Positions 1 to 64,000 of a stretch of DNA of 64,000 nucleotides are shown here, piece by piece. Below the pieces are notes generated by a model. It saw only the letters and a program-made list of their open reading frames with translations. It did no database searches and was not told the DNA's origin. Position 1 is the stretch's first letter, and each line of letters opens with the position of its first letter. The stretch comes from an uncultured Bacteroidales bacterium (GTDB lineage: Bacteria > Bacteroidota > Bacteroidia > Bacteroidales > P3), in the NCBI GenBank assembly GCA_947165255.1, contig CAMUZR010000006.1, forward strand, positions 62,001-126,000. Reading direction: 5' to 3'. Position numbers and translations under genes: made by a program.

Positions 1-938
1 GCATCGGCCGCCGTGGTGGCAGCGGTAGGGTGTGTCTTGTGGCGCGGTATGACGGTGTCGCGTTCCCAGCAGTCGTTCAAGGCCCAGCAGTCGGTCACCA
101 GTAACCCGTCGAAATGCCATTTATGGCGCAGGATGTCCACCAGTAGCTCGCGATTGGTGCAGCAGGGGCTGCCGTTCAGCCGGTTGTAGCCACACATCAC
201 CTGCTGGACATCGCTGTTGCGCACGATGTACTCGAAAGCTGGCAGATAGGTGGTCCAAAGGTCGCGTGGGCTCACCCGAGAGTCAAACTCGTGGCGGACG
301 CCCTCGGGGCCGCTGTGCACGGCCAGGTGCTTGATGCAGGCGGCTGCCGTCAGTGGCACCGGATAGTGCACCTGCGGGTGTCCCTGCCGATAGGGCATAT
401 AGCTGTGCTGCAGGCCGTTCACGCAGGCCAGCCCCATAGTGGCGGTGAGGTAGGGGTCCTCGCCGTAGGTCTCCATGCCGCGGCCCCAACGGGGGTCGCG
501 GAAGATATTGATGTTGGGGGTGAAAAAGGTCAGTCCAGTATAGTCGGTGGGTTCGCGCAGGGCGGTGCAGGTGTCGCTCCGACGGGCCTCGACATACTTC
601 ACGTTGGCCTCGATGGCCACCTCGGAGAAGATGTGGAACACCATGGGGGTGTTGAAGGAGGCCGCCAGTGCCACCGGGGTGGGCCACACGGTGGCGTAGC
701 CGTTGCGCCCCACGCCGTGCAGAGCCTCGTTCCACCAGCTGTAGGCAGGCAGACCCAGCGAGGGAATGGCGGGGTTGCGGTGCTCCATGAGCGAAATTTT
801 TTCGTCCAGGGTGAGACGGCTCAGCAGGTCCTCAACCCGCTCGTTGACACTTAGCGAGGTGTCTTGAAAGGGAAAATTCTGTGCCCACAGCGCGGTGCTA
901 CACAGGATTATCGTTAAGAGGGAGGCGATTTTTTTCAT
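1..938 (-). CDS. Glycoside hydrolase family 3 protein, secreted (3' part outside window)
   Basis: The reading frame starts at the ATG at 936-938 and runs off the left edge, giving about 312 residues. Residues 1-20 form a Sec signal peptide ending near WAQ. The remainder is the GH3 N-terminal barrel: WWNEALHGV, FFTPNINIFRDPRWGRG, ETYGEDPYLT, CIKHLAVHSGPEG and VMCGYNRLNG are all present. The catalytic nucleophile is predicted as Asp283 in the VTDCWA motif; Cys after the Asp is typical of the xylosidase-like GH3 branch rather than the SDW type. The enzyme would remove terminal sugars from plant xylan or glucan fragments in the periplasm. The C-terminal acid/base domain is not visible, so substrate is open. 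A promoter motif lies 4 bp before the start codon. Confidence 0.93.
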   Translation of the reverse strand, partial: MKKIASLLTIILCSTALWAQNFPFQDTSLSVNERVEDLLSRLTLDEKISLMEHRNPAIPSLGLPAYSWWNEALHGVGRNGYATVWPTPVALAASFNTPMVFHIFSEVAIEANVKYVEARRSDTCTALREPTDYTGLTFFTPNINIFRDPRWGRGMETYGEDPYLTATMGLACVNGLQHSYMPYRQGHPQVHYPVPLTAAACIKHLAVHSGPEGVRHEFDSRVSPRDLWTTYLPAFEYIVRNSDVQQVMCGYNRLNGSPCCTNRELLVDILRHKWHFDGLLVTDCWALNDCWERDTVIPRHKTHPTAATTAAD

Positions 939-942
939 GGTG

Positions 943-950
943 CAAAGGTA
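943..950 (-). promoter_or_regulatory. -7 promoter element TACCTTTG, 4 bp before the GH3 start
   Basis: TACCTTTG on the minus strand matches the Bacteroidota TAnnTTTG element. Only CACC separates it from the ATG, so the transcript should start at or next to the start codon. Confidence 0.7.
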
Positions 951-1230
951 CGAATAAAAAATGATGTATACATTTTTTTATAAATTTATTATACAAGCAA
1001 GTCCCCCCCACATCCAGATGAAACTGGGTAATCATCATTTTGACAGATGTATAGCACGGTCGGTCAGTAGGCAGTCTGTATCGATTGCCCAGGTTGGTCG
1101 GAGAGGAAAGTCGCAGGCTGCGCTCAATGCTCAAATGCTTGGAAAACCCACCCTGCCTCGGTCACCCATTCTTGGTCCAGGGTGTGGCCTTGGGGTGTTC
1201 CTGAGGTGGCATTCGGTTCTTTGGCTGTGG

Positions 1231-1272
1231 GACGAGGAACGATAGAGAAACTAAGGAGGAACAAACAAGGAT
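1231..1272 (+). repeat. Dispersed intergenic repeat, copy A
   Basis: Contains GAGGAACGATAGAG followed by AACTA and GGAGGAACAAACAAGGA. Similar text occurs at 63271-63312 (same strand) and 49986-50018 (opposite strand), always between genes and beside GC-rich flanks. Confidence 0.6.
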
Positions 1273-1333
1273 GTGGTGGGGCCAGGGCGGAGCGAGGGCG
1301 AAGGAAGAGGCCGTATAGGGGGGCGGCGGTGGG

Positions 1334-1957
1334 CTAGTGGAAGGGGAGGTAGATGACTTTTTTGGTTTGGAAGTAGGCTTCCTCGAAGAAGTCGCTGATG
1401 TCCCAGGTGCGGACTTTTTTCTTGAATGGGGCCAGCTCTTCGGCCAGGTCGCCGCCTTTGAGGTAGAGGATGCCGTTGCGAAGGTGGTGGTACTGGATGT
1501 CGGACACTTTGCCCCGCACCCACTGGGTGAACTGGCTGAGGTCGGTGACGGCGCGCGAGACGATGAAGTCGAAGTCGCCCTGTACCTGTTCGGCACGGAT
1601 TTGCTCGGCACGGACATTTTTCAGTCCGAGGGATTCGGCCACGCTCTGCACTACTTTGATTTTCTTGCCGATGGAGTCGACGAGGTGGAAATTGCTGTGG
1701 GGGAACATGATGGCCAGCGGTATGCCGGGGAAGCCGCCGCCGGTGCCCACGTCGAGGATGTCGGCCTGGGTTTTGAATGGTTGCACTTTGGCTATGGCGA
1801 GGCTGTGCAGCACGTGGTGCTCGTAGAAGTTGGCCATGTCCTTGCGCGAGATGACGTTGATTTTGGAGTTCCAGTCCTCGTATAAAGGCAACAGAGCGGC
1901 AAATTGTTCTCGCTGCCGCTCTGTTAGCTCTGGGAAATATTTGAGTAATAAATCCAT
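1334..1957 (-). CDS. rsmG: 16S rRNA (guanine-N7)-methyltransferase RsmG
   Basis: RsmG (GidB) methylates N7 of G527 in 16S rRNA using S-adenosylmethionine. At 207 residues it has the family's usual length. The SAM-binding motif ILDVGTGGGFPGIPLA lies near residues 65-80, followed by LVDSIGKKIKVVQ and FDFIVSRAVT, all diagnostic. The start is the ATG at 1955-1957, giving MDLLLKYFPEL; the frame extends further upstream but that part is the antisense-frame shadow of rpoD. It lies 32 bp after rpoD on the same strand and is probably cotranscribed with it. Confidence 0.95.
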   Translation of the reverse strand: MDLLLKYFPELTERQREQFAALLPLYEDWNSKINVISRKDMANFYEHHVLHSLAIAKVQPFKTQADILDVGTGGGFPGIPLAIMFPHSNFHLVDSIGKKIKVVQSVAESLGLKNVRAEQIRAEQVQGDFDFIVSRAVTDLSQFTQWVRGKVSDIQYHHLRNGILYLKGGDLAEELAPFKKKVRTWDISDFFEEAYFQTKKVIYLPFH

Positions 1958-1989
1958 GTTTGAGAAGTCGTCGTTGGTGGGGCAGGCTG

Positions 1990-2850
1990 CTATAGGTAGG
2001 CCTGCAGGTGCTTGCTCTTGCTGCTGACGCGCAGGCGCTTGATGCCTTTTTCCTTGATTTGGCGGACACGCTCGCGGGTGAGGCCGAATTTCATGGCTAT
2101 CTCGTCGAGGCTGAGTGCGTGGGGGAGGCCGATGCCGAAGTACATCTTGATGACTTCGCGCTCGTATTCGGTGAGGGTGGCCAGGGCGCGCTCGATTTCC
2201 TGCGAGAGGGACTCTTGCATGAGGGCGCTGTCGGTGGGAGGGGTGTCCTCGTTGGGCAGGACGTCGACAAAGTTGACGTCTTCGTCGGCTACGAGGGGCG
2301 CGTCGATGGAGATGTGGCGGCCGGAGATGCCTAGGATGCTTTTGATTTTGTCCTCGGGTATGTCTAGCATGTCGGCCAGTTCTTCCTCCGATGGGGGTCG
2401 CTCCAGTTCCTGTTCGAGACGGGAGATTTCTTTTTTGAGTTTGTTGAGGGCGCCGAGTTGGTTGGAGGGGAGCCGCACGATGCGTGAGTTCTCGGCAATG
2501 GCCTGGAGGATGGACTGGCGAATCCACCACACGGCGTAGGATATGAATTTGAAGCCGCGGGTTTCGTCGAAGCGTTTGGCTGCCTTGATGAGGCCCACGT
2601 TGCCTTCGTTGATGAGGTCGGGAAGGCTGAGACCTTGGTTTTGGTACTGCTTGGCCACGGAAACGACAAAACGGAGGTTGGCCTTGGTGAGGCGGTCGAG
2701 TGCCTCCTGGTCGCCGGTTTTGATGCGTTGGGCAAGCTGCACTTCTTCCTCTGGGGTGAGCAGCTCTTCGCTGCAAATGTCCTGGAGGTATTTGTCGAGT
2801 GACTTGATGTCACGGTTGGTAATTGAATGGGTAATTTTTAATTGTCTCAT
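1990..2850 (-). CDS. rpoD: Primary sigma factor RpoD (sigma-ABfr type)
   Basis: This is the housekeeping sigma subunit of RNA polymerase. Its 286 residues lack regions 1.1 and the non-conserved insert of the E. coli protein, as usual in Bacteroidota. Region 1.2 is at the N terminus ([20 protein letters not shown]), region 2 near 60-115 includes [20 protein letters not shown] and the -10 reading segment [12 protein letters not shown], region 3 follows, and region 4 ends with the helix-turn-helix [18 protein letters not shown]. It would read the TAnnTTTG promoters found across this window. rsmG follows 32 bp downstream. Confidence 0.97.
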
Positions 2851-2975
2851 GACGTATAATTAGTTCCACACATCTTTATTTCTCTCCATAACGCAAAAAA
2901 GTGAAAAAAGTTTCATGAAATAGAAAAATTTTTTTTTTTATTAATTGTTAAAGATAAAAATTGAAAAAAAATCTG

Positions 2976-2983
2976 TAAATTTG
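2976..2983 (+). promoter_or_regulatory. -7 promoter element TAAATTTG upstream of ffh
   Basis: TAAATTTG followed by CAA, 28 bp before the ffh start. A TTGAAAA lies 12 bp 5' of it; the rocD promoter at 14236 has the same TTGAAAA spacing, though this is shorter than the usual 19-21 bp to a -33 TTTG. Confidence 0.65.
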
Positions 2984-3011
2984 CAACTCCAATAGTAAGT
3001 GAATCAGCAAT

Positions 3012-4343
3012 ATGTTTGAAAGCATTAGTAGCAAGATAGAGAAAGCGTTACATACGCTGCGAGGAAAAGGAAGCATTACCGATATTAACATCGCCGAGAC
3101 GGTCAAAGAGGTGCGCAAGGCCCTTTTGGACGCCGACGTGAGCTATCCCATAGCAAAAGAATTTACGGATAATGTGAAGGCCGAGGCGCTCGGGCGCAAT
3201 GTTATCCAAAGTATCGAACCGGGCCAGTTGATGGTGAAGATTGTGCACGAGAAACTGACCGAGCTGATGGGCAGCCAGGCGGTGGACATAAACCTTAAGG
3301 GGCAGCCGGGTATGCCGGCTATTATTCTGATTGCCGGTCTGCAGGGTTCGGGTAAGACCACTTTCAGTGCCAAGCTGGCTTACTATCTGAAGAATAAGAA
3401 GAACAAGAGTGTGGTGCTGGTGGCAGGCGACGTGTACCGTCCGGCCGCTATCAGCCAGTTGCAGACCCTGGGCGAGCAGATTCAGGTGCCGGTGTTTACC
3501 GAGGAGGGAAACAACGACCCCGTGGACATTGCCAAGAAGGCCGTGAAGGATGCCAAGCTGAAGGGCGCCAACGTGGTCATTGTGGATACCGCCGGCCGTC
3601 TGGCAGTGGACGAGCAGATGATGGATGAGATAAGCAGCCTGAAGAAGAATCTGCAGCCGCAAGAGACGTTGTTTGTGGTGGACTCTATGACGGGTCAGGA
3701 CGCTGTGAACACGGCCAAGGCTTTCAACGAGCGCATCGACTACGACGGAGTGGTGCTGACGAAGTTGGACGGCGACACCCGCGGCGGTGCGGCCCTCACT
3801 ATCCGCTACGCGGTGCAGAAACCCATAAAATTTGTGGGTATCGGCGAGAAGATGGAGGCGCTGGATGTCTTCCATCCCGACCGTATGGCCAGCCGTATTT
3901 TGGGCATGGGCGATGTGGTTTCGCTGGTGGAAAGGGCGCAGGAGCAGTACGACGAGGAGGAGGCCCGCAAGATTCAGAAGAAACTTATCCATAACGAGTA
4001 TAACTTCGAGGATTTCCTCTCGCAAGTGGGCCAGATAAAAAAGATGGGAAGCATGAAAGACCTCCTCGGTATGATTCCCGGAATGGATAAACTGACTAAG
4101 AATGTGGAGATTGGCGACGACGCATTTAAGCCCATCGAGTCGATGATAGGCAGTATGACCCCCTATGAGCGGCGCAACCCCAGCTGCCTAAACGGTAGCC
4201 GAAAGCAGCGCATTGCCGCCGGCAGCGGCCGCAGCATACAGGAGGTCAACCGGTTTATCAAGCAGTTTGAGGATACCCGCAAGATGATGCGCACGGTGAG
4301 CACCAAGGGCAAGCTGCCCCGCATGCCTAAGCGCCACAAATAG
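3012..4343 (+). CDS. ffh: Signal recognition particle GTPase Ffh
   Basis: Ffh binds 4.5S RNA and signal sequences of nascent membrane proteins and delivers ribosomes to FtsY. The 443-residue protein shows the N domain (1-95), the G domain with GLQGSGKTT at 109-117, DTAGRL, and TKLDGDTRGG, and the methionine-rich M domain from about residue 330 (MGSMKDLLGMIPGM). RNA-contacting text such as RIAAGSGRSIQEVN is present near the C terminus. folD follows after 39 bp and may share the transcript. Confidence 0.97.
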   Translation: MFESISSKIEKALHTLRGKGSITDINIAETVKEVRKALLDADVSYPIAKEFTDNVKAEALGRNVIQSIEPGQLMVKIVHEKLTELMGSQAVDINLKGQPGMPAIILIAGLQGSGKTTFSAKLAYYLKNKKNKSVVLVAGDVYRPAAISQLQTLGEQIQVPVFTEEGNNDPVDIAKKAVKDAKLKGANVVIVDTAGRLAVDEQMMDEISSLKKNLQPQETLFVVDSMTGQDAVNTAKAFNERIDYDGVVLTKLDGDTRGGAALTIRYAVQKPIKFVGIGEKMEALDVFHPDRMASRILGMGDVVSLVERAQEQYDEEEARKIQKKLIHNEYNFEDFLSQVGQIKKMGSMKDLLGMIPGMDKLTKNVEIGDDAFKPIESMIGSMTPYERRNPSCLNGSRKQRIAAGSGRSIQEVNRFIKQFEDTRKMMRTVSTKGKLPRMPKRHK

Positions 4344-4382
4344 ATTAATAACACGACAACTTAATAAAACTAAATAATTACG

Positions 4383-5261
4383 ATGGTACAGTTACTTGAT
4401 GGCAAGGCAACGGCCCTGCAGATAAAAGAAGAAATAGCCAACGAGGTGCGCCAGCTGACCGCTAAGGGAATGCGCCCACCCCACTTGGCAGCCGTTATTG
4501 TAGGCAACGACGGCGCTAGCCAGACCTACGTGGCCAATAAGGAAAAATCGAGTCTTGAAGTGGGTTTCACTTCTTCGGTCTACCGCTTCTCGGAGCAGAC
4601 GAGTGAGGAGGAGTTGCTCAGGTCGATTGATTTCCTCAATAATGACCCCGATATTGACGGTTTTATCGTGCAGCTTCCTTTGCCGAAGCACATTAACGAG
4701 CAGCATGTCATCAATGCCATCTCGCCCGACAAGGATGTGGACGGTTTCACTCCCATCAATATCGGTCGTATGGTGCTTGGCGAGGACTCATACGTTCCTG
4801 CCACCCCCATGGGAATATGCACCCTGCTGAAACGCTACAATATCGAGACCGCCGGCAAGCACTGCGTGGTGCTGGGCCGTAGCAATATCGTGGGCACTCC
4901 CATTGCCAATTTGCTTTCGCGCAAAGGGTTTGACTGCACTGTCACCATCTGCCACAGCAAGACTCGGAATTTGGCCGAAATCACCCGCCAGTCCGACATA
5001 CTGATTGCTGCCATTGGCAAGCCCGAGTTTGTCACCCCCGACATGGTGAAGGAAGGCGCGGTGCTGGTGGATGTGGGCATTCACCGCATACCCGACGAGA
5101 CGAAGAAGAGCGGCTACCGCATCATAGGCGATGTGAAGCACAGCCTGGTGGATGCCAAATGCAGCTGGACAACGCCTGTGCCCGGTGGCGTAGGTCCGCT
5201 GACGATTGTGTCGTTGATGGAGAATACCCTTAAGGCCTATTACCGCCATAATAGTAAGTAA
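4383..5261 (+). CDS. folD: Bifunctional methylenetetrahydrofolate dehydrogenase / cyclohydrolase FolD
   Basis: FolD interconverts 5,10-methylene-, methenyl- and 10-formyl-tetrahydrofolate using NADP, supplying one-carbon units for purines and formyl-Met-tRNA. The 292 residues have the usual length. Diagnostic text includes [16 protein letters not shown] with the catalytic Yxxx[17 protein letters not shown], the Rossmann loop [12 protein letters not shown] and the C-terminal [11 protein letters not shown]. It follows ffh closely and is closed by a hairpin terminator. Confidence 0.97.
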
Positions 5262-5288
5262 TACCTTGCATTTATAGGTATAAAATAA

Positions 5289-5312
5289 AGGGCATCCCAA
5301 TTGGGGTGCCCT
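5289..5312. terminator. Bidirectional terminator between folD and the lipoprotein gene
   Basis: Hairpin with arms AGGGCAtCCC and GGGgTGCCCT around an AATT loop, with A-rich sequence on the left and TATTTG on the right, so it can end transcription of the convergent genes from either side. Confidence 0.75.
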
Positions 5313-5340
5313 TATTTGATATGCCTGCAATTACTAAATA

Positions 5341-5832
5341 CTACATGTTGTGGCTGACGCAGACTTTGAAACTGAGGGTCTGGCCGTCGCCAAGGGCGAT
5401 GGGGTCGATTCCGTTGAGGTCTTGGATGATGAAAGTGACTTTGCCTAATTCCCACTCAAAACGCAGGTTCTCGGGCACTATGCTCATTACTTGCTCGCCT
5501 TCGTCGTTGGTGCTGTATACTTCGAGGGGATAGACAAAGGGAAGGGTGTTCCAGGCGCCAAGGTTGTTCTGGCCGTCGTAGACATTCCATACGTAGGCCT
5601 GGACGGTGCCGTTGTTGAACACCTCGTTATCGATGGCGGGAAGGTCTACAGAACAGTAGAGATAGTTGTTGCTGCCGGGCAGGTTGGCACCTTCTACGCG
5701 CGACCAATCGGCCGGATTGATGTTGAAGCGGTAGGTTTCAATCTGGGAACCGTAGAAGTATTGTTCTTTTGTGCAGCCCGAAAAGAGCAGAAAGGCTGCC
5801 ATGATGGGTAAAATGATGTGTTTTAATTTCAT
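5341..5832 (-). CDS. Small lipoprotein, function unknown
   Basis: 163 residues with a lipoprotein signal: a hydrophobic stretch ending in LLFSGC places the lipidated cysteine near residue 20. The rest is predicted mostly beta and has no motif I recognise. It has its own promoter element at 5876-5883 and converges on folD across a shared terminator. Likely an outer-membrane-anchored protein of the Bacteroidales type; no function is inferred. Confidence 0.8.
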   Translation of the reverse strand: MKLKHIILPIMAAFLLFSGCTKEQYFYGSQIETYRFNINPADWSRVEGANLPGSNNYLYCSVDLPAIDNEVFNNGTVQAYVWNVYDGQNNLGAWNTLPFVYPLEVYSTNDEGEQVMSIVPENLRFEWELGKVTFIIQDLNGIDPIALGDGQTLSFKVCVSHNM

Positions 5833-5875
5833 GGTACTATTGTTTTAATATTCTTTACTTTGTTTTTTCACGATG

Positions 5876-5883
5876 CAAAAGTA
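5876..5883 (-). promoter_or_regulatory. -7 promoter element TACTTTTG for the 163-residue lipoprotein
   Basis: TACTTTTG on the minus strand, followed by CATC, about 43 bp before the start codon. It lies between the end of mutS2 and the lipoprotein gene. Confidence 0.65.
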
Positions 5884-5958
5884 CTTCTTTTTTCTTTATA
5901 TTTTTCCTTTTTTGTGGCGTATTTTTCCGTAAAAATGCGCTGTGTTTCATTAAAAGGG

Positions 5959-8406
5959 TTATCGTAAGTGCACTACGGTGATGCCGTCGCCGCCTAGTTC
6001 GAGTCGTTCGGAATGGAACGATTGCACGTCGCGATTGGCTTGCAGCCACTCGCGAATCATTTGTTTGAGAATGCCGTAGCCTTTGCCATGGAGGATGCGG
6101 AGGTCTTTCTCGCTTAGGAGTATGGCGTCGTCGAAGAAATGCTGGAGGTTGTCCAATGCTTCGTCGGCCCGCTGACCGCGGAGGTCGATAGTGGGGTTGA
6201 AGTTCTTGCGCTTTTCGTTGATGTCGTCGTAGATGGACTGGAAGCGATTGTTGAGATGGCTGGTCTTCTCTTGAGGGATGTTTTTCTTGCGGGTGCCGGA
6301 GAGGCGGTTGAGCGCTATGGTCATGCGTATGCTGTTGCTTTCTACCACGGCTTTCTTGCCTTTTAATTCCACCACTTCGCCAAAGGTGTCCTGTCCGTCG
6401 ATGCGCACGATGCTGCCTACCTTGATTGGGACATTGGTTTCGTCGGCCTCGGCCATAAGTTTTTTACCCTTGACATCGGTTGCCTGGGATGTGGACAGTT
6501 GTTGTTTGGCGTTGCTGCGCTCTTCGTCGTGTTTTTCTTGGGCAGAGGCGATGCGTTCGGCCTCGGCTTTCATACGTTGGCGGGCCTTGAGGGTCTGTTC
6601 GCGTTCGGCTTGCGCCGACTTGATGTCGCTGATGGTTTGCTCCACTGTGCGATTGGCATCGGCTATGATTTGCTGCGCTTCTTTGCGGGCGGCGCTGAGT
6701 ATTTCGTACCGTTTGCCTTCCAGTTTTTCGGTCAGTTGCTGGTACTTTTGGGTCACCTCGGTAAGAAAGTTGTCGGCCACTTCCAACTCGGTGCGTTGCT
6801 TGGCTATTTCCTGTTTGTCCAGTTCGATTTGTTGCAGTTGGTGTTCGAAGTTGAGCATTTCGCCACCGACTTTTTCGCCTGCCGCTTTGAGGATTTCGGG
6901 CGGGAAGCCGATGTTTTGGGCAATCTCGAAAGCGAAAGAGCTGCCAGGGTGGCCGATGGAGAGGCGGTAGAGGGGTTTCATTTTCTCGGTGTCGAAAAGC
7001 ATGGCTCCGTTGAGGATTCCGGAATACTTGTCGGCCAGTAGTTTGAGGTCGGCAAAATGGGTGGTTACCACGCCGAAGGCATGGCGTTTGTACAGTTCTT
7101 CCAAAAGGGCCTCGGCAATGGCGCAGCCGGAACGGGGTTCGGTGCCGCCGCCCAGCTCGTCGAGCAGGAAGAGGGTGTTGGCATCGGCTATTTCCAGCAG
7201 CTGTTTCATGCTTTGCAGATGGGAGGTGTAGGTGCTGAGGTCGTTGTCGATGGATTGCTCGTCGCCGATGTCGATGAAGATGTGATCGAAAATGCCAAAC
7301 TCGGAGGTCTCGCGACAGGGCACCAGCATGCCGCATTGGAGCATGTACTGGATGAGGCCTACGGCTTTGAGGCAGACGGATTTGCCGCCGGCATTGGGAC
7401 CAGAGACGATGAGAATGTGGGTGTCGTCGTTGAGCTCGATGTTGAAGGGGACCACCTCGCCTTTGTGGTTGAGGAAGAGAAGGGGATGGCGCGCGTCGAG
7501 CCAGTTGATTTTGGTGATGCTGTCTACAATGGGGCGACCGGCGTGAAGTGTGATGGCAAAACGGGCCTTGGCACGGATGAAGTCGATACGGGCCAGGAAC
7601 CAGTAGGCGTTGATGAGGGAGTCGAGCTGCGGGCGGATAAGGTCGGTGAAGCGGGCTAGAATCTTTTGGATTTCGTGCCGCTCGGCAAATTCCAGTTCGC
7701 GCAGGTCGTTGTTCAACTCGACTACTTCGGAGGGTTCAAGATAGGCCGTTTGGCGGGTGGCAGACTCGTCGTGGATGAGGCCCTTGATTTTGCGGCGGTG
7801 GGTGTCGAGCATGGGGATGACGAGACGGCCGTTGCGGATGGTGACTTCGGCATTTTCGGGAGCCCATCCTTCGTGCTTGGCGCGAGCCAGTTGCTTGCTT
7901 ATCTGGATGTCCACATCGGTGCGCTTGCGATGGATTTGGCGTCGGATTTCCTGTAGGTCGGGAGAGGCATTGTCGTATATTTCGCCTTTGTCGTCGATGA
8001 TTTTGTTGATGGCTTTGTTGATGGCAGGGTCGAGGTCGACGTGGGTGGCCAATTCATGGAGGTAGGGGTAGCGGATGGGGTCGTCGCGCAGGAGAAAGCG
8101 CAGGCATTCAGCGATGGTGTGGAGCGAATTTTTCAGGTCGTGAAGGGCCTCGAATTCGATGACGGAGCCTACTATCTTGAGGCGGATGAGTTCGTCGGTG
8201 AGGTCGATGAAATCTTGAGAGGGGAAACTGTTTTCTAAGATGAGTATCTGTCGGAACTCCTCGGTTTGTTGCAGTTCGCGCACAACACGGTCGTAGTTGG
8301 CGGAGAAGGCCATGTCATGTGTCATTCTGACGGCCAAGGCATTGGTGCATTCGGCGGCGAGGAGTTCGCGTATTTTGGTAAAGCCTAATTTGTCTTCGAG
8401 GGTCAT
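5959..8406 (-). CDS. mutS2: Endonuclease MutS2
   Basis: MutS2 is a MutS-family ATPase with a C-terminal Smr nuclease domain; it suppresses homologous recombination and, in Firmicutes, acts on collided ribosomes. The 815 residues show the core and clamp (1-300), Walker A SGPNAGGKS near 335-343, Walker B LFLLDELGGGTEP, a long coiled coil (about 500-620, QQIELDKQEIAKQRTELE), a KOW-like segment and the Smr domain at the end (IDLRGQRADEAL, ILHGKGYGILKQMI). No mismatch-recognition FxE domain is present, as expected. It is the last gene of the ribF operon, 32 bp after the amidase gene. Confidence 0.95.
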   Translation of the reverse strand: MTLEDKLGFTKIRELLAAECTNALAVRMTHDMAFSANYDRVVRELQQTEEFRQILILENSFPSQDFIDLTDELIRLKIVGSVIEFEALHDLKNSLHTIAECLRFLLRDDPIRYPYLHELATHVDLDPAINKAINKIIDDKGEIYDNASPDLQEIRRQIHRKRTDVDIQISKQLARAKHEGWAPENAEVTIRNGRLVIPMLDTHRRKIKGLIHDESATRQTAYLEPSEVVELNNDLRELEFAERHEIQKILARFTDLIRPQLDSLINAYWFLARIDFIRAKARFAITLHAGRPIVDSITKINWLDARHPLLFLNHKGEVVPFNIELNDDTHILIVSGPNAGGKSVCLKAVGLIQYMLQCGMLVPCRETSEFGIFDHIFIDIGDEQSIDNDLSTYTSHLQSMKQLLEIADANTLFLLDELGGGTEPRSGCAIAEALLEELYKRHAFGVVTTHFADLKLLADKYSGILNGAMLFDTEKMKPLYRLSIGHPGSSFAFEIAQNIGFPPEILKAAGEKVGGEMLNFEHQLQQIELDKQEIAKQRTELEVADNFLTEVTQKYQQLTEKLEGKRYEILSAARKEAQQIIADANRTVEQTISDIKSAQAEREQTLKARQRMKAEAERIASAQEKHDEERSNAKQQLSTSQATDVKGKKLMAEADETNVPIKVGSIVRIDGQDTFGEVVELKGKKAVVESNSIRMTIALNRLSGTRKKNIPQEKTSHLNNRFQSIYDDINEKRKNFNPTIDLRGQRADEALDNLQHFFDDAILLSEKDLRILHGKGYGILKQMIREWLQANRDVQSFHSERLELGGDGITVVHLR

Positions 8407-8438
8407 TTCTATTAGATGGATGTTTGAGAGAGAGGATT

Positions 8439-9269
8439 TTAGTCGAAGTCGAGGTAGAAGGGCCAGTGCTCGCGGAAGTGTTCTAGCTTGTCTTTGCTGA
8501 GGGTGGCAGTGGCCACCTGTGGTATTCCAGGGTCGCAGGCACTTAGAGGGAGGCCTTTGTAATCGATGGCGGCGCAGTGGCCGGCGTAGGGAATGCCTGT
8601 GCCGTCCACTCCTACGCGGTTGACTCCAATGGCGTAGGATTCGTTTTCAATAGCGCGGGCGCGCAAGAGGGTGTCCCATGCGGCGGCGCGGCTGCCGGGC
8701 CAGTTGGCGCAGAGGAGCATCACGTCGTAGTCGGGAGGATTGGAAGTGCGGAGCCACTTGGGGAAACGGAGGTCGTAGCAGATGGCTGGTTTGAAGCGCC
8801 ATCCCCTCCATTCGAAAAGGGTGGAGCGAATGCCTCGTTCGAGCTGAGCGGCTTCGGTGCTGACGCGGAAGGTGTGGCCTTTGTCGTAGTAGCCGTAAGT
8901 GCCGTCGGGGCGAACCCAGTGCATGCGGTTGTAGACGACGGTTTTGCCCGGATGAAGCTGGCTCTGGTCTTTTACAGTCCAGGTGCCTACAAAGAGTGCA
9001 TTGTGCTGTTGGGCCATTTGGTGGGCAAACTGTAGCGTGGGACCGCCGGGCAGTTCGGCCATTGCTGCCATGTTGTCGGAGAAACCGGTGTTGAATGTCT
9101 CTGGAACTACTAGCACATCGGCCAATCCCTCTATTCCGGCAAAGGCTTCTTCCACGAGGCGGTAGTTTTCTTTAGGGTTCTCCCAGGCTATGTCTTGCTG
9201 GAAGTAGGCCACTTTGAGTTCAGGGACGGCGCAATTGGTGTATTCCTCTTCGGTTGATTTAGTTTCCAC
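8439..9269 (-). CDS. Carbon-nitrogen hydrolase, omega-amidase (YafV/NIT2) type
   Basis: Nitrilase-superfamily amidase of 276 residues. The catalytic triad is visible as Glu57 (VVPETFNTGF), Lys130 (YDKGHTF) and Cys164 (AICYDLRFP). The short CYDLRFP context is that of omega-amidases, which hydrolyse alpha-ketoglutaramate and alpha-ketosuccinamate, repairing products of glutamine transaminases. The sixteen residues before ELKVAYFQQD are unlike the family, so translation could begin a little later, but no better start is obvious. It lies 29 bp after ribF and 32 bp before mutS2 on the same strand. The exact substrate is inferred. Confidence 0.88.
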   Translation of the reverse strand: METKSTEEEYTNCAVPELKVAYFQQDIAWENPKENYRLVEEAFAGIEGLADVLVVPETFNTGFSDNMAAMAELPGGPTLQFAHQMAQQHNALFVGTWTVKDQSQLHPGKTVVYNRMHWVRPDGTYGYYDKGHTFRVSTEAAQLERGIRSTLFEWRGWRFKPAICYDLRFPKWLRTSNPPDYDVMLLCANWPGSRAAAWDTLLRARAIENESYAIGVNRVGVDGTGIPYAGHCAAIDYKGLPLSACDPGIPQVATATLSKDKLEHFREHWPFYLDFD

Positions 9270-9298
9270 GATGTTAGTGTGTTTGTGGGTGTTTTATG

Positions 9299-10255
9299 CT
9301 AAGCTTTTGCGGATAGTTGGAGCCGGGCAGCATCTCGGTCGGCGTTGAGTTGGCTGACCAGTTGGGGTATGCTGTCGAACTTTTTCACGTCGCGAAGGCG
9401 AGAGACGAATTCTACGCTAAGGGTGGTGCTGTAGAGGTCGCCGTCGAAATTGAAAATGTTAACCTCGAAAACGGGTTTGTCTAATCCAAAAGTGGGCTGT
9501 CCGCCAAAATTGGCCATGCCCATGCGTGACTCTTGGCTGTTTTCGAGTTGAACCCTGACGGCATATACCCCATCGGCCGGCATCACTTTGGTGGTGTCGT
9601 CTAGGCAGACGTTGGCAGTTGGAAAACCCAGTCGGCGACCCATTTGGCGTCCCTTGACGACTAGCCCCCAGAGGCGGTAGTTGTAACCGAGAAAGTCGGC
9701 GGCTAATTCTACGTTGCCCTGTTTCAGTGCTTTGCGTACTTGGGTGGAACTGACGTCGGTATCGTGAAGGCGCACTGCAGTGTCGACAGCTACGCTAACG
9801 CCGAGGCTTTGAGCCAGAGAGGGAAGGCGGTCAAAATCGTTGTGCTGTTTGCTGCCGAACATGTTGTCGTAGCCTAACACCAGGGCCTTGGCTTGAAGTT
9901 TCTGCAGCAGTATCTGCTCGAAGAACTGGCAGGCAGACAGGGCTGCTATCGCTGGTGTGAAATGGAGTTCAAGCACATGGTGAATGCCGTACTTTTCTAA
10001 AAGGGCATAACGCTCTTCGTTGGTGGTGACGCGATAGAACTGGTTGATGTCCACTCCACCGACTCCGCCCCCTAAGACCTGGCGGGGATGGAGGTCGAAT
10101 GTGACTACCACAGGAGTCAGTCCCAGGCGTGAAGCTTCTTGCCTGAGAAGGGCTAGGATGTGCTGATGCCCTAGGTGAACACCGTCAAACATGCCTACCG
10201 TAACGGCTGTTCCATGGCCTAACTCGCTAATATTTTCTATTTTATATATTTTCAT
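9299..10255 (-). CDS. ribF: Bifunctional riboflavin kinase / FAD synthetase RibF
   Basis: RibF phosphorylates riboflavin to FMN and adenylylates FMN to FAD. The 318-residue protein has the N-terminal nucleotidyltransferase domain with GMFDGVHLGH at 21-30 and SSTQVRKAL near 170, then the riboflavin kinase domain with GRQMGRRLGFPTAN near 205-218. It is the first gene of a three-gene minus-strand operon with the amidase and mutS2, and its promoter faces away from rpsP. Confidence 0.95.
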   Translation of the reverse strand: MKIYKIENISELGHGTAVTVGMFDGVHLGHQHILALLRQEASRLGLTPVVVTFDLHPRQVLGGGVGGVDINQFYRVTTNEERYALLEKYGIHHVLELHFTPAIAALSACQFFEQILLQKLQAKALVLGYDNMFGSKQHNDFDRLPSLAQSLGVSVAVDTAVRLHDTDVSSTQVRKALKQGNVELAADFLGYNYRLWGLVVKGRQMGRRLGFPTANVCLDDTTKVMPADGVYAVRVQLENSQESRMGMANFGGQPTFGLDKPVFEVNIFNFDGDLYSTTLSVEFVSRLRDVKKFDSIPQLVSQLNADRDAARLQLSAKA

Positions 10256-10274
10256 ATATAATTTTAATAACTTG

Positions 10275-10282
10275 CAAAGTTA
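10275..10282 (-). promoter_or_regulatory. -7 promoter element TAACTTTG for ribF
   Basis: TAACTTTG on the minus strand followed by CAAG, 20 bp before the ribF start codon. No convincing -33 element was found. Confidence 0.6.
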
Positions 10283-10443
10283 CAAAGAATAAACGGATTA
10301 CTGAAAAGTTTTTTACTCACAGGCTTTTTATGGAAACTGGCAAGGACAGGTTTTGAGGTTTGCTTGCATCTTGTATTTGCATTATGTCGGGGGCATTGGA
10401 GGAGTCGAATTTAGGTCATTGCTAAGAAATTTGTTTAAAAAAA

Positions 10444-10474
10444 TTGTCCGATTTAAAAAATAGTTGTATCTTTG
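10444..10474 (+). promoter_or_regulatory. rpsP promoter, -33 TTG and -7 TATCTTTG
   Basis: TTG at 10444-10446 and TATCTTTG at 10467-10474 are separated by 20 bp, close to the sigma-ABfr consensus spacing. The leader to rpsP is about 54 nt and AT-rich, with no recognisable ribosome binding site. Confidence 0.75.
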
Positions 10475-10528
10475 CAACTCAGTTAAAAAATCTAATAATA
10501 GTATTAACAATTTAAAAAACAAACAATT

Positions 10529-11080
10529 ATGCCTTCAAGAATTAGATTACAGCGTCATGGTAAAAAGAATCAACCTTTCTATCATATCGTTGTTGCGGAT
10601 GGTCGTGCACCTCGGGATGGTAAATTTATCGAGAAATTAGGCACCTACAATCCTTTGACCAACCCTGCTACCATTGTCCTCGATGTTGACAGAGCTGCTG
10701 AGTGGCTTAAGAACGGCGCTCAACCTAGCGACACCTGCCGCCGCATCCTTTCCTATAAGGGTGTCCTGCTCAAACGTCACCTTCAGATTGGTGTTGAGAA
10801 AGGCGCTATCAGTCAGGAACAGGCTGACGTGAAGTTCAACGAGTGGCTCCAGGCCAAGGAGAACAAGATTGCTAACGTCAAGAGCGAAGCCGAAAACAAG
10901 ATGCGTTCTGTAAAGAAAGAGCGTCTCGATGCAGAGAAGAAATTCAACGAAGCCAAAGCAAATGCTGTTGCTGCCAAGCGTAAGGCTGCTGCTGAGGCTG
11001 AGGCCGCCGCTAAGGCTGAAGCTGCTGCTGCCGCTGAGGCAGAAGCTCCTGCTGCTGAAGAGGCTCCCGCCGCTGAATAA
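10529..11080 (+). CDS. rpsP: 30S ribosomal protein S16 with long C-terminal extension
   Basis: S16 binds 16S rRNA early in 30S assembly. Residues 1-80 are the conserved domain ([33 protein letters not shown]). The protein is 183 residues against about 82 in E. coli; the extra 100 form a charged helix ([21 protein letters not shown]) followed by an Ala/Glu low-complexity tail. Extended S16 is common in Bacteroidota, and the tail is probably surface-exposed on the ribosome. It has its own promoter and terminator, so it looks monocistronic, with rimM just beyond. Confidence 0.96.
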
Positions 11081-11096
11081 GCTTTTGCAGATGAAT

Positions 11097-11136
11097 AAAA
11101 AAGCGTGTCCAATGTTAAGAGGACACGCTTTTTTTT
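11097..11136 (+). terminator. Strong rho-independent terminator after rpsP
   Basis: Arms AAGCGTGTCC (11101-11110) and GGACACGCTT (11121-11130) are perfectly complementary, flanked by a run of A on the left and T on the right. The loop is 10 nt. Confidence 0.9.
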
Positions 11137-11172
11137 GATTGAAAGCTGTTGTCAACAACATGATAAAAAGAC

Positions 11173-11697
11173 ATGACCAAAGAAGAATGCTATCAATTGG
11201 GGAAGATCACAAAGCCTTGGGGTATAAAGGGACAAGTGGTTTTCTTTCTAGATGTAGATTGTCCAAATGACTATGCCGAATTAGATTCGGCATTCGTGGA
11301 GGTCAAGGGCAATCTGGTGCCCTATTTTTTTCAGGTGGAGAACATAAATGGAAACAAGGCCGTTGTTACCTTTGAAGACCTTACCCCTGAAGAGTCTCTT
11401 GCTCTAGTCGGATGTGACCTGTATCTTCCACTCGACCTATTGCCAAAACTGACTGGGAATCAGTTTTATTTCCATGATGTGAAGGACTTTCGCGTTGTGG
11501 ACGAATCATATGGTGACATCGGAGTCATACAGACTGTAATTGAATATCCCGCCCAGCCTCTTTTCCAAATAATGAAGGGCGACAAGGAAATACTCGTCCC
11601 GGTTATAGACCCTGTTATTAAAAAAGTAGATAGGGAGAATAAAACTATCTATATCAATGCTCCTAATGGCCTGATAGATTTGTATTTAGAAAGTTAG
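11173..11697 (+). CDS. rimM: Ribosome maturation factor RimM
   Basis: RimM assists maturation of the 30S head around S19 and helix 33. The 174 residues have the typical N-terminal RimM barrel (LGKITKPWGIKGQV) and a PRC-like C-terminal domain (FYFHDVKDFRVV, EILVPVIDPVIKKVD). It lies 92 bp beyond rpsP but behind a strong terminator, so coexpression would need readthrough or an unseen promoter. Confidence 0.94.
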   Translation: MTKEECYQLGKITKPWGIKGQVVFFLDVDCPNDYAELDSAFVEVKGNLVPYFFQVENINGNKAVVTFEDLTPEESLALVGCDLYLPLDLLPKLTGNQFYFHDVKDFRVVDESYGDIGVIQTVIEYPAQPLFQIMKGDKEILVPVIDPVIKKVDRENKTIYINAPNGLIDLYLES

Positions 11698-11727
11698 TAA
11701 CAAATTGTTGATATTTATTTTTTTGTA

Positions 11728-11755
11728 TTTGCAAAAGTATATGTACTTTTGCAAA
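11728..11755. promoter_or_regulatory. Perfect palindrome carrying a -7 promoter element on both strands
   Basis: Arms TTTGCAAAAGTA (11728-11739) and TACTTTTGCAAA (11744-11755) are perfect 12-bp complements around TATG. The right arm is a TACTTTTG promoter element for the downstream DksA-like gene; the left arm is the same element pointing back toward rimM. It could be an operator centred on the promoter or a pair of divergent promoters. Confidence 0.7.
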
Positions 11756-11799
11756 ACGAAAAATGAGATAATTTTAGTATTAACGTAAACGTCAGCCCT

Positions 11800-12201
11800 A
11801 TGGAAAAGAAAGAAGCCACTTTGGAGAAGACCTGCTACTCGAACGAAGAACTCCAGTTTTTCAAGGATTTAATCCTTCAAAAAAGAGCCGAGGCAAAGAA
11901 GAATCTTGAGCTCCTCAATGAGGCCATTGCCGGCAACGAGAACGAGGCCAATGATACTGCTCCCACATTCAAAAACCTTGAGGAGGGAAGCAATGTGCTG
12001 TCCAAAGAGGAGAATGCCCGCCTGGCTGCCCGCCAAGAGAAATACATAAAAGACCTAGACGCAGCCCTCATTCGTATTGAAAATAAGACTTATGGCATCT
12101 GCCGTATCACGGGCAAGCTCATACCAAAAGAGCGCCTGATGGTTGTCCCCCATGCCACCACCACTGTGGAAGGTAAGATGCAGGAGAAGAAGCGTCGCTA
12201 A
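11800..12201 (+). CDS. DksA/TraR-family transcription regulator
   Basis: 133 residues of the DksA/TraR type, which bind the RNA polymerase secondary channel and modulate initiation with ppGpp. The N-terminal half is a coiled coil (FKDLILQKRAEAKKNLELLN). The C-terminal zinc-finger region (YGICRITGKLIPKERLMVVP) keeps the overall fold signature but only one cysteine, so zinc binding is probably lost, as in other Bacteroidota members. A strong terminator follows. The start at 11800 is supported by the promoter 49 bp upstream. Confidence 0.9.
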   Translation: MEKKEATLEKTCYSNEELQFFKDLILQKRAEAKKNLELLNEAIAGNENEANDTAPTFKNLEEGSNVLSKEENARLAARQEKYIKDLDAALIRIENKTYGICRITGKLIPKERLMVVPHATTTVEGKMQEKKRR

Positions 12202-12251
12202 TCAATTGCTTCACACGTATCAGCTCCGTCATTTTACTTTTAATAAAAACA

Positions 12252-12283
12252 GGCAGATCCCTTACGGTTCTGCCGTTTTTTTT
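12252..12283 (+). terminator. Rho-independent terminator after the DksA-like gene
   Basis: Arms GGCAGAtCC and GGtTCTGCC around CTTAC, followed by a run of eight T at 12276-12283. Confidence 0.85.
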
Positions 12284-12478
12284 CTTTTTAGTGAGGTGTT
12301 ATTATGATACGGCTGATTTTTTTTCCTTCGGCTTGGCTGATAATGTGGGTGATGATTAGTTTCTCCGAAGGGAAAAGAGGGGGAAGAGGATAATAATATT
12401 CACTCCAAGATGAGCTCCCGTATAGTCCATTCAATGTTACTATAATAATACAAGGGGTTGGCACGTGATGCGTTATTG

Positions 12479-14173
12479 TCAAACTCTTGGAATGGCAGAC
12501 AGAAGACGCTGGGTGTAGGGATGTTGGGGGTGGGCGAAAAGTTCGTCGCTGGGTGCGGTTTCGACCAAGCGGCCTTTCTCCATGACCATGATGCGGTCGG
12601 AGAGGAATTTCACCACCGAGAGGTCGTGAGTAATAAAGAGATAGGTGTATCCGTAAGTCTCTTTGAGTTCGTTCAAAAGGTTGAGCACTTGCGCCTGTAC
12701 CGAGACGTCGAGTGCGGAAACGCTTTCGTCGCATACTACCAGTTCCGGCTCTAGTATCAATGCACGGGCAATGCATACTCGCTGCCGCTGTCCTCCAGAA
12801 AATTCGTGAGGATAGCGGTTATACCACTCTGGTTCTAGCCCCACCTGTTTCATCAGCTGCATTACGCGCTCACGTCGCTCTGAAGAAGAGGAATAGAGAT
12901 GATGGCATCTGAGCGGTTCCAAGATGGCTTCGCCAATGGTAATGCGCGGATTGAGAGAAGAGTAGGGGTCCTGGAAGACAATTTGTACCTTGCGACGTAA
13001 TTCGTGTTGCTCGGAATGGGAGAGTTTGTCAAGGTTATGTCCACGGTAAGTGATAGTGCCAGAGGAATGGTCCAGCAGGCGCAATAGGGTGCGTCCCAAA
13101 GTGCTTTTTCCACATCCTGATTCACCCACAAGACCCAAAGTCTCACCCTCAAAAATGTCGAAGGAAAAACCGTCCACCGCCTTCAGCTCTTTGGTCGTCT
13201 TTCCGAAAATATTCTTTTCCAGAGCGTAAGTTACCTCAAGGTCGCGTACCGACATCAGCGGTTCGCCAGTCTTCTGGGTGAAAGCCATAGCCCCATCTGC
13301 TTCGGGCTGTGCGACTTCCCTGCCTTCGAGAAACTCTTTCACTGTAGGCAGCCTATGTGGTCGGCTGTCCAGCGGCGGACGGCAAGCAAGCAGTCCTTGA
13401 GTGTAAGGGTGTTGCGGGTGGTGCAGCACCTTTTCTGCTGGTCCCTGCTCCACAATTTTTCCCTTGTACATCACAGCCACGTCGTCGGCAATTTGGGCAA
13501 TGACACCAAGGTCGTGCGTGATAAAAATAATGCCTATATTATACTTCTGTTGCAGAGAACGCAACAGCTCCAGAATAGTCTTCTGAACCGTCACGTCTAG
13601 AGCCGTCGTGGGCTCGTCGGCTATCAACAGGTTCGGGTGGCAGATAAGGGCCATGGCTATCATTACGCGCTGTTTCTGTCCCCCACTTATTTCATGCGGA
13701 TAGCTCTCGAAAATCTTCTCCGGACGTGGAAGCTTCACCTCTTCAAATAGTTTCAGCACACGATCCCGAGCCTCTTTTCGGCCAACCTCCTCATGTTGCC
13801 TCAGCATTTCCACCACTTGTGCTCCGCATTTCTGGACAGGGTTCAGGCTTGTCATGGGCTCTTGGAAAATCATCGAAATATTTCTGCCGCGGAATCGCCG
13901 TTTCTCCTCTTCTGACATGGATATCAATTCCACGGGCTCTTCATCTGCAGTGCGTAAATAGGCCTTTCCTTCCACCAGGCAATGCGGGGGCTTAGGCAAC
14001 AAACCCATCACACTCATCGAACTGACCGACTTCCCGCTTCCCGACTCGCCCACAATGCCCAACGTGCGGCCGCGCTGCACCTCGTAGCTCACTCCGTCCA
14101 CGGCGGTCTGATATACCCCGTCGTGCATAAACTGAACACGCAAATCTTCTGTTTTCAACACCCATTCTTCCAT
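12479..14173 (-). CDS. Fused two-domain oligopeptide ABC transporter ATPase (DppD-DppF type)
   Basis: 564 residues with two complete nucleotide-binding domains in one chain, as in YejF and GsiA. The first has Walker A GESGSGKS at 42-49 and signature ISGGQKQRV; the second has GESGCGKST near 350 and signature FSGGQRQRV. Each is followed by the peptide-transporter C-terminal extension ([22 protein letters not shown]). It would energise uptake of peptides or similar solutes, but no permease or binding protein gene lies nearby, so its membrane partners must be elsewhere. The intergenic space to rocD is shared and divergent. Confidence 0.93.
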
Positions 14174-14235
14174 TTAGCGGCAAATTTTTTTATTAAAAAA
14201 CGCAGAATTATTATTTTTATTTGAAAATTAATGCG

Positions 14236-14243
14236 TAAATTTG
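14236..14243 (+). promoter_or_regulatory. -7 promoter element TAAATTTG for rocD
   Basis: TAAATTTG followed by CAA, about 48 bp before the start. TTGAAAA lies 12 bp upstream, the same arrangement as at ffh. Confidence 0.65.
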
Positions 14244-14291
14244 CAAAATCTTTTTAACGATTAAACACAAACAACTTAAAAACACATCTAT

Positions 14292-15512
14292 ATGACAAAA
14301 TCTGAAGAATTCATGGAACTGGAAGCGTGTTATGGCGCACACAACTATCATCCTCTGCCCGTCGTCCTGGCCAAAGGTGAAGGCGCCTTTGTGTGGGATT
14401 GCGAGGGCAAACGCTATTTCGACTTCCTTTCGGCCTACTCTGCCGTCAACCAAGGCCACTGCCACCCCAAGATTGTCAAGGCTCTGACCGACCAAGCTCA
14501 AAAGCTCACCCTCAGCAGCCGCGCCTTCTACAACGATTGTCTCGGCGAGTGGGAAAAGTATGTCACTGAATATTTTGGCTACGATAAGGTGCTACCCATG
14601 AACACCGGTGCCGAAGCTGATGAAACTGGCCTCAAGCTGGCTCGCCGCTGGGGTGTGGTGAAGAAAGGCATCAAAAACGAAGACGTAAAGATCGTCTGCT
14701 GCGAAGGCAACTTCCATGGCCGCACCATCACCATCATCACCATGAGTAACGACCCCGAGAGCTACGCCAACTATGGCCCCATGACTCCCGGTTTCATCCG
14801 CATCCCATACAACGACCCCGACGCCCTTGAGCGCGTGTTAGAGAAAGACGGCGACACCATTGCCGGATTCCTTCTCGAACCCATCCAGGGCGAGGCTGGC
14901 GTATATGTACCCGACGAGGGTTACCTAAAGAAATGCTACGACATCTGCCACAAGCACAACGTCCTCTTCATGGCCGACGAGGTGCAGTGCGGCATTGCGC
15001 GTACCGGCAAGATGCTTGCCTGCGACCACGAAGGCGTTCGCCCCGACATCCTCATCCTAGGCAAAGCCCTGGGCGGTGGCGTCATGCCCGTCAGTGCTGT
15101 CTTGGCCGACGACGACATTATGCTCAACATCAAGCCCGGCGAGCACGGCTCCACCTTCGGCGGCAATCCCCTTGCGGCCAAAGTGAGCATTGCAGCCCTC
15201 CAGGTTATCAAAGACGAGCACTTGATGGAGAACGCCGAGCGTCTGGGTAAGATTTTCCGTGAGGAAATGACCAACTTCAAGAGCCCCATGATTGAAAAGG
15301 TGCGCGGCAAGGGCTTGCTCAACGCCGTCATCATCAAGCCCCGCAACGGCAAGGAAGCCTGGGATGTATGCCTGAAAATGCGCGACATGGGCGTATTGGC
15401 TAAACCCACTCACCAGCACATCATCCGCTTTGCTCCTCCGCTGGTCATCACCGAAGAGCAGCTCCGCGAGGCTATCGCCATCATTAAAGAGGCTATCGCT
15501 TCGTTTGAATAA
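14292..15512 (+). CDS. rocD: Ornithine-oxo-acid aminotransferase
   Basis: PLP enzyme converting ornithine and 2-oxoglutarate to glutamate semialdehyde and glutamate, linking arginine breakdown to proline. 406 residues, class III aminotransferase. The PLP lysine is Lys258 in [41 protein letters not shown] and [13 protein letters not shown] match the ornithine aminotransferase subfamily. It stands alone with its own promoter and is followed by a long hairpin. Confidence 0.93.
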
Positions 15513-15537
15513 TTATTAAAGGTTTACAATCAACAAT

Positions 15538-15580
15538 GTACAGTGTATTGTGACAGCAATTGCTCACCAATACACTGTAC
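15538..15580. terminator. Long inverted repeat after rocD
   Basis: Outer arms GTACAGTGTATTG (15538-15550) and CAATACACTGTAC (15568-15580) are perfect complements. They extend inward by TGA/TCA with one bulge, and GCAATTGC sits in the loop. CTTGTGCTTTTT follows. Its position argues against starting the next gene within it. Confidence 0.7.
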
Positions 15581-15609
15581 CTTGTGCTTTTTATGATTCT
15601 TCTTTTGCC

Positions 15610-17616
15610 ATGAGGGACAAGGTACATAAAATACTCTTTTTCGCGCTTGCTTTGTGCCTGTTTGTAGCCACTGGGGCACCCGCGCGGGCACAAGATGTGC
15701 GCCAGACCATCACAGTGACGGTTGGCGACTGTAGTTTCGAGATGGTTTATGTGGCAGGAGGGTCCTATATTCAGGGCCACGATGAGGCTCCTTTTTTCTT
15801 CAGAAGTAGGCCCTCTCAGTCGGTGCTGGAACAGCTGGCCCACTATGTCGACGAGGCTCCCCGACACCGTGTAGACCTGTATGGGTTCTATATGGGCCGC
15901 TACGAGGTAACGCAGCGCCTCTGGACCACCGTCATGGGCTACAATCCCTCCAACTTTGTGGGCGACGATTTGCCAGTGGAGCAGGTGGACTATTATGAGG
16001 TGAAGGAATTCATCCGTCGGCTGAACGAGCTCACGAATATGAAATTCCGCTTGCCTACCGAGGCTGAATGGGAATATGCTGCCCGCGGTGGTAGGCGGTC
16101 TAAGGGATACACCTACCCGGGTGGCGATGAAGCCATACGGATTGGATGGAACCACCTCAACAGCGATTTCTGTACCCATCCCGTCGGCTCTCTCATCCCC
16201 AATGAACTGGGGCTCTACGACATGTCGGGCAACGTGTGGGAGTGGTGCAACGACTGGTACGACACATTGGCCTACCTTTGGGTGTACACTCAAGACAAAA
16301 ACCGTCCAGATTATATCAACACTAACAAAAAGTTGCGCAAGTGGTACTCGCTCAATCATGCCTTGATGACAGACGTTTACGGTCGTCCTTATGAGTCCGA
16401 CAACGAATTTCTCGACCCTCGTGGCCCCGACACCGGCGTGTTCCGCGTGGGCCGAGGCGGCTCTTGGACCGACGAGCCCCGATTTCTGCGCTCTTCCTAC
16501 CGCAATTTCTGGGTTCCCGAAAGAAAACTCAGCATCCTGGGGTTCCGTTTGGCACTCAGTTCGGCAGCCGACACCTCCCTCATGTGGATGCCCAACCAGT
16601 ACCTCATCGACTCCATTGTCGACGGCAAGGTATACAAATCCATCACCACTGCCACCCTTGACCATCTCCAGCAGGGCATTCTCGAAGGCATCTTCAGCGT
16701 TGGCCCCAACAAACGCATACACTTCTCCAGAGGCAACCTACAGTACAATGCGGCCGTCAACCAGTGGCGTTTTGCCGACCGCCAACACGACCGCATAGGC
16801 ATGGACAATCTTGACTATGCCAAGGACTATGCCGGTTGGATAGACCTCTTTGCCTGGGGCACCAGCGGCTACCACGACAGGAAGCCCTACTATTTTTCCC
16901 CCAATCCCAAGTACTATGGCAACGGCAAGAAGAATATCGACGGCACCAGCTACGACTGGGGTGTCTACAACCGCATCAGCAACGGGGGCGACCGTGTGGG
17001 GCTGTGGCGCACGCTGACCGTCAATGAGTGGATCTACCTCCTCATTCGTCGCCCCGATGCCATGCTGTTGCGCTCACAGGGTGTTGTCGAAGGTGTGGGC
17101 GGCATCATCCTTCTGCCCGACGACTGGCTGCGGCGAGGCTTCGACACGCTTGATGCCAGCCGTGTCTACCAGTTCAGCCCCCAGCAGTGGAAATCGTTCG
17201 AACGCGGCGGGGCCGTCTTTCTGCCCACCGCAGGGGTGTGCCACATGGCGCGCTACACCATTGGATTGGAGAAAACTGCCCGTCAAGGAATGCCTATCGA
17301 GGGAGTCGAGGTCAGCTTTGGCTCCTTGCGCCCCAAGACCCACGCGCCGGTGTCCAAAATGAACACTGGCGAGAGCGACCCACCTTCCATTGCCGAAATA
17401 GAATTCCAGGAGAAGACACAATACCGTGAACCTGAAGAGGATGACCACCAGTTGGGCTACTACTGGACCTCCATCCACAACGATGAGCGCACCGCCTTCG
17501 GCCTCCTCTTTGTCCTGGACATGAATGCCGTCATTGCCCCCGTGGAACGGCTCACCCGTTGCTCGGTCCGCCTAGTGCAGGATCTGGAGCAACCTCAAAA
17601 GAAAGGCCGTAAATAA
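15610..17616 (+). CDS. Secreted SUMF1-fold protein fused to a Bacteroidales GNLQY module
   Basis: 668 residues from the ATG at 15610, which gives a clean signal peptide (ILFFALALCLFVATGAPARAQ); an earlier GTG lies inside the rocD hairpin. Residues about 30-330 are a SUMF1/formylglycine-generating-enzyme fold (GRYEVTQRLW, LPTEAEWEYAARGG, GNVWEWCNDWY, RVGRGGSW, LGFRLAL). The cysteine pair used by real formylglycine-generating enzymes is absent from the region after GRGGSW, so it is probably structural or binding, as in GldK-like proteins. The C-terminal half carries motifs of a module repeated in many Bacteroidales surface proteins (IHFSRGNLQYNA, GWIDLFAWGTSGY, WRTLTVNEWIYL, GAVFLPTAG). Function unknown. 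Confidence 0.82.
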   Translation: MRDKVHKILFFALALCLFVATGAPARAQDVRQTITVTVGDCSFEMVYVAGGSYIQGHDEAPFFFRSRPSQSVLEQLAHYVDEAPRHRVDLYGFYMGRYEVTQRLWTTVMGYNPSNFVGDDLPVEQVDYYEVKEFIRRLNELTNMKFRLPTEAEWEYAARGGRRSKGYTYPGGDEAIRIGWNHLNSDFCTHPVGSLIPNELGLYDMSGNVWEWCNDWYDTLAYLWVYTQDKNRPDYINTNKKLRKWYSLNHALMTDVYGRPYESDNEFLDPRGPDTGVFRVGRGGSWTDEPRFLRSSYRNFWVPERKLSILGFRLALSSAADTSLMWMPNQYLIDSIVDGKVYKSITTATLDHLQQGILEGIFSVGPNKRIHFSRGNLQYNAAVNQWRFADRQHDRIGMDNLDYAKDYAGWIDLFAWGTSGYHDRKPYYFSPNPKYYGNGKKNIDGTSYDWGVYNRISNGGDRVGLWRTLTVNEWIYLLIRRPDAMLLRSQGVVEGVGGIILLPDDWLRRGFDTLDASRVYQFSPQQWKSFERGGAVFLPTAGVCHMARYTIGLEKTARQGMPIEGVEVSFGSLRPKTHAPVSKMNTGESDPPSIAEIEFQEKTQYREPEEDDHQLGYYWTSIHNDERTAFGLLFVLDMNAVIAPVERLTRCSVRLVQDLEQPQKKGRK

Positions 17617-17812
17617 CATTTGCCCTCTTTTTTCTCTCCATCTTCCCCTTCCGACTCCAAGCCGCCCCGTCTGGTATCGGAGATGAGACGTTTAATATCT
17701 TGTTTCAATGTGTGTTATATTTAAAAGAGGAATACATGAGTTTTTTTGCCAAAAGAGGCAATGAAAAGCCATAACGGGCGTTATTATAGTAAATTACTTA
17801 AATAATAACGCT

Positions 17813-18832
17813 TTGGCTAGGATAAAAGCACTTTTTTTCTTGCAGTTGCTATGGCTGCCGCTCATGGGCTGTGGCCAACCCGACGAGGCGCAGGAGGTCA
17901 TCCGCATCTGGCATACACGCGACCGGGCCATACAGCTTCGCTCACGCCTGTCCAACGACTTTGGCGACACGGTGGCTGTAGAAGAACTGGCACGGCTTTA
18001 CTACTACGACTTCCTTGACATGAATGGCGGTGTGCGCTTTGCCGATGCCGACCGCTGGGAGCCCGATAGCCTCGGCCGTTACGCCTTTCCACATCTTGAG
18101 CCCGCCTTTGTCCATTGTGCCGACAGCGCCCTATGGTACCTGCTGCACCTGTGGAGCCGCAATCCAGAGGCTTACGACTACCTCTACTACCCTGTCGTGC
18201 AATTGGAAAACTATCTGGGCCTCGAACACACGGCCTACCTTCTCCCGCCCGATGATTATTTCCCCGGACACTATTTCCCTAGCAGTTATTTCACCGCTTT
18301 CGACCTCGACGATTGGCCGCACAACTACACCATCGACCTCCTGCAGGCCATGAAGCAGGCTCGTGGTTTGGCCCATGCGGCAGCCCTGCGGCTGACCGAC
18401 TTGGACGAGAGAGACCTCTACAGCACCAATCAGGAAGGGGAGGAGGCTGTCTTTCGTGTACTAGAGAGCCGTTTGGGTGTGAGCCGGCTCTACCGCATCG
18501 AGTTCAGCGATGGACAGCCCACGCTCTACTACAAAGAGGCTGGCATGAATCCGCAGCCCTCGTTGGACGGCCGCTACCATTTTTCTATTCTAAAAGACAA
18601 GAAGCGTCAACTCTCACGCCAGCAATGGCAGGAGTTCCAACTTCTGTCAGACTCGGTCGACCTCATCATGCAGCCACCTTTTTCTACCTGCGGAATCAGC
18701 GCCGAGGGACCGATTTATCTTTTTGAGATACTCGGTGCCGACGGTTACAGCGCCCGCCTCATTGGCTGTCCCGACCCATCCGTCAGCCGCCTCCTTGCGC
18801 TCTTGCGCAAATATGCCGGAATAATGCGCTAG
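17813..18832 (+). CDS. Probable lipoprotein, function unknown
   Basis: 339 residues if translation starts at the TTG at 17813; no ATG or GTG exists upstream before the in-frame stop at 17762. The start is supported by the sequence that follows, a lipoprotein-like signal (IKALFFLQLLWLPLMGC) with the cysteine near residue 20. The mature part is acidic and rich in aromatic residues (YYYDFLDMNGG, YLLPPDDYFPGHYFPSSY). I do not recognise the family. Just upstream is the inverted repeat ATAACGGGCGTTAT at 17771-17784. It lies 196 bp after the SUMF1-fold gene with no promoter motif of the usual type. Confidence 0.65.
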   Translation: MARIKALFFLQLLWLPLMGCGQPDEAQEVIRIWHTRDRAIQLRSRLSNDFGDTVAVEELARLYYYDFLDMNGGVRFADADRWEPDSLGRYAFPHLEPAFVHCADSALWYLLHLWSRNPEAYDYLYYPVVQLENYLGLEHTAYLLPPDDYFPGHYFPSSYFTAFDLDDWPHNYTIDLLQAMKQARGLAHAAALRLTDLDERDLYSTNQEGEEAVFRVLESRLGVSRLYRIEFSDGQPTLYYKEAGMNPQPSLDGRYHFSILKDKKRQLSRQQWQEFQLLSDSVDLIMQPPFSTCGISAEGPIYLFEILGADGYSARLIGCPDPSVSRLLALLRKYAGIMR

Positions 18833-18878
18833 CCCTTTCCATTCTTCCCCCTAGCTTCCCTATTTGTGTAGTGCTTAT

Positions 18879-18926
18879 TTTGCATTTAGTTTATGTTTTA
18901 TTTGTATTTGATAAATTAAATGCAAA
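18879..18926. repeat. AT-rich inverted repeat between convergent genes
   Basis: TTTGCATTTAGTTTA (18879-18893) pairs with TAAATTAAATGCAAA (18912-18926) at 14 of 15 positions. It sits between the ends of two convergent genes, where a bidirectional terminator is expected. Confidence 0.55.
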
Positions 18927-19055
18927 CTAAATATAGGATAAATATAAGATAACAAGCGAAGAACGAGCGAGGCTTCGCACAACCAAGGGAAAGGGTTGGG
19001 CGAAGTCTCGAAAAGGGTGATGGCGGGGTACTCTGCGGGAATGGAAAGGCGGCGG

Positions 19056-21056
19056 CTAGGCGTTAGACGGGCGGGTGTTCAGTGTGCGCATGGCGTTGAG
19101 TACGGCCAAGACGGTGACGCCTACGTCGCCAAAGACGGCCAGCCACATGGTGCAGTTGCCGGTGGCGGCCAAGACGAGGATGAGCACTTTCACCCCGATG
19201 GCAAACCACACGTTCTGGCGCGCAATGCGAAGGGTGCGGCGGGCGATGGCGATGGCAGTGGCAATTTTGGAAGGCTGGTCGTCCATGAGCACTACGTCGG
19301 CCGCTTCGATGGCGGCGTCGCTGCCCAGTCCGCCCATGGCTATGCCCACGTCGGCACGGGCTAGCACCGGGGCATCGTTGATGCCGTCGCCCACGAATGC
19401 CAAACTGCTCCTTTCGGGTTTCTCGTCCAGCAGCCGCTCCAGGTAGTTCACCTTGTCGGTGGGCAGCAGTTCGGCATGGTATTCGTCCAGATTGAGTTTT
19501 TTGGCCACATCGGCTGCTACGGCTTCCCGGTCGCCGGTCAGCATTACGGTGCGGCTGACGCCGAGGCCCTTCAGGAGGCCGATGGCATCGGCGCTGTCGG
19601 CCTTTATTTTGTCGTTGATGACAATGTGCCCCGCATACTCGCCCCCGATGGCCACATGGATGATGGTGCCTGCCAGTTCGCAGTCGTGCCATGCCACGCC
19701 TAGGGCTTCCATCATCTTGCTGTTGCCCACGCATACTATGTCGTCCTCGACGCGGGCACGGATGCCCTGTCCGGCTATCTCTTCCACTTCGCTCACTCGG
19801 CATCCGTCGTTGGCTTCGTCGGGAAAGGCGTCGCGCAGGGCGGCGGCTATGGGGTGAGTGGAGAAATGCTCCACATGGGCTGCAAGGTGCAGCAGGTGCC
19901 GTTCGTCGTAGCGCTCGGGGTGGACGGCCTCGACGGCAAACTGGCCGTGGGTGAGGGTGCCGGTCTTGTCGAATACCACCGTGCCCACACGGGCTAGTGT
20001 TTCCATGTAGTTGGCACCCTTTATCAGAATGCCTTTGCGCGAAGCTCCGCCGATGCCGCCAAAGAAGGAGAGCGGTACGCTCAGCACCAGGGCACAGGGG
20101 CAGCTCACCACGAGAAACATCAGAGCGCGGTAGAGCCAGACGGCAAGGCCTGCTGTGTATGAGTCGTAGAAGAAGGGAGGTATGAAGGCTAGCAGGACGG
20201 CTGCCAGCACCACAATGGGGGTATAGACACGGGCAAAGCGGCTTATGAAGTTCTCGCTGCGCGATTTGTGTTCGCTGGCGTTTTCCACCAGTTCGATGAT
20301 TTTAGAGGCGGTGCTTTCTCCGAAATTTTTGGTGGTGCGCACCCGGATGACGCCGCTGAGGTTGACGCAGCCGGAGGCCACTTCGTCTCCTTCATGCAGG
20401 TCGCGCGGGGCGCTTTCGCCGGTCAGAGCCACGGTGTTCAGGCTGCTGTTGCCCTCGACGACAATGCCGTCCAAGGGCACTTTTTCGCCCGGTTTGACCA
20501 CGATGGTTTCGCCCACCTGTACTTGGTCGGGGGGTATCGAGGACACGATGCCGTCGCGCTCCACATTGGCCGCATCGGGGCGTATGTCCATCAGTTGGGC
20601 TATGCTGGCACGGCTCTTGCCCTCGGCATAGCCTTCGAAGAGCTCGCCCACCTGGAAGAAGAGCATTACGAACACCGCTTCGGGATATTGGTGCTCGCCG
20701 CTGAGAAATCCAATGCCGAGGGCGCCCAGCGTGGCAATGGACATGAGGAAGTTTTCGTTGAACCAGTCCCCTTCGGCGATGCCTTCTGCGGCTTCTTTCA
20801 ATGTGCCCCAGCCCACGATCAGATAGGGCACTAGGTATACCAGCAGTAGCTGCCACAGGTTTAGGTGGGTGAGCCTCTCTAGCAGCACGGCACCCACTAG
20901 GGCTAGTGTCCCGAAGGCAATTAGCCGCAGGCGGGCATGGGTGCTCATTTCTTCGTCGTGATGGTGGTGGGCTTCGTCATGATGGTGTTGATGCTCCTGA
21001 CAGGTGTGTTCGTGTCCGTGGCAGCATTCGTGGTGGCTATTATCGTTGTGATTCAT
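19056..21056 (-). CDS. Heavy-metal P-type ATPase (P1B, Zn/Cd/Pb type)
   Basis: 666-residue efflux pump for divalent metal ions. The N terminus has no HMA domain; instead residues 1-36 are histidine-rich (HHECCHGHEH, HHHDEAHHHH), a likely metal sensor or chaperone tail. The transmembrane metal site is Cys319-Pro-Cys321 (SCPCALVLSVP), the phosphorylated residue Asp363 (DKTGTLT), and the hinge GDGINDAPVLARADVGIAMG is present. The CPC motif and the later DxG-type text fit ZntA-like Zn/Cd exporters better than copper pumps. It is divergent from a Fur-family gene that probably regulates it. Confidence 0.93.
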   Translation of the reverse strand: MNHNDNSHHECCHGHEHTCQEHQHHHDEAHHHHDEEMSTHARLRLIAFGTLALVGAVLLERLTHLNLWQLLLVYLVPYLIVGWGTLKEAAEGIAEGDWFNENFLMSIATLGALGIGFLSGEHQYPEAVFVMLFFQVGELFEGYAEGKSRASIAQLMDIRPDAANVERDGIVSSIPPDQVQVGETIVVKPGEKVPLDGIVVEGNSSLNTVALTGESAPRDLHEGDEVASGCVNLSGVIRVRTTKNFGESTASKIIELVENASEHKSRSENFISRFARVYTPIVVLAAVLLAFIPPFFYDSYTAGLAVWLYRALMFLVVSCPCALVLSVPLSFFGGIGGASRKGILIKGANYMETLARVGTVVFDKTGTLTHGQFAVEAVHPERYDERHLLHLAAHVEHFSTHPIAAALRDAFPDEANDGCRVSEVEEIAGQGIRARVEDDIVCVGNSKMMEALGVAWHDCELAGTIIHVAIGGEYAGHIVINDKIKADSADAIGLLKGLGVSRTVMLTGDREAVAADVAKKLNLDEYHAELLPTDKVNYLERLLDEKPERSSLAFVGDGINDAPVLARADVGIAMGGLGSDAAIEAADVVLMDDQPSKIATAIAIARRTLRIARQNVWFAIGVKVLILVLAATGNCTMWLAVFGDVGVTVLAVLNAMRTLNTRPSNA

Positions 21057-21092
21057 TTTGTTAACTATTATTGCTTACTGTTATTGATGTTG

Positions 21093-21100
21093 CAAAGGTA
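21093..21100 (-). promoter_or_regulatory. -7 promoter element TACCTTTG for the metal ATPase gene
   Basis: TACCTTTG on the minus strand followed by CAAC, 36 bp before the start codon. Just upstream are two direct TGCAAAC copies, 21113-21119 and 21124-21130, 11 bp apart, a possible regulator site. Confidence 0.6.
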
Positions 21101-21173
21101 CGCTGCTTTTCCTGCAAACGAATTGCAAACAAAAATGCTTTTGCCGGGGCAATAATACAAGGTTAGGTGCGTT

Positions 21174-21185
21174 ATGATATATTAT
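21174..21185. promoter_or_regulatory. Candidate Fur-family box over the regulator start codon
   Basis: ATGATATATTAT is an imperfect palindrome (10 of 12 positions) covering the ATG of the Fur-family gene. Fur, Zur and PerR boxes are AT-rich palindromes of this kind, so autoregulation is plausible but inferred. Confidence 0.4.
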
Positions 21186-21654
21186 GGAAGAATGTAACGG
21201 ACACGAACATACCGACCATGGGCAGGAGCGGCCTACCCAATATTACGAGCAGATTCTCTCTGACGAGGGCATCCGTGTGACGGCAGTACGACTGCTGGTG
21301 CTTAAAGCCGTTTATAGCCGCATTCAGGGGGCTTTCACCCTTCAGGATGTGGTGGATATGCTTGAGACTGCCGACACCTCTTCTGTTTTCCGAGCCCTCA
21401 CCCTCTTTGCCGAGAAGGGGTTGCTCCATTTGATTGACGACGGTTCGGGGGCGCAAAAATATTGTGTATGCCACTGCGAGGATCATCACCACCACCGCGG
21501 CCATATTCACTTCAGTTGTAACGTCTGCCACAAGACTTTCTGCCTTACCGAGGTGCCCATTCCGCCTGTTCCCGTGCCGCAAGGCTTTCAGGTGGAAGAG
21601 TCGGAATATGTCATCAAGGGCATTTGCCCCAAGTGCTTGGGGTGTGCCCAATAA
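21184..21654 (+). CDS. Fur-family metal-responsive repressor
   Basis: 156 residues. The N-terminal half is the winged helix (ILSDEGIRVTAVRLLVLKAV, TSSVFRALTLFAEKGLLHLI). The dimerisation half has the structural zinc cysteines CNVC and CPKC and a metal-site HIHF. Unusual histidine stretches (HEHTDHGQE and DHHHHRGHIHF) echo the His-rich tail of the divergent P-type ATPase. Position and divergence suggest it controls that pump, most likely as a Zur-like zinc sensor; iron or peroxide sensing cannot be excluded from sequence. Confidence 0.88.
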   Translation: MEECNGHEHTDHGQERPTQYYEQILSDEGIRVTAVRLLVLKAVYSRIQGAFTLQDVVDMLETADTSSVFRALTLFAEKGLLHLIDDGSGAQKYCVCHCEDHHHHRGHIHFSCNVCHKTFCLTEVPIPPVPVPQGFQVEESEYVIKGICPKCLGCAQ

Positions 21655-21712
21655 GAAAAGATTAGATACACTTTAGATGATAATTGTAATCTAAAGATTG
21701 CAAGAGGCTCCT

Positions 21713-23071
21713 TTAGCGGAGTTTCTTGAAAATGGTTGGCATCATCTCGGGCGAGAGGGGTTGGAAGCTGGGAAGTCGCAGGCTTTTGACCATCTGGGCG
21801 GTGCCTTGCTTGTATTTCTGGAAATGCTGGGTGGTCAGGTGCTGTTGGTAGGCGGCTTCGGAAGCATAGATTTCCAGTATGCGTATGTGGTGCGGGTCTT
21901 CTTTGCTCTGCATGGGAAAGAGGCTGATAACTCCCGGTTCGCGTTCTAAGGAGAGGCGGTCGACTTCTTCGGCATAAGAAAGATATTCGGCCAAATATTC
22001 CGGATAAACCTCAATTTCGGCAATGCGCACAATCATTTCCCCCGGACGGCCATTGGCGGTTGGCTTGTCTTGGCTCAGGCCCATGAGCCATTCCGCATTC
22101 TTGTGCAGAATCATCTCGGCAAAGGGGGCAAGGTCGGGTTCTTCGGAAAGATATTTCCGCATTCGAGAAAGCCCCTCGGTAAGGACTTGAGGTTTTACGT
22201 AAGGGTAGTCGGAACCATAAAGCAGGTGGTCGGGCGTGGTGATGGTGAGCATCATGCGTATTACCTCAGGTGAATGGGCTCCGGCCAGGTCGTAATAGAG
22301 TGCGCCCAGGTTGCGCTCCCAGTCTATCGCGCCTACTTTTTTGGTGGCCTGCATGACGGGTGCGAGCGATTTCATGCGGGGAACGGCCAACGGGAGGTAG
22401 GCTCCGCAGTGGGGTACCACTATTTTGATATTGGCATAACGAGCCAGCACATTGCGGGAAATCATGTTGGCCACGGCGCGAGTGGTTTCCGACAGGTACT
22501 CCTGCATGGCCAACGGGGTCTGTCCCATCACTTGTTTGTTGACGGGTTCGGGACGGTGAGGATGCAGGATGATGAGCGCGTTGCGCTTGTTCAGTTCGTC
22601 AAAAAGAGGGTCCAAAGCGGGGTCGCCCAGATATTGCCCCCTAACATTGGTGGCCAGTTTGATGCCGTCGGCCTTGAGGGTGTCCAAGGCGTATATGGCC
22701 TCACGAATGGCTGCCTCGACGTCGGGCAGAGGCAGGGCTGCACAGAAGAGAAAACGTCCGGGATGCTCCTTCTTGAGTTTTGCTGCCGTCTTGTTGGTCT
22801 GCCTGATGGTGGAGGGTGCAGACGGCTGCGGAGCTGGCAGGGTCAGCACCGCAGTGCTTACGTCCGCCTCGTCCATCCAACGCAGGTGCTCTTCCACAGA
22901 ATATTCGGGTATGGGAAAGCCTTCGTCCATCAGGCGGTTGTCGCGCTGTAGGTCGGAAAGGAATTCGGGCGGGACGAAATGGCAGTGCAGGTCGACGGCA
23001 CTCTGAGCCATAGTGCTGGAAGCAAAAAATGTGGTCATTGCAATGATAGTTGTTTTAATCAGTCGATTCAT
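21713..23071 (-). CDS. Secreted amidohydrolase fused to an antibiotic-biosynthesis-monooxygenase domain
   Basis: 452 residues with a signal peptide (1-22, ending MAQ). Residues about 25-340 are an amidohydrolase-2 (ACMSD-like) barrel: DLHCHF with His29 and His31, [14 protein letters not shown] and YGSDYPY supply the metal ligands. Residues about 350-440 are a ferredoxin-like ABM/YgiN domain ([43 protein letters not shown]). ABM domains act on quinones or small aromatics, so a two-step degradation of a cyclic compound is possible; this is inference. Its ATG overlaps the stop of the GH2 gene by 4 bp, so translation is coupled. Confidence 0.87.
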
Positions 23072-25185
23072 TTCGGCAATTGTTTAGTATAGATGTCGTT
23101 GAGAGTTCTTACGGTGACTTTCACCCCACTGAGGTCCTCTTTTGGGTTGCGGGGAATGAAGTGGGCGGTGAGAGTGCCGTTGGCCTCAAGGTCGAAATAG
23201 TTGCGGTCGAAATGGCCGTCCACATGGGGCTCGGTCTGCAGCATCACATCGCGCAGCATATTCTCGGCGCTGAGTGTGACGGTGAGCCTTCCCTTGCGGT
23301 CGATGTTTTGTTTCACATTATATTTGGGCGCCTTTAGATGCAGGTTCTTGGGATAAGTCTTGTAGTACTGCTGCCATAGGTCGAGGTCGGCATGGGGGGC
23401 GAAAAGGTCACGGGCACGGTAGTGCAGGGCCTTCCAGTTGCCGTAAAAATCGATGCTGCTCCATGAAGCCACCGGCCAGCAGTCGTCCAGCTGCCAGTAA
23501 AGAGTGCCCATGCAATGGGGTTGTGCCAGCAGGTGCTGCAGGATGCCGTAGCCCGTGCCCCAGGCTTGCAGCAGTTGCGACACGTAGCAGTAGTCTTCGA
23601 GCGAAAGGCACTGGCTGTCGAAGCCGTAGTACTTGCGCATGGCTTTGTCGATAATTTCCACGCCACGGCCATGCTTCTGATGCCCTTTCATGGTGGGGGA
23701 GTTTATGGTGCGCTGCCCTTCGGGACAGAAACGGCAGACGGTGCTCCAGTCGGGATAGCTTTGGAAGCCATACTCCGACATAAAGCGGCCGGTCTTCTCC
23801 TTGTAAACCTCAAACGGCAGTTCGCCCCACCACACGCCCCAGTAGTGGCTGTCGCCGTGGGTGACGCATTCGGGATGTCCCCATCCGTAAAGGGGCGAGG
23901 TGGTGATATAAACTCGGTGCAGCGGGTCGTGTTTGCTCACGGCTGCGGCCAGAATACCCTGTGAGCCAAATAGTGTGTCGATGCCGTGTTGCAGGACGGC
24001 CTGCTGTTCTGCAGTCCACTGGTATTGTTGCTGCCAGCCCCAGTCTTCCCAGCCGTTTTTCACCTCGTTGTTGCCGCACCACACCACCACGCAGGGGTGT
24101 CGCGAGATTCGGCGAACCTGATATTCCGCCTCGGCCTTGACGTTGTTCAGAAATGCCGTGTCAGAAGGGTAGAGGGCGCAGCTGAAGTTGAAATCCTGCC
24201 ACACCATGATGCCCAGCGAGTCGCAGAGGTCGTAGAAATAATCGGGCTCATAGATGCCCCCGCCCCATACGCGCAGCATGTTGAAGTTGGCCTCCTTGGC
24301 CGAGGTGAGCAGGTAGCGGTAGCGCTCTTTCATTTCGGGAGTGAGGACAGGGAAGGAATGGCAGGGAATCCAGTTGGCTCCTTTGGCAAAGAGGGGCTTT
24401 CCGTCTTTGTAGAAAGTGAACGACTGGCCGATGGAGTCTTTCTCCTGACGTAGCTCCACATTCCATGACTTTGGCTTGACGGTTTCCTCTGTACGGGTAC
24501 CGTTGTAGCACTCTAGGCGGGCAGAACCCATGATGCCAACCGTGCTTAGTTTAGGACCCCAGTCCCATCCCAACATGTAGGGAGCCATGCGGCTCATGGC
24601 GCGGTGGTCGGGTAGGTCGTATTCCATATCGGGCCAAGGGTAGCCGTCCTCTTCGCACACATCGGTGGCAAAATGGTCTTCGTTGTTGATTTCGATGGGA
24701 TAGAAATGGATTTCCAGTATGGTGCTGTCGTCCAGATCGGGCAGCATGTTGCCTTCCATCAGCACGTCGAACAGGCAAACACGGTATTCACGGAACATAT
24801 TGTCGCACATGACGACATGGCGTTGGAAAGGGACTCTGTCCACAGATCCGGTCATGGTCACGTCGCAATAGGTTACCCCCTCTAGCACCAAATCGCAGTG
24901 CTCATACCCTTGCCACATGTCGCGGGTGATGATGGTGCGGTACTTCCAATCACTGTTCCCTACCCATTGCACAGCGTCTTCGTTAGTGCCCATGAAAGGG
25001 TCGGGAATGATGCTGTTGGCCATCAGATCGGTGTGTATGCATCCGGGTACGGTGGCGTCGTACCATTGCCCCTTGTACTCAAACTGCCAGGAGGTAAGAG
25101 GGGTGATGTTGATGGAATCGCTTTTGCAGCCGGCAAATGACAATGCAACGACAAGGAGAAGTAAAGGTAGGATTCTTTTTGTCAT
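23068..25185 (-). CDS. GH2 beta-mannosidase-like lipoprotein lacking its Ig-like domain
   Basis: 705 residues from the ATG at 25185, which gives a lipoprotein signal ([13 protein letters not shown]); an earlier in-frame start would read back through the end of the DUF486 gene. The sugar-binding domain ([30 protein letters not shown]) is followed after only about 20 residues by the barrel ([27 protein letters not shown]). The Ig-like domain of about 100 residues expected between them is missing. Both catalytic glutamates are present: Glu374 (WCGNNEV) and Glu471 (MSEYGF). Usual family length is about 860. Stop overlaps the next gene's start (ATGA). Predicted substrate is beta-mannosides; activity is doubtful given the deletion. 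Confidence 0.88.
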
Positions 25186-25186
25186 A

Positions 25187-25564
25187 TTATTCTGTTTTAA
25201 GGAAGGCGAAAAAAACGGCCAAGACGATGAGGCCGAAAGCCACCAAATGATTCCATCGGATAGGCTCGCCTTTGAACACTGTGGCCACGATGACTGTGAA
25301 GACAACCAGCGAGACACACTCCTGTATCACCTTCAGTTGCATCAGAGAGAACGGCCCGCCCGTGATTTGCGACCCTATGCGGTTGGCCGGAATCATAAAG
25401 GTATACTCAAAGAAGGCCATGCTCCACGACACTGCAATGATGGCTATCAGCGGCCAGTCCTTTATTAGGTTCATCTGCTGCAATTTCAGGTTGCCGTACC
25501 AGGCGAAAGTCATAAATACATTGGAGCAGATGAGCATCAGTATGGTGATAAGTCCGCGTGGCAT
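25187..25564 (-). CDS. DUF486 (DMT-type) membrane protein
   Basis: 125 residues with four predicted transmembrane helices: [35 protein letters not shown], the segment after [13 protein letters not shown], and [15 protein letters not shown]. This is the DUF486 family, related to small multidrug transporters, with no known substrate. It is tightly packed: its start lies 3 bp after the cinA stop and its stop is 1 bp before the GH2 start, so all four genes are probably translated from one mRNA. Confidence 0.9.
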
Positions 25565-25567
25565 AGC

Positions 25568-26827
25568 TTATTCTTTATGAGTGGATTTGACTAGTTTAAT
25601 CAGTTCTGCCCAAACGGCAAAGGCCGTTCGCTCAATGGTCTGAGCGCGTCGGTCGCCAAAGTGCAACAGGCGTGTCACCACATTGCCGTCGGGACCGGCA
25701 ATGCCAATCCATACCGTCCCCACAGGACATTCGGGCGTTCCGCCCGTCGGGCCTGCCACTCCTGTGGTAGCCACGGCATAGTCGGCTCCCAGCCTTCTGC
25801 GCACTCCCTCAGCCATCTCGCGCACCGTTTCTTCGCTCACGGCCGTATGCTGCTCCAAGGTTTCGTGCTTCACGCCCAGGGCACATTCTTTCACCTCGTT
25901 GCAGTACGATACTACGCCTCCGCGGAAGTATTCCGATGCCCCCGCCATGGCGGTCAGCTGCTGTGCCAGAGTGCCGCCGGTGCAACTCTCGGCTGTGGCC
26001 AGGGTCAAGTGGTATTTCTTGAAGGTATAGGCTACCAACTCGGGTAGCGACTCCATATCTTCGCCCACAATATATTGTCCCGCTAAGGAGTAGAGGCCGC
26101 TCACTGCCTCGGTCACCTGCTGCTGCAACAGTGGGCGGTCGTCGTGCCTGCCGTGGGCAGTAAGGCGCAGTTTCACCATGCCCGCCTGAGGCAGGTAGGC
26201 CAGCTTTATGTTCTTGGGCAAAGCCGTTTCCCACGGTTCTATCAAGTCGCTCAGGAAACTCTCGCCAATGCCCTGCACTAGTATGTTCTTGATGACAATC
26301 TGGTCCGTGCGGAAATGCCGTACCAGTCGCGGCACCACTTCGGTTGCCATCAGGTTCTCCATTTCAAACGGTACCCCTGGCAAAGACACCACAACCTTCC
26401 CTCCCTGCTCAAACCACATGCAGGGAGCCGTCCCCAGAACATTGTTAATCATGGTGCAGCAGCGTGGTACCCATGCCTGCCCGCGGTTGATGGGGGTGAG
26501 TTCGTAGCCGCGAGCGGAGAAAATGCGCTTGACGTTGGCCAGCGCTTCCTCGTTTTCATATAGTTCGCTGCCGAAAAACTGGCAGAGACATTTCTTCGTT
26601 ATGTCGTCCTTAGTGGGTCCTAGGCCACCGGTCATTAGCACTGTGTCGCTGCGCTGCAGGCAGTGGGCTAGGTAGTGATTGATATCTTCGGCATTGTCGC
26701 CGATTACGTAAGTGCCGCAAACGTCAATTCCTGCCTGTGTCAGCAACTGGGCCATACGGCTGGCGTTGGTGTTGACGACTTGCCCAATCAGCAGCTCGTC
26801 GCCTATGTTCAAAATGGTTGCTTTCAT
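25568..26827 (-). CDS. cinA: CinA-family nicotinamide mononucleotide deamidase
   Basis: 419 residues. The N-terminal half is a MoCF domain acting as ADP-ribose pyrophosphatase (NIGDELLIGQVVNTNA, VLMTGGLGPTKDD); the C-terminal half is the NMN deamidase PncC-type domain (LATAESCTGGTLAQQLT, ATTGVAGPTGG). It recycles NMN in the pyridine nucleotide cycle. It heads a four-gene operon with DUF486, GH2 and the amidohydrolase. The promoter element lies only 4 bp before its ATG, predicting a leaderless message. Confidence 0.94.
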   Translation of the reverse strand: MKATILNIGDELLIGQVVNTNASRMAQLLTQAGIDVCGTYVIGDNAEDINHYLAHCLQRSDTVLMTGGLGPTKDDITKKCLCQFFGSELYENEEALANVKRIFSARGYELTPINRGQAWVPRCCTMINNVLGTAPCMWFEQGGKVVVSLPGVPFEMENLMATEVVPRLVRHFRTDQIVIKNILVQGIGESFLSDLIEPWETALPKNIKLAYLPQAGMVKLRLTAHGRHDDRPLLQQQVTEAVSGLYSLAGQYIVGEDMESLPELVAYTFKKYHLTLATAESCTGGTLAQQLTAMAGASEYFRGGVVSYCNEVKECALGVKHETLEQHTAVSEETVREMAEGVRRRLGADYAVATTGVAGPTGGTPECPVGTVWIGIAGPDGNVVTRLLHFGDRRAQTIERTAFAVWAELIKLVKSTHKE

Positions 26828-26831
26828 GCTG

Positions 26832-26839
26832 CAAAAATA
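26832..26839 (-). promoter_or_regulatory. -7 promoter element TATTTTTG, 4 bp before cinA
   Basis: TATTTTTG then CAGC then ATG on the minus strand. The same 4-bp CANC spacer is seen at the GH3 gene (CACC) and the radical SAM gene (CATC). Confidence 0.7.
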
Positions 26840-26959
26840 CTACTTTTTTTCGACATAGAGAAAAACCAAGACCAACTCCAGAATTCAGACCCCTCCAATA
26901 CCACTCCCAAGAATTACTGTTTTGTTTTTTTCTCTTTTATAGTTGTCGTTTTTTGCGCC

Positions 26960-27103
26960 TCTTTTTGCGAGAATGAATTATGTTTTATTGGTGTTGTTCT
27001 AGTTCATGACTATGCCGACATCAACCCCTCTGTGTTGTGGCAGACTTTGAATGAAGATTTGGAGTCTTTAAAAGCACAATTACTATCATACATAAATGAA
27101 TAA
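26960..27103 (+). pseudogene. HepT-like (DUF86/HEPN) toxin remnant, C-terminal part
   Basis: The frame ending at 27101-27103 encodes VLVHDYADINPSVLWQTLNE followed by DLESLKAQLLSYINE. This is the shape of the HepT C terminus, where RNxxxHDYxxID is followed by a W and a D-LxxLKxQ helix. The Arg-Asn that should precede VLVHDY is replaced by Gly-Val, so the RNase motif is damaged, and no N-terminal part or MNT partner is visible upstream. Identification rests on pattern recognition over about 40 residues. Confidence 0.5.
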
Positions 27104-27145
27104 ATGACATAAGAATCTGAGCTAACCGCTCATTTCTTCACCCCA

Positions 27146-27214
27146 ATTCCTGCTGGTTTTTTGGCTGGCAGGATTTTTTTCTTTCTATTTCGGGAAAAAG
27201 TTGTATTTTTGCAA
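27146..27214 (+). repeat. Terminator-promoter cassette, copy A
   Basis: A CCTGCTGG ... CTGGCAGG hairpin followed by T-rich sequence, then CGGGAAAAAG and the promoter element TATTTTTG (27204-27211). A near-identical cassette lies at 27766-27835. This copy drives the antitoxin gene. Confidence 0.7.
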
Positions 27215-27230
27215 ATTGAAAGGAGTTTTT

Positions 27231-27407
27231 ATGGATACTATAGAATGTGCGAAAAATCCTATCGCAAAAGTGTCGATTCATGCGCCGTCACCGTCACGTG
27301 ATGCAAATGAAAAGATGACAAAAACGCCAGATAGTGAACTGATGACGGTGGAGGAATACTTCGGCATATTAAGAAAGAGGGTGAACGAGTACTATGACAA
27401 CCTATAA
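27231..27407 (+). CDS. Antitoxin of a ParE-type toxin-antitoxin pair
   Basis: 58 residues from the ATG at 27231; an earlier TTG in frame lies inside the promoter element. The first 40 residues are unstructured-looking and no ribbon-helix-helix or HTH is recognisable. The C terminus (MTVEEYFGILRKRVNEYYDNL, split here by position 38-58) resembles the short toxin-binding tails of Bacteroidales antitoxins. It overlaps the toxin start by 14 bp, the usual arrangement. Function is inferred mainly from that context. Confidence 0.72.
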   Translation: MDTIECAKNPIAKVSIHAPSPSRDANEKMTKTPDSELMTVEEYFGILRKRVNEYYDNL

Positions 27408-27702
27408 GGTTAGAATACATCGCATGGCAGTGCTCGATATGGACGCACTGTATGAATTTCTAACAACGGTCATGTCAAAAGAAGGGGCAAATCGTTATAT
27501 TGATGCAATGATAGCCGAGGTCAATTCTCTCTCAATCTTTGCTGACCTATATCGCCCGAGTCGATATGCCGACATCCGCTGTTACCATCCAAGAGCTTGC
27601 CGCATGGTATCTCATAATAAACGGTGGGTATATGTTTTCCATATAGAAACGGATATGGTCATCGTTGACCGCATTCTTCCTTCAAAAATGATAACGAAAT
27701 AA
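27394..27702 (+). CDS. RelE/ParE-family toxin
   Basis: 102 residues of the RelE/ParE fold: YKVRIHRMAVLDMDALYEFL, ANRYIDAMIAEVNSL, CRMVSHNKRWVYVFHIE and IVDRILPSKM follow the order beta-alpha-alpha-beta-beta-beta of the family. ParE members poison gyrase while RelE members cut mRNA on the ribosome; the sequence does not decide between them, though the helical N-terminal half and the closing RILPSK fit ParE better. Translation is coupled to the antitoxin. Confidence 0.8.
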   Translation: MTTYKVRIHRMAVLDMDALYEFLTTVMSKEGANRYIDAMIAEVNSLSIFADLYRPSRYADIRCYHPRACRMVSHNKRWVYVFHIETDMVIVDRILPSKMITK

Positions 27703-27765
27703 TCATTTTAAACATAACTGAGCATAGCACTTACCTAATATGCTAAGTGTCTATCTTTTGGCTCT

Positions 27766-27835
27766 ATTCCCTGCTGGTTTATGCTGGCGGGGATTTCTTT
27801 TTCTTGTTATGTCGGGAAAAATGTGTATCTTTGCA
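27766..27835 (+). repeat. Terminator-promoter cassette, copy B
   Basis: CCTGCTGG ... GCTGGCGGGG hairpin, T-rich segment, GTCGGGAAAAATG and TATCTTTG (27826-27833). It aligns with copy A along its full length of about 70 bp. It would end the toxin transcript and drive the dGTPase gene. Confidence 0.7.
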
Positions 27836-27926
27836 ACGTCAAACACCCCGAAGTCCGCAAGGGTGAGGGGTGGGCGACAGAATTAATTCGTTTTTACTGC
27901 ATATAATCCTTTTATATAGTTTATTT

Positions 27927-29297
27927 ATGGAAACAAGATTTTTTGCCGCTAAAAGTGAGTTAACTGGGACAGATCGTTATTGCAGACACCCCGTTGATAA
28001 ACGTGATGGGCGTTCGGATTTTGCAATAGATAGAGATAGAATTTTGTATTCAAAAGCATTCCGTCGTTTGAGTGACAAGACTCAGGTGTTTTTCTCAGAT
28101 GAGATAAAAGATCTTCGGACGCGATTAACGCACACGTTAGAAGTCAACCAAATTGCTCAGACGATAGTCTCTTCTCTTAACCTTAACAATGACTTAACTG
28201 AAGCAATTGCTCTTGGTCATGATGTTGGTCATACTCCATTTGGTCACGTAGGAGAACGTACGCTTAATTTGATAATGAACAATTGCGAGCAGTTTGGAAT
28301 ACCAATTCAAGATACCAATTTAGGATTCAAACATAATTTACAATCACTTAGGGTGCTTTGTGATTTGGAGGGAGAATTAAACCTTTCAAAGTACACATTA
28401 TGGGGTATTGCTAATCACTCGAAGATAGTTTATTCTCCGTGTAAGACACAGCATGGGTTATGCTACAAAATACACCATCCTTCGCTATGCCCTCGTAAGA
28501 GAAATTTATCTTGCAACTATTATAATACATATATAAATAGTATTGGTAATAATAATTATTGGTCAATAGAAGGTTTGGTCGTGGCTCTCGCTGATGAAAT
28601 AGCACAACGGCACCATGATATTGAGGATAGCATTCGGTTTAACATTCTCAAACGTGAAGTACTGCTTGATAAATTACAAATCTTTAATCATGTGTTTTCT
28701 GAATTGGATAAAGAGAACTATGAAACGCTAAAAGGAATGTCTGATAATTCTGATGTTCCAGATGATATGTTCCTTTCTCAGTTTTCTCGTTTAATCGTAA
28801 AAGCGTATGTGTTTAATATTACTGAGGAGACAAAAAGACGTATAGTGGCAAAGGGGGACGAACTACATATTAATTCATTTCAGGATTTTCAAGATCTTAA
28901 ATCAGAGATTCCTTATGAAGACGCGAAAAGTCTTGTCGGTTTCTCTAATGAATTTGCTAGTATTGATGAGGAGTTCCATTCTTTCTTAAAATCTTCAATA
29001 TTAAACTCTTATGGAGCTCAGATGATGGATGGTAAAGGTGCGTACATAGTACGAAAGTTATTTGAGGCATATTTGTCAAATCCCACGCAGTTACCGGATG
29101 ATGAGATTAGAAGATTTTATAAAACCATTCACACTACAGGTGGAACAATGGGGCAAATGAGGGGAACAATAAATCGCTATAGGAATACCGGACCGAGAAG
29201 AAATCATCTAATGCGGGTAATTGCTGATTATATAGCGAGTATGACTGATGCATATGCGTATGACCAATATAATCTGTTATATGGAACAATGGTATAA
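27927..29297 (+). CDS. dGTPase-like HD-domain dNTP triphosphohydrolase
   Basis: 456 residues from the ATG at 27927. The HD-domain ligands are visible: His69 (RLTHTLEVNQIAQ), His98-Asp99 (ALGHDVGHTPFGH) and a later Asp in VVALADEIAQRHHD. The C terminus keeps RRNHLMRVIADYIASMTDAYA. Such enzymes hydrolyse dGTP to deoxyguanosine and triphosphate; some dGTPases deplete nucleotides to stop phage replication, so a defence role is possible here given the neighbouring toxin genes. Base composition is much more AT-rich than the flanking housekeeping genes, which suggests transfer. Two longer in-frame starts upstream lack support. Confidence 0.87.
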   Translation: METRFFAAKSELTGTDRYCRHPVDKRDGRSDFAIDRDRILYSKAFRRLSDKTQVFFSDEIKDLRTRLTHTLEVNQIAQTIVSSLNLNNDLTEAIALGHDVGHTPFGHVGERTLNLIMNNCEQFGIPIQDTNLGFKHNLQSLRVLCDLEGELNLSKYTLWGIANHSKIVYSPCKTQHGLCYKIHHPSLCPRKRNLSCNYYNTYINSIGNNNYWSIEGLVVALADEIAQRHHDIEDSIRFNILKREVLLDKLQIFNHVFSELDKENYETLKGMSDNSDVPDDMFLSQFSRLIVKAYVFNITEETKRRIVAKGDELHINSFQDFQDLKSEIPYEDAKSLVGFSNEFASIDEEFHSFLKSSILNSYGAQMMDGKGAYIVRKLFEAYLSNPTQLPDDEIRRFYKTIHTTGGTMGQMRGTINRYRNTGPRRNHLMRVIADYIASMTDAYAYDQYNLLYGTMV

Positions 29298-29383
29298 GGA
29301 ACAGAGGTATAAATAGTACTGCGCCCAACATATATTTTCACTCCATGTTTTTTGCGTGAGGTGAATTTATAGAAACAAGAGCG

Positions 29384-29593
29384 ATGTTCAACGCCAATAT
29401 TAATCAGCGCATTGGTATGATAGTTGTGGAGGGTGCTGAGGGCAACCCTGTGTATCTATACGACGTAGTCGGGCGGTTGCTGGCCACCAGACGTGAGACG
29501 GTGCAGGAGGTGTTGCTCGACGTGCCCGCCTCGGGTGCCTATCTCGTGAAGATAGGCGACGCTCCGGCAAGGAGGATTGTAGTGAGAAGATAA
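29384..29593 (+). pseudogene. Orphan type IX secretion C-terminal sorting domain
   Basis: 69 residues: GMIVVEGAEGNPVYLYDVVG, then RLLATRRE and LLDVPASGAYLVKIGDAPAR ending RRIVVRR. This is the classic C-terminal domain that directs cargo through the type IX secretion system, found normally at the end of large secreted proteins. Here it stands alone without signal peptide or cargo, beginning just after an AT-rich gene, so it is read as the 3' remnant of a broken gene. It is followed by a strong terminator, presumably that of the original gene. Confidence 0.75.
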
Positions 29594-29614
29594 GTTTATT
29601 GAGTAATAAAACTC

Positions 29615-29647
29615 CAACCCGCCTTTGAGCAAGACCCAAAGGCGGGT
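29615..29647. terminator. Strong hairpin terminator after the sorting-domain fragment
   Basis: Perfect 11-bp arms AACCCGCCTTT (29615-29625) and AAAGGCGGGTT (29637-29647) with an 11-nt loop, followed by GTTTCTTC. It can also serve the convergent ATPase gene. Confidence 0.85.
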
Positions 29648-29674
29648 TGTTTCTTCACCCACTTTACGATATGG

Positions 29675-30790
29675 CTATCTCAGCATCCACAGTCGGAATA
29701 CAGGATCGGCAAACCGAACGCTCTTCCCATCCTTCTCTATCAGTTCCTTTTTAATGAGCGTTTCTTGTATCCTGCTGATGTTCGACTTGGAACCCAGATT
29801 GTATTTTTTAAGAACCTCTGCTGAGGTGAAGTCGTCCGTCTCACCTGCAGCCATTGCTTTCAAGAAATTGAGTTGATATTGCGACAGTCCTTCCGTCTGT
29901 TGGATGAACAAAAGCGAGTTTTGGTCGATTAAGTCATTTACAGCTGTGTCTATTGCTCCATCGCTGACCTCCGTGTCGCTACAAAGCATCACATTCCAGG
30001 CTAATTGTTGAACATACGATGATTGGTTTTCTACGGTATCACAGATTCTTGCCACTTGGTCAACGGTTATCTTTTGCCCTTTTTCCTCAAACTTCCTAAT
30101 AATAAACGGAGTCCAGTCGGCGGTGGGTATGGGCTGTAGAAAGAGAATGTCACCAAATTGATAGAAAGGCATTCGCTTGTTTTGGAATAGGTCTGCCAGC
30201 ATGTGTTTCTTGCTTCCGAATAAACAATAGGAACAATTCTGCTGCAACTGCCATACACCACGTATGCGTTTCTGTAGTGCTATCGAATCTGTGAATGAGC
30301 CAATTTGCTGAAATTCATCAATACACACTACAATGTGCTTCCCAATCTTCTGTGCCAGTTTCTCAGGCAGTTGAAGAATCTCCTCAGGTGAATAGTCTCT
30401 GGGGGTGATACCCAACGACACAGACATTTCGTTTCCAGGGTCAGGACCAAATGATATTTTCGGTGTCAAACGGGTCAGGAACTCTTTGATATTCTGCAAT
30501 AGCAACTCTCCTTTGTTGGATGTCTGCTTCAGGAGTGCCGACACTAGTTTGTTATAGAATTCGTATTCTGTGCGGCAATCGTAGATGTCTAGGTATACAA
30601 CGGCAACGATAGAGGTGTCAACTTTAGTAATGACATGCCTCACCAACGAGGTTTTTCCCATTCTACGAGGTGAGATTAATATCACATTTTGACCGTTTTC
30701 AAAGTTGCGTATCAAGCGCCGACTTTCGTCTACTCTGTCTGTAAAATTCTCACCATCAACGGCTACACCGTACACAAAAGACTTCTTCAT
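29675..30790 (-). CDS. MNS-type AAA ATPase with C-terminal winged helix
   Basis: 371 residues of the archaeal-ATPase/MNS clade of STAND-like NTPases. Walker A is SPRRMGKTS at 40-48; Walker B is VVCIDEFQQI near 160. The last 70 residues are a winged-helix domain (LNFLKAMAAGETDDFTSAEV, NISRIQETLIKKELIEKDG). Members are common and multicopy in Bacteroidales, with unknown roles; related STAND proteins sense phage or stress. A conspicuous palindromic site lies immediately upstream of its promoter, suggesting tight regulation. Confidence 0.85.
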   Translation of the reverse strand: MKKSFVYGVAVDGENFTDRVDESRRLIRNFENGQNVILISPRRMGKTSLVRHVITKVDTSIVAVVYLDIYDCRTEYEFYNKLVSALLKQTSNKGELLLQNIKEFLTRLTPKISFGPDPGNEMSVSLGITPRDYSPEEILQLPEKLAQKIGKHIVVCIDEFQQIGSFTDSIALQKRIRGVWQLQQNCSYCLFGSKKHMLADLFQNKRMPFYQFGDILFLQPIPTADWTPFIIRKFEEKGQKITVDQVARICDTVENQSSYVQQLAWNVMLCSDTEVSDGAIDTAVNDLIDQNSLLFIQQTEGLSQYQLNFLKAMAAGETDDFTSAEVLKKYNLGSKSNISRIQETLIKKELIEKDGKSVRFADPVFRLWMLR

Positions 30791-30818
30791 GATAGGTAAA
30801 ACTTGTTAATTCCGATTG

Positions 30819-30826
30819 CAAAAATA
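30819..30826 (-). promoter_or_regulatory. -7 promoter element TATTTTTG for the MNS ATPase gene
   Basis: TATTTTTG on the minus strand followed by CAAT, about 28 bp before the start codon. Confidence 0.65.
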
Positions 30827-30840
30827 CGATTTTTTTTCGA

Positions 30841-30879
30841 AAGTTCACAAAGTTGTGGACCACAAAGTTGTGAACTTTG
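30841..30879. promoter_or_regulatory. Compound palindromic operator upstream of the MNS ATPase
   Basis: Outer arms AAAGTTCACAA (30841-30851) and TTGTGAACTTT (30869-30879) are perfect complements. Between and overlapping them are two copies of CACAAAGTTGTG (30847-30858, 30862-30873), each itself a CACAA/TTGTG palindrome. The site covers the -33 region of the ATPase promoter. Confidence 0.65.
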
Positions 30880-30958
30880 GTTGTGATAGTGTTCTAAAAT
30901 ATTTATTTATAGATTAATAAATTCGAGAAAATGGTGATTGAAAGGCCGTCTTTCAGGG

Positions 30959-31243
30959 TTATTTTTTCCCGTATCTTTCTTTGAAATAGGCGTTCTCTTT
31001 CTCGCGGTGGCGGCTCCAGCGCAATTGCAGACGGGCGCAGACGAGGGCGATGAGGGCACTCAATACGATGTGAAGCGGTATCTCCCACCACACGAACGAC
31101 TTGGTGAAGAAAATGCTGACGCCACAATCAAGCACAGAAAAGATGATCAGAAGGATAAAAAAATCTAAGGAATAGTTATTGAAATTCTTTTCCTTGTTCT
31201 TAAATAGCAGCATACGGCCTTCTTCTTCGATTTGTTTGTCCAC
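30959..31243 (-). CDS. Small membrane protein with two transmembrane segments
   Basis: 94 residues with hydrophobic helices near 27-47 (LDFFILLIIFSVLDCGVSIFF) and 52-70 (WWEIPLHIVLSALIALVCA), flanked by charged ends (RWSRHREKENAYFKERYGKK). No family recognised. A run of nine G lies 20 bp upstream of the start. Function unknown. Confidence 0.6.
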   Translation of the reverse strand: MDKQIEEEGRMLLFKNKEKNFNNYSLDFFILLIIFSVLDCGVSIFFTKSFVWWEIPLHIVLSALIALVCARLQLRWSRHREKENAYFKERYGKK

Positions 31244-31483
31244 AGTAATAATATGTTTAAATGGGGGGGGGATGTTAATTCTTTTTTTTATAATAACTTA
31301 AGAATGCTGTTATTATTGTGTTAGATTCTTTAAACCCAAATTGATCATTAGGGTTTACAGAACCCACCTAAAAAAGATTAATCAAGGTGGGTGGAGAATA
31401 GCAATTTAAGTGATTCATGATGACGCGGCAATTTTTATTAGTAGTTGATATATAGTCACTTGTGCTTTTGTTGGATGTTTTTG
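31244..31483. other. Divergent intergenic region with hairpins and a G9 tract
   Basis: Holds G9 at 31263-31271, a hairpin AAACCC (31333) / GGGTTT (31351-31356), and an 8-bp hairpin ACCCACCT (31362-31369) / AGGTGGGT (31385-31392). The GGGTTT could pair with either side. No gene seen. Confidence 0.5.
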
Positions 31484-31516
31484 TTTGCACAATTGGGTGG
31501 AAATTCGTATTTTTGC
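31484..31516 (+). promoter_or_regulatory. nadC promoter, TTTG and TATTTTTG
   Basis: -33 TTTG at 31484-31487 and -7 TATTTTTG at 31509-31516 are 21 bp apart, a near-consensus sigma-ABfr promoter, 25 bp before the nadC start. Confidence 0.8.
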
Positions 31517-31540
31517 AAATTCAAAATGTAGCTATTTGAC

Positions 31541-32410
31541 ATGATGAATGACATCCCGAATTTAGACGAATTGATTCGCATGGCGCTGCTTGAAGACGTG
31601 GGCGACGGCGACCATAGTACATTGGCCTGTATTCCCCCTTCAGCCACAGCATCGGCCAAGATGGTGGCCAAGCAGGACGGCATCCTCTGCGGTATGGAGG
31701 TAGGGCAGCGCGTTTTCCAGTTTGTCAATGACGATTACTACCACAGCCTGCTGCCCATCAGGGTTACTCCTTTCAAGGAAGACGGCCAAGAAGTGCGGAA
31801 AGGCGACATCCTCATGACTGTGGAGGGCTCTTCGGGGGTCATCCTCACGGCCGAACGCACGGCGCTGAATTTCATGCAGCGCATGAGCGGCATTGCCACC
31901 CAGACCCATAAGATGGTGCAGATGCTGAACGGCCTTCACACCCAATTGTTGGACACACGCAAGACGACGCCCAACATGCGTCTGCTGGAGAAATATGCTG
32001 TCAAGTGCGGAGGAGGTACCAATCACCGTATCGGCCTCTACGACATGATTATGCTTAAGGACAACCACATTGATTTTGCCGGAGGCATCGAGGCGGCCAT
32101 CGACCGCACCCATGCTTACCTTGAAGAGAAAGGCAAAAAGCTGAAGATAGAGATTGAGGTGCGCGACCTAGACGAGTTGCAGCGTGTGCTGGATCACGGA
32201 GGCGTGGATCGTATTATGTTGGACAACTTTGACGTGGATACCCTCCGCGAGGCAGTCAAACGCATTGGCGGCCGCTATGAGACTGAGGCTAGCGGCGGCA
32301 TTACCGAAGCCACCCTGCGCCCTTATGCCCAGACAGGCGTGGACTTTATTTCCGTGGGCGCGCTGACCCACCATATCAAAAGCTTGGATATTTCGTTGGT
32401 GAAGAATTAG
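31541..32410 (+). CDS. nadC: Nicotinate-nucleotide pyrophosphorylase NadC
   Basis: Quinolinate phosphoribosyltransferase: quinolinate plus PRPP gives nicotinate mononucleotide in de novo NAD synthesis. 289 residues. Diagnostic text: LDTRKTTPNMRLLEKYAVKC, GGTNHRIGLYDMIMLKDNHI and the C-terminal ASGGITEATLRPYAQTGVD. Translation could start at either of two adjacent ATG codons. First gene of a plus-strand run with yihY, the THUMP methyltransferase and queG. Confidence 0.95.
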   Translation: MMNDIPNLDELIRMALLEDVGDGDHSTLACIPPSATASAKMVAKQDGILCGMEVGQRVFQFVNDDYYHSLLPIRVTPFKEDGQEVRKGDILMTVEGSSGVILTAERTALNFMQRMSGIATQTHKMVQMLNGLHTQLLDTRKTTPNMRLLEKYAVKCGGGTNHRIGLYDMIMLKDNHIDFAGGIEAAIDRTHAYLEEKGKKLKIEIEVRDLDELQRVLDHGGVDRIMLDNFDVDTLREAVKRIGGRYETEASGGITEATLRPYAQTGVDFISVGALTHHIKSLDISLVKN

Positions 32411-32459
32411 TGGTTGTTTCGGCAGCACTCAGAATATAGGATTCGGAATTACTACGAAG

Positions 32460-33530
32460 ATGAGCACCAAGTCCACAATACAGTCCCTCTTGGGTCGCTT
32501 GCGCCAGTGTTGGCTTAGGGCGATGCGGTGGAAGTGGGTCAAGTGGATTCGCTTTGCGGTACACAACTTTTCACCCCCGGGCAATAGGGATGTTCCACTT
32601 TATGATGTGGTGGCCTACCTGATGAGGGGTGTTTTCGACGGTGGGCTGTGGCGTGCCTCGAAGGGGTTGGCTTATTCCTTTCTGATGGCTATGCCCCCGC
32701 TGCTTATCTTTATGTTCAGTCTGATTGCCTATCTGCCTGTCGACGGATTGCAGGACGAGTTTCTGCTGCAGCTGCGCGACCTGATTCCTGAGAAGATTTA
32801 CACCCCCATCGCCCATACTATCGACGACGTGATGGGCCACAAACATACGAGCCTGCTTTCGATTGGCTTTGTCCTTTCCATTATTTTAGCGGCCAATGCA
32901 GTACACGGCATGATGATGTACTTCTCCGACCGGAGCCATGAGGTGCGCCCCTTTGTCAGACGTTATCTTGTCTGCATAGGCATTGTGTTCCTCCTTTATG
33001 TGGCTGTCATCGTAATGCTGGCTCTCTTGTTAGGCTATAAGACTACCCTTATCTGGCTTTTCAGGAAGGGCATTTTGGTTCCGGGCTCTTTCACGCATAT
33101 CGTCATAGCAGTCGGTCGCTGGGTTATCATGATTGCGGTGGGCCTTTTCACCCTTATGACAATCTACTATTTTATCCCGATGAAGAAATCACGCGTGGGT
33201 TTCTTCTCGCCTGGGGCGGCGTTGGCACTGGGTCTCTTCATACTCATGTCGTGGGGGTTCCGGGTGTATCTGGTTCACTTTAACCGTTACAACCTGCTCT
33301 ACGGTTCTATCGGCACGTTGCTACTTATTCTACTGTGGCTGTTGCTGAACTGCATGGTGCTGATGATGGGATATGAATTGAATGTGGCCATACTCAGCGG
33401 CGTACTCAGCGGTAAGAATGCCAAACGCCACCGCCTGATGGCTTTCCAAGACAAGTGTGTGCGTGAGCAGGCAGCAAGGGAAGGGTCGGCTGCCCCCGCG
33501 CCAAGCGACGACAAAGAAAATAAAAAATAG
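32460..33530 (+). CDS. YihY/UPF0761 family inner-membrane protein
   Basis: 356 residues with about six transmembrane helices (LAYSFLMAMPPLLIFMFSLI, LLSIGFVLSIILAANAVHG, LVCIGIVFLLYVAVIVMLAL, IVIAVGRWVIMIAVGLFTL, GAALALGLFILMSWGFRVYL, LLLILLWLLLNCMVLMMGYE). This is the BrkB/YihY family, once mis-assigned as RNase BN; its transport function is not settled. The gene lies 49 bp after nadC and 17 bp before the methyltransferase gene. Confidence 0.9.
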   Translation: MSTKSTIQSLLGRLRQCWLRAMRWKWVKWIRFAVHNFSPPGNRDVPLYDVVAYLMRGVFDGGLWRASKGLAYSFLMAMPPLLIFMFSLIAYLPVDGLQDEFLLQLRDLIPEKIYTPIAHTIDDVMGHKHTSLLSIGFVLSIILAANAVHGMMMYFSDRSHEVRPFVRRYLVCIGIVFLLYVAVIVMLALLLGYKTTLIWLFRKGILVPGSFTHIVIAVGRWVIMIAVGLFTLMTIYYFIPMKKSRVGFFSPGAALALGLFILMSWGFRVYLVHFNRYNLLYGSIGTLLLILLWLLLNCMVLMMGYELNVAILSGVLSGKNAKRHRLMAFQDKCVREQAAREGSAAPAPSDDKENKK

Positions 33531-33547
33531 ACATTTAATATACCAAC

Positions 33548-34783
33548 ATGATTATACAGAAACAAAACGGCAAAGTTGTGCCGGTGAAGTCTTCCGGCCA
33601 CGACAACTTCCCGATGGTTGCCAAAACCATGATGGGTCTCGAAGAGATCCTTGCCCAAGAGCTCAAAGACTGTGGTGCGCAGAACATCGAGTGCATCAAT
33701 CGCGCCGTCACCTTCGAGGGCAATATGAAGGTGCTCTATCGTGCCAACTACACCTGCCGCACCGCCCTTGCCATCCTTAAGCCTTTTGCCGAGTTTGAGG
33801 CCAACAACGAGCAGCAGCTTTATGACCAGGTCTATCAAATCAAGTGGGAGAAAATCTTGGATGTGGACTGCACGTTTATGATTGACAGCGTGACCTCTGG
33901 TGACATCTTCACCCACTCGTATTATGCCGCATTGAAGACCAAAGACGCCATCGTGGACCGTTTTCGACGCAATTTCGGCCAACGCCCCACTATTGATACC
34001 GAAGCTCCCGACTATAAGTTCAATCTCCATATTCGCGACAACCACGTCACCTTACTGATTAACTCTAGCGGCGACTCGCTGCACAAACGCGGCTACCGTC
34101 AGGCGGTTGGCTTGGCTCCCATCAACGAGGTGCTGGCAGCTGGAATGATTAAGTTGGCAGGATGGAAGTGTGACACTAATTTCTACGATCCAATGTGCGG
34201 TTCCGGCACCTTGCTTATTGAGGCAGCCATGATGGCAAATAATATTCCTGCACAGTATTACCGTGGAGGCAAGTTTGCCTTCAAACGCTGGAAGGAGTTC
34301 AACCTAGGCGAATGGAAGAGTGTGAAGGAACAGGAAGACCGCAAAATTGGTTCGGGCGACTTTGAGTGTGAGATTTGGGGCAACGATATCGATATGCAGG
34401 TACTCCAGCAGGCAGAGAAAAACCTTGAGTTCACCAAACTGCACAAGGATGTGATGCTTTTCTGTGGCTCCTTTGAGGATCAAGACCCTCCCGAGGGTAA
34501 GACCCTTATCGTAACCAATCCACCCTACGGCGAGCGCATTAAGGTGGAGGACTTGAACGCTATGTATGAGCAGTTGGGCGACACCTTCAAAAAGAAGTAC
34601 GGAGAGAACTGTGAGGTATGGCTCATCACCAGCGACTTTGAGGCCATGAAGCACATTGGACTCAAGCCCAGCAAGAAGATTCCGCTGCTTAATGGCCAGC
34701 TTGACTGCCGATTCCTCAAATTTGAACTTTACGAAGGCAGCAAGAAGGCCAGCAAGCAGGTGGCTTCCGAAACCGAGGAATAA
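33548..34783 (+). CDS. THUMP-domain class I RNA methyltransferase (RlmL N-terminal/YpsC type)
   Basis: 411 residues. A THUMP RNA-binding domain at about 50-170 (FMIDSVTSGDIFTHSYYAA) precedes a Rossmann methyltransferase with FYDPMCGSGTLLIEAAMM and the N6/N2 amino-methylation motif TNPPYGERI. It belongs with RlmL N-terminal homologues that make m2G in 23S rRNA; the exact target base is inferred. It sits 17 bp after yihY and 26 bp before queG, so two RNA-modification genes are adjacent. Confidence 0.92.
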   Translation: MIIQKQNGKVVPVKSSGHDNFPMVAKTMMGLEEILAQELKDCGAQNIECINRAVTFEGNMKVLYRANYTCRTALAILKPFAEFEANNEQQLYDQVYQIKWEKILDVDCTFMIDSVTSGDIFTHSYYAALKTKDAIVDRFRRNFGQRPTIDTEAPDYKFNLHIRDNHVTLLINSSGDSLHKRGYRQAVGLAPINEVLAAGMIKLAGWKCDTNFYDPMCGSGTLLIEAAMMANNIPAQYYRGGKFAFKRWKEFNLGEWKSVKEQEDRKIGSGDFECEIWGNDIDMQVLQQAEKNLEFTKLHKDVMLFCGSFEDQDPPEGKTLIVTNPPYGERIKVEDLNAMYEQLGDTFKKKYGENCEVWLITSDFEAMKHIGLKPSKKIPLLNGQLDCRFLKFELYEGSKKASKQVASETEE

Positions 34784-34809
34784 GAATTGCTACATATAGC
34801 CGTCCGTCC

Positions 34810-35715
34810 ATGCTCCTTGATGCTCAGTGGATTAAGCAGAACGCCCTAGCCATTGGCTTTGATGGCTGCGGCTTGGCTGTGGCTGCCCCCATCCAGCGCA
34901 GCCAATGGGACCTTCAGGAGTGGCTTGCAGAAGGTCGTCACGCCGATATGCACTATATGGAGGAGCATGTGGACAAACGTTATGACCCCACACTTCTGGT
35001 GCCTGGGGCGAGGACGGTGATTAGTGTGTTGTTGGGCTACAAGCCTTCCGCCCTTATGGAGGGCGCTGTCAAGATTGCGCAATATGCTTACGGGGAGGAC
35101 TATCATGAGCGGCTGAAAGGGATGCTTTATCAGTTGCTGGCCGCTCTCACAGAACGTTATCACCAATTAGAGGGTCGTCCCTTTGTCGACACCGCCCCTA
35201 TTAGTGACAAGTATTGGGCAGTGCAGGCGGGCCTCGGATGGCGGGGTAAAAATACTCTTCTAGTCAATCCAACGCTGGGTTCCTATTGCTTTATAGGCGA
35301 GTTGGTCGTCTCCCTTGCTGCCGATATATATGACACTCCTTTACCCGACGGTTGTGGCACATGCGAGCGATGCCTAAGGGGGTGTCCGAACCACGCTATC
35401 GTGGCCAGTCCGCTGTCAACGGTAGGTACTCAGGTGGATGCGCGGCGTTGCGCCTCTTATCACACCATTGAAAACCGTGCAGAATCCCTTCCGCAAGAGG
35501 TGAAACTATCTGACTATGCCTTCGGCTGCGATTGTTGCCAACTTGTTTGCCCCTACAATCGGCATGCGCAAGTCCGCTATCGCCTCACCCCTGAACGACA
35601 GGAGCAGTTACAAAGCCTTCTTGAGGCAGACGAGAAAGCTTTTAATCGTGCCACAAAACATTCGGCACTTAGCCGTATCAAATACTCGCAGTGGCTTCGC
35701 AATCTTGGGGGCTGA
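34810..35715 (+). CDS. queG: Epoxyqueuosine reductase QueG
   Basis: Last step of queuosine synthesis in tRNA: epoxyqueuosine to queuosine, using cobalamin and two 4Fe-4S clusters. 301 residues, shorter than E. coli (379) because the C-terminal HEAT-like part is absent, as usual in this group. Substrate/cobalamin text includes VQAGLGWRGKNTLLVNPTLG; cluster ligands are CGTCERCLRGCPN and CDCCQLVCPYN. End of the nadC operon; it converges on the radical SAM gene, with 4 bp between stops. Confidence 0.94.
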   Translation: MLLDAQWIKQNALAIGFDGCGLAVAAPIQRSQWDLQEWLAEGRHADMHYMEEHVDKRYDPTLLVPGARTVISVLLGYKPSALMEGAVKIAQYAYGEDYHERLKGMLYQLLAALTERYHQLEGRPFVDTAPISDKYWAVQAGLGWRGKNTLLVNPTLGSYCFIGELVVSLAADIYDTPLPDGCGTCERCLRGCPNHAIVASPLSTVGTQVDARRCASYHTIENRAESLPQEVKLSDYAFGCDCCQLVCPYNRHAQVRYRLTPERQEQLQSLLEADEKAFNRATKHSALSRIKYSQWLRNLGG

Positions 35716-35719
35716 CTGA

Positions 35720-37564
35720 TTATTTGTTGTGGCGTTTTTTCTGTTTGGGCTTGGGGAGATGAAGGCCGGGGAACCAGCTGCGGACGGGCTGGTCAAGTCC
35801 CAGACCGTTCATATAATTATAAGTTGCTAGGCTGAGGCCGCGCCCCACTTCGGCAATGTCATAGTCGAATTGTTGGCAGTTGTCTTCAGAGTGGAAATTG
35901 GGTTGGCTGAGTGCCTGCCAGTCGACTTCGTTGTTGCAGAAAGGATGAGGCTGTAAGGTGGTGCGGCGGGCACCGTATTTCTCAGGTTCAAATCCAGAAG
36001 GGCTGTGGCAGGTCATGGCATAGCGGTGCCAGAAGGCACTTTGGATAAGGCCTTCGTCGAACATGCTACGGACGGTGTCGAGGGCGTCGAGGGTTTCTTG
36101 AAGGGTTTCGGTGGGGAAGCCGTACATAAGGTAGGTGTGGACCATGATGCCGGACTCATGAAAGGCGCGGAAGACTTGACGGGCTTGGGCGATGGTGACG
36201 CCTTTGCCGATGAGTTGCAGGAGGCGGTCTGAGGCTACTTCCAGACCTCCGCTGACGGCCACGCAGCCGGCTTCGGAGAGAAGGTAACAGAGGTCGGGAG
36301 TATAGGCTTTCTCGAAACGCACGTTGCCCCAGAAACTGAGTGTGAGCCGACGGCGGAGTATTTCTTCGCTAACCTGTCGCAGAAGGTTTGGAGGCAGGGC
36401 TTCGTCGACAAAATGGAAGCCAGAGGAACCGGTCTGCTGCATGATGCGCTCCATGCGGTCGACGACAGTGGAGGCTGAGGGAGCCTCGTAGCGGCCGATG
36501 TAATCGAGTCGGGTGTCGCAAAAGGCGCAGCGGTGCCAGTAGCAGCCGTGGGCCATGATGAGTTTGTTCCAACGACCGTGGCTCCATAGGCGGTGCATGG
36601 GATTGGTCATCTCGGCCAGTGAGATATACTTGTCCAACGGCAGCCCCTCGAAATCGGGAGCGGGTTGAAAAGCAAAGGAAACATTTTCGTTGGAGGGTAC
36701 CAGTTGGGGCGACAGGGCTGTGATGGTGCGCACCAGTCGGGTGGCGGGAATCTTACCGTCAAGGTATTCGGCAAGTCTTTGGAGAGGCAGCTCTCCATCG
36801 TCGAAGCTGATGCTGTGGCAGTAGTCGAAAATGCGAGGTTCGGAAAGCTGTCGCCACTCGGTGTTGACAAATCCGCCTCCGAGATTGACGTGGGCGCGGG
36901 TGTGCTGCATGATATATCGGCCACAACGAAGAGCGGCATAGAGGCAACCGGGAAAGGGAATGGTGAAGGCCACGAGGGCAGGTTGATGGGCATTCAGTTG
37001 TTCTTGAAGAAGGGAGATGAGGAGGCTGTCTATGACGGTTGCCGGGGCCTGGAGGGCTGCATTTAATTCGTCGAAAGTAGGAGCGTAGTTGGCAATATGC
37101 TCGGCATAGCGGATGAGGTCAAAATTGGGGTCGACATGGGTTCGCAAATAGTCGGCAATGTCCTCGATAAAAAGTGTGGCTAGGTGGCGCGCTTTGTCCT
37201 CAGTACCTGCGATGCCAAAAGCCCATTCAAGGTCGCCAAGCTGATTAAAGCGAGGTCCTTCGGGCAGAAGGCTGCGGTTGGCAATGCGTGGAGCAAGGGT
37301 ATTGTCCTGTCCGCGCAGGAAACGCAGGACGGTCTCTACGATGTCGGCGCAGCGCATGAGGTATTTGCTCTCTTCGTGGTCGGAAACTTCGGAGGCAAGA
37401 TGGCTGAGCCAATTGCGGGAATAGATACGGTCTACCAACTCAATGCCGAGGTCGACTTGTCCCACTTGGTGTCCCAGCGACTGAAGGTAGCCTTTGAGAA
37501 CCGTGGTGGCAGGGTAGGGGGTGTTGAGCTGCGTGAGCGGTGGAGTGAGGAGGAGTATTTTCAC
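35720..37564 (-). CDS. B12-binding-domain radical SAM protein with CX4CX2C motif
   Basis: 614 residues from the GTG at 37564; an earlier TTG in frame overlaps the promoter element and is rejected. The first 300 residues include a cobalamin-binding-like start (KILLLTPPLTQLNTPYPATT) and text such as VNLGGGFVNTEWR. The radical SAM cluster is at Cys341, Cys346 and Cys349 (HGCYWHRCAFCD), spaced CX4CX2C instead of the usual CX3CX2C. Downstream barrel motifs are normal (FHFVDEALPP, SFWGNVRFEKAYTP, GGLEVASDRLL, YLMYGFPTET). Likely a methylase or ring-modifying enzyme; substrate unknown. Confidence 0.87.
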   Translation of the reverse strand: MKILLLTPPLTQLNTPYPATTVLKGYLQSLGHQVGQVDLGIELVDRIYSRNWLSHLASEVSDHEESKYLMRCADIVETVLRFLRGQDNTLAPRIANRSLLPEGPRFNQLGDLEWAFGIAGTEDKARHLATLFIEDIADYLRTHVDPNFDLIRYAEHIANYAPTFDELNAALQAPATVIDSLLISLLQEQLNAHQPALVAFTIPFPGCLYAALRCGRYIMQHTRAHVNLGGGFVNTEWRQLSEPRIFDYCHSISFDDGELPLQRLAEYLDGKIPATRLVRTITALSPQLVPSNENVSFAFQPAPDFEGLPLDKYISLAEMTNPMHRLWSHGRWNKLIMAHGCYWHRCAFCDTRLDYIGRYEAPSASTVVDRMERIMQQTGSSGFHFVDEALPPNLLRQVSEEILRRRLTLSFWGNVRFEKAYTPDLCYLLSEAGCVAVSGGLEVASDRLLQLIGKGVTIAQARQVFRAFHESGIMVHTYLMYGFPTETLQETLDALDTVRSMFDEGLIQSAFWHRYAMTCHSPSGFEPEKYGARRTTLQPHPFCNNEVDWQALSQPNFHSEDNCQQFDYDIAEVGRGLSLATYNYMNGLGLDQPVRSWFPGLHLPKPKQKKRHNK

Positions 37565-37568
37565 GATG

Positions 37569-37576
37569 CAAAAGTA
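37569..37576 (-). promoter_or_regulatory. -7 promoter element TACTTTTG, 4 bp before the radical SAM start
   Basis: TACTTTTG, then CATC, then the GTG start on the minus strand, again predicting a leaderless transcript. Confidence 0.65.
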
Positions 37577-37608
37577 CAAAAAAAAAGTGTTTAATCAATA
37601 AATATTTG

Positions 37609-37616
37609 TATTTTTG
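37609..37616 (+). promoter_or_regulatory. -7 promoter element TATTTTTG for the TPR protein gene
   Basis: TATTTTTG followed by CAAATT, 18 bp before the start. It is divergent from, and 32 bp away from, the radical SAM promoter. Confidence 0.7.
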
Positions 37617-37634
37617 CAAATTATTTAACTCCCA

Positions 37635-38444
37635 ATGGTTATGAAGAAATTGTTACTGATAGGGGCTTTGTTATTGGCATTGTCGGCGCAGGGACAATCG
37701 TATCCTGCCCAGTTTCAGGAGGCTTTGGATAAAGGCGATACCCGCGCTCAAAGAGCGATATTGGCCGATTGGCAACTGGCTTCACCTAAGGATGTGGATT
37801 TGTATGTTGCTCGCTGGAATTACTATGTGAACGGCTATATGGAAGAAGGTCAGACAGGTGACCTTTCAATCCGCGACCGCGCCATGGTGGACAGTGGTTT
37901 TGCCGTCATTGATGAGGCAATCAGCCTCTATCCCGACCGGCTAGACTTGCGTTTTGGCAAGATTTATTTCTTAGGACAGATACAGCAGTGGGACGATTTT
38001 GTGGAGGAAATATGCAGAACGTTGGATTATTCTGTCCAAATAGGCCACAGTTGGAACTTCAACGGTGTGCGAGGCGAAGGCAAGACCATTATGACTGAGG
38101 GAATGCAAGACTATCAGTGGGATATGTATGGACAGATAGAAATGGTGGGAGACAGTCTTTCTGCTGCGGGCAGGGAGATGGCTCAACGCATAGGCCGTGT
38201 GGCCAAGGCGACGTTAGAGGCTTTTCCGAGCGATGTGGAGGCAATGAATATGATGGGGGTGTACAATATGCTGGTCAGGGACTACGAGCGCGCGGTAAAG
38301 TTTTTGCTGCGGGCCGAGAAAATCGCTCCTACCCATCCTGCTGTGCTGTGCAACCTTGCAGAATGCTATGCACGACTGGGCAAGAAAAAAGAGGCGGCCG
38401 AAATGCTGAAGCGGATAGAGCGTCTAGAGGTAGAATGCAGATAG
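37635..38444 (+). CDS. Secreted tetratricopeptide-repeat protein
   Basis: 269 residues with a signal peptide (KKLLLIGALLLALSAQGQS). The C-terminal third has two TPR-like helices pairs (AMNMMGVYNMLVRDYERAVK, AVLCNLAECYARLGKKKEAAE); the middle resembles degenerate repeats. The start may be the ATG at 37635 or the one at 37641. TPR proteins scaffold protein complexes; here probably in the periplasm. Family not recognised beyond the repeats. Confidence 0.82.
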   Translation: MVMKKLLLIGALLLALSAQGQSYPAQFQEALDKGDTRAQRAILADWQLASPKDVDLYVARWNYYVNGYMEEGQTGDLSIRDRAMVDSGFAVIDEAISLYPDRLDLRFGKIYFLGQIQQWDDFVEEICRTLDYSVQIGHSWNFNGVRGEGKTIMTEGMQDYQWDMYGQIEMVGDSLSAAGREMAQRIGRVAKATLEAFPSDVEAMNMMGVYNMLVRDYERAVKFLLRAEKIAPTHPAVLCNLAECYARLGKKKEAAEMLKRIERLEVECR

Positions 38445-38520
38445 AGCACCTTAAGGTAGAATGTATATTCTAAAAAGCAATTATTAATAAGCCAGGGTGG
38501 TTGCGGTTATCAACCATTAT

Positions 38521-39237
38521 TCATCGTGCTCTTTTTAGTTGTTTGTGGTATTCGCGGCGGGCTTTCTTGAGAAGTCGCTGGAACCGTTTGTCGGCATGTA
38601 GGCGGGCTATGCCGGCACTGGCGGCAATCATTCCAGCATCGACGTCGCTTTGCCAGTGGTAGCCCGCAATGACTCGGCTTTGACCGTACATATACCCTCG
38701 GGCTAAGAGAGAGTTGGCACTATCGGGGTTGAGTTCGCTCAAAATGAGTGCAGCACTCCATCCCTCAATGGTATGACCCGAAGGATAGGATCCATTGTGG
38801 CGCAGCTCCTCTTCGTCGGAAGGAACCAGCGAGGGCTCTCCGAAATAGACGTAAGGCCGTGTCCGCTGGTAGTGTTTCTTAGGCAATCTTCCTACACCAT
38901 CGTTGGTGATAAGTGCAACATATAGCAGGCGGAAAATGGCTGGGGTTTTCTCCTCGGACAGTTTCATGCCGAAAGGTATGCTAAAGATATGGCAGATGTA
39001 TTCTATCCGCCAGTTGGCATCACTGAAAGCAATGGCAGCGCGAATGGAGTCCTGCCGTTGTAGTTTGCCCCATTGGTATTGCGCTTGGTCATAGGCAAAG
39101 GCAGCCGAAGCGGTGTCGGGCGGCGGAGGTAGGAAATGAATGGGGTTGGGCATTTGCTGCGGGGTGAACAGTGGCTCCTGAGCGCTCGAGAAAAGGGCTA
39201 TGGAGAGAAATAAAAGGAGAAAAAAGAATTTTCGCAT
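38521..39237 (-). CDS. Secreted class A acid phosphatase (PAP2 family)
   Basis: 238 residues from the ATG at 39237 with a signal peptide (FFFLLLFLSIALFSSAQ). The phosphatase signature is complete: KKHYQRTRPYV, GSYPSGHT and GQSRVIAGYHWQSDVDAG, containing the catalytic histidines. It removes phosphate from broad substrates in the periplasm. The start overlaps the stop of the upstream YiiX-like gene by one base (TAATG), so translation is coupled. Confidence 0.92.
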   Translation of the reverse strand: MRKFFFLLLFLSIALFSSAQEPLFTPQQMPNPIHFLPPPPDTASAAFAYDQAQYQWGKLQRQDSIRAAIAFSDANWRIEYICHIFSIPFGMKLSEEKTPAIFRLLYVALITNDGVGRLPKKHYQRTRPYVYFGEPSLVPSDEEELRHNGSYPSGHTIEGWSAALILSELNPDSANSLLARGYMYGQSRVIAGYHWQSDVDAGMIAASAGIARLHADKRFQRLLKKARREYHKQLKRAR

Positions 39238-39848
39238 TATGGATTGACAGGGGTAAGAAAGGGTTCTTGTGAAAGGTCGGTGGGATTGGTGCCGGGAACG
39301 CCTTGTGGAACGGCGATGTCTAGGCTGTCGAAAAGTTGCTGCCAATAGGTAGGAAGCGAGCTGTCCGAGGCCAGAAAATTCATCGGATGGGTATGGAAGA
39401 GAGGCGCTCCGAGGCTGTCGCGGAAACTCTCATATACGAGTTCGCTGCAGTAGAGGCGGCCGTTCTGGGGCAAGAAATAGTCATCGTATGGCTTGCATAA
39501 AAGGTTCTGCAACTGTCGGTTTAGATGGGCAGTGTCATAATGACATGAAATCCGGTAAAAGTCAGCCGGATGGCATAGGCTTGCGACGTAGTCCTGGGCA
39601 AAGTCAGTATACGGGCGGCGGATAACCCCTCGACGAGGTACAGCCTCGACCACATAAAGGCCGCTGTCGGTACACTGAGCGATGGCCACATGGGTATATT
39701 GCCCAGTGCTTTGTGCGACCGATTGCCCCATGCCGGTGGTATCGCGGAGAAAGATAAGGTCTCCTGTGCAAAGTTCGCACTGCTGCTGCCGTGAATTACA
39801 GGCCGAAGCCAACAGTAGGGTGCAAAAAAGTGGTAGAACGAATTTCAT
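39237..39848 (-). CDS. YiiX/permuted NlpC-P60-like cysteine hydrolase, lipoprotein
   Basis: 203 residues with a lipoprotein-like signal (VLPLFCTLLLASAC). The permuted papain-fold motifs are GDLIFLRD and YTHVAIAQC with the catalytic His, and YCSELVYESF with the Cys. Relatives of YiiX and YaeF cleave amide bonds in lipid or peptidoglycan derivatives; substrate unknown. Its stop and the PAP2 start share a base; the pair follows purF by 6 bp, so all three may be one transcript. Confidence 0.85.
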   Translation of the reverse strand: MKFVLPLFCTLLLASACNSRQQQCELCTGDLIFLRDTTGMGQSVAQSTGQYTHVAIAQCTDSGLYVVEAVPRRGVIRRPYTDFAQDYVASLCHPADFYRISCHYDTAHLNRQLQNLLCKPYDDYFLPQNGRLYCSELVYESFRDSLGAPLFHTHPMNFLASDSSLPTYWQQLFDSLDIAVPQGVPGTNPTDLSQEPFLTPVNP

Positions 39849-39854
39849 CGAAGA

Positions 39855-41735
39855 CTAAGCCTTGGTGATGTTCTCGTAGTACTGCACATAGGCTCGATAC
39901 AGCAGTTTCAAGCCGCCTGGGGTAGGGTAGTTGCCGCTGAAATACCAGTCGCCGGTATGTCCTGGGCAGGCCTTGTGGAGGCCGTCGATGGTTTGATATA
40001 TGCACTCTACTGGCACGTCCGATCCTTCGTCGGTAACCAGATTGCCTATCATCTTTGAGATTTCCTCCTCGGTAAAGGGGGCGTAAATCTGCTTCACATA
40101 GTTCTCATGGCACTGCTCTTTGGGCAAGTCCATCGCATCCTTGCACTCCTTGTATACCTTCTCTAACACATCCAGCATGCCGCGTTCGGCCAACAGTGCC
40201 ACTGCGGCTTTGAAGGCGATAAATTCCTGAAGGTTAGCCATGTCGATACCGTAAAAGTCGGGGTAGCGTACCTGAGGTGAGCTAGAAACGATGACCAACT
40301 TGCGGGGGCGTAGGCGAGAGAGAATCTTTACGATGCTGTTTTTTAGGGTGGTACCGCGGACAATGCTGTCGTCAATCACCACCAGATTGTCCACACCGTC
40401 CTGTATGACGCCGTAGGTGACATCGTAGACATGGGCAGCCATGTCGTTGCGGGCGTTGTGCTCGGTAATGAAGGTGCGGAGCTTGATGTCCTTAATGGCC
40501 ACCTTCTCGCTGCGCACGTGAGAACTGAGGATGGCGGTGATGGCCTCCTCGGTCAGGATGCCCTGCTTCGAAAGTAGGATAATGGCTCGTGTCTTCTCTG
40601 CGTTCAGGCGGTCCTCAAAGCCGTGCAACATGCCGTAGTAGGCCACTTCGGCGGTGTTGGGTATGAAGGAAATGACACTGTGCAGGAGGTCATTGTCACA
40701 TGCCTTTAGGATGGCGGGCACAAGGTTGTAGCCGAGGTGTTTGCGTTCTTCGTAAATGTCTTTATCGCTTCCGCGGGAGAAGTAGATGCGCTCGAAGGAG
40801 CATTTGCTGATGTTGGGCTTGGGGTCCAGTATTTGCTCCACGCGTATTTCATTGTTCTGATTGGCAAAGATGGCTTGGCCGGGGAGAAGTTCATGCACTT
40901 GGTCGACAAGCACATTCAGTGCGGTTTGTATGACGGGACGTTCGGAGGCCACGACCAAAATTTCGTCGTCGTAATAGTAGAATGCAGGACGGATGCCCCA
41001 AGGATCGCGCAGGGCAAACTGCTCGCCGCTGCCCGTCATGCAGCAGATGACGAAGCCGCCGTCCCACATGGGGGCGCACTCACGGAGGATGGAGGCCATG
41101 TCCACCCGCTGTTCTATATAGCGCGTCAGCTCTAGCCCGTGCAACCCTTCGTCACGCCCTTGTATATAGAGTTTCTCCACGTTGCGGTCTAGGCGGTGGC
41201 CAAGTTGCTCAAGAAGGATATAAGTGTCTGATCCACTACGGGGGTACTGCCCCTGCGAGGAAATGAGGTCGAATATTTCTTGGGCATTGGTGAGGTTGAA
41301 GTTGCCGCAAAGGGCAAGGCTGCGGGCACGGTAGTTGTCGCGGCGCACCAAGGGGTGCAGATATTGAATGCCCTGGCGGCCAGTGGTGCTGTAGCGCAGG
41401 TGCCCCATATACATGTTGCCCGCGTAGGGCATCATCTGCAGGCTTACGTTCTCGTTCTCGCCCTCGGTGATTTGCTCTCCCGCCTTATTAAAAATCTGGG
41501 TGATGGCACTGCTGCCCATAGCTCGCTCGCGGAAAATATATTCGTTGCCCACCTCCGAGTCGGTCTTTAGGCAGACGATGCCCGCACCGTCCTGCCCACG
41601 GTTGTGCTGCTTTTCCATCAGCAGATACAGTTTGTTCAAGCCGTGGCGCCAAGTGCCATGCTCCTGCTGATAGTATTCGAGGGGTTTGAGTAGTCTGACT
41701 TGTGCAATGCCGCATTCGTGCTTCAGGGGCTCCAT
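39855..41735 (-). CDS. purF: Amidophosphoribosyltransferase PurF, long Bacteroidales form
   Basis: First step of purine synthesis: PRPP plus glutamine to phosphoribosylamine. The start is the ATG at 41735, giving MEPLKHECGIAQ; the glutaminase nucleophile is Cys8 after removal of a seven-residue propeptide. 626 residues, longer than the usual 470-510, with inserts in both domains. The PRPP loop VVIDDSIVRGTTLKNSI is intact. Weak upstream sequence matches TAnnTTTG only poorly. YiiX and PAP2 genes follow closely. Confidence 0.9.
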   Translation of the reverse strand: MEPLKHECGIAQVRLLKPLEYYQQEHGTWRHGLNKLYLLMEKQHNRGQDGAGIVCLKTDSEVGNEYIFRERAMGSSAITQIFNKAGEQITEGENENVSLQMMPYAGNMYMGHLRYSTTGRQGIQYLHPLVRRDNYRARSLALCGNFNLTNAQEIFDLISSQGQYPRSGSDTYILLEQLGHRLDRNVEKLYIQGRDEGLHGLELTRYIEQRVDMASILRECAPMWDGGFVICCMTGSGEQFALRDPWGIRPAFYYYDDEILVVASERPVIQTALNVLVDQVHELLPGQAIFANQNNEIRVEQILDPKPNISKCSFERIYFSRGSDKDIYEERKHLGYNLVPAILKACDNDLLHSVISFIPNTAEVAYYGMLHGFEDRLNAEKTRAIILLSKQGILTEEAITAILSSHVRSEKVAIKDIKLRTFITEHNARNDMAAHVYDVTYGVIQDGVDNLVVIDDSIVRGTTLKNSIVKILSRLRPRKLVIVSSSPQVRYPDFYGIDMANLQEFIAFKAAVALLAERGMLDVLEKVYKECKDAMDLPKEQCHENYVKQIYAPFTEEEISKMIGNLVTDEGSDVPVECIYQTIDGLHKACPGHTGDWYFSGNYPTPGGLKLLYRAYVQYYENITKA

Positions 41736-41836
41736 ATCGTGTCGTTTTTTTATTATTTTAAAAATTGAAAAACGCAAAATGGTGCCCATTATTTTATGCC
41801 CGCAAGAAAAAAAGTGCTTGAATGCGAAAAAAAACG

Positions 41837-41844
41837 TATTTTTG
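41837..41844 (+). promoter_or_regulatory. -7 promoter element TATTTTTG upstream of the SDR gene
   Basis: TATTTTTG followed by CAACGTG. The next gene starts 236 bp further on, so the 5' leader would be unusually long. Confidence 0.6.
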
Positions 41845-42080
41845 CAACGTGAAAAGATAGATAGGCTATAGGGAATTCTGAGAATTACGCCGGAGAAAGG
41901 TAAATATCAATAGCAATATACAAGCTTTTTTATGCGGCAATGCGACCGAAGGTAGCAACACTACAGTAAAGCGTAATGCGGTGACTAAAAAAGGCTGAAA
42001 GATGCGTCCCGTTAGCGACGCGACAATAAAGACATAATAATATTTTCAAGGAAGAATATAACATTTATAAATAGTATACA
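41845..42080 (+). other. Long structured leader of the SDR gene
   Basis: About 230 nt without a reading frame. It holds AATTC/GAATT, repeated GCAATGCG/GTAATGCG, and a hairpin GCGTC (42004-42008) / GACGC (42017-42021) with CCGTTAGC loop. No known riboswitch class (TPP, SAM, cobalamin, FMN) could be matched. Could be regulatory RNA, a small RNA, or decayed sequence. Confidence 0.4.
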
Positions 42081-42863
42081 ATGGATAAGAAAATTGCTTT
42101 AATCACTGGTGCTACCAGCGGAATTGGCGAGGCCTGCGCCCGCAAATTTGCCCAAGGCGGCTACAACCTCATTATCACCGGCCGCAACGGAGAAAAACTC
42201 AATCAGTTGCGCGACCAGTTTGCCCGACAAGGCACTGATGTGCTGGTGCTCAACTTCGATGTGCGCGACCGCGATGCCGCCAAGAAAGCCGTCGCCTCGC
42301 TCAGTGGCAAGTGGCTTAAGATTGACGTGCTCATCAACAATGCCGGTCTTGCCCGTGGCCTCGAACCCGAATATGAAGGCAGCTTCCAGGACTGGGACGA
42401 GATGATCGACACTAATATCAAAGGCCTCCTTACTATGACCCGCCTCATCGTGCCTGGCATGGTGGAACGCAACCGCGGCCACATCATCAACGTGGGCAGT
42501 GTGGCAGGCGATGCCGCCTACGCCGGTGGCAACGTCTATTGCGCCACCAAGTCTGCCGTCAAGCTCATCAGCGATGGCCTCCGCATCGACCTGGTTAACA
42601 CCGCCGTGCGTGTCACCAATCTAAAGCCCGGCTTGGTCCAGACCAATTTTAGCAACATCCGTTTCCACGGCGACGACGCCCGTGCCGACGGTGTCTACAA
42701 AGGCATCCAGCCCCTCACCGGTGACGACATCGCCGACGTGGCCTTCTATGCAGCCAGTGCCCCTGAACACGTCCAGATTGCCGAAGTGCTCGTCCTTGCA
42801 ACCCACCAAGGTAGCGGCAGCGTCATCAGCAAAGACGTCAACCGTGTGGAGCACCTTTCTTAA
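42081..42863 (+). CDS. Short-chain dehydrogenase/reductase, YdfG (serine/3-hydroxy acid) type
   Basis: 260 residues. Nucleotide-binding TGATSGIG at 9-16, NNAG, and the catalytic triad in INVGSVAGDAAYAGGNVYCA followed by TK. The overall pattern, including GLARGLEPEYEGSFQDWDEM and NLKPGLVQTNFSNIRF, matches NADP-dependent 3-hydroxy acid dehydrogenases such as YdfG. Cytosolic. It is followed by a strong terminator. Confidence 0.92.
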   Translation: MDKKIALITGATSGIGEACARKFAQGGYNLIITGRNGEKLNQLRDQFARQGTDVLVLNFDVRDRDAAKKAVASLSGKWLKIDVLINNAGLARGLEPEYEGSFQDWDEMIDTNIKGLLTMTRLIVPGMVERNRGHIINVGSVAGDAAYAGGNVYCATKSAVKLISDGLRIDLVNTAVRVTNLKPGLVQTNFSNIRFHGDDARADGVYKGIQPLTGDDIADVAFYAASAPEHVQIAEVLVLATHQGSGSVISKDVNRVEHLS

Positions 42864-42937
42864 TGTGTTTTTTTTAGAGGCTTCCTCACCGCTGAAAACG
42901 CAGAATAGAGTAAATACCCCACTTTTTTTGCTTTTCT

Positions 42938-42982
42938 TGGCCATTTTCCTAATTAAAAATAGCGAAAATGGCCATTTTTTTT
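42938..42982 (+). terminator. Strong terminator after the SDR gene
   Basis: Perfect 11-bp arms TGGCCATTTTC (42938-42948) and GAAAATGGCCA (42964-42974) followed by a run of eight T. Confidence 0.88.
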
Positions 42983-43011
42983 CATTTCGTATTTTCCTTA
43001 TCGACTTCCTA

Positions 43012-43260
43012 AAACAGGCTTTTCTCCAATGTAAAGATCTGGGGGTGAGCAAATGCAGACTTGTGATGATAAGGTCGTAGGCAGGAGCAATCCGGAAGTC
43101 ACCTTTTCCCATGTCAATCAGTGAAAAATTCTTCAAGTGGGCGTCGTGGGTCAGCATGATGTAATTAAAAAGAACCAAACAGAAGAGTCTCAACAGGATC
43201 CACTTGGGCAGCAGGTACATAACGACGAATCATATCAACTACTGACAAAGAGACCATCAT
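43012..43260 (-). pseudogene. HipA-like kinase remnant with two frameshifts
   Basis: Reading the minus strand, VVDMIRRYVPAAQ is in one frame; the next frame continues LRLFCLVLFNYIMLTHDAHL, KNFSLIDMGKGDFRIAPAYD and LIITSLH; a third frame then gives IFTLEKSLF and a stop. Together these follow the C-terminal kinase core of HipA, with the catalytic Asp in HDAHLKN and the metal Asp in APAYD. The N-terminal part is gone. A dead persistence-toxin gene, about 80 codons long. Confidence 0.78.
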
Positions 43261-43273
43261 ATTACCACAAAAA

Positions 43274-43307
43274 AAGTCTGCCATCCGTATGGAAGGCAGG
43301 CTTTTTT
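43274..43307. terminator. Hairpin beside the peptidase-tail fragment
   Basis: Arms AAGTCTGCC and GGCAGGCTT with one mismatch, T-run after and A-run before. It resembles the hairpin at 44765-44792, which suggests common descent. Confidence 0.7.
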
Positions 43308-43331
43308 CATGATAATATCAAAAGAGGCTAT

Positions 43332-43412
43332 TTATTTTCTTTTGCCTTTCTTGGGGGTGGCTTTGGCGTTGCTCTTCTCGATGCCGAGTTTGGCAGCATT
43401 GGCTTCATTCGG
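43332..43412 (-). pseudogene. 3' fragment of a second copy of the C1B peptidase gene
   Basis: The minus strand encodes NAAKLGIEKSNAKATPKKGK then RK and a stop, nearly the same as the C terminus of the intact peptidase at 44824 (IAAKLGIEKSNAKATTPKKG then RRR). Homology extends through the hairpin on the left and stops about 27 codons into the gene on the right, where an in-frame stop appears. It is a truncated duplicate. Confidence 0.8.
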
Positions 43413-43577
43413 CTATTGGACAGGCTTTTATATCTTTTCTCGCTTTTTCGGGTCGTCCTAATGTGAATATAGTAAGGGCGGCACTGTTCTGTGTCGCCCC
43501 TGGTGTTGTCTCATGTTTTGATAAGAAATAGACTATTTCTATGAAATCTGAGCCATAGAACAACAAGTACTTATAGA

Positions 43578-44486
43578 TTACATAAGGACGATTTTGATGG
43601 CCTTCTGCGTGCTTCTGGTGAAGGTCAGATTGCCGCTAGTGGAACCTCCGCCAGTATAGTCGAAGCTGAATTCTGTCGATATCTGGTCGTTCTCTGAGTC
43701 ATAGTGGAACGGCAGTGGCACACCCTTGGTGATGAAGCTACCCTCTTGGGTGTTGCTGTCGTAGGTCCAGTTGAACCGTATTTGCTGTGGTTCGTTGGTT
43801 GTGCCAAAAGCTTCGACAGTGATGTTCATTAAGGCAATATGGTCGTTTTGGAAAATGAGCTCATAGTGCAGGTCCAGAGGAATGTCGCCGAAACTTTCGT
43901 GGTGGTAAGTGATGCTTTCCGATGCCAGCCAGGTAGTGTTGGCAGGAAACTCATTGGTGATTTCGCCGGGGACCACACCGTCGTCTTCATTCCCGCCACC
44001 ATCGTCGGGGTCATGCCCCGTGCCACGTTGGTAGAAGGTGGTCATGCCGCCGAGTGGCACCAGTTCTTCGCCGCCAGTGCTGGCCCCTATCACCATCTCG
44101 ATAGTAATGGTGGAGTCGGCAGGATGGTATGTGAATGGCACATTGTTTACCATCTCACCTGTCATGACGCCGTTGATGCCGTCAAAGGTATAGGTGAACG
44201 GAACGGTGTAGTTGCCTTGGGGTTGTCCGGCCACGGTGAGCTCAAGGAAGAACTCGCCTTCGGTCTCACTGGTGAAGTCGAGGCTCCATATCAGTTTGGC
44301 ATCATACCCTTGGAAGGTGTCGTCGTAGACTCCTACCCATGAGGTCCCACCCAGCGTAAAGGAAGACTCCGTGGTGTCGTTCACTTCGGGGATAGGGTTG
44401 ATCTCATTTTCTTTTTTGCAACCCACTAGGCTTGCAATTGATACGGCCAAGATGGCCATAACCATAGTTTTAAAGATTCTTTTCAT
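43578..44486 (-). CDS. Lipoprotein with two tandem beta domains
   Basis: 302 residues; lipoprotein signal with VSIASLVGC, cysteine near residue 23. Two similar domains, about 43-155 (GGTSWVGVYDDTFQGYDAKL, VPFTYHPADSTITIEM) and 185-295 (NTTWLASESITYHHESFG, VPLPFHYDSENDQISTEFSF), joined by an acidic linker (GHDPDDGGGNEDDG). A small lipocalin-like or DUF-type outer-membrane lipoprotein is likely. Family not identified. Upstream promoter not clear. Confidence 0.8.
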   Translation of the reverse strand: MKRIFKTMVMAILAVSIASLVGCKKENEINPIPEVNDTTESSFTLGGTSWVGVYDDTFQGYDAKLIWSLDFTSETEGEFFLELTVAGQPQGNYTVPFTYTFDGINGVMTGEMVNNVPFTYHPADSTITIEMVIGASTGGEELVPLGGMTTFYQRGTGHDPDDGGGNEDDGVVPGEITNEFPANTTWLASESITYHHESFGDIPLDLHYELIFQNDHIALMNITVEAFGTTNEPQQIRFNWTYDSNTQEGSFITKGVPLPFHYDSENDQISTEFSFDYTGGGSTSGNLTFTRSTQKAIKIVLM

Positions 44487-44764
44487 TTCGAAATGTTTTT
44501 AATATGTTTTTATTGTGTGTTGTTAGTTTTATATCCGTATTATCTATGGAAAAAATGCGTTACTGCCATGTCACTGCAATCGAATCTATAATAATAACGT
44601 AATATTTCAACGAAAAACTACACTGGTTGGGACTTTTTTTTCATGAAGGCCTCTGCTATTTGTCTTGATGAGGTGAACTCTCGTTACCCAGCACTTGCAA
44701 CGGTGAGCGATTCAGGTAGAGATTACTCGGCTTGGCGGAGACTTGCGCTCTAAGAAACAATAAA
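44487..44764. other. Intergenic region, no gene supported
   Basis: AT-rich near the lipoprotein start. A 36-codon frame from 44643 (start MKASAICLDEVNSRY) has no recognisable features and is not called. The segment ends at the peptidase terminator. Confidence 0.4.
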
Positions 44765-44792
44765 GGTCTGCCACCCGGTCGAGTGGCAGACC
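44765..44792. terminator. Terminator after the 425-residue C1B peptidase gene
   Basis: Perfect 10-bp arms GGTCTGCCAC (44765-44774) and GTGGCAGACC (44783-44792), 8-nt loop, T-rich on the minus-strand side. Confidence 0.85.
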
Positions 44793-44823
44793 TTATTCAT
44801 ATAAGCCGTAAGAGGAAGTTTAT

Positions 44824-46101
44824 TTATCTTCTTCTACCTTTCTTGGGGGTGGTGGCTTTGGCGTTGCTCTTCTCAATGCCGAGTTTGGCAGCGATAGCGT
44901 CGGGGATGGCGTCTTTGTGTACGACATAGTTCATAGTCTTGTAACGGACGAAGGCCTTGCTGGCGAAGAACATACCATGATATTCGCCGTAGTCGCCCCA
45001 GCTATTCTTAACCATGTAGTACTCGTTGCCCATCTGGTCCTTAGCGGTGCCATAGATAATCATACCGTGGTCGTCGGTGGTCTCGCGGTTGTCATAGGCA
45101 ATCTGGCGCTCCTCCTGGGTGACCCAGCGCTGAGGAGTGGGGTGCTTGGCGGCTTCGTCCTGGATGGCCTTGGCGCTCATGCCGGTCCAGTGGGCCATGT
45201 CGCTGCCCTGCAGGCTGGCGGCGGTAGCGGCATCGGCGGGAAGGACGCAGAAGCCCTTGCGGACACCCATGCGGAAACCCTGCTCGCTCACGTCACTGCC
45301 CCAGGCAATGGGATAGCCGTTGGCGATGGCGTTGTCCATGATTTCCATCATTTCGTCGATGGGAACATTGTAAGAGAGGCTCCAACGCCAGTTGTCCTGA
45401 ATTTCAAGCACGAACTGGGTGTAGAAGGGGTGGTGGGTGTAGGAGGTGATGCTCACATAGTCGTCGGCATTGATGCCCAGACTCTCATAGAAGCTCTTGG
45501 GGGTATACTCTTTGCCGTTGTAGGTGAATTTTTCGGGGGCAGTGCCCAGGTATACGTCGTGAACGGCTTTGATGGCCTTGATGCAGAGGAGGCCGTCCTT
45601 GCCGCGCTGGAGGCTCTTGAGCTTGTCGTTCTTAGCGATAGCGGCCACCATAGCGTCGGTGAGGGCGCTGAGCTCGTTGTGATTAGAAAGAGTGTCGCCG
45701 TACATGACACCGGGACGCATATACTCCTCAGGAATGAGGCCGAAGGTCTTCATGCCATAGATTACGTCACCGAAAGCACCGCCCTGGCTGAAGCTGACAT
45801 CGCCGCTGGTGCGGATGGCTGCCATGGCGCGGTCGTTGTAGGTGTTGCTGACGATGTACATCTCGCTGAAGTCATAGGTGCCTTTGCCCATGCGGAGCAG
45901 TTCGGCCTCGATGAAGCCAAGGCCGCTGTAGCACCAGCAGGTGCCGGCCTGGTTCTGGTTCTTGACGGAGGTGACGGGGAGTTCCTTGACGATGGTGAAT
46001 TTGTAGCCCTCGTCCTCTTTCTGCTCGTCGGCCTTAGGAGCCTGTGCAACGGCTGTAGCGCATACGGCTGCAGCTGCAAGAGTCATAAAAAATTTCTTCA
46101 T
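44824..46101 (-). CDS. Secreted C1B (bleomycin-hydrolase-like) cysteine peptidase
   Basis: 425 residues; signal peptide to residue 20 (ending AVAQ). Papain-type catalytic residues: Cys55 in NQNQAGTCWCYSG, the His in TTDDHGMIIYG and the Asn in MVKNSWGDYG. The C1B family in Bacteroidales gives secreted or periplasmic aminopeptidases used in peptide feeding. A basic tail (KATTPKKGRRR) ends the protein. A promoter element lies at 46179-46186 with a leader of about 78 nt. A truncated duplicate of its 3' end lies at 43332-43412, and a second C1B gene is at 47253. Confidence 0.92.
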   Translation of the reverse strand: MKKFFMTLAAAAVCATAVAQAPKADEQKEDEGYKFTIVKELPVTSVKNQNQAGTCWCYSGLGFIEAELLRMGKGTYDFSEMYIVSNTYNDRAMAAIRTSGDVSFSQGGAFGDVIYGMKTFGLIPEEYMRPGVMYGDTLSNHNELSALTDAMVAAIAKNDKLKSLQRGKDGLLCIKAIKAVHDVYLGTAPEKFTYNGKEYTPKSFYESLGINADDYVSITSYTHHPFYTQFVLEIQDNWRWSLSYNVPIDEMMEIMDNAIANGYPIAWGSDVSEQGFRMGVRKGFCVLPADAATAASLQGSDMAHWTGMSAKAIQDEAAKHPTPQRWVTQEERQIAYDNRETTDDHGMIIYGTAKDQMGNEYYMVKNSWGDYGEYHGMFFASKAFVRYKTMNYVVHKDAIPDAIAAKLGIEKSNAKATTPKKGRRR

Positions 46102-46178
46102 GTTTTGAATTTTATGTTTTGAATATATTATTTTTATGTTAGTCCACTCGTTGCGGTTTCTTCATTCTATCCGCGGTG

Positions 46179-46186
46179 CAAAAATA
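46179..46186 (-). promoter_or_regulatory. -7 promoter element TATTTTTG for the 425-residue peptidase
   Basis: TATTTTTG followed by CACCGCGG on the minus strand; the A/T-rich sequence beyond it agrees with a promoter. Confidence 0.65.
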
Positions 46187-46271
46187 CAACTTTTTTTCAA
46201 AATATTAGGAATATGAAAGAAAAAAATCCGCCGTGCCGCAATAAAACAGCCGCAACCCCGTTCTCTAGCAC

Positions 46272-46853
46272 ATGAGAAAACAGAAATCTGCACCCGAAGA
46301 AATACCCCAACTAGAGGGCTACAGTACGGAAAAGAGAACCGTCAGCATCCTAACCGCCAACATTAGGGCCCTTGTGGTCTTGGCGGCAATGGGAATTGTG
46401 GGATTTGTGCTTATCTACAGGTTCTATGCCCCGCTACGCTTTTCATTATTACTTGGAGGCCCTCTCATACTGGCTTTCCTCTTAGGCATTGTGGTGCACG
46501 AGCTGATTCACGGTTTCACCTGGATGTGGGCGACCCACAGTGGTTTCAAACATCTGAGGTTCGGCCTCATGACCGGGGCGGTTTACTGCCACATCGATGT
46601 CCCCATGCGCAAGAGGGCCTATGTGGCGGGAGCCTTGATGCCTTTGATATTGTTAGGACTGCTTCCGTATGTGGTTTCGCTTTTCATCGGAAGCCTTTGG
46701 CTGATGCTGTTTGGCACCATGCTTTCGGCTGCCGCCATGGGCGACGTGATGATTGTGTGGGCCATACGTCATGAAAGCCCCGATGCCCTGGTCTACGACC
46801 ACCCTTCCGAAGCCGGCTGTCTGGTCTACCATAAAATCAATTCTGAATCCTGA
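46272..46853 (+). CDS. DUF3267 zincin-like membrane metalloprotease
   Basis: 193 residues, four transmembrane segments: around 37-53, 60-78 (FSLLLGGPLILAFLLGIVV), 117-137 (AGALMPLILLGLLPYVVSL) and 140-165. The metalloprotease motif HELIH lies at the end of the second helix (VVHELIHGFTWMWA) and a conserved Asp follows in AAAMGDVMIVWAI. DUF3267 proteins are predicted intramembrane or membrane-bound zinc proteases without known substrate. Stands alone, divergent from the C1B gene. Confidence 0.85.
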   Translation: MRKQKSAPEEIPQLEGYSTEKRTVSILTANIRALVVLAAMGIVGFVLIYRFYAPLRFSLLLGGPLILAFLLGIVVHELIHGFTWMWATHSGFKHLRFGLMTGAVYCHIDVPMRKRAYVAGALMPLILLGLLPYVVSLFIGSLWLMLFGTMLSAAAMGDVMIVWAIRHESPDALVYDHPSEAGCLVYHKINSES

Positions 46854-47178
46854 GTTCACAATCTCAAGTGGCTTTCCCGCCGCATTGGATAAGGAATAAG
46901 GGCATCGGGACTCCATTAATAGGAAGGATATGGGTCGGATTCAATCCCGCGTCTCTTCTGAATGGTTTTCATTATTCTGATAATCACTATATTGTGGGTT
47001 ATTAAATAACAATTCTCCTTTCTTCTGTGTCGCATTCCTAAAATAATTGTGCGGTGTTATTCGGTCTCTTACCTCTGATAAATGGAATAGAGCGTAATCA
47101 CATGCGTTTTTGCATTTTGCAGAGGATAATTGGCGGCACTAAAGCTAAATGTGTTATTGCTGTTTCCATATAAAGAAA
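46854..47178. other. Intergenic region, no gene seen
   Basis: Mixed composition with no frame longer than about 40 codons that has protein features. No promoter motif of the usual form was found; the segment ends in a long hairpin. Confidence 0.4.
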
Positions 47179-47230
47179 CCAAGTTCTGAATGCTGAGTTG
47201 GGCTGGAGCCACTCGGCGTTCAGAACTTGG
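47179..47230. terminator. Long nested hairpin after the 476-residue peptidase gene
   Basis: Outer arms CCAAGTTCTGAATGC and GCGTTCAGAACTTGG with one mismatch; inner arms GAGTTGGGCT and AGCCACTC also pair. On the minus strand it is followed by TTTCTTTAT, consistent with termination. Confidence 0.75.
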
Positions 47231-47252
47231 AATTATAATTTCTATCTCTCGC

Positions 47253-48683
47253 TTATTCCTCGGGTGAGAACATGGGGTCCCAGGCGGGGAGCATGATGGG
47301 TTTCTGGTGCAGCATGGTGATGTACTTGGCGGGGATGTATTTCTCCTCCAGCACCACGCGGAACATATACTCGTTAAACCAGTCGTTGGTCATGATGAGG
47401 AAGCCCTGGTAGCCGTAGCTGCTGCCCCAGCTGTTTTCCACCATCCACTTGAGGGGACGGCCTTCCTTGTCCAGGTCGACAGCGCAGAGGGTCATGGCGT
47501 GGCTGCTGCCGCTGGCGTGGGTGGCCACGCGGGCTTTCTTATCCATGCCGAAGGTGGTGCCGAAGAGCGAGCCGTAGTCGTAGTTGTTGACATCCATAAA
47601 GCCCTTGTCGCGGTTGAGGAACTTGCCCACGTCGCAGCTGAAATACATCATGGTGCTGTCCTTGATGGAGGCAATGCACATGGGGGCAATCTCGTCCATG
47701 GGGAGGTTGAGGTAGCGCCAGTTCTGGCCGTCGTAGACGTGGCGGTCGTACTGAATCTCATACACCTTGTAGTACTCGCGGGTGGGGTCGTTCATAATCA
47801 TATAGTACTTGGAAAAGTCGGTCTTGGCAAACTTCTCGTAGAACGACATGGGGGTGTAGGTGTCGGTAGAGACAATCTCGCCCTTGGCGTCCTTCTGCTG
47901 CCAGGTGAACTGTGCGGGAGGCTCGCCCATGGTGAGGGCCAACATGCGGTAGATGGTGCCGAGCATCTCGGTCTTGCGCTGTTGCAGTTGTGCGGCGGTG
48001 ACGCCTTTCTTAGCAGCCAGGGTGCGCAACTCCAGCCCGTCCTCGCGCAGCTTGAGCGAGAGGAGGTTACTGATGGAGCTGGTGTTGTCGGTATTGTAAG
48101 TCTCGGGCATGGCCTCGCGGGGAACCAAACCGTATTTGGCAATCAGGTTGGCCACGCCGGTGAACTGGCCGCCGTCGCCGATGGGGTTCTTGAAGAGCCA
48201 GTCTACCTCCTGATCGTCGAGGGGTTTCTGATAGGTGTCAATCATGGCCTGGAGGAAAAGGTTGGACTTCTCCAGCTGGTCGTAGAAGAAGGTGTAGGCC
48301 TGCGAGAACTGGAAGTCGGCGGGCAGGTTGTGCTCGCGGATGGCCTTGTTGCGCAGCACGTTCATGCCGGTGAACATCCAGCAGCGGCCGCTGGACTTCT
48401 GGTCGGTGATGGCTTTGCTCTCCACGCGGTTGGAGAAGTGGGAGTCGAAGGCGGTGCTGTTCTCATAATTGAGGGCCAGCTTGGCGGGGCTGTTGGTGAC
48501 CATGATGTTGCGCAGGGCTTTGTCGCTGGCGTTGCCGCCGTAGCTCTGCTTCATCTGCTGCATCATCTCGGTGGTGATGCCGCCGTTGTAGTTGGCGGCG
48601 CGTTTGTCGTTTTTCTTTTGGGCCTGGCCGGGCACGGACAGCAAGAGCGCCGTGGCTGCCATGACGAAAAATACTCGTTTCAT
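47253..48683 (-). CDS. C1B bleomycin-hydrolase-like cysteine aminopeptidase
   Basis: 476 residues from the ATG at 48683, giving a signal peptide (FFVMAATALLLSVPGQA). An earlier in-frame ATG (48716) would overlap the upstream gene's end and lacks a signal. Catalytic residues: Cys101 in DQKSSGRCWMF, the His in SGSSHAMTLCAV and the Asn in MVENSWGSSYG. Similar to PepC/bleomycin hydrolase. Lies 22 bp after the TlpA-like lipoprotein gene and is probably cotranscribed, so thiol maintenance and cysteine protease secretion may be linked. Confidence 0.92.
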   Translation of the reverse strand: MKRVFFVMAATALLLSVPGQAQKKNDKRAANYNGGITTEMMQQMKQSYGGNASDKALRNIMVTNSPAKLALNYENSTAFDSHFSNRVESKAITDQKSSGRCWMFTGMNVLRNKAIREHNLPADFQFSQAYTFFYDQLEKSNLFLQAMIDTYQKPLDDQEVDWLFKNPIGDGGQFTGVANLIAKYGLVPREAMPETYNTDNTSSISNLLSLKLREDGLELRTLAAKKGVTAAQLQQRKTEMLGTIYRMLALTMGEPPAQFTWQQKDAKGEIVSTDTYTPMSFYEKFAKTDFSKYYMIMNDPTREYYKVYEIQYDRHVYDGQNWRYLNLPMDEIAPMCIASIKDSTMMYFSCDVGKFLNRDKGFMDVNNYDYGSLFGTTFGMDKKARVATHASGSSHAMTLCAVDLDKEGRPLKWMVENSWGSSYGYQGFLIMTNDWFNEYMFRVVLEEKYIPAKYITMLHQKPIMLPAWDPMFSPEE

Positions 48684-48705
48684 ACTATTGTGAATTTGAA
48701 AGTTA

Positions 48706-49830
48706 TTATCTGACATTCAGGGCTTCCTTGATGGCGGCTTCGATGTCGTCGCCACGCAGTCCGCGCTTGAGTATGGTGCCGTCCTTGTCGAGCAGAAGGA
48801 TGGTGGGGATGCCCACCACGCCGTAGTTCTCGGTGGCGGCGCGGGTGGTGTCGATGAGCTGCGGATAGGTTATGCCGAGGTCCTCGACGGCCTTTTTGTG
48901 GTTGGGCAGTTTGTCCCACACGTCCACGCCGATGATGTTGAGCCCCTTGGCGCCGTATTTCTTGTAGAGGCGCACCAGGTTCTCGGAAATCTCCTGGCGG
49001 CAGGGGCCGCACCACGAGGCCCAAAAGTCGACCAGGGTGACCTGGGTCGAGTCGAGCATGGCGCTGAGGGTGGTGGCGTTGCCAGTGGCAAAGTCGATGC
49101 CCTCGATGTCGACGTAGGGCTTGCCCTCGGAGGTGTTGGCCACGTGGAGCAGCTGCTTGTGGGCGCTCAGCAGGGGACCGTAATTGGCAATGGCGCTGGA
49201 GGAATGGCTCATGATGCTGTCCAGTTTCTCGAACGACATGTCTTCGTATTCCACCAGGTTGCTGAGGGCGTAAGCGCCGATGATGTTATCCTTGTTCGCT
49301 TCGAACACCTTCTGGTTGTGGGCAATGTTGTGGGCGTTGAGCAGGCTGTCCGTCTGGGTGTATATCTTCACTATGGCGGCCTGCTCGGTGGCGTTGGCGG
49401 CCAGGTAGTAGCGTTCCAGTGTGGCCTGCATACGGCGCTGGAGGGTCTGGGCGGCGGTGTCGCAGGTGTAGGTGCGGAAGTAGAGGTCGTTCAGCGGGGT
49501 GCCGGAGAGCGAGTCGGTCACTAGGTTGATACTGATTTGGCCGGGTTCGAGCACGATGGTGCTGACAAAACGACTGGAGGGGTTTAAGGAGGTGACCAAC
49601 TGTACCATGCGCGTCGTGTCGACGGTGCCAGTGAGTTGGAACTGGCCTTGGCTGATGACGGCAGAGTCGAGCGGCTCTTGGCCGTCCATCTCCACCATAT
49701 AGACGGTGGCCCCGTCAAATCCGTTTTCGGGCATCTGGCCCATGATGGTGTAACTGTTGCGCCCCTGCTGGCAGGAGGCGGCTAGGAGCAGCGCGGCTGC
49801 AATCAATAAAATATTGTAAATCTTGTGCAT
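48706..49830 (-). CDS. TlpA-like thioredoxin lipoprotein with DUF4369 N-terminal domain
   Basis: 374 residues; lipoprotein signal with LLLAASC near residue 20. N-terminal DUF4369-like region (to about 230) precedes a thioredoxin domain with the active-site WASWCGPCRQE and the cis-Pro in GVVGIPTILLLDKDG. Membrane-anchored thiol-disulfide oxidoreductase, probably reducing periplasmic disulfides. The C1B peptidase follows on the same strand. Confidence 0.92.
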   Translation of the reverse strand: MHKIYNILLIAAALLLAASCQQGRNSYTIMGQMPENGFDGATVYMVEMDGQEPLDSAVISQGQFQLTGTVDTTRMVQLVTSLNPSSRFVSTIVLEPGQISINLVTDSLSGTPLNDLYFRTYTCDTAAQTLQRRMQATLERYYLAANATEQAAIVKIYTQTDSLLNAHNIAHNQKVFEANKDNIIGAYALSNLVEYEDMSFEKLDSIMSHSSSAIANYGPLLSAHKQLLHVANTSEGKPYVDIEGIDFATGNATTLSAMLDSTQVTLVDFWASWCGPCRQEISENLVRLYKKYGAKGLNIIGVDVWDKLPNHKKAVEDLGITYPQLIDTTRAATENYGVVGIPTILLLDKDGTILKRGLRGDDIEAAIKEALNVR

Positions 49831-49861
49831 AATGTATTAATTATTATCATCGCAAATCGTG

Positions 49862-49869
49862 CAAAAATA
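49862..49869 (-). promoter_or_regulatory. -7 promoter element TATTTTTG for the TlpA-like gene
   Basis: TATTTTTG followed by CACGATTTG on the minus strand, 31 bp before the start codon. Confidence 0.65.
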
Positions 49870-50219
49870 CATATTTTTTTTTACATAGAGAGCTTTTGTT
49901 GCCGCCCATGCGATAAAAACATGCCGCCGTGGCCGCTCCCTCCCCCGGCAGGGCGGCCGCTGTGGCTCCGCTGCACCCTTGATACATCCTCTGTAGTTCC
50001 TCTATCGTTCTTCTATCTAGAGCCAAAGAACTGCGCACAAAACGTAGACCGAATGGTATGGGACAGGCGGACTCGCGGCGAAGCTGGGGGACTGCCGAGG
50101 GAAAAATGAAGCCCCCTCGCGGCCGAAAGCGAGGGGCGGCGGAGTGGCCGAAAGGGCTGAAAAATAGTTAAAAAGAGCCCCCTTGGCAAAAAAATACTCT
50201 TCATGTTGGAAAAAAAGTG
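49870..50219. other. GC-rich intergenic region with hairpins
   Basis: Contains repeat copy C, then a hairpin GCCCCCTCGC / GCGAGGGGC at about 50111-50137 and more GC-rich text. No gene recognised. Confidence 0.45.
49986..50018 (-). repeat. Dispersed intergenic repeat, copy C
   Basis: On the minus strand reads AGAACGATAGAGGAACTACA followed by GAGGAT, matching copies A (1231) and B (63271). Confidence 0.55.
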
Positions 50220-50227
50220 TATCTTTG
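50220..50227 (+). promoter_or_regulatory. -7 promoter element TATCTTTG for guaB
   Basis: TATCTTTG followed by CACAATTT, about 41 bp before the start. Confidence 0.7.
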
Positions 50228-50268
50228 CACAATTTTTCAAACGGATAAATAAAATATAATTTATAACT

Positions 50269-51741
50269 ATGTACACAGATACCACTAAATTCATTGGCGA
50301 AGGCCTTACCTATGACGACGTGCTGCTAGTGCCGTCTTATTCCGAGATTCTTCCCCGCGAAGTAACTGTTGCTACGCGCTTCTCGCGCAATATCAAGCTC
50401 AATGTGCCACTTGTTTCGGCTGCCATGGACACTGTGACTGAAGCCGCCATGGCCATCGGCATGGCCCAGGAGGGTGGTATCGGCGTACTGCACAAAAACA
50501 TGTCCATCGAGCGCCAGGCCAACGAGGTGCGCAAGGTGAAACGCGCCGAGAACGGCATGATTACCGACCCCGTCACCCTGACCAAGGAGGCCAAGGTGAA
50601 GGACGCCCAGCGCCTGATGCACGAGTACGGCATCGGCGGCATTCCCATTGTGGACGAGGACAAGATGCTCATTGGCATGGTGACCAACCGCGACCTGCGT
50701 TTCGAGCGCAACATGGAGCGCCCCTTGTCCGAAATCATGGTCACCAAGCTTATCACTACCCGCGTGGGCACCACTTTTGCCGAGGCGACGGAAATACTTC
50801 AACGCCACAAGATTGAGAAACTGCCCGTCGTGGACGAGCAGGGACGCTTTATGGGCCTGATTACCTACCGCGACATCATGAAGACCAAAGAACGCCCCTT
50901 GGCCTGCAAGGACAAGAACGGCCGCCTGTGTGTGGCCGCCGGAGTGGGCATCACTGACGACATGATGGACCGCGTGGACGCCCTGGTGAAGGCCGGCGCC
51001 GACGCCATCGTCATCGACACCGCCCACGGCCACAGCATCCGCGTGGTGGAGGCCCTGAAAACGGTGAAGACCAAATACCCCGACCTGGACGTGGTGGTGG
51101 GCAACATTGCCACCGGAGAGGCTGCCCTGATGTTGGCCGAGGCTGGCGCCGACGCCATTAAGGTGGGCATCGGACCCGGAAGTATCTGCTCGACCCGTAT
51201 CGTGGCCGGCATCGGTGTGCCGCAGCTGACGGCAGTGTGCGAGTGCGTGGGTGCGCTGAAGCAGAAGGGCTACGACGTGCCCGTCATAGCCGACGGCGGC
51301 ATCCGCTACAGCGGCGACATAGTGAAGGCTTTGGCCGCCGGCGCTTGCACGGTGATGATTGGTTCGCTGATTGCCGGCGTGGACGAGGCTCCGGGCGAGA
51401 CCATCATTTTCGAGGGCCGTAAGTTCAAGTCGTACCGCGGCATGGGCTCGCTGGAGGCCATGCAGAGCGGCTCGAAGGACCGTTATTTCCAGGACAAGGA
51501 GACCGACGCGAAGAAGCTGGTGCCCGAAGGCGTTGTGGGACGTGTGCCATACAAAGGCACTCTGAGCGAGGTGCTCTACCAGATGGTGGGCGGCCTGAAG
51601 GCCGGTATGGGCTATACCGGTTCGCGCGACATCCCCTCCCTGCAGCAGGCCAAGTTTATCCGCATCACGGCTGCCGGCGTCACCGAGAGCCATCCTCACG
51701 ACATTGCCATTACGCGCGAGGCTCCGAACTACTCTAGATAA
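50269..51741 (+). CDS. guaB: Inosine-5'-monophosphate dehydrogenase GuaB
   Basis: Oxidises IMP to XMP with NAD, the committing step to GMP. 490 residues. The barrel is split by two CBS domains at about 95-205 ([40 protein letters not shown]). The catalytic loop [12 protein letters not shown] carries the Cys, and [17 protein letters not shown] and [11 protein letters not shown] are present. It leads a plus-strand run of six genes with short gaps. Confidence 0.97.
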
Positions 51742-51769
51742 TAATCAAGAAACATAAGTACCCATCCTG

Positions 51770-53857
51770 ATGAAAAAAATTTTTGTCACTTTCTTTCTTA
51801 CGGCAATGGCGCTGGGCGTGATGGCGCAATCTGCCGACCCAGTGGTTTTCGAAATTAACGGAAAGAAATACCACCAGTCACAATTTCTGAAAGATTATTT
51901 GCGCTCGATAGGCAAGGAGTCGGCCGACCCAAGTGCCACCGCCGCCGAGAAGCACAAGGCACTGATGGACTATGCCCAGCTGTATGTCAATTACCAGACC
52001 AAGCTGGCCGACGCCTACGCCTTGGGAATCGACACCAATCGGTACCTGAACGAGGAGCTGAATATGTATAGGAAAGATCTGGCCGCTCCCTACTTGATTG
52101 ACTCGGCCACGCTGCAGGATTTGCTTCATGAGGCCTACGACCGCAATCATTACGTATTGCATGGAGCCCACATCTTGGTTCCCTGCGCCGAGAATGCCCT
52201 TCCCGCCGACACGCTGAAGGCCTACGCCCATGCCATGGAGCTTTACAACCAGGCACTGACGGCAGAGGATTTCTACACTGTGGCACAGCAGGAAATGCGC
52301 GAGCAGCGGCTGCACGACCGCGACCCGCTGATTCGTGAGAAGGCCGACCAGTTGGACCCCATGGAGGGCGACCTGGGCTGTTTCACGGCATTCGATATGA
52401 TCTATGCTTTCGAATCGGCCGCATACGGCATGGTTCCGGGCGAGATTCACAAGCCGGTAAGAACCCGCTACGGCTACCATATCATTAAGCTTTTTGGCCG
52501 TTATAAGTACTACGGCAAGGCCCAGTTGGCCCATATTTGGATTTCGGAGAAGACCCCTAATGCCAAGGGTAGGATTTTTTCGGCTTACCAGCAGTTGCAG
52601 GAGGGTACCGATTTTGGCGTGGTGGCCAAGAACTATAGCGACGACCGCACCACCTCGGGCAACGGCGGCATCATGCCCGAACTGGCACCCAACCAGCTGC
52701 CATACGACTATGTCGACCAGGTGTCGCGCGGGCTGAAGGTGGGCGAGTATTCCCAGCCTTTCGAAAGCCGCTTCGGCTGGCACATTATCAAGCTGCTCAA
52801 GCAAGAGACTATGCCCGATTTTGAAAGTATGGTCCCGTACTACAGATCCCGCATGACCCGGGGCGAACGCGCCACCAAGCCGCAGCATATCTTTGTTGAG
52901 CAGTGCAAGAGCAGATATGGTTTTGTCGACTACACCACTACCAAGGTTTCTAAGAAAAAGAAGGCTCCTTATGCAGCCAGTCTGGACGCCGTCCGTTCCT
53001 TGCTGACCGACTCTATCTTCTCGGCTATTTTCCACTACGACAGCAACCAGATTACCGATATGCGTCCGCTGTTCAAGATTGGCGAGAAGGAGTTCGACTC
53101 GCGCGACTTTGCCCGTTATATCTATAAGAATAAGAAGGTCCGCCGCATTTGCGACCTGGATATTCTCACGGCTGAGCTCTATCAGAATTTTATCGATGCG
53201 AAGGTGTTGGAATATGCCGACAGCCGTTTGGAGATTGACAATCCCGAATTTGGCGAGCTGATTGAGGAGTACCGCCACGGACTGATGATCTTTACCTATA
53301 ATGACCAGATGGTTTGGTCCAAGGCGCTGAAAGATTCCGTAGGTTTTCAGAATTTCTACACTATGGCCAGCCCCACGCACCGTTTTGACAATCCCGACGA
53401 TGCTGTCTACTTCTGGAACGAGCGCGCAATGGTGAACACTATAACCGTTTCGGACAGCACCCTGCTGCCCAAGAGCAAGGCCATGAAGGTGATTGCCAAA
53501 GGGCAGAAGAAGGGCTGGGACAGACAGAAAATGGCCGACGAGATGGCAGCCAAGGTGAAGAAAAAGAGTGAATTCCAGGTTTCGAGTTCGATGCAGATTC
53601 TTGAAAAAGGCAACCAAGAGGTGTTGAGCGAGAAGGAGTGGAAGCTGGGCACGTATGTCCACAATATGGACTCCGGCAGTTATCAGATTTTGATGGTGGA
53701 GCGAATGATGGAACCCGAATTGAAGTCGTGCGACGAGGCCCGCGGTTTCTATCTCAACGACTACCAGAACTATCTGGAAGACCAGAACAATGCGCTGCTT
53801 CGCAAGAAGTATAAAGTGAAGGTCTATCAGGACGTCCTCGACAGAATTACATTTTAA
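51770..53857 (+). CDS. Periplasmic parvulin-type peptidyl-prolyl isomerase, large form
   Basis: 695 residues; signal peptide (FVTFFLTAMALGVMAQ). Two PpiC/parvulin-like domains: about 135-260 (HGAHILVPCAENALP, YGYHIIKLFGRY) and 262-355 (AQLAHIWISEKTPN, SRFGWHIIKLLKQ). The long C-terminal part is without a known motif and is partly helical. Folding factor for outer-membrane and secreted proteins. It follows guaB by 28 bp and precedes a SurA-like protein. Confidence 0.9.
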   Translation: MKKIFVTFFLTAMALGVMAQSADPVVFEINGKKYHQSQFLKDYLRSIGKESADPSATAAEKHKALMDYAQLYVNYQTKLADAYALGIDTNRYLNEELNMYRKDLAAPYLIDSATLQDLLHEAYDRNHYVLHGAHILVPCAENALPADTLKAYAHAMELYNQALTAEDFYTVAQQEMREQRLHDRDPLIREKADQLDPMEGDLGCFTAFDMIYAFESAAYGMVPGEIHKPVRTRYGYHIIKLFGRYKYYGKAQLAHIWISEKTPNAKGRIFSAYQQLQEGTDFGVVAKNYSDDRTTSGNGGIMPELAPNQLPYDYVDQVSRGLKVGEYSQPFESRFGWHIIKLLKQETMPDFESMVPYYRSRMTRGERATKPQHIFVEQCKSRYGFVDYTTTKVSKKKKAPYAASLDAVRSLLTDSIFSAIFHYDSNQITDMRPLFKIGEKEFDSRDFARYIYKNKKVRRICDLDILTAELYQNFIDAKVLEYADSRLEIDNPEFGELIEEYRHGLMIFTYNDQMVWSKALKDSVGFQNFYTMASPTHRFDNPDDAVYFWNERAMVNTITVSDSTLLPKSKAMKVIAKGQKKGWDRQKMADEMAAKVKKKSEFQVSSSMQILEKGNQEVLSEKEWKLGTYVHNMDSGSYQILMVERMMEPELKSCDEARGFYLNDYQNYLEDQNNALLRKKYKVKVYQDVLDRITF

Positions 53858-53908
53858 GTTGTTTTCAATTGAAGGTAATCGCTTAGTTTAAGACTAATAA
53901 TTGGATAT

Positions 53909-55255
53909 ATGAAGAGAATCATAGTGTTGATGCTGGCAGCGCTGCCACTGATGCTTTCGGCTCAGACGCAGCCGCGTCAAGTGGTCGACGGAATAGTGGC
54001 GGTGGTTGGACAGACTATCATCAAGAATTCGGATATAGAGCAGGCCTACGCCCAGGTGCGCCTCCGTCAGGGGTTGGACAATGCCTATGCCGAGCGTTGC
54101 CAACTGCTGGAGAGTATGCTCATTAGTAAGTTGCTGGTGCACAAAGGTATTGTCGACAGCGTTGAGGTGAGCGACGACCAGGTGGAGGAGCAGGTGCAGT
54201 ACTATTTGAAGGCTGCCGTTCGTCAGGCGGGTGGCAAAGACAAGCTGCGCGAGGTGTACCAGTACAGCTATGACGAGTTGCACGACCAATACTTCGATTT
54301 GCTTCGCGACCGTATTCTCAGCCAGAGGGTTGAGCACCAGCTCACCGAGAGCGTGAAGGTTACGCCTGCGGAAGTGACCGAGTTCTTTTCTAAAATCAGC
54401 CAGGACAGCCTCCCGACCATTCCTACCCAATATGAGGTGTCGGAGATTGTGATTGAACCCACTATAGGTGAGGACGAGCGCGACCGCGTAAGGGGCGAGC
54501 TGGCCGAGCTGCGCGAGAGAATTCTGAAGGGCGAGAAGTTCAGTATGCTGGCCAAACTCTATTCGCAAGACCCGGGGTCTGCCTCTAAGGGCGGCGAGTT
54601 GGGGTTCTTTGGACGTGGCGACATGGTGAAAGAATTTGAGGCTGCAGCCTTTGCTCTGAAACCGGGCGAGGTCTCGCCTATTGTGGAGACTCAGTATGGG
54701 TTCCATATTCTTCAGTTGATTGAGCGTCGCGGCAATACTATTAATGTGCGCCATATCCTCTTGCAGCCGAAAACGTCCTCTGAGGATTTGCTCAGGGCGC
54801 GCATCACTTTGGACAGCCTGGCTCAGGAGATTCGTTTGGGCCACATCACATTTGAAGATGCCGCTCAGAAATTTAGCAATGGTGCCAGTAAGGCCCAGGG
54901 CGGTGCCGTCACCAATCCTACCACCGGAGGCAACCGGTTCGACAAGGAAGTCTTTTCGCAGATTTATCCTGGCATTGGAATAGTGGCCATGGAGGAAGGT
55001 GAGATTTCCAACGCCACCTCTTTTACTACGACGGAGAATAAGAGTGCCTACTGCCTCGTAAAGCTCAATAAGAAGATATTGGAACATAAGGCTAATCTGA
55101 CCGACGACTACGACAGAATTTACAATGCCTGCCTGCAGAATGCGCAGACACAGAAGATTGTGGAGTGGGCCAACAGAATGGTGCGTACCACCTACATCCG
55201 TATTTCCGACGAGTATAAGGATTGTCCGAATTTCAAGGTCAATTGGCCTAGATAG
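53909..55255 (+). CDS. SurA-like periplasmic chaperone / peptidyl-prolyl isomerase
   Basis: 448 residues; signal peptide (IIVLMLAALPLMLSAQ). SurA N-terminal helical domain (VDGIVAVVGQTIIKNSDIEQ), then two parvulin domains: about 170-275 (YEVSEIVIEPTIGEDERDR, GGELGFFGRGDMVKEFE, YGFHILQLIERR) and 278-385 (VRHILLQPKTSSEDL). Chaperones outer-membrane beta-barrel proteins to the BAM complex. Third gene of the guaB run; moxR follows after 24 bp. Confidence 0.93.
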   Translation: MKRIIVLMLAALPLMLSAQTQPRQVVDGIVAVVGQTIIKNSDIEQAYAQVRLRQGLDNAYAERCQLLESMLISKLLVHKGIVDSVEVSDDQVEEQVQYYLKAAVRQAGGKDKLREVYQYSYDELHDQYFDLLRDRILSQRVEHQLTESVKVTPAEVTEFFSKISQDSLPTIPTQYEVSEIVIEPTIGEDERDRVRGELAELRERILKGEKFSMLAKLYSQDPGSASKGGELGFFGRGDMVKEFEAAAFALKPGEVSPIVETQYGFHILQLIERRGNTINVRHILLQPKTSSEDLLRARITLDSLAQEIRLGHITFEDAAQKFSNGASKAQGGAVTNPTTGGNRFDKEVFSQIYPGIGIVAMEEGEISNATSFTTTENKSAYCLVKLNKKILEHKANLTDDYDRIYNACLQNAQTQKIVEWANRMVRTTYIRISDEYKDCPNFKVNWPR

Positions 55256-55279
55256 TTAGTAAGTTTAAAGTAGAAAGTT

Positions 55280-56242
55280 ATGTCCGATTCCGAGCTCTTA
55301 GACTCTTTTGTTAAGCAGTACAGAATGCTGAAGGGCGAGATTGGCAAGGTGATTGTCGGTCAGGAGAAAGCCGTTGACAGTTTGTTGCTCTCTATTTTTA
55401 CAGGCGGACACTGTCTGCTGGTGGGTGTGCCGGGACTGGCCAAGACCCTGATGGTGAATACCCTATCCCGCGCACTGGGTCTTTCGTTCAGCCGCATTCA
55501 GTTCACCCCTGACCTGATGCCAAGCGACATCACGGGTTCTGAGATATTAGACGAGAATCGTCATTTCCAGTTCATAAAAGGTCCTGTTTTTGCCAATATA
55601 GTGCTGGCCGATGAGATAAACCGTACCCCTCCTAAGACCCAGGCCGCCCTGCTGGAGGCTATGCAGGAGAAGTCGGTTACCGTTTCGGGGAAAAGCTACG
55701 CCCTGCCTGCCCCATTTTTTGTCCTGGCCACCCAGAACCCGATTGAGCAGGAAGGCACCTATCCTTTGCCCGAGGCTCAGCTCGACCGTTTTATGCTTAA
55801 TATCCGGATGGATTATCCCTCTTTTCAGGAAGAGGTGGATATTGTCAAAGGTACGACGGTGGACAGCCGTCAGCAGATTGATGTTGTTCTTTCGGCAGAG
55901 CAGATTTTGGACTATCAGGGGGTAATCAGACGCATGCCTGTGCCCGACAATGTCTGCCAGTATGCTGTGAAATTATCTTCCTCCACCCGCCCCAACGGCA
56001 ATGGGTCGCAGCTGGCTACGAAATATCTCTCGTGGGGCGCCGGCCCCCGTGCTTCTCAATATCTTGTGATGGGGGCTAAGACTCATGCCGCCATGCAGGG
56101 AAAATATTCCCCCGATATTGAGGATGTTCAGGCTGTGGCCGAGGAGGTGCTTCGTCATCGAATCGTGCGCAACTATTATGCCGAGGCCGAGGGCGTCACG
56201 ACAGAGCAGATCGTTTCCCAATTGGTAGCCATTTCTAATTAG
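55280..56242 (+). CDS. MoxR-family AAA ATPase
   Basis: 320 residues. Walker A is GVPGLAKT near 51-58, Walker B VLADEINRTPPKTQAALLEA, and the arginine-finger and sensor region includes ATQNPIEQEGTYPLPEAQLD. MoxR ATPases usually act with VWA-domain proteins in chaperone-like complex assembly; none is adjacent here, which is unusual since Bacteroidales often have Bat genes next to it. 24 bp after surA and 44 bp before an unknown gene. Confidence 0.93.
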   Translation: MSDSELLDSFVKQYRMLKGEIGKVIVGQEKAVDSLLLSIFTGGHCLLVGVPGLAKTLMVNTLSRALGLSFSRIQFTPDLMPSDITGSEILDENRHFQFIKGPVFANIVLADEINRTPPKTQAALLEAMQEKSVTVSGKSYALPAPFFVLATQNPIEQEGTYPLPEAQLDRFMLNIRMDYPSFQEEVDIVKGTTVDSRQQIDVVLSAEQILDYQGVIRRMPVPDNVCQYAVKLSSSTRPNGNGSQLATKYLSWGAGPRASQYLVMGAKTHAAMQGKYSPDIEDVQAVAEEVLRHRIVRNYYAEAEGVTTEQIVSQLVAISN

Positions 56243-56286
56243 CCCCATTTGTCTTTTACTATCAGTCTTTTTAGTCCTAAAAGTCT

Positions 56287-57561
56287 ATGAAAAAGTCCCT
56301 TATTTTTATTGCCGCAGTGTTGGCCTGTGCCATGTCGGTGGCTCAGACTTCGGGTTTGCATATTCCTTCCGAAAAACCTATCAGACCCAAGGATTTACCC
56401 AAGGCTTGGACTAATCCCGAGGTCTTTTGTTTGCAGCTTTTTTTTGACGAGGGCGACAGCGCTTACCGAGAGGCTGACTTGGACCTGCTTGACTCGGCCT
56501 ATATGACTGCATTCGACCGCGAGAGCCCGCGGCTGTATACCATGTCTATTGAGGCGTATGGCGACGCTCATAATTATGAATTAATGCGCGCGCGCGTGGA
56601 GTCGGTCTATCGGTACTTTACCATGCGGGGACACGAGGTGATGCCTGTGCGTTATGCTTTCAACCCTATTCACTGTAGCTGCCACGGCGACACGGTGGAG
56701 TTGGTGCGTTTTGAAGTACCTACCGATAAGCAGATTTACGATTGCGCAGAACTGCCCGACAGCCGTAAAATTCTGCCTCCGGGGATTCGATTGGAGAACT
56801 CTGTGCTCGTTACCTTCCGCGACAATCCGATTGAATGTCTGGGTGGCAACAGCGGATGCTTTCTCCCAGCGCAGGACAGCAATATTCGTGCTTACTATAC
56901 CCAGGTGATTTTGAAAAAGGGCTCGATCTATTCCGTCCGTAATACCAAGGACGAATGCCCACCCCCGGTAGAGTTAAGCATTGAGGAGCATTTGGACTAT
57001 CAGCAGATGGTCGACCGCTATTTCCTTGTCCCTCACCGCCGCCAGATTATTCTGCCGGTGGGGTATATTGTACTTCATTCGAGTTTCAACCGTCAACCCG
57101 ATGAGTGCCAGTTTCTTTCAGATTCTATCTTTGTGCGCTTTCCCGTCACTGAGGAGCAGGTGGAGTCGGGATTGCGTGTCTTTGGCAAGAAATATTCGGC
57201 CAAGGGGCCTGAGTATAAGTCCCTTCCGACTAAAAAAATTAAGGGTGGTCCAGTGCTGATGATTCAAGGGGCGATAAACCCTACTATGTTCGATACTATT
57301 TTCTTGGCCAAACGAATAAAGGAGGATGAGATTTCAAAGTATCTTTATACTGCCGACTCTCCTACCGAGCAAGGCGCTGTTACCATTTTTGTAAAAGGGG
57401 AAGAGAGGTATTATAAGCCTTTCCGTATCAATAATAAGGGTGAATATGACTTTAAGAAGCCCTTTCGTGCCATGCTGCGTATTGTCGAGGCCGAGGAAGA
57501 GGAGCTCAACGAGGGTGGAATCAATTCCTTCCAAAATGATGGCGATGAAGAGTTAGAATAA
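56287..57561 (+). CDS. Secreted protein with an OmpA-like segment, function unknown
   Basis: 424 residues; signal peptide (SLIFIAAVLACAMSVAQ). Residues about 85-120 (LYTMSIEAYGDAHNYELMRA followed by RVESVYRYFTMRGHEV) resemble the OmpA C-terminal peptidoglycan-binding motif, where a glycine, Asp-x-x-Asn and RA-x-x-V are conserved. The rest has no family I recognise; several cysteines lie in pairs and the C terminus is acidic. Part of the guaB-panB run, so a role in envelope structure is plausible. Confidence 0.7.
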   Translation: MKKSLIFIAAVLACAMSVAQTSGLHIPSEKPIRPKDLPKAWTNPEVFCLQLFFDEGDSAYREADLDLLDSAYMTAFDRESPRLYTMSIEAYGDAHNYELMRARVESVYRYFTMRGHEVMPVRYAFNPIHCSCHGDTVELVRFEVPTDKQIYDCAELPDSRKILPPGIRLENSVLVTFRDNPIECLGGNSGCFLPAQDSNIRAYYTQVILKKGSIYSVRNTKDECPPPVELSIEEHLDYQQMVDRYFLVPHRRQIILPVGYIVLHSSFNRQPDECQFLSDSIFVRFPVTEEQVESGLRVFGKKYSAKGPEYKSLPTKKIKGGPVLMIQGAINPTMFDTIFLAKRIKEDEISKYLYTADSPTEQGAVTIFVKGEERYYKPFRINNKGEYDFKKPFRAMLRIVEAEEEELNEGGINSFQNDGDEELE

Positions 57562-57588
57562 AATTCAAAATAATAAAAAAGGCTTATT

Positions 57589-58407
57589 ATGGCTTATTTG
57601 CAGACTGATGTGACGAAAGTCACTACCCATGTGCTCCAGCGCATGAAACAAAACGGCGAGAAAATTGCCATGCTTACCGCATACGATTACTCTATGGCAA
57701 AACTTCTGGATGCCACCAAGATAGATGTGATTCTCGTGGGCGATTCCGCCGCCAATGTGATGGAAGGACACGACACCACCCTCCCCATCACGCTTGACGA
57801 GATGATTGTATATGCCTCCTCTGTCAAACGTGCTGTCAAACGTGCACTTCTGGTGGTCGACATGCCTTTTGGCACATACCAAGGCAATTCCAAACAGGCT
57901 CTGGCCTCGGCTATTCGTATTATGAAAGAGACCGGTGCCGATGCTATTAAGCTTGAAGGTGGCGAGGAGGTTTTAGAGTCTGTCACCCGTATCCTTACCG
58001 CTGGCATTCCTGTTATGGGTCATCTTGGGCTCACTCCACAGAGTATTAATAAGTTTGGCACCTATGCCGTCCGGGCCACGCAGGAAGATGAGGCCAACCT
58101 GCTCATTCACAATGCACATGTGCTTGAGGAGGCCGGCTGTTTCGCTCTGGTTCTTGAAAAAATCCCCGCCAAATTAGCGACACAGGTCACGAACGAAATC
58201 AAAATCCCCACGATAGGCATCGGCGCTGGCTCGGGTACCGACGGACAGGTATTGGTCCTTCAGGATATGTTGGGAATCACTCAGCAGTTCAAACCCCGCT
58301 ATCTGCGCACCTACGGTAGCTTTGGCGCTGACATTAGTAATGCTATCCGTCAGTATATTAGTGACGTCAAGAGCCAGGATTTTCCTAACGATAAGGAGCA
58401 ATATTAA
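57589..58407 (+). CDS. panB: 3-methyl-2-oxobutanoate hydroxymethyltransferase PanB
   Basis: Transfers a hydroxymethyl group from methylene-THF to ketoisovalerate, giving ketopantoate for pantothenate and CoA. 272 residues. Diagnostic text: [59 protein letters not shown] and [20 protein letters not shown]. Last gene of the run starting at guaB; folD earlier in the window supplies its one-carbon donor. Confidence 0.96.
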
Positions 58408-58436
58408 TTATACTTCTTTTCGGTCAACTTGACAAT

Positions 58437-58646
58437 GCACAAAGTGCAAAAGTGGCTTCTTCTGAATTCATAACCTTCACCTTGAGCGATAGCCATACCC
58501 TCACTTTTTCGGGAAGGATAACCGATAGCAACGGTGATAATGTTGAGATCACACAAGATTTAGTTGTTATTATTGGCGATGTTGTCAGTATAGTAGAACA
58601 TACAAGAAAAGTAGTCCACGATGAAGGCACTACAGTCAATCAGTAG
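58437..58646 (+). other. Possible small orphan fragment after panB
   Basis: An open frame gives ITFTLSDSHTLTFSGRITDS followed by NGDNVEITQDLVVIIGDVV and a stop at 58644-58646. The pattern resembles a piece of a secreted beta-sandwich (PKD-like) protein but lacks a signal peptide and a good start. Probably a remnant. Confidence 0.3.
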
Positions 58647-58677
58647 TTCTGTCCTGCTGCAATCTACGTAATATGGA

Positions 58678-58708
58678 AAAGCCCACACCCGATATGGGCG
58701 TAGGCTTT
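58678..58708. terminator. Bidirectional terminator between panB side and DUF1846
   Basis: Arms AAAGCCcACaCCC and GGGcGTaGGCTTT around GATAT; A-run and T-run outside. Confidence 0.75.
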
Positions 58709-58732
58709 CCTATTATGTTGCGAGGGGAATGA

Positions 58733-60196
58733 CTATTTTTTAGGTGTGGGGTCGGAAGTGTAGCCGATACCTAGTTTCTTGAATATTTTCTGGTCTACCT
58801 CACTGAGCATGACTGTGGAGTGCACTTGGCAACCCTGAAGGAGCGGAAGTGTGTCAAGTGCTTTCCGGCAGATTTCATTGTGTAGGCTTAGCATGGAAAG
58901 AGCCACCAGCACTTCGTCGGTATGCAGTCGGGGATTGTGACCGTGCAGTAGGGTGGTCTTGGTGTGCTGGATGGGTTCAATGTATTCTTGGGCAATAAGT
59001 TTCACACCGTGGTCGATACCTGCAAGGTGTTTTATGGCATTAAGTAGTAGTGCGGCAGAGGAGCCCAGCAGGGTGGAGGAGTGCCCGGTGATGAGGGTGC
59101 CGTCAGCCAGTTCGATGGCAGCGGCAGCGGCGTTTTCTTTCAGCGCACGTTCTCTGGCGGCCACCGTTGTACGCCGGTCGTCGGTCGTGATTTTCATCTG
59201 CTTCATCAGAAGGGCATTCTTCTCCACTTCTGATTCCGATATTTTGCCTTCGGCATATTTGCAGAGGGCGGAGTAATATCGGCGGATGATTTCGTCCTTG
59301 GAGGCACGGCAGCAGACTTCGTCGTCGCTGATGCAGAATCCTGCCATATTAACCCCCATATCGGTTGGGGATTTATAGGGATTCTCGCCATAGATGCCCT
59401 CGAAAATGGCGTTGAGGACGGGAAATATCTCAATGTCTCGGTTGTAGTTGACAGCGGTTTTGCCATAGGCTTCCAGATGGAATGGGTCTATCATGTTCAC
59501 ATCGTTAAGGTCGGCGGTGGCGGCCTCGTAGGCGACGTTGACAGGATGTTTCAGCGGAATGCTCCAGATGGGGAAGGTCTCAAATTTTGCGTATCCGGCC
59601 TTTATGCCGCGCTTGTTTTCCTGGTAAAGCTGGCTTAGGCACACGGCCATCTTGCCGCTTCCGGGTCCCGGGGCGGTTACCACGACCAGGGGGCGGGTGG
59701 TTTTGATGTACTCGTTCTTTCCAAATCCATCGGTGGAGCAGATCAGGTCGACATTCGTGGGGTAGCCTTCAATTAAGTAGTGATAGTAGCAACTGATGCC
59801 GAGACGTTCAAGTCGCTCTCTGAAAGCTTGTGCACTGGGCTGACCATTGTACTGAGTAATGCATACGGCACTAACCAACAGCCCTCGATTGCGAAACTCG
59901 TCGCGCAGCCGCAGCACGTCGTCGTCGTAGGTGATGCCAATGTCGGCACGGACCTTGTTCTTTTCAATATCTTTAGCACTAATGGCGAAGACTATCTCGG
60001 CATCGTCGCGCAATTGCATAAGCATTTTAAGCTTACTGTCGGGTTCAAAACCGGGCAACACGCGGCTGGCATGGAAGTCGTCAAAAAGTTTTCCGCCAAA
60101 TTCTAGGTAAAGCTTGTTTCCGAACTGAGAGATGCGCTCTTTAATGTGTTCGGACTGAATTCTGAGATACTTCTCGTTGTCAAAACCGTTTTTCAT
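58733..60196 (-). CDS. DUF1846 family protein
   Basis: 487 residues from the ATG at 60196 (MKNGFDNEKYLRIQSEHI); a longer in-frame start would begin inside the promoter region. Conserved DUF1846 text: KLYLEFGGKLFDDFHASRVL, VVVTAPGPGSGKMAVCLSQL (a P-loop-like GPGSGK), YDDDVLRLRDEF and GHSSTLLGSSAALLLNAIK. Structures exist but the role is unknown; the P-loop-like stretch suggests nucleotide binding. Monocistronic, with two tandem promoter elements. Confidence 0.9.
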   Translation of the reverse strand: MKNGFDNEKYLRIQSEHIKERISQFGNKLYLEFGGKLFDDFHASRVLPGFEPDSKLKMLMQLRDDAEIVFAISAKDIEKNKVRADIGITYDDDVLRLRDEFRNRGLLVSAVCITQYNGQPSAQAFRERLERLGISCYYHYLIEGYPTNVDLICSTDGFGKNEYIKTTRPLVVVTAPGPGSGKMAVCLSQLYQENKRGIKAGYAKFETFPIWSIPLKHPVNVAYEAATADLNDVNMIDPFHLEAYGKTAVNYNRDIEIFPVLNAIFEGIYGENPYKSPTDMGVNMAGFCISDDEVCCRASKDEIIRRYYSALCKYAEGKISESEVEKNALLMKQMKITTDDRRTTVAARERALKENAAAAAIELADGTLITGHSSTLLGSSAALLLNAIKHLAGIDHGVKLIAQEYIEPIQHTKTTLLHGHNPRLHTDEVLVALSMLSLHNEICRKALDTLPLLQGCQVHSTVMLSEVDQKIFKKLGIGYTSDPTPKK

Positions 60197-60216
60197 AATT
60201 CCGTCTTTTCGATAAA

Positions 60217-60239
60217 CAAAAATACGGATTGCAAAATTA
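60217..60239 (-). promoter_or_regulatory. Two tandem -7 elements for the DUF1846 gene
   Basis: TATTTTTG at 60217-60224 and TAATTTTG at 60232-60239, both on the minus strand, 15 bp apart. Confidence 0.6.
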
Positions 60240-60244
60240 CACAT

Positions 60245-60808
60245 TTCTCCCGATATGGCAGTTTTTTTTTATTCTTTTTTATCAACAATAAGTCCCCCAT
60301 ATCGGTAATTCTCTGGTTTGTAGAAAGATATTTTTCTCACAGGTGGCATCTTTTGTGCTGCAAAACTAGATGAAATAGATGCCTTTGCTACACTGGTCGG
60401 TAGGCAAGAATACGGTACTTTCTGGTCGGAAAAACAATGCCATTCGCTAGCCAGTGACATCTGTAATGGTCAGGCGGCAAGCGATTGGGGCAACACCTGC
60501 GGTGAAGGCTATTCGCACATGGTCCGCAGCCTGAATAGACAAAACCGATAAGTAGTACACAATATACAGAGCGGCGTTGCAGCCAACATGGTACTTTGTG
60601 CGGAGTGGTTGGCAGTGTAGAGGAATGTCTGGCTGCTGTCGGCATTGGTCAACATACCGTACAAAATGCACCTGATTATTACGGTACAACCTAAAAACTA
60701 TTTCAAGATAAGACTATCAGAAGATAGTATGGATTGCCAATAGATTAGTAATCAACCTTATGTCAGGTTGTCTTGAGGTAGAAAGCCCGATTAAGTGGAG
60801 CGAAAAAA
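60245..60808. other. 564-bp gap, possible decayed secreted-protein gene on the minus strand
   Basis: Minus-strand translation gives ADSSQTFLYTANHSAQSTML in one frame and then YYLSVLSIQAADHVRIAFTA followed by CRLTITDVTG in another, around 60470-60660. This looks like a frameshifted beta-domain, but no family is recognised. The rest is AT-rich with nothing seen. Confidence 0.3.
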
Positions 60809-62116
60809 TCAGCTTTTTCTTTTGTGCAACGCATTCTCGTAAGCGGAAATATATAAGTCTAAATATTGTTTTCCAACCACTTCAGGGGCAAATTTTTCTA
60901 GTACTTTCTTTCGGCCAAAGTTACCAAGTCGGTTATCGGCATTCTTATCCAAACACCACCGAATGCCCTCGGCCAAATCTTCTGGATTGTAGGGATTGGC
61001 CAAGTAGCCATTTATTTTATGGTCGACTATGTCAACTAAACCTGTACAGCGAAAAGCAACAACAGGTATACCGCATGACAAAGCTTCGGAAGCTGTCTGT
61101 CCAAATGTTTCCGATAAAGAAGGAACGACCATCACGTCTGCCATATTATATAAGGAAACAAGTTCTTCGGTCTCACTTACATACCCCACGTAGTGAATGG
61201 GTATGTTCAGGTCCATTTTCAATTCAGCCTCGTCCGCTCCGAATACCACCAGTTGAATGTCGTCCACCCTACCGCTCTTTTCCAAGTATTGTAAGGCTGA
61301 TAACAACTTGTCAAACCCTTTCACCATGTCTGTTGTGGCAGCAACCGCACCGTATAGTATTATCTTTTTGCCTGCGGTTTGTTCCCTCAGTTTCGACCAT
61401 TTGGGTGAGAGGTCCTGCTTCTTGATGGGTTTGTAGGTGTTTGTGTCCAGTCCGTTAGGTATTACCGTTACAGGAAACCGGCCTAACAGACTGCTTTTCT
61501 TAGCACAATCTCCCAGCCAGCGGCTTGGGGTGACAATGTGCAAGTCTAAGTCTTTGTATGCCAAAAATTTCTTACTCCAAATCTGGTGACTCAAATCATT
61601 CTCGTTCGATGAGTGTAAGTAAGGGCAGTTGCCACAGGCCGTTTGGTATCGGGTGCAGTCAATGAAATAATGGCACACGCCGCAGAATGGCCAGCTGTCG
61701 TGAAGTGTCCAAACGATGGGTCGGTCCTTCGGCAGTTTGTCCAGCGAAATAAAGCGTTGGTTAATCCAGTGGAGATGCAGCACGTCGTAGTCCAATTTCT
61801 GCAAAGCGCCGTGTATGTCCGTCGCTCTCAGGTCCGACATGAAGACCTTGTCGCGATTGGGATAGCGGTTCCAGCGGTAGTGACTAATCTTATTTGAAAT
61901 CTTAGTGCGTACCAAGTCGAAGGTCTTATAGAAACTGTTCTGTGGGACAAACGATGCTAACGGAATTACGTCTGAGTCTTGGCTTCCTTTGTCTTTGACG
62001 AACATGTGGCTGTCAACCCCCAGCATTTTTAGGCTCTTGTGAATGCGATATGCCGCACGGGCGGCACCTCCGAACACGTCTGAAGTGCAGACTGATAATA
62101 TTTTGGGTGTGCTCAC
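60809..62116 (-). CDS. Glycosyltransferase family 4 protein
   Basis: 435 residues. GT-B fold: N-terminal DVFGGAARAAYRIHKSL, HLHWINQRF, TLHDSWPFCGVCHYF; C-terminal KKIILYGAVAATTDMVKGFD and the donor-sugar motif VPSLSETFGQTASEALSCGI. The middle has a cysteine-rich insert (CHYFIDCTRYQTACGNCPYL), typical of a GT4 branch acting in surface polysaccharide synthesis. Cytosolic. It follows the other glycosyltransferase by 2 bp, so the two are cotranscribed. Confidence 0.9.
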   Translation of the reverse strand: MSTPKILSVCTSDVFGGAARAAYRIHKSLKMLGVDSHMFVKDKGSQDSDVIPLASFVPQNSFYKTFDLVRTKISNKISHYRWNRYPNRDKVFMSDLRATDIHGALQKLDYDVLHLHWINQRFISLDKLPKDRPIVWTLHDSWPFCGVCHYFIDCTRYQTACGNCPYLHSSNENDLSHQIWSKKFLAYKDLDLHIVTPSRWLGDCAKKSSLLGRFPVTVIPNGLDTNTYKPIKKQDLSPKWSKLREQTAGKKIILYGAVAATTDMVKGFDKLLSALQYLEKSGRVDDIQLVVFGADEAELKMDLNIPIHYVGYVSETEELVSLYNMADVMVVPSLSETFGQTASEALSCGIPVVAFRCTGLVDIVDHKINGYLANPYNPEDLAEGIRWCLDKNADNRLGNFGRKKVLEKFAPEVVGKQYLDLYISAYENALHKRKS

Positions 62117-62118
62117 TT

Positions 62119-63108
62119 TTATAATTTTCGTGTTTTTATTTCTGCTCCTTTAATCTGTTTATACTTCATCAGCACAAAGTGTCCCAAGCCTTTGGACCAC
62201 AATAGATAGCTGTATAAAAACGATATGCTGTCCTTCACCCATCCGTTGCTTTGGTTTTTAGCCCAGCAAAGGGCATCTCGTTTCTTATCAACTATAATTG
62301 AGTCGGGGTGGGTGAGGGGCAGGATGGGGTACACCTCGCGTCCTCCGCGTTCGCCGTTATTATTGAGCGTGTGAGTGCCTTCGCTGTCGAAACCTATGTT
62401 GCTGATTAGGTTGCGCTGTGGGTGGATAGTCAGTGCGTTGTGACGGAAGAGATGCATCTGCATCTGGAAGTCCCAATAGGATTTTTTGCTTTTATCCTGC
62501 TGAATCTCTTTCAAGATGGCGTACCACCAGTTCGCCTCGCCACGGTTCCCGGTCAGTTTCAGCACGTGGTGTCGAAACTTCATGGCATTCAACGTCTTCA
62601 GATCCAGGTCGAACCCCTGCCATGTCCTTCGCCATCCTGCCCAGGCTCCGGTTACCATGTAGTGCGAAAAGCCGTAGGAGGCATCGCACTGCCAGCGTTT
62701 GTGATAATGCGTGGCGTTGATGAAAAGCACCTGGGGGACGGACTCATACCGCTCGAGCAGCTCTTGGCAGTATTCAAAAAAGTCGGGATGTGGCAGGCAG
62801 TCGTCCTCCATCACTATGCCGCGTTCCACCTGCCCGAAAAACCAGTCAATCCCTGTCATGGGCCCTGCCCCGCAGCCGAGGTTGGTGTCGGAGAAGAAGG
62901 TGTGCAGGCGCGTGGGGGAGTCTTTTGTCAGGCGTTCTACGGTCTGTCTCACCAGGGGCACTTTTTCGGCATCGTTCGCGTTGTCGCTCCGCGCGCCGTC
63001 CTGAAAGACATATAGGTCTCGGGGCTGGGCAGACATTATTGTTTCCAATACCCTTTGGGTATGGGTGGGGCGGTTGAAGGTAATGAGCAGTATGGGTGTG
63101 TCGAGCAT
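62119..63108 (-). CDS. GT-A fold glycosyltransferase-like protein
   Basis: 329 residues. The N terminus (PILLITFNRPTHTQRVLETI) and MEDDCLPHPDFFEYCQELLE give a nucleotide-sugar binding fold with the metal-binding DxD equivalent (EDD). Similar proteins occur in capsule and O-antigen clusters of Bacteroidales. The stop lies 2 bp before the start of the GT4 gene. The sugar transferred is unknown; no other polysaccharide genes lie within the window. Confidence 0.83.
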   Translation of the reverse strand: MLDTPILLITFNRPTHTQRVLETIMSAQPRDLYVFQDGARSDNANDAEKVPLVRQTVERLTKDSPTRLHTFFSDTNLGCGAGPMTGIDWFFGQVERGIVMEDDCLPHPDFFEYCQELLERYESVPQVLFINATHYHKRWQCDASYGFSHYMVTGAWAGWRRTWQGFDLDLKTLNAMKFRHHVLKLTGNRGEANWWYAILKEIQQDKSKKSYWDFQMQMHLFRHNALTIHPQRNLISNIGFDSEGTHTLNNNGERGGREVYPILPLTHPDSIIVDKKRDALCWAKNQSNGWVKDSISFLYSYLLWSKGLGHFVLMKYKQIKGAEIKTRKL

Positions 63109-63421
63109 TTGGTTTCTATTTATTTGTGGGTCAGTTCAATTGTTGGTGATTGGGGAGAGTCGGTTGGCATCGATTGCTTGGTTGGCATGAAAAGGTTTCG
63201 GCCTCTTCGCGGCGGGGGCGCTTGCTGTCCTCTGCCGCTTGGTTTGGTATTATTCCGTTATTTGATTCAGCATAGAGGAAGGATGGACGAACTATAGAGG
63301 AACAAACAAGGAACAGCTGGAGGTTCCCCAGACTTTGGGTTGGGGTGGGGAAGAGGCTCAGGGGTGAGAAGGAGGCGCTGTGCATATTTGTTCGAACTGG
63401 GCGGGTCTGTTGTGCGGGTCG
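63109..63421. other. GC-rich intergenic region with repeat copy B
   Basis: No gene recognised. Copy B of the dispersed repeat is at 63271-63312, followed by G-rich sequence. Confidence 0.45.
63271..63312 (+). repeat. Dispersed intergenic repeat, copy B
   Basis: ATAGAGGAAGGATGGACGAA then CTATAGAGGAACAAACAAGG; the last 16 bases, AGGAACAAACAAGGAA, match copy A closely. Confidence 0.6.
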
Positions 63422-63901
63422 TTACGGCCTGGGTTTTGGCGTTTTTGTTGGCAGTGGGGTCCAGAGGATGGTTTCGCCTATGCCCATTAGCGAACCGCGC
63501 ATTTTCAGGCGGCCGTCCTGCTGAAATTCGCATGTGCAGTTGGCTACGATACCGCGGGTGGGGTCGTACACCTTGCCGCTGTCCCAACGGTGTTTCTTGG
63601 CGTTGTATTCTAGGCTGTGGAAGATGATGATTTGGTTGCAGGGCGTGTGGCGCAGGCTTTTGTCCGGGTTCTTCTCGTCCACCACCATTTTGCCGGTTTT
63701 GGGGTCAATGCTGTCCTTCAGCCAGATGCATTGTGCGGTGTAGGTGCCGTTTTTTTCTTTGTAGACGCGCACCTTGGACTGCTGGCCGCCGTGGTTGACG
63801 CTGTAGGTGCCCACGATGGCGTTGGGGGTGTTGTTTTTGCTGTTTTGGGCCGGCGCGGACAGAAATGATGCCAAGAACAGGAGCAGGACGATTTTTTTCA
63901 T
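63422..63901 (-). CDS. Secreted DUF2147 family protein
   Basis: 159 residues from the ATG at 63901, which gives a signal peptide (IVLLLFLASFLSAPAQ). DUF2147 text: AIVGTYSVNHGGQQSKVRVY, GTYTAQCIWLKDS, NPDKSLRHTPCN, WDSGKVYDPTRGIVANCTCE and LKMRGSLMGIGETILWTPL. Small periplasmic beta-barrel of unknown function, often annotated near envelope or polysaccharide genes. The longer frame start upstream would lie in the terminator of the next gene. Confidence 0.88.
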   Translation of the reverse strand: MKKIVLLLFLASFLSAPAQNSKNNTPNAIVGTYSVNHGGQQSKVRVYKEKNGTYTAQCIWLKDSIDPKTGKMVVDEKNPDKSLRHTPCNQIIIFHSLEYNAKKHRWDSGKVYDPTRGIVANCTCEFQQDGRLKMRGSLMGIGETILWTPLPTKTPKPRP

Positions 63902-63912
63902 GCTGATGAATA

Positions 63913-63950
63913 GAAACAAGAACCTCTCAAAGAGAGGTCCTTGTCGTTTC
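63913..63950. terminator. Terminator between the edge gene and DUF2147
   Basis: Arms GAAAC..AAG..ACCTCTC and GAGAGGT..CTT..GTTTC with small mismatches and an AAA loop. Confidence 0.7.
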
Positions 63951-63960
63951 TAAGAAAGAA

Positions 63961-64000
63961 TTATTTCTGACCGTCGAGCGGTTTGTTGGCGGTTTTTCCG
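63961..64000 (-). CDS. C-terminal end of a gene running off the right edge
   Basis: The minus strand reads GKTANKPLDGQK and a stop (TAA at 63961-63963). It is followed by a terminator hairpin and then the DUF2147 gene in the same orientation. Too short to identify. Confidence 0.45.
   Translation of the reverse strand, partial: GKTANKPLDGQK

Follow-up and report, generated by a model that had tools for sequence, protein, structure and literature searches.

Two defence hotspots of Pseudomonas aeruginosa, cDHS1 and cDHS2, are fixed sites between core genes that hold varied defence systems. In the consulted portion of the report describing them (PMC10250203), they show no obvious single group of mobile elements, and homologous recombination in the conserved flanks is suggested as their route of transfer. 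The defence hotspots of E. coli, according to the accessible part of another report (PMC10121019), also lie between core genes, carry varied defence cargo and are mostly unoccupied, with a median occupancy of 8%.

Here, a block between cinA and nadC in an uncultured Bacteroidales bacterium is compared with such sites; it lies within a window of 64,000 nucleotides, the whole stretch of DNA that was analysed. We consider it reasonably probable that the block is one filled form of a fixed accessory slot, a defence hotspot bounded by core genes, with cargo exchanged across species and a dGTPase as the defence effector.

The site and its occupants

The left flank of the site is cinA (25568-26827, minus strand; PF02464, PF00994, PF18146) and the right flank is nadC (31541-32410, plus strand; PF01729, PF02749). 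The latter is present in 115 of 119 genus genomes. Among 60 relatives fetched, 35 have cinA on the same stretch as nadC, which makes the gap measurable; the occupancy counts refer to these 35, the other 25 giving no value. The two genes are usual neighbours, with a gap of at most 490 bp in 30 of the 35 (96-99 bp in 13), and the slot is empty in most measurable relatives. The gap exceeds 1 kb in five, two of which hold unrelated genes.

The same type of island is found at this site in six genomes, including the present one, and its contents differ. The dGTPase is the cargo here, and here alone. In the closest relative, GmrSD is found along with the same toxin-antitoxin pair and the same ATPase; one further island carries an MvaI/BcnI-type restriction-modification pair, and another a candidate defence gene (PDC-S31-like) together with a PIN-toxin pair, all this defence cargo being identified at annotation level only. 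In the islands of relatives G006 and G037, the cargo consists of LRR-T9SS surface proteins, and the gene tested gave no match in PADLOC, whose matches carry no curated cut-off here. Thus, different defence genes occupy the interval between the same two core genes in different genomes. Against the closest relative, dS is 0.06-0.14 for the island genes and 0.90 for nadC; the island genes have therefore been exchanged laterally. No integrase or transposase was matched among the seven block proteins scanned, apart from one sub-cut-off TniB row for the ATPase (E 0.09), and the 64-kb window contains no tRNA.

An earlier note on this DNA had read the block as a small, partly decayed defence island, to be abandoned if the same genes were conserved at the locus across the whole family with normal codon usage. 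The comparison of relatives supports this in part: the site is fixed, the gene set varies and the codon usage is foreign.

Base composition

The AT-rich block extends over about 26,865-31,503, and GC falls from about 50-57% to 36-46% across some 26.9-31.5 kb. All the genes that had been named in it, i.e. a HepT remnant, a ParE-like pair, the dGTPase, a T9SS tail and an ATPase, were recovered. The claim of foreign composition holds gene by gene only in part. The dGTPase gene (GC 0.365, GC3 0.30, codon adaptation 0.44) departs from the means of the 36 other open reading frames of the window (0.542, 0.66 and 0.675, respectively), and the toxin and ATPase genes are low in GC (0.417 and 0.436), whereas the T9SS tail is host-like in GC (0.548) with a lowish codon adaptation of 0.555. 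Moreover, AT-richness alone is weak evidence, because the stretch at 10-12.5 kb, where rpsP- and rimM-like genes were recognised by reading, also has 41-46% GC.

The dGTPase

The dGTPase (27924-29297, plus strand) is an HD-domain dNTP triphosphohydrolase of 457 residues; an in-frame GTG at 27870 would lengthen it to 475. It scores 222.7 bits with TIGR01353, above the curated cut-off of 152.35. The protein is full-length and retains the HD metal ligands and the HE catalytic dyad, residues H70, H99, D100, D224, H108 and E111 being invariant across 23 sequences. The spacing of H108 and E111 is that of the H126/E129 dyad of CloA, as given in the part of the source consulted (PMC12265719). Many of its relatives, though not all, share a Cys/His-rich insert around residues 173-197.

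Close orthology to a housekeeping copy, which would have spoken against the earlier proposal, was not found: the other dGTPase copy of the genome is 42% identical over about half of the length, and there is no ortholog in 190 family genomes. In genome_contigs, the named orthologs came down to a distant Sulfurimonas protein. A phage or plasmid origin was also considered and set aside; peptide patterns found no relative in viral_contigs, and the matches in 25 phage and 260 plasmid records were all below 60% identity.

The enzyme might instead be an accessory metabolic one, tuning dNTP pools with no link to phages. TIGR01353 includes cellular enzymes; the predicted structure is nearer to the Thermus dNTPase, its closest solved structure, than to the proven anti-phage dGTPases; and its 192.7 bits with the NCBIfam model antiphage_dGTPase (NF041026) lie below the cut-off of 400. 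We nevertheless hold this reading improbable, as homologs of any kind occur in only five of the 119 genus genomes (this one included, with no ortholog in the others), the codon usage is foreign and the gene has been exchanged at a site holding restriction genes in relatives. The dGTPase is most likely a dGTP-depleting defence effector. Its substrate would be dGTP, which it may hydrolyse during phage infection, so that phage DNA synthesis would be starved; such a scheme presumes activation by infection and subsequent protection of the cell.

Toxin genes and terminator-promoter modules

At the left end of the block lies the 3' remnant of a HepT toxin gene (27002-27103, plus strand), covering 29 of the 120 profile positions of PF01934, at the C-terminus. 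A complete HepT with its MNT partner is absent from the block, and no MNT match was found among the proteins scanned. An intact MNT-HepT pair (PF18765/PF01934) is present in relative G079 (locus L175); in blastn and blastp comparison, the end of this pair and the module following it are 87% identical to 27002-27213.

This module combines a terminator and a promoter (27148-27213, plus strand), with a hairpin at 27148-27173, a T-run and a promoter core at 27191-27213. A second one (27768-27835, plus strand; hairpin z -5.5) precedes the dGTPase. The exact module core occurs twice in the genome, both times in the block, and looser matching adds two promoter-like sites elsewhere in the window. Among 11 relatives' loci examined, three gave no match to the module. 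Several joints between cargo and neighbours coincide with it, and from these limits of homology we infer exchange by recombination at the modules.

Between the two modules lie a probable antitoxin of 58 residues (27231-27407, plus strand) and, overlapping its end, a ParE-like toxin of 102 residues (27394-27702, plus strand; PF05016, 27.1 bits, cut-off 23). The antitoxin frame, scanned from 27201, matched no family in profile searches. The pair is 95-96% identical at the nucleotide level in relatives G028, G044 and G095, and may serve to stabilise the island.

Leader RNA and surface-protein remnants

Directly after the second module, a remnant of the 5' end of a structured leader RNA (27836-27880, plus strand; recognised by alignment of copies, complete in relatives) now forms the start of the dGTPase leader. 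Homology to relatives G108 and G037 stops at 27880. The complete RNA is about 270 nt long and strongly covarying, with copies in 95 of the 190 family genomes. In the window, its core model gives no match, as would be expected if nothing but the 5' end is left; together with the remaining dGTPase leader, the remnant folds no better than shuffles (z -0.76). In the building of the RNA model, antisense matches (15 of 48 rows) were excluded from the alignment by a stricter threshold.

The RNA was also considered as a tRNA, a tmRNA or an Rfam family, with no match. Rfam gave none at E 0.1 across 12 loci, and none of the five weak matches from a second set of seven loci (E 0.086-0.86, well short of the gathering score) overlapped the RNA. 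It was not matched in plasmid, phage or viral records either, the viral ones searched by one exact pattern. The literature searched, including the consulted parts of PMC8040213 and PMC2864571, holds no recognised description, and an entry in the supplementary candidate list of PMC8040213 is possible.

Beyond the dGTPase lies a T9SS sorting tail (29384-29593, plus strand; Por_Secre_tail 22.1 bits, just under the cut-off of 23). It had been taken for an orphan; the tail is indeed there, but it is the end of a replaced LRR-T9SS gene, being 80-86% identical at the nucleotide level to the 3' ends of such genes in G108, G006 and G037 and to the G105 tail. The dGTPase has taken the place of most of the structured RNA, an uncharacterised gene and the body of the LRR-T9SS gene, and it would be transcribed from the captured promoter. 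Both this fragment of a T9SS gene and that of HepT resemble scars left when cargo was exchanged. Recombination in sequences that the islands have in common, namely the core flanks, the module and the T9SS tail, would swap cargo from one species to another.

The slot could instead be mainly an island of surface-protein variation, to which the leader RNA, the uncharacterised gene and the LRR-T9SS gene properly belong, with the dGTPase, GmrSD and restriction-modification genes as occasional hitchhikers without a role in the slot. LRR-T9SS genes or tails are present in all six islands, the related islands in G027, G079 and G095 encode similar proteins, as judged by reading, and the RNA, when complete, often precedes LRR-T9SS genes. 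Yet the LRR body is lost in three of the six (G000, G028, G105), where the tail has a defence-type gene next to it, and toxin-antitoxin genes recur among the islands. This explanation is therefore regarded as rather unlikely, and the defence slot is preferred.

A more tentative proposal is that of an integrase-free cassette system, in which genes for defence, toxin-antitoxin pairs and surface proteins would move as units between the module and common ends (the T9SS tail and a 94-residue gene). The RNA, with its own promoter and a terminator-like hairpin, would regulate surface and accessory genes throughout the family, and its promoter and first hairpin would have been captured by the dGTPase.

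The ATPase and its palindrome

A P-loop ATPase of 371 residues with a C-terminal winged-helix-like region (29675-30790, minus strand; PF01637) had been called a STAND-like defence ATPase. STAND/Avs ATPases are large proteins that combine an effector domain with sensor repeats at the C-terminus. The present protein is short and without sensor repeats, its family is matched in 70 of 119 genus genomes, and anti-phage models match it weakly and partially (20.8 bits, cut-off 790; 18.1, cut-off 370; PDC-S01, 24.6), so the label is not supported.

Directly upstream of its promoter lies a palindrome (30840-30878). Its pattern occurs in 24 of 119 genomes, and the reversed pattern, used as a control, in none. 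The ATPase gene is adjacent at 12 of the 24 listed loci and not at the other 12. Four of the latter have the 94-residue gene, and some of the rest lie near other genes of ATPase-like type or a short remnant of one, as read from open reading frames with no family search. The palindrome is a probable operator, with probable scars where the ATPase is missing. As a single site in the genome, it was rejected as a mobile repeat.

The block closes on the nadC side with a small membrane protein missed in the earlier note (30959-31243, minus strand; 94 residues, two hydrophobic stretches by reading). Its gene has a low GC of 0.446 and host-like codon use (0.70). Strong relatives (E <1e-30) occur in nine of 119 genomes, and SLATT_1 matches it weakly (14.4 bits, cut-off 41).

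Alternatively, selfish toxin-antitoxin and ATPase genes could accumulate neutrally in a permissive intergenic site, with no benefit to the host. Turnover is evident from the remnants of HepT and T9SS genes, from a ParE copy that is truncated in G037 and from the palindromes lacking the ATPase, but purifying selection on the ATPase (dN/dS 0.03) and the toxin (0.07-0.20), as well as the full-length dGTPase with its catalytic residues, make neutral accumulation very improbable. The supposed partly decayed defence island stands as regards its defence-type cargo and fragments, but in view of the selection on the ATPase and the toxin it is not simply decaying.

Comparison with known systems

Under the defence reading, the cinA-nadC slot would be a small and easily recognised defence locus in these Bacteroidales and a source of new defence genes, to be sought either in the cinA-nadC interval or next to the module. 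Related species carry alternative defence-type genes at a single, finely mapped locus, and the islands suggest that no integrase is needed for cassettes to turn over. Present in half of the 190 family genomes searched and often located ahead of surface-protein genes, the structured RNA raises a regulatory question that can be tested.

The Thermus thermophilus dNTP triphosphohydrolase (PDB 2dqb) has no defence role stated in its record title. The anti-phage dGTPases of Shewanella putrefaciens (PDB 9p8w) and Clover (CloA, PDB 9p8s-v), described in the consulted part of PMC12265719, are 24-28% identical to the block enzyme. Unlike Clover as described there, the block has no match to a CloB-like nucleotidyltransferase, and its dGTPase has the Cys/His-rich insert. 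No Pol-beta-type (CloB-type) nucleotidyltransferase was found among the seven block proteins scanned, the one NF045665 row (11.6 bits, cut-off 315) being the dGTPase itself. For the ATPase, the archaeal PF01637 protein 2qen is the best sequence match, and 2qen and 2fna are fold matches; with a model pLDDT of 72 and a whole-chain rmsd above 13 against solved structures, the resemblance is therefore only general. In contrast to these, the block ATPase gene has a conserved palindrome before it.

The E. coli hotspots, in the part of PMC10121019 consulted, mainly hold recognisable mobile elements or integrase islands, whereas none was recognised at the cinA-nadC slot. Like cDHS1 and cDHS2, as far as the consulted part of PMC10250203 describes them, the slot is flanked by core genes and holds varied defence cargo. 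It is, however, much smaller (about 4-6 kb) and usually empty where measurable, rather than occupied in the majority of genomes as the P. aeruginosa hotspots are; it is compared across species, not strains, and its cargo is joined at a common terminator-promoter module.

A Fixed Site with Variable Cargo

The AT-rich block between the core genes cinA and nadC, described in an earlier note, is real. In G000, the genome carrying the window (2.93 Mb in 43 contigs, 98.5% complete), the cinA-nadC interval drops to 36-46% GC relative to its surroundings. Reading from cinA, the block (about 26,865-31,503) holds what remains of a HepT gene, then a ParE-like toxin preceded by its 58-aa partner, a 457-aa dGTPase and a T9SS sorting tail; at the nadC side lie a 371-aa ATPase on the opposite strand and then a 94-aa membrane-protein gene. 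Against a codon-adaptation background of 0.675 (36 ORFs, sd 0.077), the dGTPase (0.44), the ParE-like toxin (0.48) and the ATPase (0.54) are low. The T9SS tail is also low (0.555), yet its GC is host-like (0.548), while the 94-aa gene is host-like in codon adaptation (0.70), yet has a GC of 0.446. The latter (30959-31243), a small membrane protein with a weak SLATT match alone, is an island-edge marker in the clade.

The dGTPase carries a Cys/His-rich insert at residues about 173-197 (28440-28514), which is found in many, though not all, relatives and possibly binds metal; the confidence of the protein model is lower across it. A second, distant dGTPase copy is present at G000:C5:134773-135417, adjoined by frr- and pyrH-like genes.

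Among the 119 genus genomes searched, nadC is present in 115, G000 counted. A stretch on its cinA side was examined in 60 relatives (20 + 20 + 20), chosen mostly among the highest-ranking by similarity, and 35 of these stretches include cinA. Of these 35 measurable relatives, 30 have a start-to-start gap of no more than 490 bp, and 13 of the 30 have one of 96-99 bp. The gap exceeds 1 kb in the other five (G105, G108, G037, G073 and G077); in G073 and G077 it is filled by unrelated genes. The gap was not measurable in 25 of the 60, owing to a contig end or to cinA missing from the stretch, and two such genomes, G028 and G006, have the island next to nadC. Six islands are thus of one type (G000, G028, G105, G108, G037 and G006), and in all six the end towards nadC carries the T9SS tail and the 94-aa gene.

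The cargo differs from genome to genome. The G000 island holds the toxin-antitoxin pair, the dGTPase and the ATPase. G028 shares the pair (95% nucleotide identity) and the ATPase (99% amino-acid identity), and has, replacing the dGTPase, a small gene like the G108 PIN partner and a 612-aa GmrSD protein, which matches PF03235 and PF07510, both above cut-off, and PADLOC HEC-06. In G105, an N6/N4 methyltransferase and an MvaI/BcnI-type endonuclease are found and the ATPase is absent. G108 encodes a PIN toxin and its small partner, together with an LRR-T9SS protein and a protein of 304 aa that is similar to PADLOC PDC-S31 (E 4e-9). The G037 island consists of an LRR-T9SS protein, an uncharacterised 253-aa gene and a truncated toxin, and that of G006, read up to the contig end, of an LRR-T9SS protein and an uncharacterised 227-aa gene. 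A defence-library match was obtained in four of the six islands; the uncharacterised gene scanned in each of G037 and G006 gave none.

Terminator-Promoter Modules as Joints

Several cargo genes are preceded by a module in which a GC-rich hairpin and a T-run are followed by a promoter core of the Bacteroidota type, TAnnTTTG. The window copies lie at 27148-27213 and 27768-27835, and each has a strong hairpin (z -3.0 and -5.5, respectively). Genome-wide, the exact core occurs at 27,191 and 27,813 alone, with two one-mismatch sites elsewhere; the reversed control has zero sites in the whole genome. A looser pattern has two to four sites in 8 of 11 relatives' loci, is not found in the other three (L042, L053 and L176), and also matches two window sites beyond the block.

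In seven of the nine loci compared, at least one alignment shows first-module homology running out at 27,213-27,214, where the core ends. The segment 27,002-27,213, comprising the HepT remnant and the module, matches at 87% identity the final part of an MNT-HepT pair plus module in G079, where the pair is intact. What follows the module is, in G079, a leader RNA with a 227-aa gene and, in G000, the toxin-antitoxin pair. Around the dGTPase, the homology limits are about 27,880 and 29,385. The equivalent interval in G108 and G037 contains the remainder of the leader RNA, an uncharacterised gene and the LRR body, and the orphan T9SS tail is therefore the end of a replaced gene. We infer that recombination occurs within the modules. 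No integrase or transposase was recognised among the block proteins scanned, and no tRNA within the 64-kb window.

A Structured Leader RNA

The DNA after the second promoter starts like a conserved element of about 270 nt in relatives, where it ends in a GC-rich hairpin and a U-run ahead of the next gene. The window keeps no more than about the first 45 nt of it (27836-27880), at the opening of the dGTPase leader. RNAalifold on 16 copies gave 75 pairs, 9 of them showing compensatory changes. A covariance model built on a 148-position core matches 95 of the 190 family genomes searched, in 6 of 12 genera, with up to eight copies per genome. G000 has four, all outside the window. Full copies include L208:1425-1700 (on G000:C8) and, given by their core positions, G000:C1:173227-173375, G000:C16:23343-23488 and G000:C25:18717-18861.

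Covariation is strong. In an alignment of 33 copies (30 loci listed by the covariance search and three others, some also used in building the model), 98.5% of 1,512 cells are paired. Fitting the alignment to the structure favours this outcome, but slid controls drop to 31-43%. Both sides change in 15 of 46 pairs, and such changes occupy 113 cells, whereas shuffles give 36 (sd 6) and slid partners no more than 13. Further pair types show no excess (32 versus 31.5 shuffled). Rfam 15 gave zero matches overlapping the RNA in either set of loci searched (12 and 7). Copies sit downstream of a promoter and ahead of genes for accessory functions or surface proteins. As judged by reading the genes downstream of 27 copies, 11 start like LRR surface proteins; others are lipoprotein-like or uncharacterised.

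Lateral Exchange and the ATPase Palindrome

Between G000 and G028, dS is 0.14 for the ATPase (dN/dS 0.03) and 0.06 for the toxin, against 0.90 for the adjoining nadC. In G044 and G095 the toxin-antitoxin pair shows 95-96% nucleotide identity and lies on a different contig from nadC, which is 77-78% identical. G027 and G079 carry the ATPase at a different site (89% identity), there too next to the T9SS tail. Judged from sequence, the island genes are exchanged laterally.

Related islands or pieces are seen elsewhere on the chromosome at G027:C18 (L173), G079:C17 (L174), G079:C1 (L175), G044:C70 (L179) and G095:C6 (L180). They carry modules and, variously, LRR-T9SS-like, toxin-antitoxin and uncharacterised genes, including a 115/171/123-aa three-gene set and the intact MNT-HepT pair.

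Upstream of the PF01637 ATPase lies the palindrome AGTTCACAAnnTTGTGGnCCACAAnnTTGTGAACT (30840-30878). Its 27-bp core has 26 sites in 24 of the 119 genus genomes; the reversed control has zero matches in the same 119. The ATPase adjoins it at 12 of the 24 loci listed and is absent at the other 12, at four of which the 94-aa gene adjoins. The palindrome is a putative ATPase operator, copies of which would persist after gene loss. A further ATPase-family gene, interrupted by stop codons, is present at G028:C100:4148-5253, with the palindrome near it (5306-5332).

Comparison with Known Defence Hotspots

Comparative genomics supports the earlier note's guess of a small defence island, which is refined here to a slot with exchangeable contents. 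Protection against phage is a likely, predicted role of the dGTPase. Defence hotspots are a kind of locus already known (PMC10250203, PMC10121019). The cassette joints and the leader RNA set this slot apart as a hotspot variant worth following.
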